Positions 1 to 34,575 of a stretch of DNA of 34,575 nt are shown piece after piece. This DNA is from Desulfohalobiaceae bacterium (lineage in GTDB: Bacteria > Desulfobacterota > Desulfovibrionia > Desulfovibrionales > Desulfothermaceae), in the NCBI GenBank assembly GCA_027013815.1, contig JALWFY010000114.1, positions 1-34,575 on the forward strand, written 5' to 3'. How positions within the stretch are numbered: the first letter of the stretch is position 1; each line of letters opens with the position of its first letter. Under the pieces are notes generated by a model, which did not search any database, was not told where the DNA came from, and worked only from the letters and a program-made list of their open reading frames with translations. The position numbers and the translations under genes were made by a program.

Positions 1-896
1 TCTATGACCCCAGGACCTGCTTGTTTGCCTATCTTACTCATTCCACCTTCTAAGGCCGGACCAGCAGCACCTGCACAGGCCACAAGCCAATCTTTGTTTC
101 CAAGTACTACTTCAGCATTTGTGCCCACATCCACAAAAAGAGATATTTCTTCATTTTTGTGCATACCACAGGCAATTAATCCTGCAAGCAGATCTCCTCC
201 AAAATAGCTCCCAATATTTGGAAACAAAAATACCCTTGCAGCTTTAGACAAATCAAGTCCTATATCACTGGCACTAAATAAATCTAGACGATTTATGGCT
301 GGTATATAGGGTTCCCTTATTATCCAATCTGGAATAATCCCTAAAAACAAATGGGTCATGGCAGTGTTCCCAGCAATGGCTACATTTACTATATTATTTA
401 CATTAACTCCACTGGATTCACATAACCCATGTATATTTTTATTTAAATCATCTACAATAAGATTCCTTAACTCGGCCCTACCCTCATGTGTTTCTGCATA
501 ATGTATCCTTGTTAGGATATCAGGCCCTATATTTACCTGGGGGTTTAAATAGTTCCCTTCACAAACAACCTTTCTGTCAACTAAATCCAAAATACTAACC
601 ACATACCTGGTAGTGCCTAGGTCTACTGCTACCCCCAGAAAATTCTCATCTTTGGTCCCTGTTATCCCTGTTATGTAATATGCACACCTATCCCTAAATA
701 GTGTACATTGCCCAGAAAAATTCTCTCTCCGCACTATCTCTGGTAAAGTCCTTAAAAAAGAGATGTCTCCAATACACCTCTTAATGCCATACTCTTTTTC
801 TATTATCCTATTTAGTCTATCCCAATCACCTGTATTGTCTTTTAAACTAGGCCCTGGCATAGATACATCAATACACCATGAGGTCAGTTTATTCAT
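1..896 (-). CDS. RACo-like corrinoid-protein reductive activator ATPase (partial, lacks N-terminal ferredoxin)
   Basis: The 298 readable residues match the middle and ASKHA ATPase parts of RACo/RamA-type activators (DUF4445 family), which use ATP to reduce inactive Co(II) in corrinoid proteins such as the CoFeSP of the Wood-Ljungdahl pathway. The linker-type start contains 'PGPSLKDNTGDWDRL' (about residues 15-28). The first phosphate-binding motif 'VAVDLGTT' is near 89-96, 'VAIAGNTAMTHLFLG' near 172-186, and 'FVDVGTNAEVVLG' followed by 'CAGAAGPALEGG' near 254-285. The C-terminus runs off the left edge. The start at 896 lies one base past the stop of the PrmA-like gene. In full-length RACo about 100 residues with a [2Fe-2S] ferredoxin fold come before this point; here there is no room for them without entering the upstream gene. 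It is the last visible gene of the cooC-cooC-methyltransferase operon. The family is clear; the exact corrinoid target is inferred. Confidence 0.85.
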   Translation of the reverse strand, partial: MNKLTSWCIDVSMPGPSLKDNTGDWDRLNRIIEKEYGIKRCIGDISFLRTLPEIVRRENFSGQCTLFRDRCAYYITGITGTKDENFLGVAVDLGTTRYVVSILDLVDRKVVCEGNYLNPQVNIGPDILTRIHYAETHEGRAELRNLIVDDLNKNIHGLCESSGVNVNNIVNVAIAGNTAMTHLFLGIIPDWIIREPYIPAINRLDLFSASDIGLDLSKAARVFLFPNIGSYFGGDLLAGLIACGMHKNEEISLFVDVGTNAEVVLGNKDWLVACAGAAGPALEGGMSKIGKQAGPGVI

Positions 897-897
897 A

Positions 898-1710
898 TTA
901 TTTTCTACCTCCAACTATTGTAGGCCAGCCTGAATCTAATCCAAAAATCTCATACACCCTTATCCCCATAGAGACCAGGTTATAGATTATGTCCTTTGCC
1001 TGGGATTCAAATATCCCGGAAAAAACTAAGTATTTAAAATTATTGAATTTTAACAGACATGTAATCTCCTTTAACACATCATAATGTATATTGGCAACTA
1101 AAAGTTCAAATCCATTAAATATAAGCTCCTGTCCCTTCCCCTGGGCTACAACTATTTTATCTTCCATGTAATTTAATCTTAAATTTTTTCTAGTTGTTAT
1201 ACAGGCTAGGGGGTTTAGGTCAACGGCCAGCACCTTTTTAGCCCCTAATTTTACACATACAAGGGACAAGATCCCAGTACCACACCCAAGGTCCAGCACG
1301 GTTTTTACGTCTGAAAAATTGGTAAATAAAAAATTAATGGCTTTAAGACAATTTAGCGTAGTGGCATGGCTCCCAGCCCCAAATACCACTCCTGGGTCCA
1401 GCAAGATGTCTGTATCTTTTTTTGTATTTAATGTTTCCCACACAGGGATTATACGAATTTTTCCTATTTCTAAAGGTCCTATCTTTCCCCCTATCCACTC
1501 AAAATAATCCACTTCAAACACATCTTTTAGAATCAGATTTTTTTGTCTCTCGATTATACCATGTACTATTTCAGGCTGTGGACAAGAGAAAAACAAAAAA
1601 CTATCCCCCTCTTCGATCCAACACCCTAAATAAGAAGGAGAAGTGATATTCCCCCTAAACTTACCTTTAATATAATAGATATAAAGGGTATTATAGGAAC
1701 TATTGTTCAT
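898..1710 (-). CDS. prmA: PrmA-like SAM-dependent protein methyltransferase
   Basis: This 270-residue protein has the layout of ribosomal protein L11 methyltransferase: a poorly conserved N-terminal substrate domain (about 1-100), then the family signature 'DPGVVFGAGSHATT' (about 105-118; the usual form is DPGxAFGTGxHxTT). It is followed by the SAM-binding motif 'VLDLGCGTG' (about 138-146), the acidic ribose-binding stretch 'VLAVDLNPLA' and 'LLVANIHYDVL' in place of the usual NILA motif. It is slightly shorter than typical PrmA (about 290). The start overlaps the upstream cooC stop by four bases (ATGA) and its stop abuts the RACo-like start, so it is translationally coupled within a CODH/corrinoid maturation operon. 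It may be the housekeeping L11 methyltransferase placed here, or a paralogue acting on a Wood-Ljungdahl protein. The sequence does not decide. Confidence 0.8.
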   Translation of the reverse strand: MNNSSYNTLYIYYIKGKFRGNITSPSYLGCWIEEGDSFLFFSCPQPEIVHGIIERQKNLILKDVFEVDYFEWIGGKIGPLEIGKIRIIPVWETLNTKKDTDILLDPGVVFGAGSHATTLNCLKAINFLFTNFSDVKTVLDLGCGTGILSLVCVKLGAKKVLAVDLNPLACITTRKNLRLNYMEDKIVVAQGKGQELIFNGFELLVANIHYDVLKEITCLLKFNNFKYLVFSGIFESQAKDIIYNLVSMGIRVYEIFGLDSGWPTIVGGRK

Positions 1711-2453
1711 ACTATCTTTTTAAAGAGTTCAAATGCACTTTTTACAGCAGCACTATCTTCTGGGAGATCAAATGTGGGTCTTCCCAACATATCATATTCT
1801 AATATATTATCGTCCCTGGAAACACATCCTAAGAGCTCTACCCCCATATCCTGAATATATTTTTTCACAGGTTCAGAGAGCTCTCCTTCAACATTGTTTA
1901 AAATAAGATATGGTCTTCCAATAAGTACGTTTAAGGATTGTGCTAGTTCATTTATCCTTTGAGCAGCCTGCAGGCCCCTCTTAGAGGTATCTGACACAAT
2001 TAATAATATATCCACATCCTTGGTGGTAAGCCTACTTATATGTTCCATACCAGCTTCATTGTCTATTACAATGTAATCGTAATTGCCCACCAATTTAGAC
2101 AAAAATGCTGTTAAAAGCGAATTTGCAGCACAATAACATCCCTGTCCCTCTGGCCTTCCCATGACTATTAGATCAAACTTGTCTGTCTCAATAATGGATT
2201 CCTCTAATTTTGTGTCTATAAACCTGTCCTTAGTCATCCCAACAGGAACATTTCCTCGCTTCATGTCCTCTCTCACATCGCCCAAGGTAAACTCCACGTC
2301 CACTCCAAGTACCTCGTTCAAGTTGTAATTTGAATCTGCATCCACAGCTAGGATTGGATATTTATCATTTTCCATTAAATACCTAATAAAGAGTCCACAC
2401 AGGGTGGTCTTTCCAACACCCCCTTTTCCAGAAAAAGCCACTGTATATGCCAT
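1707..2453 (-). CDS. cooC: CooC-type nickel-insertion ATPase (second paralogue)
   Basis: A 248-residue MinD/ParA-superfamily ATPase of the CooC/AcsF type, which matures the Ni-Fe-S clusters of CO dehydrogenase/acetyl-CoA synthase. The deviant Walker A 'GKGGVGKTT' is at about residues 9-17, 'VDADSNYNLNEVLG' follows at 38-51, and the metal-binding CxC motif appears as C-Y-C (Cys106 and Cys108, in 'GQGCYCAANSLL'). The Walker B-like 'YIVIDNEAG' and 'VSDTSKRGLQAA' complete the family pattern. It lies 30 bases after the first cooC, and its stop overlaps the start of the PrmA-like gene. The first six residues and the CxC neighbourhood differ enough from the other copy that this is an old duplication or two subfamilies rather than a recent repeat. 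One may serve CODH and the other ACS, which is inference. Confidence 0.9.
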   Translation of the reverse strand: MAYTVAFSGKGGVGKTTLCGLFIRYLMENDKYPILAVDADSNYNLNEVLGVDVEFTLGDVREDMKRGNVPVGMTKDRFIDTKLEESIIETDKFDLIVMGRPEGQGCYCAANSLLTAFLSKLVGNYDYIVIDNEAGMEHISRLTTKDVDILLIVSDTSKRGLQAAQRINELAQSLNVLIGRPYLILNNVEGELSEPVKKYIQDMGVELLGCVSRDDNILEYDMLGRPTFDLPEDSAAVKSAFELFKKIV

Positions 2454-2483
2454 AAGGATCTCCTTCTTTTTTTCTCTAATTTA

Positions 2484-3227
2484 TTATTTTTTTAATGCAT
2501 CTAATACCTTTATACAAATCTCATCAATATCTTCTCTTTCTGGGAGGTCAAGTACACACGGACTGGTCTGTTGTCTTTGTTCCAATGATTTGAGATAAGG
2601 TATATTTGCAACTATAGGGGGAAGCGCAATGTCTTTGGGAGGCACAAAATCTTCTGATGCCCTATTTAAGACCATGACTTGTTTTTTTAGCCCAAGGTCC
2701 CTGGCAAGTCTGCTAATATTAGAAGCAGTCTGGAGCCCCCGAATACTTGGCTCACTTATAACAATCAAACCGTCCACACTAGTTATGGTACCCCTGCCAA
2801 GGTGTTCCACTCCTGCCTCTAAATCCACTATTAGCCATTGAGAACTCCTAAGTATCATATAGGCCAAGAGTGCCTTCAACATGGCATTGGCAGCACAACC
2901 ACACCCTGAACCAGCCCCTGCAATGGTTCCCATTACTAGAAGTTTCATACCTCTCACGTCTTTGGCCAACTTTTGGGGGAGGTCGTCCACCTCTGGATTT
3001 AGATTAATATATACCCCAGTGCCAACCCTTTCCTGTATTAATTTTTTATTATTTACAAGAGGGATAGGGACCTCTTCTAAAGATAGACCAAGGGCAGGTC
3101 CAAGGGAAATTGCTGTATCAGCGTCAATCAACCATACCTCTTTATTTTGTCGAATAAGATAATCTCCAAGCCACGCAGCTAAGGTAGTCTTCCCTACCCC
3201 TCCTTTACCAGCTATTGCCAATTTCAT
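2484..3227 (-). CDS. cooC: CooC-type nickel-insertion ATPase (first paralogue)
   Basis: A 247-residue CooC family ATPase and the promoter-proximal gene of the minus-strand operon. The deviant Walker A 'GKGGVGKTT' is at about residues 7-15, 'WLIDADTAISLGPALGL' at 32-48, and the CxC motif is C-G-C (Cys109 and Cys111, in 'GSGCGCAANAML'). 'WLIVDLEAGVEHLGRGT' and 'VISEPSIRGLQTA' are typical of CooC rather than of MinD or ParA. CooC dimers bind one metal ion through this CxC pair and hydrolyse ATP while helping load nickel into the C-cluster of CO dehydrogenase. The ATG has a good ribosome-binding site (AAGGAG, eight bases upstream). No CODH structural genes are in the window; they probably lie past the left edge or elsewhere. 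Confidence 0.92.
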   Translation of the reverse strand: MKLAIAGKGGVGKTTLAAWLGDYLIRQNKEVWLIDADTAISLGPALGLSLEEVPIPLVNNKKLIQERVGTGVYINLNPEVDDLPQKLAKDVRGMKLLVMGTIAGAGSGCGCAANAMLKALLAYMILRSSQWLIVDLEAGVEHLGRGTITSVDGLIVISEPSIRGLQTASNISRLARDLGLKKQVMVLNRASEDFVPPKDIALPPIVANIPYLKSLEQRQQTSPCVLDLPEREDIDEICIKVLDALKK

Positions 3228-3908
3228 AAGATTAACTCCTTGCCCTATTTTTTGAAATTATAAGGTGGAAACTGTTATTACTATATACTTTTTCTAAAAT
3301 CAATGAGTTGTTGGCCTATATCCAAAAAAAATTTAACCACCTTAAAATTATAGCTCAAGCTTATAGTTATAATATATTGTTATTATTATTTTTTAATTTT
3401 ATTTATTTTTCTATTAATTTAGTTGACATTAATTTTTTTAATTTGTTACAACTCGTGGGAAATTTTGATAATCTTTTGATTTTGTTTATAAAAAATGTTA
3501 TAAAAACAATTAAAACTATTGATTAACTGATGGATGATTAAACACATTTTATTTAAAATAACGAATTGAACGAAATTTGCTATTTTAGTTAAAAAATAGA
3601 CATCTGCTTTGCAGAAAAAGTACACTTGAGCCGATTAAACCAGGATATTACAAAAAAACTTTTTAACCTTTGTCAACTTTTAGTCAAAATGGGAAAAATA
3701 AAACACATCAAATATCAAGTTAACACTTTAAAACAAAAAAGGTTTGTGCTATGTGTCCTTTAAACAAGTTTTTATTAAAAAATTTATGTTTATAAAATCA
3801 AATATACATTAAAAACCAAAATAATTATTTTAACAAAAAAGACACTAAACCAAGGCGAGGAATGTTTGGTTATATTAAAGTTTTATTTATAAACCTAGGA
3901 GGGTAAAA
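3228..3908. other. Divergent intergenic region between cooC and metV
   Basis: This 681-base, very AT-rich gap separates the two divergent C1 operons and should hold both promoters. On the minus strand a TATAAT hexamer lies at 3262-3257, about 30 bases before the cooC ATG, but no convincing -35 box is seen. On the plus strand only the metV ribosome-binding site (AGGAGGG at 3898-3904) is clear. A dispersed repeat occupies 3521-3628 and is listed separately. A 72-codon open frame at 3308-3526 has no ribosome-binding site, extreme low-complexity composition and no recognisable domain, so it is not called a gene. Confidence 0.7.
3521..3628 (+). repeat. Dispersed intergenic repeat, copy A (inverted copy at 17461-17571)
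   Basis: This stretch aligns by eye along about 105 bases with the reverse complement of 17571-17461. It shares the block AATTGAACGAAA (3564-3575 here, 17518-17529 complement there), then TTTG, TATTTT, GTTAAAAA, GGAC/AGAC and AAAAAGT. A small hairpin is kept with different bases: CTGC-TTT-GCAG at 3604-3614 here and TTGC-TT-GCAA at 17480-17489. Similarity also extends upstream (TTAACTGATG against TTAACCGATG). It sits about 280 bases before metV. Its nature (miniature mobile element, regulatory element or small RNA) is unknown. Confidence 0.7.
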
Positions 3909-4580
3909 ATGATCGTTGGGACAAGAAAACCATTGGAAGAAATCAAGGCAATGATCTCTCCGTACAAAAAGGTCCTGATTGTAGGTTGTGGTACATGCGT
4001 TGCTGTATGTCTAGCAGGTGGAGAAAAGGAAGTAGAGGTCCTAAAAAATGAATTGTCACTGGCTATGGGAGACAAGGTCTCCTTTGATGGGGTGACCCTA
4101 GAGCGTCAATGTGACAAGGAATTTTTAGAACAATTAAGTGATGTTGTAGACCAATATGATGCCTTTTTATCCATGGCATGCGGTGCTGGTGTCCAATTCC
4201 TATCAGAAGTATATCCAGAAAAGCCAGTGTTTCCTGCAGTAAATACAACATTTATGGGCATTAACAGGGCTGTTGGTTGGTATGAAGAGAGGTGTCGTGG
4301 TTGTGGAAATTGTGTACTTGGTATTACAGGTGGTATATGTCCTGTGACCATGTGTGCCAAGAGCCTATTTAATGGACCATGTGGGGGGACCAACAAGGGA
4401 AAATGTGAAATAGATGAAGAACAGCCCTGTGCCTGGTATATGATATATGAAAGATTGGAAAAACAGGGCAGACTTGATCAAATAATGGATGTGATCCCGG
4501 CTAATAACTGGGAAAATCAAAGGCCAAGGACAGTTATACAACCAGGGTATGAGAATTTATACAATACTTCTTCAAAATAA
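3909..4580 (+). CDS. metV: MetV, iron-sulfur/zinc partner of methylene-THF reductase
   Basis: A 223-residue protein of the 'methylenetetrahydrofolate reductase C-terminal' family, known as MetV in acetogens. There it binds MetF and carries Fe-S clusters that link MetF to an electron donor. The Cys pattern is plain: Cys27, Cys30 and Cys34 in 'GCGTCVAVCLAGG', then a C-terminal set at about 129, 132, 135, 144, 149, 158, 166 and 174, including 'CRGCGNC' and 'FNGPCGG'. The ATG follows AGGAGGG by four bases. metF begins 15 bases downstream, so the pair is co-translated. The combination reduces 5,10-methylene-THF to methyl-THF in the methyl branch of the Wood-Ljungdahl pathway, or runs in reverse during oxidative growth. 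Confidence 0.93.
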   Translation: MIVGTRKPLEEIKAMISPYKKVLIVGCGTCVAVCLAGGEKEVEVLKNELSLAMGDKVSFDGVTLERQCDKEFLEQLSDVVDQYDAFLSMACGAGVQFLSEVYPEKPVFPAVNTTFMGINRAVGWYEERCRGCGNCVLGITGGICPVTMCAKSLFNGPCGGTNKGKCEIDEEQPCAWYMIYERLEKQGRLDQIMDVIPANNWENQRPRTVIQPGYENLYNTSSK

Positions 4581-4595
4581 ATAGGAGGTACATGA

Positions 4596-5537
4596 ATGGA
4601 CAGGAGAAATATTGAAGAGAGCAGTAAATTGGAACGGGTCCTGAGGGAAGGACATTTTGCCTTCACTGCTGAGCTTGGACCTCCTAGGGGAGCAAATGTA
4701 GAAAAGGTCAAGAAAAAAATCTCGTATTTAAAAGGATATGTTGATGCAGTGAATATCACAGATAACCAAACTGCAATTGTGAGGATGTCCAGTTTGGTCA
4801 CCTCCTTACTATGTATAGAGGAAGGACTTGAACCAGTCTATCAAATGGTCTGTAGAGATAGAAACAGATTGGCTATGCAATCTGATATATTAGGTGGTTA
4901 TGCCATGGGAATTCGTACCATTTTATGCCTTTCAGGAGACCACCAAAAATTCGGAGATCACCCCCAGGCAAAAGGAGTATATGACCTAGACTCCATGCAA
5001 CTAGCCGCAATGGTAAAAAAAATGAGAGACGAGGGTAAGTTCCAAGGAGGGGATGATATAGACGTACCGCCTAAAAAAATCTTTATTGGTGCTGCTGCCA
5101 ACCCCTTTGCTGAGCCCTACAATTGGAGGGTATATAGACTTGCCAAAAAGGTAAAGGCAGGAGTAGATTTTATCCAGACCCAGTGTATATATAATATGGA
5201 GAGGTTTAGGGAATGGCTAAAGAGGGCCAATGATATGGGACTCACAGAAAAGGTGTTTATACTCGCAGGGATAACACCACTAAAGAGCGTTGGTATGGCA
5301 AGATATATGCAAAATAAGGTACCAGGTATGGATGTTCCTGAGGACTTAATCAAGCGTCTTAAGGCAGCAGGCAAAGAAAAGGCCGCTGAAGAAGGAATAA
5401 AGATAGCCTGTGAACAAATAGAAGAGATGAAGGAACTAAAAGGAGTTGCAGGAGTCCATCTAATGGCCATAGAATGGGAGCATAGGGTCCCTGAACTTGC
5501 TGAAAGGGCGGGTTTATTACCCCGACCAGAGGTCTAA
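4596..5537 (+). CDS. metF: MetF, 5,10-methylenetetrahydrofolate reductase
   Basis: A 313-residue FAD-containing TIM-barrel reductase. 'FTAELGPPRGA' (about 23-33) holds the catalytic Glu26, equivalent to Glu28 of the E. coli enzyme. 'VNITDNQTA' (52-60), 'CRDRNRLAM' (86-94) and 'GIRTILCLSGDH' (105-116) are the folate- and FAD-contacting strands. Length is close to the family norm. The start at 4596 is preferred over the ATG at 4592, whose frame stops after seven codons; AGGAGG lies at 4583-4588. With metV it forms the MetFV methylene-THF reductase of acetogen type. The Qmo-like flavoproteins directly downstream suggest a dedicated electron-transfer complex. Confidence 0.95.
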   Translation: MDRRNIEESSKLERVLREGHFAFTAELGPPRGANVEKVKKKISYLKGYVDAVNITDNQTAIVRMSSLVTSLLCIEEGLEPVYQMVCRDRNRLAMQSDILGGYAMGIRTILCLSGDHQKFGDHPQAKGVYDLDSMQLAAMVKKMRDEGKFQGGDDIDVPPKKIFIGAAANPFAEPYNWRVYRLAKKVKAGVDFIQTQCIYNMERFREWLKRANDMGLTEKVFILAGITPLKSVGMARYMQNKVPGMDVPEDLIKRLKAAGKEKAAEEGIKIACEQIEEMKELKGVAGVHLMAIEWEHRVPELAERAGLLPRPEV

Positions 5538-5559
5538 AAATAAAGAGGAGAATATAGAT

Positions 5560-6714
5560 ATGAACAAAAAAGTCATGGTCCTGGGAGGAGGTATTGCGGG
5601 CTTAAGTGCTGCTCTTGAACTCTCCAAAAAAAATATCCAGGTAGAACTTGTGGAAAAAACCTGTTTTTTAGGGGGAAAATCCATTGGTTTTACCTGTAAG
5701 GCTACTGATAAATGTCAACAATGTGGTGCCTGTGTGGTGGAAGAGGTATTAAGAGACGTAGTGGAACAACCAAATATTAATGTGCATCTGAGGACAGAAA
5801 TGGAGCAAGTGGTAAAAAATGGGAGATTCAAAGTAAAACTAAAAAAATCAAATTCAATACCTAAAGAAAATCAAATCCTAACAGGATTTTCAAAATACAA
5901 TTCTCCTTATAAAGTAGTTATTGGCAATGTTCAAGGCTCAGAAGATGCAGTTAGTATAGACAGGCTAGGGACAGAAGGAGAATTAGATGTAGATGCACTC
6001 ATCATTGCCACTGGTTTTACCCCCTTTGATCCCACTGCTAGGGCTACATATGGATACAAGAGATGGGGAAATGTGATTACTGCCCTGGAATTAGAGAATA
6101 CATTGAGAACCGAGGTCAAGGCCATTAAACCTTCAGATGGACAAAGGGCAAAAAAAATAGGATTTATTCAATGTGTTGGAAGTAGAAGCCAAACCTTTAA
6201 CAGTGTTTGGTGCTCTGAAGTATGTTGTCCATATGCCTTGAGAATGGCCTCAATGATCAAACATAAATATCCTGATACAGAGATCTGGATATTTTTTATA
6301 GATATTCAAAACGTGGGAAAAGAATACTCCTCCTTTTTAGAACAAATAAAATCAGATATAAAGTTAGTCACTGCAACCCCAATTGATATATTCCCAGCCC
6401 AGGACAACAAGGTGAAAGTTGCGTATGAGGACGACATAGAAGATAGGAGAAAATTAGAGGAATTTGACCTAGTTGTACTCTCAGTGGGCATTATGCCAAA
6501 CAAAGACAATAAAGAACTGTCAAAGATTATAAATATTGACCTATCTGAACATGGATTTTTCAGCGATATAGATCCATTAAGGCCATCTCTTACTTCTAGG
6601 GAGGGGATATTCCTGGCTGGAACTACCACAGGTCCTAAAGATATCCTGAGTACCATATCTCATGCAAAGGGTGCAGTTTGTGAAACCCTGACTTATTTAG
6701 GAGGCAAAAAGTGA
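5560..6714 (+). CDS. QmoA/HdrA-like FAD oxidoreductase subunit
   Basis: A 384-residue flavoprotein of the heterodisulfide reductase HdrA/QmoA family. It starts with the FAD Rossmann motif 'VLGGGIAGLSAALEL' (about 7-21), then 'VEKTCFLGGKSIG' and a Cys cluster at 35, 46, 52, 55 and 58 ('CKATDKCQQCGAC'). 'ALIIATGFTPFDP' is the second nucleotide-associated motif, and the HdrA signature 'CVGSRSQ' with 'WCSEVCCPYALRMA' (Cys205, 218, 222, 223) follows. 'GIFLAGTTTGPKDI' closes the FAD fold. It lacks the extra 2x[4Fe-4S] insertion of full-length HdrA, hence resembles QmoA. An in-frame start lies upstream at 5497, but it would overlap metF by 41 bases; ATG 5560 has AGAGGAG about nine bases before it and starts right at the fold. 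Its end overlaps the next gene (GTGA). Confidence 0.85.
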   Translation: MNKKVMVLGGGIAGLSAALELSKKNIQVELVEKTCFLGGKSIGFTCKATDKCQQCGACVVEEVLRDVVEQPNINVHLRTEMEQVVKNGRFKVKLKKSNSIPKENQILTGFSKYNSPYKVVIGNVQGSEDAVSIDRLGTEGELDVDALIIATGFTPFDPTARATYGYKRWGNVITALELENTLRTEVKAIKPSDGQRAKKIGFIQCVGSRSQTFNSVWCSEVCCPYALRMASMIKHKYPDTEIWIFFIDIQNVGKEYSSFLEQIKSDIKLVTATPIDIFPAQDNKVKVAYEDDIEDRRKLEEFDLVVLSVGIMPNKDNKELSKIINIDLSEHGFFSDIDPLRPSLTSREGIFLAGTTTGPKDILSTISHAKGAVCETLTYLGGKK

Positions 6715-8312
6715 TTGAAATAAACATAAATCCAGATGTCCTTGTAATAGGTGGTGGGGTGGCAGGGATCCTGGCTACCCAAAAAATAAGAAAACAGGGA
6801 TATTCAGTCTCTATCCTAGACCAAGGACAGGGTTTTGAGCCAGACCCCTGTTATAAAATGGAATCAGCCAGTTATTATTCTAATACCATACAAGAGTTAA
6901 AAAAAGACCCCAAGGTTAGCTGGTTAGAAGATGGACAGATTACTAAGGTAGACGGTATGCTTGGGGACTTTAAAGTGTATGTCAAATCAAATGGCAAGGT
7001 AGAGAGAAAGAATTTTGGGGCAATCGTGGTAGCAACCCCATTTGACTGTATCCCTGTGTTTGAAGAATATGGATTGACCCCAGGGGAAAATGTATTTTCA
7101 GTAAATCATTTATTAGAACTCTTATCTGAAAACAAACCACCAACAGGCATTGCTGTATTTCTGACTACCTTCCAAGAAGAGACCAATCCTGTAAGTTTTA
7201 AAAATATAGTCTTAAATGCAATAGAGATCGGTAAATTGGGCTCAACTGTGTATGTGTTTGTTAGAAATGTGAAGACTGCAGCCCCTGGTCTAGAAAAACT
7301 CATACTCCATGCAAAAAATCATGGGGTGATGATTATAAAATCAAATAAAGCACCAGAGGTGGAAATAAAAGATAATAGGCCTATAGTTACCACCTACGAT
7401 CCAATAATCAAAAAAGATATTGAAATATATGCTGATTATGTTATTATAGAAGACAAAATAGTCCCAAATGAAAAAAACAATGAGATTTCCGAGTTATTTG
7501 GAATTCATACTGACTCAAATGGCTTTCTACAGACAAACAATGTAAGAAGGATACCTGTTTTCACTAATAGGAAAGGGATATTTGTAGTGGGATCAGCTGC
7601 TAATATCAAACCCTTTCCCTATATTTTGACTGACGCTATAGATGTAAGTTGCGAGATCCAAGGATTATTAAAAGGTGGTGGGAAGGTAGAAGTTGAGGAG
7701 ACTATCTCAATTGATCAGGAAAAGTGTGTAAGGTGTTTGACTTGTTATAGGGTGTGTCCCCATGGGGCAATATATTGGGATGTGGACAGGGTAGCTATTT
7801 CCTCCTTAGTGTGTGAAGGATGTGGTATATGCACAGCTGAATGTCCAATGAATGCTATTCAGATAAATGAATACTCTGATGATAAGATAAAAGATGAACT
7901 AAAGGATATTTTGAAATCCAAAGGGGATGAGCCACTTTTTGTTGCTTTTTGCTGTAAAAATTCTGCGTTTGAAGCAGCAAAAGGGGCCGAAAAACAAGGA
8001 ATTGATCTACCAAAGGGTTTTAAGGTCATTAAGGTCCCATGTGCTGGGAAGGTAGATGTGGACTATGTATTAGAGGCCCTTGTTAAGGGGGTAGATGGAG
8101 TTATAATAGGGGCATGTTATAAAGACAACTGTAAGTCTGAAAAAGGTAATATATTTGCAAGTTATAGGATAGCCCATTTAAAGGACATCCTATCTCAAAT
8201 AGGAATAAATCCTAAAAGGGTTGAACTCATTAATGTGGCATCCAATATGCCCAAGGAGTTTGGCTTAAAACTCCAGGAAGTATCTAAAAAAATTGTAGGT
8301 ATGGGTAGTTAA
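6711..8312 (+). CDS. QmoB-like FAD/ferredoxin/MvhD fusion oxidoreductase
   Basis: A 533-residue three-part protein. Residues 8-320 are an HdrA-like FAD fold ('VLVIGGGVAG' at 10-19; 'GIFVVGSAAN' near 289-298). Residues 335-385 form a 2x[4Fe-4S] ferredoxin with Cys339/342/345/349 and Cys368/371/374/378. Residues about 405-530 are an MvhD-type [2Fe-2S] domain with 'FVAFCCKN', 'KVPCAGKVD' and 'GACYKDNCKSEKGN' (Cys414, 415, 444, 469, 474). This order is that of QmoB. The GTG start at 6711 shares four bases with the stop of the QmoA-like gene and follows AGGAGG. No QmoC, HdrB or HdrC gene is nearby, so the quinone- or heterodisulfide-reacting end is missing; MetFV is the likely partner (inference). 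Confidence 0.87.
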   Translation: MIEININPDVLVIGGGVAGILATQKIRKQGYSVSILDQGQGFEPDPCYKMESASYYSNTIQELKKDPKVSWLEDGQITKVDGMLGDFKVYVKSNGKVERKNFGAIVVATPFDCIPVFEEYGLTPGENVFSVNHLLELLSENKPPTGIAVFLTTFQEETNPVSFKNIVLNAIEIGKLGSTVYVFVRNVKTAAPGLEKLILHAKNHGVMIIKSNKAPEVEIKDNRPIVTTYDPIIKKDIEIYADYVIIEDKIVPNEKNNEISELFGIHTDSNGFLQTNNVRRIPVFTNRKGIFVVGSAANIKPFPYILTDAIDVSCEIQGLLKGGGKVEVEETISIDQEKCVRCLTCYRVCPHGAIYWDVDRVAISSLVCEGCGICTAECPMNAIQINEYSDDKIKDELKDILKSKGDEPLFVAFCCKNSAFEAAKGAEKQGIDLPKGFKVIKVPCAGKVDVDYVLEALVKGVDGVIIGACYKDNCKSEKGNIFASYRIAHLKDILSQIGINPKRVELINVASNMPKEFGLKLQEVSKKIVGMGS

Positions 8313-8346
8313 TAAAAATACAGGCCCTTAAACAAAAGGAGTGATT

Positions 8347-8736
8347 ATGGGGAAAAAGATAATTTTAGTAGATGATGATCAAGACTTTTGTGAAATCCTT
8401 AAATCAAAGTTAGAAAAAAAAGGATTTTATGTGGATGTGGCCTATGATGGAGATTTGGGACTTGAAAAAGTAAGACAAAGCCCACCTGATATATTGATCC
8501 TAGATGTGATGATGCCCAAAAAATCTGGACTAGAGGTGTGTAAGGAATTAAAATCAGATCCCGCATATCAGGACCTTCCCATAATAATGCTCACTGCTGT
8601 TGCAGAACATATAGGCGAGACCACATATACCCAATATGATGCAATGAGTATGGAAGCAGAAGACTATATCCCCAAAGGGCCTGACTGTACTGACAAAGTA
8701 GTTAAAAGTGTAATGGAGATAGTCTCTCAAGACTAG
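8347..8736 (+). CDS. Stand-alone CheY-like receiver protein
   Basis: A 129-residue single REC domain with no output domain. The acidic pocket is 'LVDDDQDF' (about 7-14), the phosphoacceptor is Asp53 in 'ILILDVMMPKKSG', the conserved Thr is in 'IIMLTAV' and the Lys in 'EDYIPKGP' (Lys110). A short loop rich in Thr/Tyr/Met lies between the Thr and Lys motifs. ATG 8347 is preferred over GTG 8341 because AGGAG at 8338-8342 overlaps the latter and lies four bases from the former. It follows the QmoB-like gene by 34 bases and ends at a terminator, so it appears to be the last gene of the metVF operon. What it regulates is unknown; a protein-protein role on the oxidoreductase is one possibility. Confidence 0.88.
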   Translation: MGKKIILVDDDQDFCEILKSKLEKKGFYVDVAYDGDLGLEKVRQSPPDILILDVMMPKKSGLEVCKELKSDPAYQDLPIIMLTAVAEHIGETTYTQYDAMSMEAEDYIPKGPDCTDKVVKSVMEIVSQD

Positions 8737-8752
8737 CCTTGTATTTAGAAAT

Positions 8753-8792
8753 GGCCTGGGTAAAAAAATTAATACTCAGGCCGTTTTAATTT
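8753..8792 (+). terminator. Rho-independent terminator after the metVF-qmo-like operon
   Basis: A nine-base-pair stem pairs GGCCTGGGT (8753-8761) with ACTCAGGCC (8774-8782), with one G-U pair and a 12-base AT-rich loop. It is followed by GTTTTAATTT. It lies 17 bases after the receiver gene stop. Confidence 0.85.
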
Positions 8793-8844
8793 ACCAAACT
8801 AAAGTTCTGAATAACTGCATGTGGGTGAAAAAGGCAACATGAGA

Positions 8845-8933
8845 CAAAAGGCGAAAGGCAAAAGGTATATGGAACAAGATACGAATTCTTCCCTTTAGCC
8901 TTTTGCCTCTTGCCCTTAGCCTTTAGCCTTTAT
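8845..8933. repeat. Heptamer-repeat inverted array
   Basis: The right arm (8892-8933) is six consecutive seven-base units: CCTTTAG, CCTTTTG, CCTCTTG, CCCTTAG, CCTTTAG, CCTTTAT. The left arm (8845-8865) is three units of the reverse complement: CAAAAGG, CGAAAGG, CAAAAGG. The arms can fold on each other across a 26-base spacer. It resembles the short tandemly repeated heptamers described in cyanobacteria and seen between genes in several environmental bacteria. It sits between two convergent operons. Function unknown. Confidence 0.8.
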
Positions 8934-8954
8934 ATACAATGATTTAAGTTCACT

Positions 8955-8989
8955 AAAAACTAAATTTTTCACACTTTTCAGTGGAAAAG
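8955..8989 (-). terminator. Probable terminator of the kdsB-to-kinase operon
   Basis: On the minus strand, starting a few bases after the kinase stop, CTTTTCCACT pairs with AGTGTGAAAA around a GAAA tetraloop, with one bulged T. It is followed by ATTTAGTTTTTAG. The stem is AT-rich and the T tract is interrupted, so this is less certain than its convergent partner. Confidence 0.5.
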
Positions 8990-8994
8990 CTTAT

Positions 8995-10470
8995 TCATCC
9001 AACAAGGGGAAGTTTGACCAAAAAAGTACTTCCCTTATTCTTTTCACTAATCACCCCTATGTCTCCCCCAAGGTCGTCTACTATTCCCTTTGCAATGGCA
9101 AGTCCTAATCCAGTACCTGAAATATCCTTAGTAGAATCGTCTTTTACCCTATAAAACCTATTAAATATCTTGTCCTGTTCTTGTTTTGAGATCCCAATAC
9201 CAGTATCCTTTACTGCAACTATACCCATATCCCCTTGTTTATATGTTGATATATAGATCTTTCCCCCTTCAGGGGTATATTTAATTGCATTATTTACCAG
9301 ATTGTTAAACAATATATTGAGTGCCCTGGGATCTGCCTTTATAGTAAAATCTCCCTGGGTGTTGAGCTCTAAAACCATGTGTTGTTTCTTTAACTCTGCC
9401 TGGTCTTTCCAGTCCTCGAACCTGGAACTTAAAAATTCCTCCATATAGATATCCTTTATATCCACATAGACCTTTCCTGATTCTATTCTTGAGAGGTCCA
9501 GTAATTTTTCAATGAGTTCAGTAAGCCCCCTTGTTCGTTGTTTGGCCTTTTCCAATATCCTTTTATCTGCACTGAACTCTGGATCTTCAATTAAGTCTTG
9601 CAACACAAGTGCGATCTGTTCGTGGATAGTGGATAGACTTCCCCTGAGTTCATGGGAAACCCTGGCCACAAACTCAGATTTCAATTGATCTAATTTTTTT
9701 AACGGAGTTATATCCATTGATATAACTACATATCCCAACAATTTTTGGTCTTCTGAAAAAATAGAGTTCTTTTTTATAAGTAAATAGAGGTCATCATTTA
9801 TCTTGAACTCACAAGATATATCCCCTTCCTCTTCAATACCAAATAAAATAAAGTCCAACACCTTATCGTGTGTTATATAATATGAAATGTCTAATCCCAG
9901 GGGAACAGAATCTGAAATAGAAAAATGTTTTCTAATAGTGTTATTTATGAGTACAACCTCTCTATTATTATTTGTAACCAAGACCCCATTTGGAAGGACC
10001 TCTAAAATAGTCTTCAACCTACTCTTTTCTGTGATTAGATCCAGTAGTGCGTCTTTTCTCTCTTTATCCAGTCTCTCCTTCTCCTGTATAAGCAATATAT
10101 TGTCTAGGGCCCTTTTTACTACCAGTAGGATATGTTCTTTATCAAAGGACTTTGGTATAAAATCATAGGCACCTTGTTTCATGGATTCAACAGCAATCTC
10201 CAAGGTGGCAAAACCTGTTATAATGATAACCAATATATGGGGATCAATCTCCTCTTTTATGGTACGCAACACATCCATCCCATCTATGCCTGGCATCTTT
10301 AAATCCAAAAGGACTAAATCAACTCTAGTGTCCTTTAATATAGAAAGAGACTCCTCTCCATCTTCTGCAAGTAATACTTCACAGCCAAGCCTAGATAAAA
10401 TTCTACTCAGGGCAATCCTTATATGTTCTTCATCGTCAACTACTAATATGCGTATTGACTCATACCCCAT
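8995..10470 (-). CDS. Hybrid response regulator/histidine kinase (REC-PAS-HisKA-HATPase)
   Basis: A 491-residue cytoplasmic signalling protein. REC is at about 1-120 ('LVVDDEEHIR', phosphoacceptor Asp56 in 'LLDLKMPG', 'IIITGFA', Lys107 in 'DFIPKSFDK'), followed by a helical linker (120-155) and a PAS domain (about 155-258). The HisKA helix has His273 in 'RVSHELRGSL', and the HATPase carries 'LVNNAIKYT', 'VKDTGIGIS' and 'GTGLGLAIAKG'. No membrane segment is seen. An upstream GTG (10476) is possible, but AGGAG lies only one base from it and seven from ATG 10470, so the latter is chosen. It starts 18 bases after the stop of the neighbouring kinase, so phosphoryl transfer from that kinase to this REC domain is likely (inference). 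Confidence 0.92.
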   Translation of the reverse strand: MGYESIRILVVDDEEHIRIALSRILSRLGCEVLLAEDGEESLSILKDTRVDLVLLDLKMPGIDGMDVLRTIKEEIDPHILVIIITGFATLEIAVESMKQGAYDFIPKSFDKEHILLVVKRALDNILLIQEKERLDKERKDALLDLITEKSRLKTILEVLPNGVLVTNNNREVVLINNTIRKHFSISDSVPLGLDISYYITHDKVLDFILFGIEEEGDISCEFKINDDLYLLIKKNSIFSEDQKLLGYVVISMDITPLKKLDQLKSEFVARVSHELRGSLSTIHEQIALVLQDLIEDPEFSADKRILEKAKQRTRGLTELIEKLLDLSRIESGKVYVDIKDIYMEEFLSSRFEDWKDQAELKKQHMVLELNTQGDFTIKADPRALNILFNNLVNNAIKYTPEGGKIYISTYKQGDMGIVAVKDTGIGISKQEQDKIFNRFYRVKDDSTKDISGTGLGLAIAKGIVDDLGGDIGVISEKNKGSTFLVKLPLVG

Positions 10471-10488
10471 GCCCACTCTCCTAAAAAT

Positions 10489-11934
10489 CTAACCCCGGTT
10501 CACAGGAAGGATTATCTCAAAACAAGCTCCGCCCTGTTCTTTATTATAGGCTCGAATCTTTCCCTTATGATTCTCTACTATCCTGTAAGCAATACTAAGC
10601 CCTAATCCAAGACCGTCCCCTTGTTTCTTTGTTGAAAAAAATGGATCAAATATATTTGGCAGGATCTCCTCGTCTATACCAGGGCCTGTATCACAAAACT
10701 CTATTTTCACCTTTTCTCCTGGTAATTTTTGGGTGATTATGTATAATGTTCCCTTCCCTTTCATGGCCTGTGCAGCATTCCATATAATATTCATAAAAAC
10801 ATGATTTAATTGTTGGACATCGCATTTTATCTCAGGTAGTCCTAAATCATACTTTTTAATTATTTTAATATTCTTAAACAAGGAGTGTTTTTCCAATAAA
10901 AACAGCGTCCTATCTATTGCTTTATTCAAATCTGCAAAAAAAGGAGTCCCTCCACCTTGTCTGGAAAACTCCAGGAGTTCTTTTACTGTATCTTTACACC
11001 TCTTTGCATTCTCCAATATCCTAGTCAAATCTTGTTTTATCCTATCTTCCAACTCCTCTTCTAACAGGAGTTCAGAAAACAATATAATACTACTTAAGGG
11101 ATTATTTAATTGATGGGCTACCCCTGCAGCAAGATTACCAAGGGCCGCCATTTTTGATGACTGATACAACTGCATCCTTGTCTCTTCTAGTTCCTTTTCC
11201 ATATTAATAGTTTCTCTTAGATCGTGAAAAAATCCAATGGTTGCTACTTCAACTCCATTCTCATAAATAATGGATGCATTTAACTCTACTGGAATCAACT
11301 CTCCTTGCTTTGTTAAAAGCTCGACCCTATATGATTTTAATTTCCCAGGCCCTCCATGGTCTTTATTTCTTAATTTTTTCATGACCTCCCTGGCCATATC
11401 TCCAGGATATATATCCCGAATATCTACACAAGATAGGGCATCCTCCCTTGGATACCCCAGGATCTTTGATGCAGCATCATTAAATATAAATATCTTGCCC
11501 TTTTTGTCTGCAGCAATAACTGCATCTACTGCGCTTAAAATCAAATTATGTAAAAAGGTATTAGATAAATGCAACTTTTTTTCTAACTGGTCCATAGCAG
11601 TGATATCAAAGTCCAGCCTCACCACACATTGTTTTCCATCTGGGCCAATCATTGGGAAGAGGGTTACCTTATCCTCAAAATATAAATCTGCAAAACTACC
11701 TTCCTGCCTCTTATCCTCTCCTTCTACCACCTGATTTATCTTACATTTAATACATGGGCTATCCATGCCAAAATAGATCTCATAACACCTTTTACCTATT
11801 ATATCCTCTCCATAAATATCTTTGGCAAACTTATTTGCAGCACATATAATATGGTCCATGGAAATAACCATAAGCTCCCTGGGTATGGCATCTGCAACTG
11901 CAAGTAGATATTCCTTTTCTCTCTGATCAATCAT
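10489..11934 (-). CDS. PAS-PAS histidine kinase with Cys-rich first PAS domain
   Basis: A 481-residue soluble sensor kinase. The first PAS domain (about 10-115) carries Cys50 and a CxxC (Cys61, Cys64) in 'GKRCYEIYFGMDSPCIKC', a pattern that could bind a metal or sense redox state. The second PAS (about 128-240) contains 'FNDAASKILGYPREDAL'. HisKA has His274 in 'AAGVAHQLNNPLS'. The HATPase shows 'MNIIWNAAQAM', 'FCDTGPGIDEEI', 'NIFDPFFSTK' and 'GLGLGLSIAYRI', the NtrB-like type. No receiver or membrane segment is present. The start follows GGGGA by five bases. It is the fourth gene of the kdsB operon and likely partners the hybrid kinase immediately downstream. Confidence 0.92.
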   Translation of the reverse strand: MIDQREKEYLLAVADAIPRELMVISMDHIICAANKFAKDIYGEDIIGKRCYEIYFGMDSPCIKCKINQVVEGEDKRQEGSFADLYFEDKVTLFPMIGPDGKQCVVRLDFDITAMDQLEKKLHLSNTFLHNLILSAVDAVIAADKKGKIFIFNDAASKILGYPREDALSCVDIRDIYPGDMAREVMKKLRNKDHGGPGKLKSYRVELLTKQGELIPVELNASIIYENGVEVATIGFFHDLRETINMEKELEETRMQLYQSSKMAALGNLAAGVAHQLNNPLSSIILFSELLLEEELEDRIKQDLTRILENAKRCKDTVKELLEFSRQGGGTPFFADLNKAIDRTLFLLEKHSLFKNIKIIKKYDLGLPEIKCDVQQLNHVFMNIIWNAAQAMKGKGTLYIITQKLPGEKVKIEFCDTGPGIDEEILPNIFDPFFSTKKQGDGLGLGLSIAYRIVENHKGKIRAYNKEQGGACFEIILPVNRG

Positions 11935-11955
11935 ATTTGTCCCCGGACTCTTCCA

Positions 11956-12753
11956 TTATCCTATTTGTCTTTCTGCATATTTTAACATTTTCTCTGCTTC
12001 CTTAAAATCAGGATTTAGTTTAAGGGCATTATCTGCCACATTTAGCACATCTTCCCATTTTTTGGAATCAATATATACCCTTCCTAGATTAAATAAAAGA
12101 TATTCATCGTCAGGGGTCCTTGATATGGCCTCTTTAAACACCTTAATGGCAAGGTCAAACTTACCTGCCTTTCGTAAGGTAATACCCATTTTATTGAGTA
12201 CATGTATTGCCTCTGGATCGTCCTTATATGCATTTCTCAAGTATCCAAGGGCATCATCTACCATTCCTTCTTCCAGATAAATATCACTTATACTCAACTT
12301 GAGATCAGTATCTTCTTTAAAGGTCTTTATTAATTTTTTAAAGACCTTGTCTGCTTGATTATACTCTTTATGTTTTAAATATTTCCTTCCCTTTTCAAGC
12401 TCCTGTTGTTTTAGTTCCTCTAGGAGTGCCATCTGTTTTTTGGCCTCTTCCACAGTAGAAGACTGGAGCTCTTTTATAGCTTCTTTTATCAGATCCCATA
12501 ACTTTTTTTCATCACCAGGTGTATATTCTATAGGAATAGGATATTGCTGCACAAATTCTTTATTAATTTTAAGCAGATATACTACATCTTCTAATTTTTT
12601 CTGAAAATCCTTTTTTTCATGTTTTAACAGTGGGGTTTTAAAAAAAATGGAAAGGGCATCCTGAATACTCACCAAGGCCGCCAAAAATTTCTTCTTTTTG
12701 AGCAGGGTATTTATAGTGCTGAGCTTTGACCTGGCCTTACTTATCTCAGACAT
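11956..12753 (-). CDS. TPR-repeat protein
   Basis: A 265-residue soluble protein with no signal peptide. The N-terminal half is strongly helical, Lys/Glu-rich and likely coiled (about 1-120). The C-terminal half has about four tetratricopeptide repeats, e.g. 'GRKYLKHKEYNQADKVFKKL', 'LSISDIYLEEGMVDDALGYL', 'LNKMGITLRKAGKFDLAIKV' and 'LFNLGRVYIDSKKWEDVLNV'. Such proteins are scaffolds for protein-protein contacts. It lies between carA and the PAS-PAS kinase in the same operon, with a GGGAG ribosome-binding site nine bases from the ATG. A role in the two-component circuit is guessed from position only. Confidence 0.88.
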   Translation of the reverse strand: MSEISKARSKLSTINTLLKKKKFLAALVSIQDALSIFFKTPLLKHEKKDFQKKLEDVVYLLKINKEFVQQYPIPIEYTPGDEKKLWDLIKEAIKELQSSTVEEAKKQMALLEELKQQELEKGRKYLKHKEYNQADKVFKKLIKTFKEDTDLKLSISDIYLEEGMVDDALGYLRNAYKDDPEAIHVLNKMGITLRKAGKFDLAIKVFKEAISRTPDDEYLLFNLGRVYIDSKKWEDVLNVADNALKLNPDFKEAEKMLKYAERQIG

Positions 12754-12786
12754 AAAAAATATCTCCCAAATATTAACATTGGAAAA

Positions 12787-13905
12787 TTATGAAACCCTTT
12801 TTACCATACCCAAAAAATCCCTAAAAAAATACCTTGAATCATGGGGTCCAGGAGATGCCTCTGGATGATATTGCACTGCCATAACAGGGAGTCTGCGGTG
12901 CACAAAACCCTCTAAGGTCTGGTCATTCAAGTTTATGTGGGTCTGTTTCAAATAATCCACCTTTGAAACATCTACACAAAAGCCATGGTTTTGCGAAGTT
13001 ATTTCCACATATTTTGCATCTATTCTCTTTACTGGATGATTGACTCCATGATGTCCAAATTTCAATTTATAGGTCTTTCCACCAAGCACAATACCTAGGA
13101 TTTGATGTCCCAAACATATGCCTCCCACAGGAAAATCTTGTAAGAGTGCTTCAATCTCATCAAATATGTATTCAACTGCAGCAGGATCCCCAGGGCCATT
13201 GGACAAGAATACCCCCTGGGGATTTAATTTCTTTACCTGATCTGCCTTAAAAAATGAAGGCACCACTAGGACTTCAAATCCCTCTTGTTCTAACAATCTG
13301 AGGATATTATATTTTACCCCAAAATCATAGACCACAAGTCTTATTTTTTCCCCTTGCCAATGATACTCACCCCCTTCAAGGGACACTGGAATTGGTTTAC
13401 CTTCCCATTTATATACTTCTTTTGTTGTCACTTGATCTACAAGGTTGAGCCCCTCCATCTTTTTAACTCCCCTTGCCTTTTCTACTACCTCTTTTGGATC
13501 TGTATCCTCAGTAGAGATATATCCCCTCATTGCCCCATGTATCCTTATATGTCTTGTAAGGGCCCTTGTGTCTATGCCTTCAATCCCCATTATATTGTAT
13601 TTTTTAAGATACTCTGGGAGAGACATCCTAGAACGCCAGTTTGATGGTTTTTTGCAACATTCCTTTACTATAAAACCCGCTACGTGTATGCTACTAGATT
13701 CTATATCTTCAAGATTGACCCCATAATTTCCTATATGGGGATAAGTCATACACACTAACTGGTGTTTATATGAGGGGTCTGTGAGTATCTCCTGATATCC
13801 AGTCATCCCAGTATTAAAGATAACCTCCCCTCCACCCTCTCCTTGACCAGTAAAAGATTTGCCCTCAAAATAAGTGCCATCTTCTAATGCCAATATTGCT
13901 CGCAT
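12787..13905 (-). CDS. carA: Carbamoyl-phosphate synthase small (glutaminase) subunit
   Basis: A 372-residue CarA, which hydrolyses glutamine to feed ammonia to CarB for carbamoyl phosphate synthesis (pyrimidines and arginine). The N-terminal domain opens '[17 protein letters not shown]' with '[20 protein letters not shown]'. The class I amidotransferase domain has the nucleophile Cys in '[11 protein letters not shown]', then '[11 protein letters not shown]' and the His-Glu pair in '[14 protein letters not shown]'. Length is close to E. coli CarA (382). ATG 13905 is chosen because AAGGAG lies eight bases upstream; ATG 13911 has only two bases of spacing. The start lies inside the end of kdsB (22-base overlap). 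No carB is in the window. Confidence 0.96.
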
Positions 13906-14648
13906 GCACATGTCTCCTTACGTAAAATTTTTTCTACCTTAGCCAAATCCTCTGGGGTGTCAACCCCGTAGCTAAATGACTCCGTGCGTTTTACAAAAAT
14001 AGGGATCTGGTTCTGCAAAAACCTAAGTTGTTCCAGTCTCTCAACCTTCTCTAAAAGGGACTGTGGAAATTGAATAAATCTTTCCAAGGCATTAAAGGTA
14101 TATGCATACATGCCTATATGTCCCAAGAACTCTCCTTTTAGGTCTGATATAAAATAAGGAATAGGAGACCTGGAAAAGTACATTGCAAAAGAGCTATTAT
14201 CTAAAACTACCTTTACCACATTGGGGTTTACTGCATCTTCAAAACAAATCTTCCTAGCCAAGGTGGCAACCTGAACCATCGGAACACTAAAACATTCAAT
14301 CAATTCGTCAATCATTTTAGGATCTAAAATAGGTTCATCTCCTTGGATATTCACAATTATATCTTTTTTAGAAATTCCTAGCCTTATGGCAGCTTCATAT
14401 ACCCTGTCTGTACCAGAATTATGAGTGTTAGCTGTCATAACCACAGGGACATTAAACTCTTTTGCCCTGTTGTAGATTTCATCATGATCTGTTGCCAACA
14501 CTACTTTGTGTAATCTTTTGCACTGCATAGCCCTTTCATATACATGTAAAAACATGGGCTTATTTAAGATCATGGCTAGGGGTTTACCTGGAAATCTAGA
14601 AGATCCATATCTTGCAGGAATTATCCCTATGACATTTAGTTCACTCAT
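13884..14648 (-). CDS. kdsB: CMP-KDO synthetase (3-deoxy-manno-octulosonate cytidylyltransferase)
   Basis: A 254-residue nucleotidyltransferase that activates KDO with CTP for lipopolysaccharide inner-core synthesis. The opening '[18 protein letters not shown]' is the CTP-binding signature. '[10 protein letters not shown]', '[10 protein letters not shown]' and '[18 protein letters not shown]' are classic KdsB motifs, and '[18 protein letters not shown]' and 'LEQLRFLQN' follow. It implies a Gram-negative envelope. It is the first gene of the minus-strand operon; the start follows AAGGAG by five bases. The 164-base gap to the divergent pilC must hold promoters for both, but none is convincing. 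Confidence 0.95.
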
Positions 14649-14812
14649 TTTTACTCCTTATTCACACTTGATAAATTGAAATTTAAAGAATATTTGTATA
14701 TACTTAATTTATAAGAACTTAATTTCTAAAAAAATATGCAAAATATAATTGAATTACAGTAATTTTTGCCATATTTATAGTGCAAAAACAAGTCTAAACC
14801 TTGGAGGTAGAC

Positions 14813-16030
14813 ATGCCCTTTTTTATATATAAAGCGAAAAATAGAGCAGGTAGAAAGATAAAAGGCGAGTTAGAAGCACCTTCCCTTGAACTTGCACAAA
14901 ATGTGTTACAGAGAAAGGGCTATACAAACATTAAGGTTAAACCCAAGCCCAAGGATATTTTTGAAGGCACTTTTTTAGAAGGAAAGGTCAAACCAAGGGA
15001 CATGGTAGTGTTTTCCAGACAGTTCTCTACTATGATAAATGCAGGTGTTCCTATTTTGCAATCACTCAATGTACTGGCAGAACAAACTGAAAACAAAAAA
15101 TTAAGGAGAAAACTCTATGACATTAAAAATAATGTAGAGGGTGGAAGTTCCCTTTATGATGCCTTGAGCAAACACAAAGATGTATTTGACGATCTATACA
15201 TAAACATGGTGGATGCAGGAGAAATCGGGGGTGTATTAGACGTGGTTTTAGATAGGCTTGCTGGATATATTGAAAAGGCAGCTTCTTTGAAATCTAAAGT
15301 AAAGGGAGCAATGATATACCCTGCAGTGGTGGTAACTGTTGCTGTAATAGTAATTACAATTATAATGATTTTTGTTATCCCAACCTTCTCAAAGATGTTT
15401 GCCGAGGCTGGAGCTGCCCTCCCCCTTCCCACTGTAATTGTCATCAATATGAGCAATTGGTTTAGGGCCAATGCAATATATTTATTTTTGGCAATAGCAG
15501 GATTTATTATCTTATTTCGCATCTTATACAAAAAAATAGAAAAAGTGAAAATAGTTGTAGATAGGGCAATATTATTTATCCCTATTTTTGGACCTATACT
15601 TAGAAAGGTCGCAGTTGCCAGGTTCAGCAGGACATTTAGTACAATGATTACAAGTGGTGTTCCTATACTTCAAGCACTAGACATTGTTGCAAAAACATCT
15701 GGAAATAAGACTATAGAAAAAGGAGTCCTTGAGGCAAAAAAAAGCATATCAGAAGGCCAGACACTAAGTGAACCCTTAGAAGACACAGGAGTATTTCCAT
15801 CAATGGTTATCCACATGATCTCTATTGGGGAAACTACTGGAGCATTGGACTCTATGTTAGAAAAAATAGCAGATTTTTACGACGATGAAGTAGATGTGGC
15901 AGTATCCTCCTTGACTTCCCTTATAGAACCTTTGATGATAGTATTTTTAGGGGTTGTAGTAGGAGGACTTGTAATAAGCATGTATCTCCCAATATTTAAA
16001 ATTGCTGGTGTTGTATCAGGCCAAGGATAA
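14813..16030 (+). CDS. pilC: Type IV pilus/type II secretion inner-membrane protein PilC/GspF
   Basis: A 405-residue member of the T2SSF family, the inner-membrane platform contacted by the assembly ATPase. It has the family's internal duplication: two cytoplasmic helical domains ('RDMVVFSRQFSTMINAGVPI' near 65-84 and 'FSRTFSTMITSGVPILQAL' near 280), each followed by hydrophobic segments ('VVVTVAVIVITIIMIFVIP' near 175, 'YLFLAIAGFIILFRIL' near 225, and a C-terminal segment near 380). ATG 14813 follows GGAGG by five bases; an in-frame TTG at 14801 overlaps that site and is rejected. No pilB, pilT, pilin or prepilin peptidase is adjacent; asd follows. Confidence 0.93.
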   Translation: MPFFIYKAKNRAGRKIKGELEAPSLELAQNVLQRKGYTNIKVKPKPKDIFEGTFLEGKVKPRDMVVFSRQFSTMINAGVPILQSLNVLAEQTENKKLRRKLYDIKNNVEGGSSLYDALSKHKDVFDDLYINMVDAGEIGGVLDVVLDRLAGYIEKAASLKSKVKGAMIYPAVVVTVAVIVITIIMIFVIPTFSKMFAEAGAALPLPTVIVINMSNWFRANAIYLFLAIAGFIILFRILYKKIEKVKIVVDRAILFIPIFGPILRKVAVARFSRTFSTMITSGVPILQALDIVAKTSGNKTIEKGVLEAKKSISEGQTLSEPLEDTGVFPSMVIHMISIGETTGALDSMLEKIADFYDDEVDVAVSSLTSLIEPLMIVFLGVVVGGLVISMYLPIFKIAGVVSGQG

Positions 16031-16098
16031 AAAAGAGATTTTAATACCAAAATTCAAAATATAATTAAACCTAAAAAACAGTTATGGAGGGCAATCTA

Positions 16099-17121
16099 AT
16101 GTCATCACGAGAGTTAGTAGTTGGAGTAGTTGGCGCCACTGGTGCTGTGGGACGAGAAATGTTAAAGGTGTTAGAACAAAGAAATTTCCCTGCCAAAGAG
16201 GTAAGGGCATTGGCCTCAAAAAGGTCTGCTGGAACATTGCTTGAATTTAAAGGCAAAAAAATAAAAGTAGAAGAATTAGTTCCAGATTCCTTTAAAGGAA
16301 TGGACCTTGCCTTATTCTCTGCAGGCGGTAGTGTATCAAAGAAATTTGCCCCAATTGCTGCTAAAGATGGGTGTATTGTTGTTGACAATTCCAGTGCCTG
16401 GAGAATGGATCCAGAAGTACCCTTAGTGGTACCAGAAGTAAACCCTAAAGACTTGGAAAAACATAAAAACATCATAGCAAATCCCAATTGCTCTACTATA
16501 CAAATGGTAGTACCCTTAAAGCCAATCCACGACCAAGCACGTATAAAAAGAATAGTTGTCTCAACATATCAAGCAGTATCTGGCACAGGACACAAGGCCA
16601 TAGAAGAGTTGGAAAAACAAGTAAGGGCACTCTTTAACATGCAAGACGTAGAATGCAACGTATATCCTTATCAGATTGCATTTAATTGTCTCCCTCACAT
16701 AGATGTATTTTTAGACAACGATTACACCAAAGAAGAAATGAAAATGGTTAATGAAACCAAAAAGATTATAGGAGATAATTCAATTAAAGTCACAGCCACT
16801 ACTGTTAGGGTACCTGTATTTTATGGGCACAGCGAATCTGTGAACATTGAGACAGAAAAAAAGATAACAGCAAAAGAAGTAAGGGCCCTCTTGACACAAT
16901 TTCCAGGGGTAAAGGTCTTAGACAATCCCAAAGAAAAAATATATCCAATGCCTATATTTGCTGCAGGAGAAGACGATGTATTTGTTGGTAGAATAAGAGA
17001 CGATGATACCATAGAAAATGGAATAAATATGTGGATTGTAGCTGATAATATTAGAAAAGGCGCAGCCTTAAACGCAGTGCAAATAGCAGAAGAACTTTTA
17101 AAAAGAGAGCTTATCCCCTAA
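16099..17121 (+). CDS. asd: Aspartate-semialdehyde dehydrogenase
   Basis: A 340-residue NADPH-dependent enzyme making aspartate semialdehyde for lysine, threonine, methionine and diaminopimelate. It shows the Rossmann motif 'VVGATGAVGREML' (about 10-22), the catalytic Cys131 in 'ANPNCSTIQMV', 'VVSTYQAVSGTGHKAIEEL' and 'VRVPVFYGHSESVN' with the substrate-binding region. ATG 16099 follows GGAGG by eight bases; the in-frame ATG at 16084 precedes that site and is unlikely. It lies 68 bases after pilC and ends about 160 bases before a clear terminator. Confidence 0.95.
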   Translation: MSSRELVVGVVGATGAVGREMLKVLEQRNFPAKEVRALASKRSAGTLLEFKGKKIKVEELVPDSFKGMDLALFSAGGSVSKKFAPIAAKDGCIVVDNSSAWRMDPEVPLVVPEVNPKDLEKHKNIIANPNCSTIQMVVPLKPIHDQARIKRIVVSTYQAVSGTGHKAIEELEKQVRALFNMQDVECNVYPYQIAFNCLPHIDVFLDNDYTKEEMKMVNETKKIIGDNSIKVTATTVRVPVFYGHSESVNIETEKKITAKEVRALLTQFPGVKVLDNPKEKIYPMPIFAAGEDDVFVGRIRDDDTIENGINMWIVADNIRKGAALNAVQIAEELLKRELIP

Positions 17122-17279
17122 TTAAATATAAAAGACTAATTAGTAAATAACAGGCAAGGATATAAACATAAAGCACACACAAACCAATTAATGGCTCGCA
17201 AGAAATAAAGGCGAAAATTTAAGCCCCAAATGACAAAAAGTTTAAAATAATATTCTCCGTCTAGTTCTAAAATAAAAAA

Positions 17280-17318
17280 GGGAGGTATGTATCTAAGATT
17301 GCCTCCCTATATTTTTTT
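17280..17318. terminator. Rho-independent terminator downstream of asd
   Basis: GGGAGGTA (17280-17287) pairs with the complementary run ending CCTCCC (17302-17307), including one G-T pair, and is followed by TATATTTTTTT. An A-rich run precedes the stem (17266-17279), so it could work in both directions. Confidence 0.8.
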
Positions 17319-17325
17319 GATGAAA

Positions 17326-17360
17326 GATTTTGAATCTTAAATCTTGGATGTTAGATTAAT
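17326..17360. repeat. Degenerate AATCTTG heptamer tract
   Basis: Five consecutive seven-base units: GATTTTG, AATCTTA, AATCTTG, GATGTTA, GATTAAT. It is directly downstream of the terminator. It is the same length class of repeat as 8845-8933 but a different unit. Confidence 0.6.
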
Positions 17361-17432
17361 ATCCATTTAAATGTAAGTCGTGAACTGTTATTTCCCCCAT
17401 CTCATCCCTTACTTTCGACTTTAATTCTTCTA

Positions 17433-17460
17433 TTCAAAATTCAAAACTCATAACCCAAAA
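17433..17460. repeat. TTCAAAA heptamer tract
   Basis: Four consecutive seven-base units: TTCAAAA, TTCAAAA, CTCATAA, CCCAAAA. It lies immediately before the dispersed repeat copy B. Confidence 0.6.
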
Positions 17461-17571
17461 TTTATTTAAGTACACTTTTTTGCAAGCAACCGTCCATTTT
17501 TAACCCAAAATACAAATTTTCGTTCAATTTGTTGCCTTCCATAAAACGTATTTAAACATCGGTTAATGGGA
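17461..17571 (-). repeat. Dispersed intergenic repeat, copy B (inverted copy of 3521-3628)
   Basis: Read on the minus strand this matches 3521-3628 over about 105 bases with a few one- to four-base gaps; by eye roughly three quarters of aligned positions agree. The TTGC-AA-GCAA hairpin (17480-17489) replaces CTGC-TTT-GCAG of copy A. It points away from the downstream regulator gene. Confidence 0.7.
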
Positions 17572-17682
17572 TCGTATAAATCTAAAAATAAAATATTTTA
17601 TATCCTTTTTATAGCTCTATGACACAATAACCCTTCCAAGATTGTCTAGGTTAATATGGCCACTATTTTTTTGAGTTCTATA

Positions 17683-17712
17683 TTGACATCTTTTTTAATT
17701 TTTGTTTAATAT
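17683..17712 (+). promoter_or_regulatory. Sigma-70-type promoter of the Mrp-linked regulator
   Basis: A perfect TTGACA at 17683-17688 and TAATAT at 17707-17712 with an 18-base spacer. It lies 28 bases before the ATG at 17741, whose ribosome-binding site AAGGAG is at 17729-17734. Confidence 0.6.
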
Positions 17713-17740
17713 ATCTATTAAAACATAGAAGGAGCATAAT

Positions 17741-18238
17741 ATGGAAGAAAGAAGGGATATAAAAGTATTGTTAATTGACGATGAACAAACACTTGTAGAA
17801 TATCTAGCCAAAAGACTTCTTAGAGAAGGATTCACAGTAAAGGCTACATTTTCAGGAGAAGAAGCCATACAAGCTGCTTCAAATGAAAATTTTGATGTAG
17901 CAGTAGTTGATTTAAAGATGCCAGGAATAGATGGAGTAGAAACTCAAAAGAAATTAAAAGAAATTCAACCATTTCTTCAATGTATTGTACTCACTGGACA
18001 TGGATCAATAGATAGTGCACTAGAGAGTGGGAAACACGATGCCTATAAATATCTTTTAAAGCCAATTGACTATGATTTTTTAGTAGAGACCATTAAAGAG
18101 GCCTATGAGTTCAAAATGAATATTCAAGGGGAAAAATTTAAACAAGAAGTAGAAGATATATATAAATCAGGCCTTGGAGCAAAAGGAATAAAAAAGGCAT
18201 TAAAGAAACTAAAAAAAATATATGGGATTGATGAATAA
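17741..18238 (+). CDS. Response regulator with helical C-terminal tail
   Basis: A 165-residue protein: REC domain at about 6-125 ('LLIDDEQTLVEYL', phosphoacceptor Asp57 in 'VAVVDLKMPGIDG', 'IVLTGHGSID', Lys in 'YLLKPIDYDF'). A Lys/Glu-rich helical tail (about 126-165) is too short for a known DNA-binding output. It resembles the receiver part of NtrC-like regulators without the AAA+ and HTH domains. It has its own promoter and precedes a histidine kinase by 36 bases and the Mrp-like cluster by about 1.1 kb. It probably acts as a phospho-relay or protein-binding partner. Confidence 0.9.
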   Translation: MEERRDIKVLLIDDEQTLVEYLAKRLLREGFTVKATFSGEEAIQAASNENFDVAVVDLKMPGIDGVETQKKLKEIQPFLQCIVLTGHGSIDSALESGKHDAYKYLLKPIDYDFLVETIKEAYEFKMNIQGEKFKQEVEDIYKSGLGAKGIKKALKKLKKIYGIDE

Positions 18239-18274
18239 ATAAGATTTAAAAATTAACTAAAGATAAGAAAACAA

Positions 18275-19345
18275 GTGTTAGAAAAAAATATACTGAGAGA
18301 CATATTAGAGCTTTCTGGTGAGATAATTTTATTAACGGATATGGATTATAATTTTCTTTTAATCAATTATGAATTCGAAAACATAATAGGACTTAGCAAA
18401 AAACAGATATTAAAAGCTAAGTTAACAGATTTTATTAAAGAAAAAAAGGACCTTATAGAATTGTCTCAGATACCAAAAACTCTGACATTTATATCTAAGT
18501 CAGGGGAAAAATATCCTTTTTACATACAACATGTCACTCGCGACCATTATCTTCCAGACAAAAAAAAGGCCATCTTATGGATAGGGGTCCCCAAGGCATC
18601 AACTGAGTTAAAAAAATTTCAAAAAGAACTAATAAGGTTAAACAGAATGGCTGAAGTTGGGCAACTGGCCAGTGGAATAGTCCATGAATTGAGAAACCCT
18701 TTAGCAATTATAAATCAAGCATCGGGATGGGGAAAGACCTTAATTAGCGACAACAAAAAAAAGCTTGGTCAAGATGGAGATGAGCTGGAGAGGGTATTTG
18801 AAGAAATAGAAAGCCAAACCATAAGATGTAGGGACATAACAGACGAATTACTAAATTTTGTCAGGGAACTGTCTACAGAAAAAAAAGAATTTAGCCCTAT
18901 TAAACTTATTGAAAGTACTTTGACATTAATCAACGCTGATCTAAAATCTCCCAAAATTATAATTGAAAAAAAATATGAACACAGGGAAAGACTAATTAAA
19001 TCTGATTTTCGTATAATTCAACAAATTCTCATAAATCTTTTATCCAATGCAATTTATGCCATTAGAGAAAAAAATATAATGGATGGGAAGATAACCATTA
19101 TCACCCAAGATCAAGGAAATATGTTTAAGATTATTATAAAGGACAATGGCAAGGGTATATCACAAAAAGATCAAGAGAAAATCTTTGACATATTTTTTAC
19201 CACCAAACCCAGAGGACAGGGTACAGGACTTGGACTGGCCCTTTGTCGAGATATAATTTCAAAACTAGGAGGAGAAATCGGATTTTCTTCTAAATATATG
19301 GAAGGGTCGGAATTTTACATCACTTTTCCAATTAATGGATCATAA
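18275..19345 (+). CDS. PAS histidine kinase, NtrB-like
   Basis: A 356-residue cytoplasmic kinase. An N-terminal PAS domain (about 5-110) includes 'ILLTDMDYNFLLINYEFENI'. HisKA has His137 in 'LASGIVHELRNPLAII'. The HATPase shows 'INLLSNAIYAI', 'IIKDNGKGIS', 'IFDIFFTTKPRGQGTGLGLA'. It starts with GTG and only a weak ribosome-binding site, 36 bases after the receiver gene, so it may depend on translation of that gene. No membrane segment or signal peptide. As the pair sits directly before mrpE, control of the ion-pump cluster or sensing of cell energy state is a reasonable inference. Confidence 0.9.
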   Translation: MLEKNILRDILELSGEIILLTDMDYNFLLINYEFENIIGLSKKQILKAKLTDFIKEKKDLIELSQIPKTLTFISKSGEKYPFYIQHVTRDHYLPDKKKAILWIGVPKASTELKKFQKELIRLNRMAEVGQLASGIVHELRNPLAIINQASGWGKTLISDNKKKLGQDGDELERVFEEIESQTIRCRDITDELLNFVRELSTEKKEFSPIKLIESTLTLINADLKSPKIIIEKKYEHRERLIKSDFRIIQQILINLLSNAIYAIREKNIMDGKITIITQDQGNMFKIIIKDNGKGISQKDQEKIFDIFFTTKPRGQGTGLGLALCRDIISKLGGEIGFSSKYMEGSEFYITFPINGS

Positions 19346-19350
19346 TTTAA

Positions 19351-19388
19351 GGAGGAGGTTTAAAGGGTAATCTACCCTAAAATTTGCC
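19351..19388 (+). promoter_or_regulatory. Leader with strong Shine-Dalgarno and start-proximal hairpin before mrpE
   Basis: GGAGGAGG (19351-19358) lies 30 bases before the mrpE ATG, too far for normal use. Between them AGGGTA (19364-19369) and TACCCT (19373-19378) form a six-base-pair hairpin with a three-base loop. If folded, it would bring the site to about 15 bases from the ATG. No other ribosome-binding site is seen next to the ATG. Confidence 0.4.
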
Positions 19389-19880
19389 ATGAAAAAAAGA
19401 GTTATTTCTTTTATCCTTACCTTTTTATTTATGGGTATATTATGGATAACCCTATCTGGGAAATTTGAACCTCTGCTTCTTTTTCTGGGTTTAGTTTCCG
19501 TAATAATAGTAACCCTTATGTCAGGCAACTTGCTCTTCTCAAACCCATCCAATGACTATACTATAACTTTTTTTAGATTCTTAGGATATCTTCCATGGAT
19601 AATAATTCAAATCATAAAGGCCAATATCCATGTATTAAAGATTGTTTTCTCACCTAATATGATGGAAAAAATTGATCCCCATATAATTGTATTTACCACA
19701 CGTCTCAAAAAAGATTTTTCCATAGTAACTATGGCCAATTCAATCACCTTAACCCCTGGCACTATTACGGTCACTGCAAATCCAGATGGAAAATTTAGGG
19801 TACACGCAATAGATAGGCCATGCGCAGAGGACCTCCCAGGGGAGATGGAGGAGAGAGTGGCAAAGGTCTTTGGAGAATAG
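19389..19880 (+). CDS. mrpE: Mrp antiporter/Mbh complex subunit E
   Basis: A 163-residue MrpE/MnhE/MbhA family protein. Two closely spaced N-terminal hydrophobic helices ('VISFILTFLFMGILWITLSG' and 'LLLFLGLVSVIIVTLM') are followed by a third ('FFRFLGYLPWIIIQIIKANI') and a soluble C-terminal domain with the family sequence 'ANSITLTPGTITV' and 'VHAIDRPCAED'. It is the first gene of the ion-translocating module. The E-F-G order that follows is shared by Mrp antiporters and membrane-bound hydrogenases. mrpF starts three bases after the stop. Confidence 0.92.
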   Translation: MKKRVISFILTFLFMGILWITLSGKFEPLLLFLGLVSVIIVTLMSGNLLFSNPSNDYTITFFRFLGYLPWIIIQIIKANIHVLKIVFSPNMMEKIDPHIIVFTTRLKKDFSIVTMANSITLTPGTITVTANPDGKFRVHAIDRPCAEDLPGEMEERVAKVFGE

Positions 19881-19883
19881 GAC

Positions 19884-20168
19884 ATGATAGATCTTTTTAC
19901 TTATATTGGTATTTATATCTGTTTTCTTATGATCTTTTCACTATACAGGGGCATAGCAGGCCCCACTGTATTGGATAGGCTAATAGGTGTAAACGCCATA
20001 GGCAGCAAGACAGTAGTTTTTTTGCTTCTTATTGGATTTATCTATAAGAGAATAGACATGTTTGTTGATATAGCCCTTGCCTATGGACTGTTAAATTTTA
20101 TTGCAGTACTTGCAGCAGCGAGATATTTTCATAAAAAACGAGGACTCTACGAAGAATCTAAGTTTTAA
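19884..20168 (+). CDS. mrpF: Mrp antiporter/Mbh complex subunit F
   Basis: A 94-residue three-helix membrane protein of the MrpF/MnhF/MbhB family. The signature 'YRGIAGPTVLDRLIGVNAIG' is about residues 22-41, followed by hydrophobic segments 'VVFLLLIGFIYKR' and 'VDIALAYGLLNFIAVLAAAR'. Length is normal for the family. It is tightly packed after mrpE and 26 bases before mrpG. It is a small structural subunit of the antiporter module in the cytoplasmic membrane. Confidence 0.93.
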   Translation: MIDLFTYIGIYICFLMIFSLYRGIAGPTVLDRLIGVNAIGSKTVVFLLLIGFIYKRIDMFVDIALAYGLLNFIAVLAAARYFHKKRGLYEESKF

Positions 20169-20194
20169 TAAATGATATTAAATGAGGGAGGGTT

Positions 20195-20530
20195 ATGCAT
20201 ATTTTAATAAATTCTATAGTGATTGGATTGCTCTTTATAGGACTTATTTTCTTTACAGGGGGAACTCTTGGAATACTCAGGATGCCAGATTTTTATACTA
20301 GGCTCCACCCTGCAGGTAAATTAGATACAATGGGACTTATGTCATTTGTGTTTGCATTTTGCATATACAATTTAGAACATCTAACATGGGACAGTCTCAT
20401 TGTATCTCTAAAAATGCTCTTAATTGTTTTCTTTGTATCACTTTCCAGTCCAACAGCAACCCATGCCATTGTAGACGCTGGAATCAGGGCTGGACTCAAA
20501 CCATGGACCAAAAAAAACAAGGAGGGCTAA
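20195..20530 (+). CDS. mrpG: Mrp antiporter/Mbh complex subunit G
   Basis: A 111-residue MrpG/MnhG/MbhC protein with three hydrophobic segments. The family motif 'LGILRMPDFYTRLHPAGKLDTMG' region is at about 26-48, and 'VSLSSPTATHAIVDAG' lies near the C-terminus. A GGGAGG site precedes the ATG by three bases. The stop is one base before the TTG start of the next gene. Confidence 0.93.
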   Translation: MHILINSIVIGLLFIGLIFFTGGTLGILRMPDFYTRLHPAGKLDTMGLMSFVFAFCIYNLEHLTWDSLIVSLKMLLIVFFVSLSSPTATHAIVDAGIRAGLKPWTKKNKEG

Positions 20531-20531
20531 T

Positions 20532-20777
20532 TTGTACTGGATATTAGATCTAATGATCCTGACCCTTGTTATAGTGTGTGCCATTGGGGCCATCACCATT
20601 AAAGACTTATTGGGCACAGCAATCTTATTTGGGGCATACAGTTTCATGATGTGTTTATTATGGGCGATTATGGGCGCAGTGGATGTGGCATTCACTGAAG
20701 CCTCTGTAGGCGCCGGGGTATCAACAGTATTTTTTGTAGCTGCAATTTTTAGAACCACTAGGAGGACTAGAGATTGA
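20532..20777 (+). CDS. MbhD-like subunit (DUF4040; equals the C-terminal part of MrpA)
   Basis: An 81-residue three-helix membrane protein matching the DUF4040/MbhD module that in classical Mrp systems is fused to the C-terminus of MrpA. 'AITIKDLLGTAILFGAYSFMM' is followed by the diagnostic 'GAVDVAFTEASVGAGVSTVF' with its conserved Glu. The start is taken as TTG at 20532 because GGAGGG lies five bases upstream; no ATG or GTG fits. Its stop overlaps the next start (TTGA). A separate MbhD is the arrangement of membrane-bound hydrogenases and of split-MrpA antiporters. Confidence 0.88.
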   Translation: MYWILDLMILTLVIVCAIGAITIKDLLGTAILFGAYSFMMCLLWAIMGAVDVAFTEASVGAGVSTVFFVAAIFRTTRRTRD

Positions 20778-21607
20778 AAAAAGTTGCACTTATTGTAGTC
20801 ATATTGTGCGGAGCCATATTAATCCATGCCACATCAGAATTTCCTAAGTGGGGAGAAATAAATTCCCCTGCAAGCCTTCACGTATCGCCATATTACATAA
20901 AATACTCAGTAGAACAGACAGATGTACCCAATATTGTTACCTCAGTACTTGCTGACTATCGTGGCTTTGACACAATGTTTGAGACCACTGTGATCTTTTG
21001 TGCAGGGCTGGCTTGTTTTTTATTGCTCAGGATCTTTAATGATAAAGAAGAAGAAACAGAGAGTATATTTTATAGACACATCCCTTCAGGGATAATTATA
21101 GAATTCAAGAATCATGAAGTAGATATAAGGGATGAGGATTTTGAATTAATAGACAGTAAGTTTGTCCCCTATGACCTTATAATAAAAACTGTTTGTAGGA
21201 TACTTATACCATTTATCCAAATATTTGCCCTATACGTAGTCGCACATGGGGATTTTAGCCCAGGAGGAGGTTTCCAGGGTGGTGTAATCTTGGGGGCTTC
21301 TATTATATTACTCGCTATTTCCTTTAATCTAAAGACCGCTATAGAAAAAATCAGTGAAAAAACCTTAGGGGTACTCAGTGCCATTGGAGTATTCATCTAC
21401 GCTGGTATTGGGTGTTTATGTTTAATACTAAAAGGCCATTTTTTGGACTATGGAAAACTGGCAAAGATCTTACCTATAGATCCAGTTAAGGCCAGGGCCA
21501 TTGGAATGCTAGGGGTTGAGATAGGGGTAGCTATTACAGTAATGGCAGTGATGATAATCATTTATATAAACATTGCCTCACAAGGGAAACATCAAGAAGG
21601 CTTATAG
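20774..21607 (+). CDS. mrpB: MbhE-MrpB fusion subunit
   Basis: A 277-residue membrane protein joining two modules. Residues about 1-95 look like MbhE: an N-terminal helix, a loop with 'VTSVLADYRGFDTMFETTVI' and a second helix 'CAGLACFLLLRIF'. Residues about 132-270 are MrpB/MnhB, with 'RILIPFIQIFALYVVAHGDF', the invariant 'SPGGGFQGGVILGASII' and two further helices. The linker (96-131) is charged and probably cytoplasmic. The start is TTG 20774, eight bases after GGAGG and overlapping the previous stop by four bases. Confidence 0.87.
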   Translation: MKKVALIVVILCGAILIHATSEFPKWGEINSPASLHVSPYYIKYSVEQTDVPNIVTSVLADYRGFDTMFETTVIFCAGLACFLLLRIFNDKEEETESIFYRHIPSGIIIEFKNHEVDIRDEDFELIDSKFVPYDLIIKTVCRILIPFIQIFALYVVAHGDFSPGGGFQGGVILGASIILLAISFNLKTAIEKISEKTLGVLSAIGVFIYAGIGCLCLILKGHFLDYGKLAKILPIDPVKARAIGMLGVEIGVAITVMAVMIIIYINIASQGKHQEGL

Positions 21608-21619
21608 GACATATTTAAA

Positions 21620-22024
21620 ATGGAACTTCTCATAAAAGAGATTATAGGAAAATATAATTATTGGCTCTATATCATACTCATGATGATTGGGTTATATGCA
21701 ATAATTGCCAAAAATAATCTCATAAAAAAATTGGTGGGCATGAATATCTTTCAAACTGCAATTATATTATTTTATATTTCCATAGGTTATAAAAAAGGAG
21801 GGACCCTCCCCATCATTGAAATACCTCATGGACATCATACGATTTCGCCAGAATCAATTGATATATCAAAATATATAAATCCCTTACCCCATGTATTAAT
21901 GCTAACTGCTATTGTAGTCTCTGTGGCAACCTTTGGTGTAGCCTTGGCAATTGCACTGAAAATATATAAAGAATATAATACACTTGAAGAAGATGAAATA
22001 AGAATGAGGCTGAGGGGGAAATGA
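21620..22024 (+). CDS. mrpC: Mrp antiporter subunit C (NuoK-like)
   Basis: A 134-residue MrpC/MnhC/MbhG protein homologous to NuoK. It has helix 1 'WLYIILMMIGLYAIIA', helix 2 with 'LVGMNIFQTAIILFYISIGY', and helix 3 'PLPHVLMLTAIVVSVATFGVALAIAL', the conserved 'PLPHVLMLTAIVV' segment. A longer hydrophilic loop with His-Gly-His-His (about 70-75) separates helices 2 and 3. The C-terminus is charged. Its stop overlaps the start of the first large subunit (ATGA), implying translational coupling. Confidence 0.92.
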   Translation: MELLIKEIIGKYNYWLYIILMMIGLYAIIAKNNLIKKLVGMNIFQTAIILFYISIGYKKGGTLPIIEIPHGHHTISPESIDISKYINPLPHVLMLTAIVVSVATFGVALAIALKIYKEYNTLEEDEIRMRLRGK

Positions 22025-23523
22025 TAGATAATCACGTGTTTCCAATCTTAATTGTAATAACACCCTTGGTGTGTGCTTTTTTTGTAATGGGCCTATATTG
22101 GGTAGATAAAAGACTGTGTCTACCTTTAACTATTCTTGCAATTTCTATATCTTTTATTTCTTCTATAATAACTCTATATTCTGTCTTAACAAGTGGAACA
22201 ATTCAGTATAAACTTGGAGGATGGCCTCCACCAATAGGAATAGAATACAGGATAGATCTTTTAAATGGAGTAATCCTTGTTATTATAAGCTTTATCTCTC
22301 TTTTTAATCTATTTACAAGTTTCAATCAGGTAAGTCATGACTTCCCCGAAAAAAAAGGAACGTTTTATAGTCTATATCTATTATTTACAACAGGACTTTT
22401 AGGAGTAGTAATTACAGGTGATCTATTTAATTTATATGTACTTCTTGAGATTACATCACTCTCTGCCTATGCACAGATTGCATTAGGAGACAAGAAAAGG
22501 GCTCCATTTGCCAGTTTAAATTATATATTTATTGGAGTAATAGGTGCTAGTTTCTACTTACTTGGGGTTGGATATATTTATATGATGACAGGCTCCTTAA
22601 ATATGGGTGATGTAGCCCATTTAATACATAACCTACACCATTCTCAGGCGATATTTGTAGCATTTATATTTTGTATTGTTGGAGTATGGATAAAAATGGC
22701 ATTATTTCCTTTACACATATGGCTCCCAAATGCATACACCTATGCTCCTACTGCCAGTGGCAGGATAATAGCCCCCTTAATGACCAAAGTAATGGTATAT
22801 GTGATGATCAGACTTATGTATTCAGTGTTTGGTATAGACTATTTGTTCAATACATTGCACATCTCCCAATCTATAATATATCTTTCATCTGCTGCTGTAC
22901 TCTTTGGTGGGATCATGGCCCTAAGCCAGGACAATCTAAAAAAAATGTTCACATACATAATTATATCAGAAATTGGATATATGGTTGGAGGGGCCTGGCT
23001 TGGGAATAAAACAGGACTTACAGGGGCTATACTCCACATTATAAATGATGTGTTTATGACATTTGCCTTATTTTTAAGTGCTGGCAATTTTGCATGGAGA
23101 ATAAAAGATCTATCAATTCACAACCTAGAAGATATATTTCAGAAAATGCCTTGGACTAGTACTGGCTTTGTAGTTGTAGCACTCTCCATAATTGGAATAC
23201 CCCCAACATGTGGATTCTTTAGTAAATGGTATTTGATCTTAGGAGCTATTGAGGCAAAACAATATTTATTCATAATTGCACTTATATTGAGCAGTCTGTT
23301 GAATATCATCCTATTTTTTAGGGTGTTTGAAAAGTCCCTATTCTCATCCAAACCACATGTAATGGAATCAAAGGAAACAAGGTCCTATAACTTAATAGAA
23401 GAGGCACCTGCAAATATGACAATTGGTCTTCTTGTTATAGGGGCCATACTTATTCTAATTGGTCTATATTCTGGGAAGATTGTCAGTAATCTAATCCTGC
23501 CTTTTATACCCAAGGGGCTATAG
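22021..23523 (+). CDS. mrpD: Mrp antiporter large subunit, MrpD-like (first)
   Basis: A 500-residue multi-helix protein of the MrpD/NuoM/NuoN type. Key residues of the proton path are visible: the Glu in 'LYVLLEITSLSAYAQIAL' (helix 5), the Lys in 'GVWIKMALFPLHIWLPNAYT' (helix 7), the Lys in 'APLMTKVMVYV' (helix 8), and 'LSQDNLKKMFTYIIISEIGY'. 'GIPPTCGFFSKWYLILG' is the late-helix motif with its Lys. Length is normal. It starts inside the mrpC stop and the next large subunit begins two bases after its own stop. Confidence 0.93.
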   Translation: MIDNHVFPILIVITPLVCAFFVMGLYWVDKRLCLPLTILAISISFISSIITLYSVLTSGTIQYKLGGWPPPIGIEYRIDLLNGVILVIISFISLFNLFTSFNQVSHDFPEKKGTFYSLYLLFTTGLLGVVITGDLFNLYVLLEITSLSAYAQIALGDKKRAPFASLNYIFIGVIGASFYLLGVGYIYMMTGSLNMGDVAHLIHNLHHSQAIFVAFIFCIVGVWIKMALFPLHIWLPNAYTYAPTASGRIIAPLMTKVMVYVMIRLMYSVFGIDYLFNTLHISQSIIYLSSAAVLFGGIMALSQDNLKKMFTYIIISEIGYMVGGAWLGNKTGLTGAILHIINDVFMTFALFLSAGNFAWRIKDLSIHNLEDIFQKMPWTSTGFVVVALSIIGIPPTCGFFSKWYLILGAIEAKQYLFIIALILSSLLNIILFFRVFEKSLFSSKPHVMESKETRSYNLIEEAPANMTIGLLVIGAILILIGLYSGKIVSNLILPFIPKGL

Positions 23524-23524
23524 T

Positions 23525-24997
23525 ATGGAAGTAGTTCATTCAATAAGACCTATTGCAGCCATTCTGGTTTCAGTCTCAATAATACCCATCCTAATATCCT
23601 GTGGAAAAGACAGGCCAAATTTTAGAGAGGCATGGACCTTTGTAGCTGGAGTACTAAAATTCTTGATCATTGTGTCCATGGTCCCTGGGGTAATGCACGG
23701 GGTTTTATATACATTTAATATTGTCCACCTTGGACCAGGGTTGGACATAGGATTTAAGGTAGATGGACTGGGTCTCACCTTTGCCCTTGTAGCATCTTTC
23801 CTATGGATAGTCACCTCCCTATATTCCATTGGTTATATGAGGGGATTAGACGAACACAGTCAAACTAGATTTTACAGTTTTTTTGCATCTTCCCTATGTT
23901 CAACAATAGGAGTGGCCTTTGCAGCCAATCTCATTACCTTGTATTTATTCTATGAACTCCTATCCCTATCCACATATCCCTTGGTTGTACATCACCAAGA
24001 CCCTGAAGCAAAGATCTCAGGGAGAAAATATCTTATCTATATACTTACTACCTCAATAGGACTGGTCCTTCCTGCAATGATTATCTGTTATCACTTAGGA
24101 CATACATTGGATTTTCGACCAGGTGGCATTTTAATGGGAACAGGCGGAAAGACCATATTAACTATCCTATTTTTTATGTTTTTATTTGGATTTGCAAAAT
24201 CTGCAATTATGCCCTTACATTCATGGCTCCCCGCGGCCATGGTTGCACCTACCCCAGTAAGCGCCTTGCTCCATGCAGTTGCAGTGGTAAAGGTAGGGGT
24301 GTTTAGCATAATCAGGATATTCACAGGTATCTATGGCATATCATTATTAAAATCCCTTCACTTAGGGACTGCTGCTGCTTATATAAGTGCATTTACTATA
24401 CTAGTGGGTTCATTGATCGCTATGTCTCAAGATGAATTAAAGAGAAGACTGGCATTTTCCACAATCAGTCAGCTTTCATACATCATCCTAGGAATATCCC
24501 TTTTAACTCCAAAGGGTATGATTGGGGGAATCATACACATAGTAATGCATGCATTTGGAAAAATAACCCTATTTTTTGGAGCTGGTGCTATTTTTGTTGC
24601 CACTGGTCAAAAATATATTAGCAAGATGAAAGGGTTAGGAAAAAAGATGCCTATTACCTTTCTCGCCTTTTTTATTGGGAGTTTGAGCGTTATAGGACTT
24701 CCTCCCACAGGGGGATTTTACAGTAAATGGTATTTAGTCCTTGGTTGTATTGATGCACATAAAATTTCCCTGCTTATTATATTACTTATTTCATCTTTTT
24801 TAAATGCATTATATTTTCTACCTATTGTATTTAAAGGTTTTTTTTCCAAAGAAGACGATGATGTAGATGTTTCTAAATATAAAGAGGCCCCTTTATGTTG
24901 TATAATTCCAATGATCATAACTGCAACTATATCTGTATTACTATTTTTCTATCAAGGAATTTTTTATAAACTGATTTCCATAGGACTTAAATTATAA
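23525..24997 (+). CDS. Mrp/Nuo-like antiporter large subunit (second)
   Basis: A 490-residue second antiporter-like subunit. It carries the helix-5 Glu in 'LYLFYELLSLSTYPLV', the helix-7 Lys in 'FGFAKSAIMPLHSWLPAAM', the helix-8 Lys in 'VAVVKVGVFSIIRI', 'MSQDELKRRLAFSTISQLSY' and 'GLPPTGGFYSKWYLVLG'. 'SYLPAA'-like and 'APTPVSALLHAVAVVKVG' stretches are closer to NuoM/NuoL and MbhH than to MrpD, and the protein differs clearly from the upstream copy. It probably forms one of several parallel ion channels in the complex. Confidence 0.92.
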   Translation: MEVVHSIRPIAAILVSVSIIPILISCGKDRPNFREAWTFVAGVLKFLIIVSMVPGVMHGVLYTFNIVHLGPGLDIGFKVDGLGLTFALVASFLWIVTSLYSIGYMRGLDEHSQTRFYSFFASSLCSTIGVAFAANLITLYLFYELLSLSTYPLVVHHQDPEAKISGRKYLIYILTTSIGLVLPAMIICYHLGHTLDFRPGGILMGTGGKTILTILFFMFLFGFAKSAIMPLHSWLPAAMVAPTPVSALLHAVAVVKVGVFSIIRIFTGIYGISLLKSLHLGTAAAYISAFTILVGSLIAMSQDELKRRLAFSTISQLSYIILGISLLTPKGMIGGIIHIVMHAFGKITLFFGAGAIFVATGQKYISKMKGLGKKMPITFLAFFIGSLSVIGLPPTGGFYSKWYLVLGCIDAHKISLLIILLISSFLNALYFLPIVFKGFFSKEDDDVDVSKYKEAPLCCIIPMIITATISVLLFFYQGIFYKLISIGLKL

Positions 24998-25017
24998 TTC
25001 TCCTTAAGGAGAGGGCT

Positions 25018-25260
25018 ATGAAAAAAGATTTTTTAGAAAGACCAGAAACAATAAAACTATTGTGGAGGCTTTTATACATCTTATGTGCACTTACTTTGAT
25101 ACCAGAGATATTTATTAAAAGACATGGACATTTTGGATTTGATGGGTTCTTTGGATTTTATGCCTTGCTTGGCTTTTTGTCCTGTGTTGTACTTATCTTA
25201 ATTTCAAAACTAGGTGGCATATTTTTAAAAAAAGATCCCCATTATTATGACAAAAAATAA
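25018..25260 (+). CDS. Small two-helix membrane protein within the Mrp cluster
   Basis: An 80-residue protein with a good ribosome-binding site (GGAGAGG) 20 bases after the second large subunit. It has two hydrophobic segments ('LLWRLLYILCALTLIPEIFI' and 'FYALLGFLSCVVLILI'), a His/Phe-rich loop 'KRHGHFGFDGFFGFYALLGF' and a charged end 'KKDPHYYDKK'. I do not know a characterised function. Its place among antiporter genes, with helices of matching size, suggests an accessory subunit of the complex. Confidence 0.8.
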   Translation: MKKDFLERPETIKLLWRLLYILCALTLIPEIFIKRHGHFGFDGFFGFYALLGFLSCVVLILISKLGGIFLKKDPHYYDKK

Positions 25261-25283
25261 TACGTTACATTTAGGATAAGGCC

Positions 25284-27056
25284 ATGAATTATATACCACC
25301 AGCATGGATTTTATTTTTTGGGGCATTAATTAGTCCAATCTTCCTACCAGGTGCAAGGAAGTGGATATTGATCCTTACACCTGCCCTTGCCTTTTTGTAC
25401 ATCCTAAATTTACAACCAGGTACATATTTAATTGTGCACTTCTTTGGTTTTAAATTGACCCAGATTAGGGTGGACAAATTGTCAAAGATATTTGGATATA
25501 TATTTACAATTTATGGCTTTGCTACAGGCATATATAGCTTTTATCTAAAAGACCTGAAACAACAGATATCCTCATTGATTTATATGGGGGGTGCACTTGG
25601 GGTGGTATTTGCCGGGGACATAATCACCTTATATTTTTATTGGGAACTCATGGCTATTGCCTCTGTAATACTTATTTTGGCTAGAGAAAGCAAAAATGCA
25701 GTTAATGCTGGATATAGATATATATTGGTACACATAGCTGGAGGACTATGTTTACTTGCTGGTATAGTTCTCTATATAAACCACACCCATTCTATATCAT
25801 TTGTACACTTTACACACCAAAACCTTGCCACTTATTTGATCTTGATTGGGGTATTGGTAAATGCAGCAGCACCACCGCTGGGTGCATGGCTTCCCGACGC
25901 ATATCCAGAAGCCACTGTTACAGGGAGCGTAGTGCTCAGTGCATATACAACAAAGACCGCAGTGTACACCCTACTTCGAGGATTCCCTGGGTGGGAGATC
26001 CTAATCTTTATTGGATGTCTTATGAGCATATATGGTATTTTCTATGCATTACTTGAAAATGACATGCGCCGCATACTTGCTTATTCCATTATAAACCAGG
26101 TGGGTTTCATGATAACAGGTGCAGGTATTGGTACTGCAATGGCCATTGACGGTGCAGCCGCCCATGCCTTTGCCCATATTATATACAAAGGGCTCTTATT
26201 CATGTCTGCTGGATCGGTTTTATACATGACCGGGAAGAGTAAATGCACAGAGCTCGGAGGACTGTATAAAACCATGCCTTATACCCTACTCTTTGGATGT
26301 ATTGGGGCCCTGTCCATATCTGCATTTCCATTGACCAGTGGATTTACTACTAAATCTATGATCATTGAAAGCTCTGTTCATCAACACCTTATATGGGCAT
26401 GGCTCACATTGGAAATTGCATCAGCAGGTGTATTTTTACATGCAGGGATAAAATTTCCATATTTTGTATTCTTTGCAAAGGATAAAGGACTTAGACCAGG
26501 TGAAACAAATAAATCTATGTTAATTGCCATGGGATTTTTGTCTTTTTTATGTATATTTTTGGGAGTATATCCACAGGTTATTTATAAAATACTTCCCTAT
26601 CCAGTTGCGGGATACACTGCATATACACCATCTCATGTTATCACTCAAATGCAGCTTTTAATGTTTTCTGCCCTAGTATTTTTCCTGTTACTGCCACTAT
26701 TAAAAAGGACAGATACCATCTCCTTAGATACAGACTGGTTTTATAGAAAAGGAGGAAAATATGCTTACATCTTCTTTGATAAAACTCTAAATACAATAAA
26801 CTACTATGTAGACAAATTTATAATATCCATTGTAAAGCTAATTTGTAGCCTATTTTCAGATTTTATAGCAAATATAGCCTTATTTATATTTGTAAATATA
26901 TGGATTATGCGAGGGTTAAGTGGCAAAAGGCTTGAGATCAAAAAACAAACCCTTTATTATGATATAAAACAGGACCTTATGCCCATTGGTATCGGGGCTG
27001 CCATATCTGGCATATTTTTGGTATTAATCTTTATCCTGGGAATGAAAATATGGTAG
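25284..27056 (+). CDS. Antiporter-like large subunit, NuoL/MrpA type (third)
   Basis: A 590-residue multi-helix protein with C-terminal extension (about 490-590, two more hydrophobic segments around an amphipathic stretch). The helix-5 Glu is present in 'LYFYWELMAIASVILIL'. At the helix-7 position the usual Lys-Ala-x-x-Pro-Leu-His becomes 'VNAAAPPLGAWLPDAYPEAT', so Lys is replaced by Asn and His by Gly. The helix-8 Lys is kept in 'SAYTTKTAVYTLLRG'. 'ENDMRRILAYSIINQVGFMI' is well conserved. It may fill the place of the MrpA N-terminal part, split here from DUF4040 and MrpB modules. Its last seven bases overlap the next gene. Confidence 0.9.
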   Translation: MNYIPPAWILFFGALISPIFLPGARKWILILTPALAFLYILNLQPGTYLIVHFFGFKLTQIRVDKLSKIFGYIFTIYGFATGIYSFYLKDLKQQISSLIYMGGALGVVFAGDIITLYFYWELMAIASVILILARESKNAVNAGYRYILVHIAGGLCLLAGIVLYINHTHSISFVHFTHQNLATYLILIGVLVNAAAPPLGAWLPDAYPEATVTGSVVLSAYTTKTAVYTLLRGFPGWEILIFIGCLMSIYGIFYALLENDMRRILAYSIINQVGFMITGAGIGTAMAIDGAAAHAFAHIIYKGLLFMSAGSVLYMTGKSKCTELGGLYKTMPYTLLFGCIGALSISAFPLTSGFTTKSMIIESSVHQHLIWAWLTLEIASAGVFLHAGIKFPYFVFFAKDKGLRPGETNKSMLIAMGFLSFLCIFLGVYPQVIYKILPYPVAGYTAYTPSHVITQMQLLMFSALVFFLLLPLLKRTDTISLDTDWFYRKGGKYAYIFFDKTLNTINYYVDKFIISIVKLICSLFSDFIANIALFIFVNIWIMRGLSGKRLEIKKQTLYYDIKQDLMPIGIGAAISGIFLVLIFILGMKIW

Positions 27057-27505
27057 GTACACACGAATTATCACAATTTGATATATTTAAACAATTTACT
27101 GATCAGGAAATCTCACAGATGGCATCCTTTGGTCAACTCCACATCTTTAGTGAAGGAAAGAAGATATTTGTACAAAACTCGTTTTTAAAAAATTTATACC
27201 TTATGGTAAGTGGAGAAATATCCCTTACCTTTGATATAAACCCAGATATAACCTTTATAATAACAAATCTAAGGCCAGGCATTTTTTTTGGAACATCTTC
27301 TCTAGTTGGGTCCAAGACACCTCACAATGCATATTGCTCTCAGCCCTCAGAGGTGATTGTATTTCCCATACAAGGACTAATGGAGATATTTGATAAAGAC
27401 AAAAGACTAGGTTATAAATTTTACTATGAAATGCTAAAATTCTGCCATAAAGTAACCCAAAGCAGGACATGGGATATCTTAAAGACCATATACAAAAAAA
27501 TATAA
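27050..27505 (+). CDS. Cyclic-nucleotide-binding-fold protein without DNA-binding domain
   Basis: A 151-residue protein with one cNMP-binding beta-roll (about 8-125): 'FDIFKQFTDQEISQMASFG', 'GKKIFVQNSFLKNLYLMVSG' and 'LRPGIFFGTSSLVGSKTPHN'. The phosphate-binding cassette normally reads Gly-Glu-x-Ala/Ser ... Arg-x-Ala; here Glu is replaced by Thr and the Arg is not in place, so ligand binding is doubtful. No C-terminal helix-turn-helix follows. It overlaps the third antiporter gene by seven bases and thus is co-translated. A regulatory subunit for the membrane complex is the natural guess. Confidence 0.85.
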   Translation: MVGTHELSQFDIFKQFTDQEISQMASFGQLHIFSEGKKIFVQNSFLKNLYLMVSGEISLTFDINPDITFIITNLRPGIFFGTSSLVGSKTPHNAYCSQPSEVIVFPIQGLMEIFDKDKRLGYKFYYEMLKFCHKVTQSRTWDILKTIYKKI

Positions 27506-27732
27506 TCTAATCTTGCCAATTATCCTACCATATTTTCTTGTCATTCTCCTTGACATGGGGAAAGATAGAGATATAAAGAATTGCTTTACTTCAAAGATAA
27601 TTGGAGTTTTCGTCCAAAAATCTATATTGTCCATATGTCCTAAGCAATAAAGGTATGAGAAATAGTTGAAAAATGTTATGTAGATTTATGATATTTATAA
27701 ATAAAAATATCCCATAAATATAAAAACCAAGA

Positions 27733-28980
27733 ATGTTAGTTAAGCTAAAATCAATATTCAATAGTGATGACAAGAAAAGACTTCTTTCCAATTTTTTGTC
27801 CTTAAGCATTCTACAAGGTACAAACTATATTCTACCCTTGATTACTCTTCCCTATTTAGTCAGGGTTTTGGGTCCCTCCAAATATGGTCTAATAGCCTTT
27901 GCTCAAGCATTTATTGCCTATTTCTATATCCTTACTGACTATGGTTTCAACTTGTCGGCTACAAGGGAAATATCCATTTATCGGAACAATAAGAGAAAAG
28001 TATCTGAAATTTTTAGCTCTGTAATGATAATAAAACTTGGACTATCAATCATCTCTTTTATAATTATCACTGTTATTATCTTTTCCTTTGATAAGTTTAA
28101 AAAGGATTGGTTTATCTATTATTTTTCTTTTGGCATAGTGATTGGACAAGTTTTATTCCCTGTGTGGTTTTTTCAGGGAATGGAAAGGATGAAGTATATT
28201 ACCTTGTTAAATATCACGGCTAAACTTATTTTTACAATTTCTATTTTTATATTTATAAAAAGGATGTCGGATTATATATATGTCCCATTGCTTAATTCTC
28301 TCGGTTATTTAACAGCCGGTATTTTGGCAGTTTGGATAATTTTAAAAAATTTTAAACTAAAGGTTGTTGTGCCAAATCTGAATAATATCAAACATCAACT
28401 TCGGGCAGGATGGCATATATTTATTTCTACAGTTGGGATAAATATGTATAAAAGTAATAGTATTTTCATATTAGGTATTTTCGCAAATAACGTGATTGTT
28501 GGCTACTTTTCTGTAGCCAAAAAGATTATGGATATAATAAACTCTTTAGCTGGTGTAATATCTCAATCCATCTATCCATATACAATGAGAAGAATTTCTC
28601 AATATTCAATAACACCATTTCTTAAAAAAATTGGTTTTGGAATAGCACTATATACTTTCTTCATAGGACTAGTTCTTTTCTTTTTTGCTAATATCATAAC
28701 AAAGCTAATAGCTGGAAATAATTTCTACCCAATGGTAGTTAGTATTAAGATGCTTGCATTTGTACCACTTGTTATAGGTATAAATGTCCCAGCAGTACAT
28801 ATGCTGTTGGGAAAGAAAAAAGATAAGTTGTTTACCAAGGCCGTTTTCTTAGGAGCTATATTAGATTTAATCCTGAATTTTCTATTAGTTCCCCATTATT
28901 CATACATAGGATCTTGTATTTCCATAATTATAACCGAAGCTTTTGTAACGATCATGCTTTATTGGTACTGTACTCTTTGA
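27733..28980 (+). CDS. Wzx-type polysaccharide flippase
   Basis: A 415-residue integral membrane protein of the RfbX/Wzx (MATE-like) superfamily that moves undecaprenyl-linked oligosaccharide units across the inner membrane. 'LSILQGTNYILPLITLPYLV' (about 28-47), 'RVLGPSKYGLIAFAQAF' and 'LTDYGFNLSATREISI' are characteristic of the family. About twelve hydrophobic segments are visible, and 'GYFSVAKKIMDIINSLAGVI' is in the second half. It is the first gene of the polysaccharide block, after a 227-base gap with no clear promoter (a weak TTGAAA/TATGAT pair at 27666-27692 has only 15 bases of spacing). Confidence 0.92.
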   Translation: MLVKLKSIFNSDDKKRLLSNFLSLSILQGTNYILPLITLPYLVRVLGPSKYGLIAFAQAFIAYFYILTDYGFNLSATREISIYRNNKRKVSEIFSSVMIIKLGLSIISFIIITVIIFSFDKFKKDWFIYYFSFGIVIGQVLFPVWFFQGMERMKYITLLNITAKLIFTISIFIFIKRMSDYIYVPLLNSLGYLTAGILAVWIILKNFKLKVVVPNLNNIKHQLRAGWHIFISTVGINMYKSNSIFILGIFANNVIVGYFSVAKKIMDIINSLAGVISQSIYPYTMRRISQYSITPFLKKIGFGIALYTFFIGLVLFFFANIITKLIAGNNFYPMVVSIKMLAFVPLVIGINVPAVHMLLGKKKDKLFTKAVFLGAILDLILNFLLVPHYSYIGSCISIIITEAFVTIMLYWYCTL

Positions 28981-28997
28981 TAAATAGGAGATAAAGA

Positions 28998-30017
28998 ATG
29001 AAATGTAGGCTATGTGGTTGTGAGAATAAGTTTGAATCCTTAATGGTGAAAGATTTAGAAATGGGCACTAGGGATAAATTCGAATATTACTTTTGTGAAG
29101 CGTGTGGGACTTTACAAATTAAAGATATACCCAAAAATCTAAAGAAATACTATCCATCTAATTATTACAGCTTTGTATCTCCTAAAAAAACATCTTGGTT
29201 AAGAAAATTCTTTAGGATAACAAGAGATCTGTATGGTATAAAAGGAACCAAAACCAATTTTATAGGATTTATCTTATCTTTATTTTTCCCACCAGATAGT
29301 CCAATAGTCAGTCTAAGAAAGATTAAAAATTCCTTAAGCCACGACTCTAATATATTGGACATTGGTTGTGGCGAAGGTATGTTTCTAGATAGACTGTCGA
29401 CCTTGGGTTTTAAAAATTTAGAAGGTATAGACCCATTGATAAAAAAGACCAAAACCTTAAACAGCGGTGTAAAGTTACATAAAATGACCCTATTCGATTT
29501 AAAGATAGAAAACTTCTACGATTTAGTTATGTTTCATCACTCTTTTGAGCATTTTATTGAAGACCCATTCGTTATATTAAAAAAAGTTAATAAAATTCTA
29601 AAGCAAGGTGGTTATTGCATTATTCGTATACCTACCACATCATCTTATGCTTGGGATTATTATAGGGAATCATGGGTAGGTATTCAGGCCCCAAGACATA
29701 TAATGGTTTACTCTATTCGTGGATTTGAATTTCTATCAAAGAATAGTGGATTTATTATTGACTCTATTTCCTTCGATTCAACCTACTTTAGCTTTGTTGC
29801 TAGTGAACAGTACAAAAGAGATATAGCCTTAAATGAAGATAATTCATATTTTGTTAATCCGAACAAATCCATATTTACGAAAAAAGAAATAAAACAATAC
29901 AAACAAATGGCTCTAGATTTGAATAGAAAATGTAGGGGAGACTGGATCTGTGTAGTCTTAAAAAAACAATATGATACATTTTGCCATGTTGGATATAAGT
30001 CAAGAAATGGATACTAA
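28998..30017 (+). CDS. SAM-dependent methyltransferase with N-terminal zinc ribbon
   Basis: A 339-residue protein. The start has two CxxC pairs ('CRLCGC' and 'YFCEACGTLQ', about 3-8 and 32-41), as in sugar C- or O-methyltransferases of surface-polysaccharide loci. The central SAM-binding motif 'ILDIGCGEGMFLDRL' is near residues 114-128, 'LVMFHHSFEHFIEDP' near 176-190 and 'ILKQGGYCIIRIPT' near 199-212. It probably methylates a sugar or a chain end of the exported glycan. RBS AGGAG lies before the ATG, 18 bases after the flippase stop. The next gene overlaps its 3' end. Confidence 0.88.
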   Translation: MKCRLCGCENKFESLMVKDLEMGTRDKFEYYFCEACGTLQIKDIPKNLKKYYPSNYYSFVSPKKTSWLRKFFRITRDLYGIKGTKTNFIGFILSLFFPPDSPIVSLRKIKNSLSHDSNILDIGCGEGMFLDRLSTLGFKNLEGIDPLIKKTKTLNSGVKLHKMTLFDLKIENFYDLVMFHHSFEHFIEDPFVILKKVNKILKQGGYCIIRIPTTSSYAWDYYRESWVGIQAPRHIMVYSIRGFEFLSKNSGFIIDSISFDSTYFSFVASEQYKRDIALNEDNSYFVNPNKSIFTKKEIKQYKQMALDLNRKCRGDWICVVLKKQYDTFCHVGYKSRNGY

Positions 30018-30993
30018 TCTTTATAAATCAGTAGCCCTGTGCACCTATAACGGAGAAAAATATCTAAGACAACAGTTAGAAAGTTTGGTTTGTCAAACCA
30101 AATTGCCAAATGAACTTGTAGTATGTGACGATGGTTCAACAGATGGGACAGTAGGAATTTTAGAGGAATTTAAGAAAAAGTCCCCTTTTGAACTGAGGAT
30201 TTATGTGAATAATAAAAATCTTGGTCCTAGTAAAAATTTTGAGAAGGCAATTAGGTTGTGTAAAGGGGATATAATTTTCTTATGCGATCAAGACGATATT
30301 TGGCTACCATATAAACTTGAAAAAATAGAAAATATTTTTAAAGTTAGATCCGATATTGGCTATATCTTTTCCGATGCATTAGTAGTTAATGAAAATATGG
30401 TCTCCAAAGGCTATACTATGTGGAACAGGCTAAATTTTACTAAAAAAGAAATAGAAAAATTTAACAAAGGCCTTCAACTTCCTATTTTATTAAAGCATAA
30501 TGTGGTTACAGGAGCGACCTTGGCTATAAAAAAAGACGTTGTGAAACATTTTTTACCCATCCCAAGAATTTGGATCCATGATGCATGGATAGCCCTTTCT
30601 TTGAGTTGTACAGACATAAGAGGCTATGCCCTTCAGGATAACTTAATAAAATACAGGCAACACCCTAGACAGGTGATAGGAGGAGAAAAGATCAGTCTTT
30701 TTAAAAAAATAAAACAGTTATCTATTCAAAACCTAAAAGACATAGAGGATGGCTATTTAAAATTTTCAAAAACTGAAGAGCTATACGGACTATCGAAGAA
30801 GTGTAAAAACAATAACAGAAAATTTCTTATTGAAAAAATTGAGCACCTAAATATGAGAATGGTCTCATACCATTCAAAACCAATTAAGGCTTCTTTAATT
30901 ATTTTAAGGGAATTTTTAATGGGTAGGTATAATAGATATTCTAATGGCGCACATAGTGCAATAAAAGACCTAATATTGGTTTTATTAAAGTAG
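30007..30993 (+). CDS. GT2-family glycosyltransferase
   Basis: A 328-residue GT-A fold transferase. 'SVALCTYNGEKYLRQQLESL' opens the nucleotide-sugar domain, 'VVCDDGSTDGT' and 'IIFLCDQDDIWLPYKLEKI' hold the metal-binding Asp residues, and 'WIHDAWIALSLS' is the acceptor-side acidic motif. The ATG at 30007 (11-base overlap with the methyltransferase) is preferred because GT2 proteins usually begin a few residues before the first strand. In-frame ATGs at 29971 and 29986 would add 6-12 residues and cannot be excluded. It probably adds one sugar of the surface glycan; the sugar is not predictable. Confidence 0.88.
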   Translation: MDTNLYKSVALCTYNGEKYLRQQLESLVCQTKLPNELVVCDDGSTDGTVGILEEFKKKSPFELRIYVNNKNLGPSKNFEKAIRLCKGDIIFLCDQDDIWLPYKLEKIENIFKVRSDIGYIFSDALVVNENMVSKGYTMWNRLNFTKKEIEKFNKGLQLPILLKHNVVTGATLAIKKDVVKHFLPIPRIWIHDAWIALSLSCTDIRGYALQDNLIKYRQHPRQVIGGEKISLFKKIKQLSIQNLKDIEDGYLKFSKTEELYGLSKKCKNNNRKFLIEKIEHLNMRMVSYHSKPIKASLIILREFLMGRYNRYSNGAHSAIKDLILVLLK

Positions 30994-30995
30994 AT

Positions 30996-31976
30996 ATGAT
31001 TTTTTTTATTTCTATAGTAATCGTTAATTGGAATTCAGGGAGTCAATTATATAATTGTATCAATTCTATTGATAATACAAAAAAAGATAATCTAAAGCTA
31101 GAAATAATTATAGTTGACAATGGATCCTGTGATAATTCCTTGGATAAAATCTGCAAGTCAAATTTTAAAGAAAAATTAAATATTAAAATTATAAAAAATA
31201 ATAAAAACTTGGGATTTGCAAAGGCTTGTAATATTGGGGCACAACAAGCAAAAGGGGACTATCTCTTGTTCTTGAATCCTGATGTCGTGCTTTTTGATGA
31301 CACTTTTGTCAACCTATTTAATTTCATCAAAAACCATGCCTTTAAAAATGTGGGAGTCTACGGGGTCCAGCTTCTTAATGAAAAGGGTGAGATACAAAGG
31401 ACTTGTTCTAGGTTCCCGAGCACTTGGAACCTTATTATTACTTCGTTGGGTCTAAATAAAATAAATCATAACTTATTTAAATCAATACTTTTGGAAGAAT
31501 GGGACCATTTAGAAACCAAAGAGGTAACTCATGTTATGGGAGCCTTTTATCTGATAAAAAGGAAAATTTTTAACAGATTAATGGGATTTGATGAGAGATT
31601 TTTTGTTTATTATGAGGACCTTGATTTATCAAAAAGGATCTTTGACGTTGGATATAGATCTCTTTACGTTACAGAAGCAAGGGCATATCACAAGGGCGGT
31701 GGGGTTTCAGAACAAGTCAAAGACAAAAGATTATATTATAGTTTAAAGAGCATAATTTTATATTCTTTTAAACACTTGGGCATTCTAGGCGGAATCGTGG
31801 TATTACTTATGACCTACCTCATAGAACCTATTACAAGAACAGTTTATCTTTTGGGAAAAAAGGATTTCAAAGGTATTGTAGAAACATCCAAGGGTTTCTG
31901 GCTACTGTATAAGGACACCCATAAAACCTTAAAAACAATCTTGGAAAATAAGAGTCCTTTTTTGGACAAAATATGA
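30996..31976 (+). CDS. GT2-family glycosyltransferase, rhamnosyltransferase-like
   Basis: A 326-residue GT2 protein of the WbbL/RfbN-like group. It shows 'ISIVIVNWNSGSQLYNCINS' at the N-terminus, 'IIVDNGSCDNS', 'LLFLNPDVVLFDD', 'VMGAFYLIKRKIFNRLMGFD' and 'FFVYYEDLDLSKRIFDVGY', which together are typical of rhamnosyl- and related transferases. A hydrophobic stretch near residues 265-285 is probably membrane-associated. It starts three bases after the previous gene stop. Immediately after its own stop comes a scar with pieces of another transferase and an insertion sequence. Confidence 0.9.
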   Translation: MIFFISIVIVNWNSGSQLYNCINSIDNTKKDNLKLEIIIVDNGSCDNSLDKICKSNFKEKLNIKIIKNNKNLGFAKACNIGAQQAKGDYLLFLNPDVVLFDDTFVNLFNFIKNHAFKNVGVYGVQLLNEKGEIQRTCSRFPSTWNLIITSLGLNKINHNLFKSILLEEWDHLETKEVTHVMGAFYLIKRKIFNRLMGFDERFFVYYEDLDLSKRIFDVGYRSLYVTEARAYHKGGGVSEQVKDKRLYYSLKSIILYSFKHLGILGGIVVLLMTYLIEPITRTVYLLGKKDFKGIVETSKGFWLLYKDTHKTLKTILENKSPFLDKI

Positions 31977-32020
31977 ATATTAGGCGCCAGATCAAGATAT
32001 AGAAAACTACAATATTTGCC
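31977..32020 (+). pseudogene. Fragment of a GT4 glycosyltransferase gene start
   Basis: One frame reads 'LGARSRYRKLQYLP', matching 'LGANSRYRTLQYLP' at residues 12-25 of the intact GT4 gene at 32480. Over 38 aligned bases 28 are identical by eye. An in-frame stop lies two codons upstream, and after 'LQYLP' the sequence turns into an antisense insertion-sequence fragment. It is therefore a remnant of a related transferase gene. Confidence 0.65.
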
Positions 32021-32114
32021 ACTCCCTACAGATTTCAGCCACACTCTTTTCTCCCTTAATCCCCATAAGTACAATGGCCAATTCCTCATCAGCATTCCAT
32101 TTTTTTCTTTTCAT
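32007..32114 (-). pseudogene. Truncated IS3-family transposase orfA
   Basis: The minus strand from 32114 reads an ATG preceded by GGGAGG and a 35-residue start of an IS3/IS911-type OrfA. It contains 'KRKKWNADEELAIVLMGI' and 'KGEKSVAEICREWQI', matching the helix-turn-helix of that family, then a stop at 32007-32009. Normal OrfA proteins have about 90-100 residues. The break falls where the GT4 fragment starts, so the rest of the element is gone. Confidence 0.75.
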
Positions 32115-32224
32115 AGGTAATCCTCCCAAATGATTTCTAAAAGTTAGAATTTACAATCCTCATAACTCGTTCCCAAGTTCTAACTCTACCTTCCTTTCGT
32201 GTCCAATCCATTTGGGAGCAGTAT
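32007..32224 (-). mobile_element. IS3-family insertion sequence remnant (left end)
   Basis: It comprises the orfA fragment, its leader and a probable terminal repeat at 32224-32198 (minus strand ACTGCTCCCAAATGGATTGG then ACACG), which resembles IS3-family ends of the ACTGCTCCC...GGACAC kind. No second end, orfB or target duplication is found in the window. Confidence 0.6.
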
Positions 32225-32479
32225 AAATACCTAACACAAGTGGCGTGGGCAAGATAGGTCGTTTTTTATCCTGATGGAAGAGAATAACTGTAATATTTTT
32301 TATAAAAAATTTAGAAAATAAGAGGACTTTATTAGTTTAAAAAATTATCAAATAGCTGAAAGATATTTTTATTTACAAAGTTGTAAAACCTATCAAAAAT
32401 ATAAAAAATCTTGAAAGAGATTATTTTTTTGGGTATCTCCTGTTTCAAGGATACCAAATAAAAAAATCTAGTTAAAAGA
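32225..32479. other. AT-rich leader before the GT4 gene
   Basis: No gene is seen. A hairpin pairs GGTATC (32432-32437) with GATACC (32450-32455), and flanking T-rich and A-rich runs (about 32421-32430 and 32456-32467) could extend it. It lies 25 bases before the GT4 start and could affect its expression. The ribosome-binding site of the GT4 gene is weak. Confidence 0.4.
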
Positions 32480-33550
32480 ATGAAGATACTTTTTTTAACA
32501 AAGTACGAATATCTCGGTGCAAATTCGCGGTATAGAACATTACAATATTTGCCATATGTTAGAGAGGCAGGTTTTAAATTTGATATAGAGCCTTTATTTA
32601 ATGATAAATACCTTAAATACCGATACTCACATGGAAGTCCAAAAATTCTTACAACACTAGGTAGATTATTAAAAAGGATGAAAACAGTCTTGGTTGACAG
32701 TTATAAATATGATTTGCTTGTGATTGAATATGAACTCATCCCATATTTCCCTGCCTTTTTAGAACGTTATTTAAAACTCATCAAAAAAAATTATGTTGTA
32801 GATTATGATGATGCCATTTGGCATAATTATGATAGCCATAAAAAATGGTGGATTAGAAAACTCTTAGGGAACAAAATAAAACATGTTATAAAAAATGCGC
32901 AAATTGTGATAGGAGGAAGTGCATATATAATAGATTATGCTCAAAAATCTGGAGCTAAAAAACTTGTAAAAATTCCAACATCTATAGATCTAAAGAAATA
33001 CAAATGCGAATGCAGTGAAAAAAAAGACAAATTCATTATAGGCTGGATAGGTTCTCCTGCTACAAGCAAATATGTATTAGAGGTGAATAATATTTTAAAA
33101 AATTTTACAGACAAACATAATTCCGTGGTCCATTTAATAGGATTCGATAGAAAATTAGAAAATAAACTTTTATTCAAGTTTAAAATAATCGATTGGAGTG
33201 AAGATACAGAAATTAAAGAGATTTGTAAGTTTGATGTTGGAATAATGCCATTAGCAAATGGCCCCTTTGAAAAAGGGAAGTGTGGTTTTAAACTTATTCA
33301 GTATATGGGATGCAAAAAGCCGGTCATTGCAAGCGCTGTAGGCGAAAATAATTTAATAGTGGAACATGGAACAAATGGATATTTGGTTAAAAACTTCCAA
33401 GAATGGTATAATTACTTAAAAATATTATATAATAACAAGGAAGTTAGAAAAAAAATGGGTGAAAAAGGATTTGAAAAGATTCAAAAAGAATACTCACTCA
33501 AAGTAACAAAAGAAAAATATTTAAATGTGTTACGAAGATTAATTATGTAA
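32480..33550 (+). CDS. GT4-family glycosyltransferase
   Basis: A 356-residue GT-B fold transferase. The N-terminal half has 'KILFLTKYEYLGANSRYRTL' and 'NYVVDYDDAIWHNYD'. The C-terminal half has 'FIIGWIGSPATSKYV', 'KFDVGIMPLANGPFEKGK' and 'GFKLIQYMGCKKPVIAS', the GT4 donor-binding E-x7-E-like region (first acidic residue Glu in 'PFEKGK'). It is likely the last transferase of the surface-glycan block. It is separated from the GT2 gene by a 500-base scar that includes a fragment of a second, related GT4 gene. Donor sugar unknown. Confidence 0.9.
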   Translation: MKILFLTKYEYLGANSRYRTLQYLPYVREAGFKFDIEPLFNDKYLKYRYSHGSPKILTTLGRLLKRMKTVLVDSYKYDLLVIEYELIPYFPAFLERYLKLIKKNYVVDYDDAIWHNYDSHKKWWIRKLLGNKIKHVIKNAQIVIGGSAYIIDYAQKSGAKKLVKIPTSIDLKKYKCECSEKKDKFIIGWIGSPATSKYVLEVNNILKNFTDKHNSVVHLIGFDRKLENKLLFKFKIIDWSEDTEIKEICKFDVGIMPLANGPFEKGKCGFKLIQYMGCKKPVIASAVGENNLIVEHGTNGYLVKNFQEWYNYLKILYNNKEVRKKMGEKGFEKIQKEYSLKVTKEKYLNVLRRLIM

Positions 33551-33893
33551 CAAAAAGCTAAGTGATTTTTCAAAAACTGTATCTTTGATTAACAAGGACA
33601 AGAAAATAAAGACATCCATGATAAGTATGGAGGGGGAATAGAGTGTAAGATTATTTATGTAAATCCCCATTTTTAATATAAAGCAAAATTTACCGGGATG
33701 TTAATTTTACTCTCAGAATATATAAAAGTTCTTGTATAGATTTTGAACCAGTTTGACCTATCCCCCATTTTTTGGATATACCCTCAGCCGGATATACTAT
33801 AAGTAGTTTATAGAGGGAATGGAGGTCTTAGTGTTAAGAGATAAGTTTAAGTGTCAATCAGGTTTTAGATTATAGAAACAAAAAGGAAAGAGT
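33551..33893. other. Intergenic region before the ATPase gene
   Basis: A 343-base AT-rich gap. CCCTC (33781-33785) and GAGGG (33813-33817) flank an inner hairpin CTATAA-GTAGT-TTATAG (33797-33813). No terminator with a T tract follows the GT4 gene, and no convincing promoter or coding frame is seen. Confidence 0.5.
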
Positions 33894-34575
33894 ATGAAAA
33901 TAACAGAATTCAGGGGAGATGAATTTATAAATAGGGAAAAGGAGATAGAATTTTTAAAAGATTGGATAAACAATATTCCAAAAGAGATCCTCTGGATATA
34001 TGGTCCAAAGTCTACTGGCAAGACAACCCTTATTGAGTATGTAATAGAAAAAGAACTAACATCTAATTTAAAGATATTTGATAGATACTGGATAAAATAT
34101 ATAAATTTTAGAGGGTTAATGGTAGGAAGTTACGAGAGTTTTATAAATAGTTTTTTTGAAGAGGCTGAAGATAAGGATGATTTTAGTGGTGAAATCAGTG
34201 CTGGATTTAATATTGGAGTGATAAAATTAGAGGCCAAGACATTAGAGAGGATTAAAGATAAGAAAAAGAATTTATTCAATGAATTAATAGAGAAACTTAA
34301 AAAAATCAATAAGACAAAGGTAATAGTAATAGATGAAATACAGACATTAGAAGATATTTATTATAATGGAGAAAAAGAGTTATTAAAAGAATTTTTAAAC
34401 TTTTGTGTAAGTCTGACAAAAGAGACACATTTATCTCATGTAATAATTCTCAGTTCAAATACCATCTTCATAGACAGAATCTATAATGATGCAAAGTTAA
34501 AAGTAACAAGTGAATTTAAAAAGATTGATCACCTAGATAAAGATACAATTTTTGAATATCTAGACTATAAAATGC
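33894..34575 (+). CDS. Archaeal-type P-loop ATPase (partial, N-terminal part)
   Basis: The 227 readable residues form the N-terminal ATPase domain of the archaeal ATPase family (ATPase_2-like STAND/AAA+ superfamily). 'FINREKEIEFLKDWI' is the usual opening, 'IYGPKSTGKTTLIEYV' the Walker A (about 37-52), and 'KVIVIDEIQTLEDIYY' the Walker B (about 141-156). 'HVIILSSNTIFIDRIYNDAK' is the sensor-like strand. The gene runs off the right edge. The ATG follows AAGGAAAG. Such genes occur in multiple copies in archaea and some thermophilic bacteria and their function is unknown; many genomes have them near variable regions. Not evidently related to the glycan genes upstream. Confidence 0.85.
   Translation, partial: MKITEFRGDEFINREKEIEFLKDWINNIPKEILWIYGPKSTGKTTLIEYVIEKELTSNLKIFDRYWIKYINFRGLMVGSYESFINSFFEEAEDKDDFSGEISAGFNIGVIKLEAKTLERIKDKKKNLFNELIEKLKKINKTKVIVIDEIQTLEDIYYNGEKELLKEFLNFCVSLTKETHLSHVIILSSNTIFIDRIYNDAKLKVTSEFKKIDHLDKDTIFEYLDYKM

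Follow-up and report, generated by a model that had tools for sequence, protein, structure and literature searches.

The window, by which we mean the whole analysed stretch of 34,575 nucleotides, is contig C114 of a draft Desulfohalobiaceae genome (2.59 Mb, 219 contigs, 95.2% complete, 0.15% contamination). Its forward strand carries the genes for the Fe-S and catalytic subunits of methylene-THF reductase, metV (positions 3909–4580; 223 aa; PF12225, E = 1e-37) and metF (4596–5537; 313 aa; PF02219, E = 2e-38), followed by two flavoprotein genes, here termed A and B. Protein A (5560–6714) is a FAD flavoprotein of the HdrA type that lacks the N-terminal Hdr domain (match to HdrA structures, E = 1e-62); its architecture is QmoA-like, but it is not QmoA. 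The list of open reading frames started it at a TTG (5497–6714), and an ATG with a ribosome-binding site is found at 5560. Protein B (6711–8312; 533 aa) is a QmoB-like flavo-Fe-S protein whose GTG start overlaps the stop codon of A; its Pfam domains are Pyr_redox, two Fer4 and FlpD/MvhD (PF02662). The last gene encodes a single-domain response regulator (8347–8736, forward strand; PF00072) with its own ribosome-binding site and ATG. The gaps between metV and metF (15 bp, with AGGAGG), metF and A (22 bp, with GAGGAG), and B and the response regulator (34 bp, with AGGAG) are short, and A and B overlap in GTGA. Given this spacing and the ribosome-binding sites, metV, metF, A, B and the response regulator form one tight operon that ends at 8736. 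The open reading frames, Pfam domains and junctions thus bear out the preliminary description of this DNA, which had placed metV, metF, a QmoA-like gene and a QmoB-like gene with an MvhD domain in one operon. Open reading frames and Pfam reveal no HdrB, HdrC or QmoC gene inside the operon, and promoter and terminator scans gave nothing above chance.

Divergent from metV is a gene for a CooC-type ATPase of CODH maturation (2484–3227, reverse strand; CbiA/ParA matches), which adjoins metV in the related genome G001 too. It is accompanied by a second CooC-type ATPase (1707–2453, reverse strand), a 64% homolog of which adjoins metVF-A-B in the relative G007, and by a gene, truncated at the edge of the window, for a RACo-like protein that reactivates the corrinoid Fe-S protein (1–914, reverse strand; Raco_middle, E = 4e-55). 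Judged by these neighbours, the gene setting of the operon is that of the Wood-Ljungdahl pathway. The CODH/ACS beta subunit is found in 10 of the 11 family genomes; in the window's own genome it is matched only in part, at the end of a contig. Upstream of metV, in divergent orientation, there is also a PrmA-like gene, identified by sequence and not by profile. The response regulator is 39–62% identical (best 62%, in G004) to single-domain receivers whose genes immediately follow metF at about 20 of 70 metF loci; by this similarity it links the window operon to common met loci, although the MetVF lineage differs.

Seven relatives of the same family carry metV-metF-A-B or metV-A-B. The four-gene order is intact in G007, split over two contig fragments in G002 and broken by stops in G001. 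Outside the family it was found at high score only in three genomes of the sample (G381, G096 and G436), which belong to two other families. Since the order recurs in these relatives and in the three more distant genomes, it is not due to chance, and the association of MetVF with two HdrA-type flavoproteins and MvhD claimed earlier proved to be a conserved unit. G004, G005, G006 and G008 have metV-A-B without metF and in other surroundings, so A-B may serve another reaction too. The MetV domain itself occurs in 301 of the 395 genomes of the phylum sample; the usual order among the roughly 60 MetV loci examined is HdrA-MvhD-MetV-MetF, in some cases with HdrC-HdrB upstream. The nearest named record for B, at 78% identity, is a Desulfohalobiaceae MAG (isolate 4559-240). 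A contig scan with B returned one true relative, and the other 26 matches were mostly ferredoxin or HdrA.

In gene order and domain plan the A-B pair is similar to QmoA and QmoB of the QmoABC complex of sulfate reducers, and this architecture favors the reading that the two make up the true Qmo complex of APS reduction, lying beside metVF by chance. However, the same genome has an intact cluster on contig C57 with sat, aprB, aprA, qmoA (412 aa), qmoB (799 aa in its longest frame) and qmoC (403 aa); the qmo subunits were named by Pfam, and sat and apr by sequence and order. In a tree of 29 A-type, 18 QmoA and 21 HdrA-type rows, the A-type clade (support 100/98) and the QmoA clade (100/100) fall on different sides. 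In a profile search for B, the proteins of the sister operons score 618–678 bits, those of other A-B pairs 316–487, HdrA below about 330 and the genome's own QmoB 208; B thus scores as a family of its own. B lacks the long additional N-terminal region of QmoB, and the window pair has neither a link to aprBA or sat nor a qmoC. Because the sat-aprBA-qmoABC cluster is present on C57, A and QmoA form separate clades and the link of A-B to MetV is conserved, the A-B pair is distinct from the Qmo complex. With the B profile scores pointing the same way, we rejected the true-Qmo reading as extremely improbable. The preliminary description would have been refuted had the flavoproteins proved to be the true Qmo complex, with qmoC elsewhere and no tie to MetFV; what was found is qmoC beside true qmoAB on C57, A outside the QmoA clade and a conserved tie to MetV.

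Protein A contains two cysteine motifs. The first, CKATDKCQQCGAC (5695–5733, forward strand), belongs to the A-type signature CKATDxCxxCxxC, whose four Cys are conserved in 29/29 A-type proteins; the complete motif occurs in none of the compared HdrA domains, nor in the genome's own QmoA, and it may form a self-contained [4Fe-4S] site. The second, next to the flavin, is a cluster motif of the HdrA type, C...C...CC (6172–6228, forward strand), whose four Cys are kept in all 29 A-type proteins and in 24/24 other rows. In B, two [4Fe-4S] ferredoxin motifs (7704–7862, forward strand; Fer4 matches at aa 332–384) have Cys 339, 342, 345, 349, 368, 371, 374 and 378, which are invariant in seven B proteins. 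They are followed by the MvhD/FlpD domain (7941–8306, forward strand; PF02662, E = 3e-33), which lacks the Trp-Cys of the canonical FCxWC motif in an alignment of these seven proteins and QmoB. AlphaFold models of A and B, built from two-sequence alignments, were too poor for use (mean pLDDT 34 and 53).

The marker residues of bifurcating HdrA were located in A by a HMMER alignment to 5odc_A (6094–6243, forward strand). The E356 equivalent (6094–6096) is kept, as in 26 of 29 A-type proteins, and the K409 equivalent (6241–6243) is Arg, as in 28 of 29 (Lys in G005); B has neither residue. In many MetVF-linked loci of the phylum HdrA is a single protein of 1000–1500 aa that contains two TrxR-type domains, and MvhD follows as a separate protein. 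HdrA of Sporomusa ovata likewise contains two TrxR-like domains, just one of which has the E/K pair (PMC9430772), and a Moorella protein with two fused HdrA domains has been described (PMC9012536). Since the E/R pair in A and the lack of both residues in B match this pattern, A and B look like a split form of the two-domain HdrA, with MvhD fused to B. The presence of two HdrA flavins is therefore nothing peculiar, many MetVF loci of Desulfobacterota having an HdrA with two TrxR domains.

Among the closest known systems is the type IV methylene-THF reductase MetVF-HdrCBA-MvhD of Moorella thermoacetica and S. ovata, which likewise has MetV, MetF, HdrA-type flavoprotein domains and MvhD in one operon. 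The window shares the adjacent metV and metF genes and has the HdrA homolog and MvhD as the split A-B pair. It differs in that HdrA is divided, MvhD is fused to B, HdrB and HdrC are absent from the operon, no extra NADH-binding domain is seen, the E356-K409 pair at the flavin is incomplete and MetF differs in lineage from most of the phylum's HdrA-MvhD-linked MetF. What the operon encodes is an uncommon version of an enzyme complex of known type.

In a reading by flavin-based bifurcation or confurcation, A, with Arg for Lys, would bifurcate between methylene-/methyl-THF, ferredoxin and a third carrier. Bifurcation has been proposed for related MetFV-HdrABC-MvhD complexes (PMC5861303, PMC9430772). 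The E356 equivalent and the charge at position 409, still cationic, agree with it. Nevertheless, the Lys marker is replaced across the A-type clade, B lacks both residues, and A and B have neither the inserted ferredoxin domain of bifurcating HdrA nor, by Pfam, an extra NADH-binding module; even for the Moorella complex full bifurcation is still undemonstrated (PMC8760232). Bifurcation by the window complex is unsupported by these residues, and we consider it rather unlikely; the earlier suggestion that any bifurcation would be built differently here is unsupported as well, the K409 marker being Arg. Because no such module is found in A or B, NADH is an unlikely donor or acceptor, a missing Pfam match being weak evidence.

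The earlier claim that HdrB and HdrC are missing holds for the window operon and fails for the genome and the operon type. In G381, G096 and G436 a gene for an HdrD-type protein (fused HdrC-HdrB; domains Fer4_8 and CCG) follows B after 70–100 bp on the same strand. These proteins are 73–78% identical to a protein encoded on contig C130 of the window's genome, where the gene adjoins HdrA, an FrhB-like protein and an Mvh-type hydrogenase. Two further HdrD-type genes lie on C21 and C162 (71% and 62% identical to C130), and a separate HdrB/HdrC pair on C106. All four genes, the three of the sister operons and that on C130, have an in-frame UGA at one shared site, where the C162 paralog has Cys; they show the pattern of selenoprotein genes. 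In most other lineages examined (L195, L198–L201, L203–L206) A-B pairs also adjoin HdrC/HdrB or HdrD genes. In view of the three HdrD-type genes, the C106 pair and the HdrD of the three sister operons, HdrBC is absent from the window operon only, and not from the organism or the operon type. A precedent is Thermacetogenium phaeum, whose met cluster combines metFV with hdrA only and has hdrBC at another locus (PMC6895022); it differs in its single HdrA gene, without an A/B split, and in its phylum.

The type II QmoAB and QmoAB-HdrBC/HdrD systems (PMC10504309) are similar in having a QmoA/QmoB-like pair apart from the classical Qmo, with an HdrD partner replacing QmoC, as in the sister operons. 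The window pair differs in going with MetVF and not with AprBA; our comparison covered sequences other than those of Ammonifex and Vulcanisaeta. HdrD or HdrBC beside the QmoAB-like pair, absent from the window, is present at L189–L191 and at most other A-B loci.

In a MetF tree limited to Desulfobacterota, and thus leaving out Moorella and Sporomusa, the window MetF shares a clade of 19 rows (support 99/93) with standalone MetF and with MetF linked to A/B or to the membrane module, and most HdrA-linked MetF fall outside. A tree constrained to join the window MetF and HdrA-linked MetF was rejected (AU p = 5e-65), the p-value being partly driven by the HdrA-linked set not forming one clade. Membership of the window MetF in the HdrA-MvhD lineage was rejected on the MetF tree. 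The MetV tree similarly unites the window MetV with A/B-linked and membrane-linked MetV (19 rows, SH-aLRT 99). The membrane-linked operon, metF-cytochrome b-HdrC-like FeS-metV, was found at about 10 loci in several families. Its cytochrome b, of about 225 aa, has five His conserved in 17 proteins, and the operon likely encodes a quinone-linked methylene-THF reductase. In the window's genome, contig C82 carries cytochrome b-FeS-metV2, and C116 carries metF2 next to genes resembling those of methionine and NAD synthesis.

MetVF-A-B could dock on the split QmoC-like module of C82 (cytochrome b and an HdrC-like protein with MetV2) and exchange electrons with menaquinone, giving a full Qmo-like reductase. 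Such a module exists in the genome, its cytochrome b has the five conserved His, and its MetV falls in one clade with the window MetV, as membrane-linked MetF does with the window MetF. However, no close homolog of the module was found in G006, G007, G096 and G436, all of which have A-B, and in other families it already forms a complete set, having a MetF and a MetV of its own and no A-B. We regard this quinone-linked reading as unlikely. A constant need of A-B for the module was rejected on the same four genomes, and the two modules are thus independent.

The reading that we prefer, with a probability of about one half, is that the methylene-THF reductase encoded in the window is soluble, has its HdrA in split form and receives HdrD in trans. 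A would carry one FAD and two [4Fe-4S] sites; B would combine a further flavoprotein domain, which is degenerate, with two ferredoxin clusters and the MvhD-like domain. The electron path and its direction, as we infer them, would lead from MetF through MetV, the MvhD domain of B and the B ferredoxin clusters to A and then to a partner. Since sister operons carry HdrD after B and most other A-B pairs examined adjoin HdrC/HdrB or HdrD, the partner would most likely be a fused HdrC-HdrB selenoprotein of this type. In the window organism it may come from one of the three related genes, for example that on C130, and would exchange electrons with a DsrC-like thiol/disulfide carrier or with the C130 hydrogenase-Hdr complex, rather than with NADH. 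In S. ovata pulldowns MvhD and HdrA bind HdrB and MetF (PMC9430772). A comparable association of MetVF, A-B and HdrD is predicted for the window organism. Against supply in trans, the HdrD homologs of this genome are encoded in different operons that have their own HdrA partners, HdrD is unlinked in all family members with A-B, and the genome is a draft, 95% complete.

The lack of a linked HdrD in the family favors a simpler role, in which A-B just adapts MetVF to ferredoxin (or flavodoxin) and neither HdrD nor quinone nor bifurcation is involved; in vitro, enzymes of the MetVF type can be supplied by reduced ferredoxin (PMC8760232). Yet MetVF takes ferredoxin without such a module, and HdrD is kept beside B in the sister operons, making an adaptor role distinctly unlikely. 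Supply of HdrD in trans to a split HdrA remains our preferred reading.

In the open-licence literature we found no earlier description of a MetVF-QmoAB-like or MetVF-cytochrome b operon. Tentatively, and at somewhat less than even odds, we suggest that a further MetVF lineage of Desulfobacterota is connected to Qmo-like components and not to the common HdrA-MvhD: in the window branch to the QmoAB-like pair, with HdrD encoded in cis or in trans, and in the other to the split QmoC-like membrane module. If so, metF-cytochrome b-FeS-metV would be a methyl-THF:menaquinone oxidoreductase, by which the methylene-THF step would enter the respiratory chain. For the Wood-Ljungdahl pathway it has long been asked how methylene-THF reductase is linked to electron carriers and whether it conserves energy (PMC8578096, PMC8760232). 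Defined gene sets for direct tests of the electron partners in sulfate reducers are offered by MetVF with its divided HdrA and a cis- or trans-encoded HdrD, and by the sister lineage joined to cytochrome b.

The A-B pair, an HdrA/QmoA-like flavoprotein and a QmoB-like flavo-Fe-S protein with an MvhD domain, also occurs outside the intact metV-metF-A-B operon. In four family members (loci L062-L065), metV-A-B lacks metF and adjoins genes resembling those for Rrf2, Mrp/MinD and MBL-fold proteins; from these metF-less loci, A-B may have a second role with MetV. The metV-metF-A-B locus of G001 (L061, contig C3; genome 43% complete) is interrupted by many stops, reflecting either assembly error or decay.

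The response regulator gene (window 8347-8736), retained after metF in many loci, lies near two histidine kinase genes (window 8995-11934), whose homologs immediately follow metF in L135, L141 and L153. The regulator and the two kinases perhaps constitute a two-component system dedicated to met loci.

The source genome has a second, standalone metF (L166; C116, 8528-9445, forward strand; ~74% identity to the window metF), which adjoins nadA-like and metX/metW-like genes. G003, G005 and G006 have this same gene, likewise standing alone. Common met loci, among them L111, L114, L116, L122, L138 and L167, carry upstream of HdrA a gene for a divergent MetF-like protein of about 290-320 aa with 21-36% identity.

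One HdrD-type gene of the source genome (L066; C130, 4950-6284, forward strand) adjoins HdrA, FrhB-like and Mvh-type hydrogenase genes. It shares an in-frame UGA at one conserved site, occupied by Cys in a paralog, with its counterparts in the sister operons L189-L191, and the product is likely a selenoprotein.

In another operon (L106; C82, 9045-10846, reverse strand), which was also observed at L162, L165 and L248-L258, metV stands together with genes for a NarI/TmcC-like cytochrome b and for an HdrC-like FeS protein. No description of this operon was found in the literature searched. In most loci outside the source genome metF is joined to it, and in several families of Desulfobacterota the operon likely encodes a methylene-THF reductase linked to quinone.
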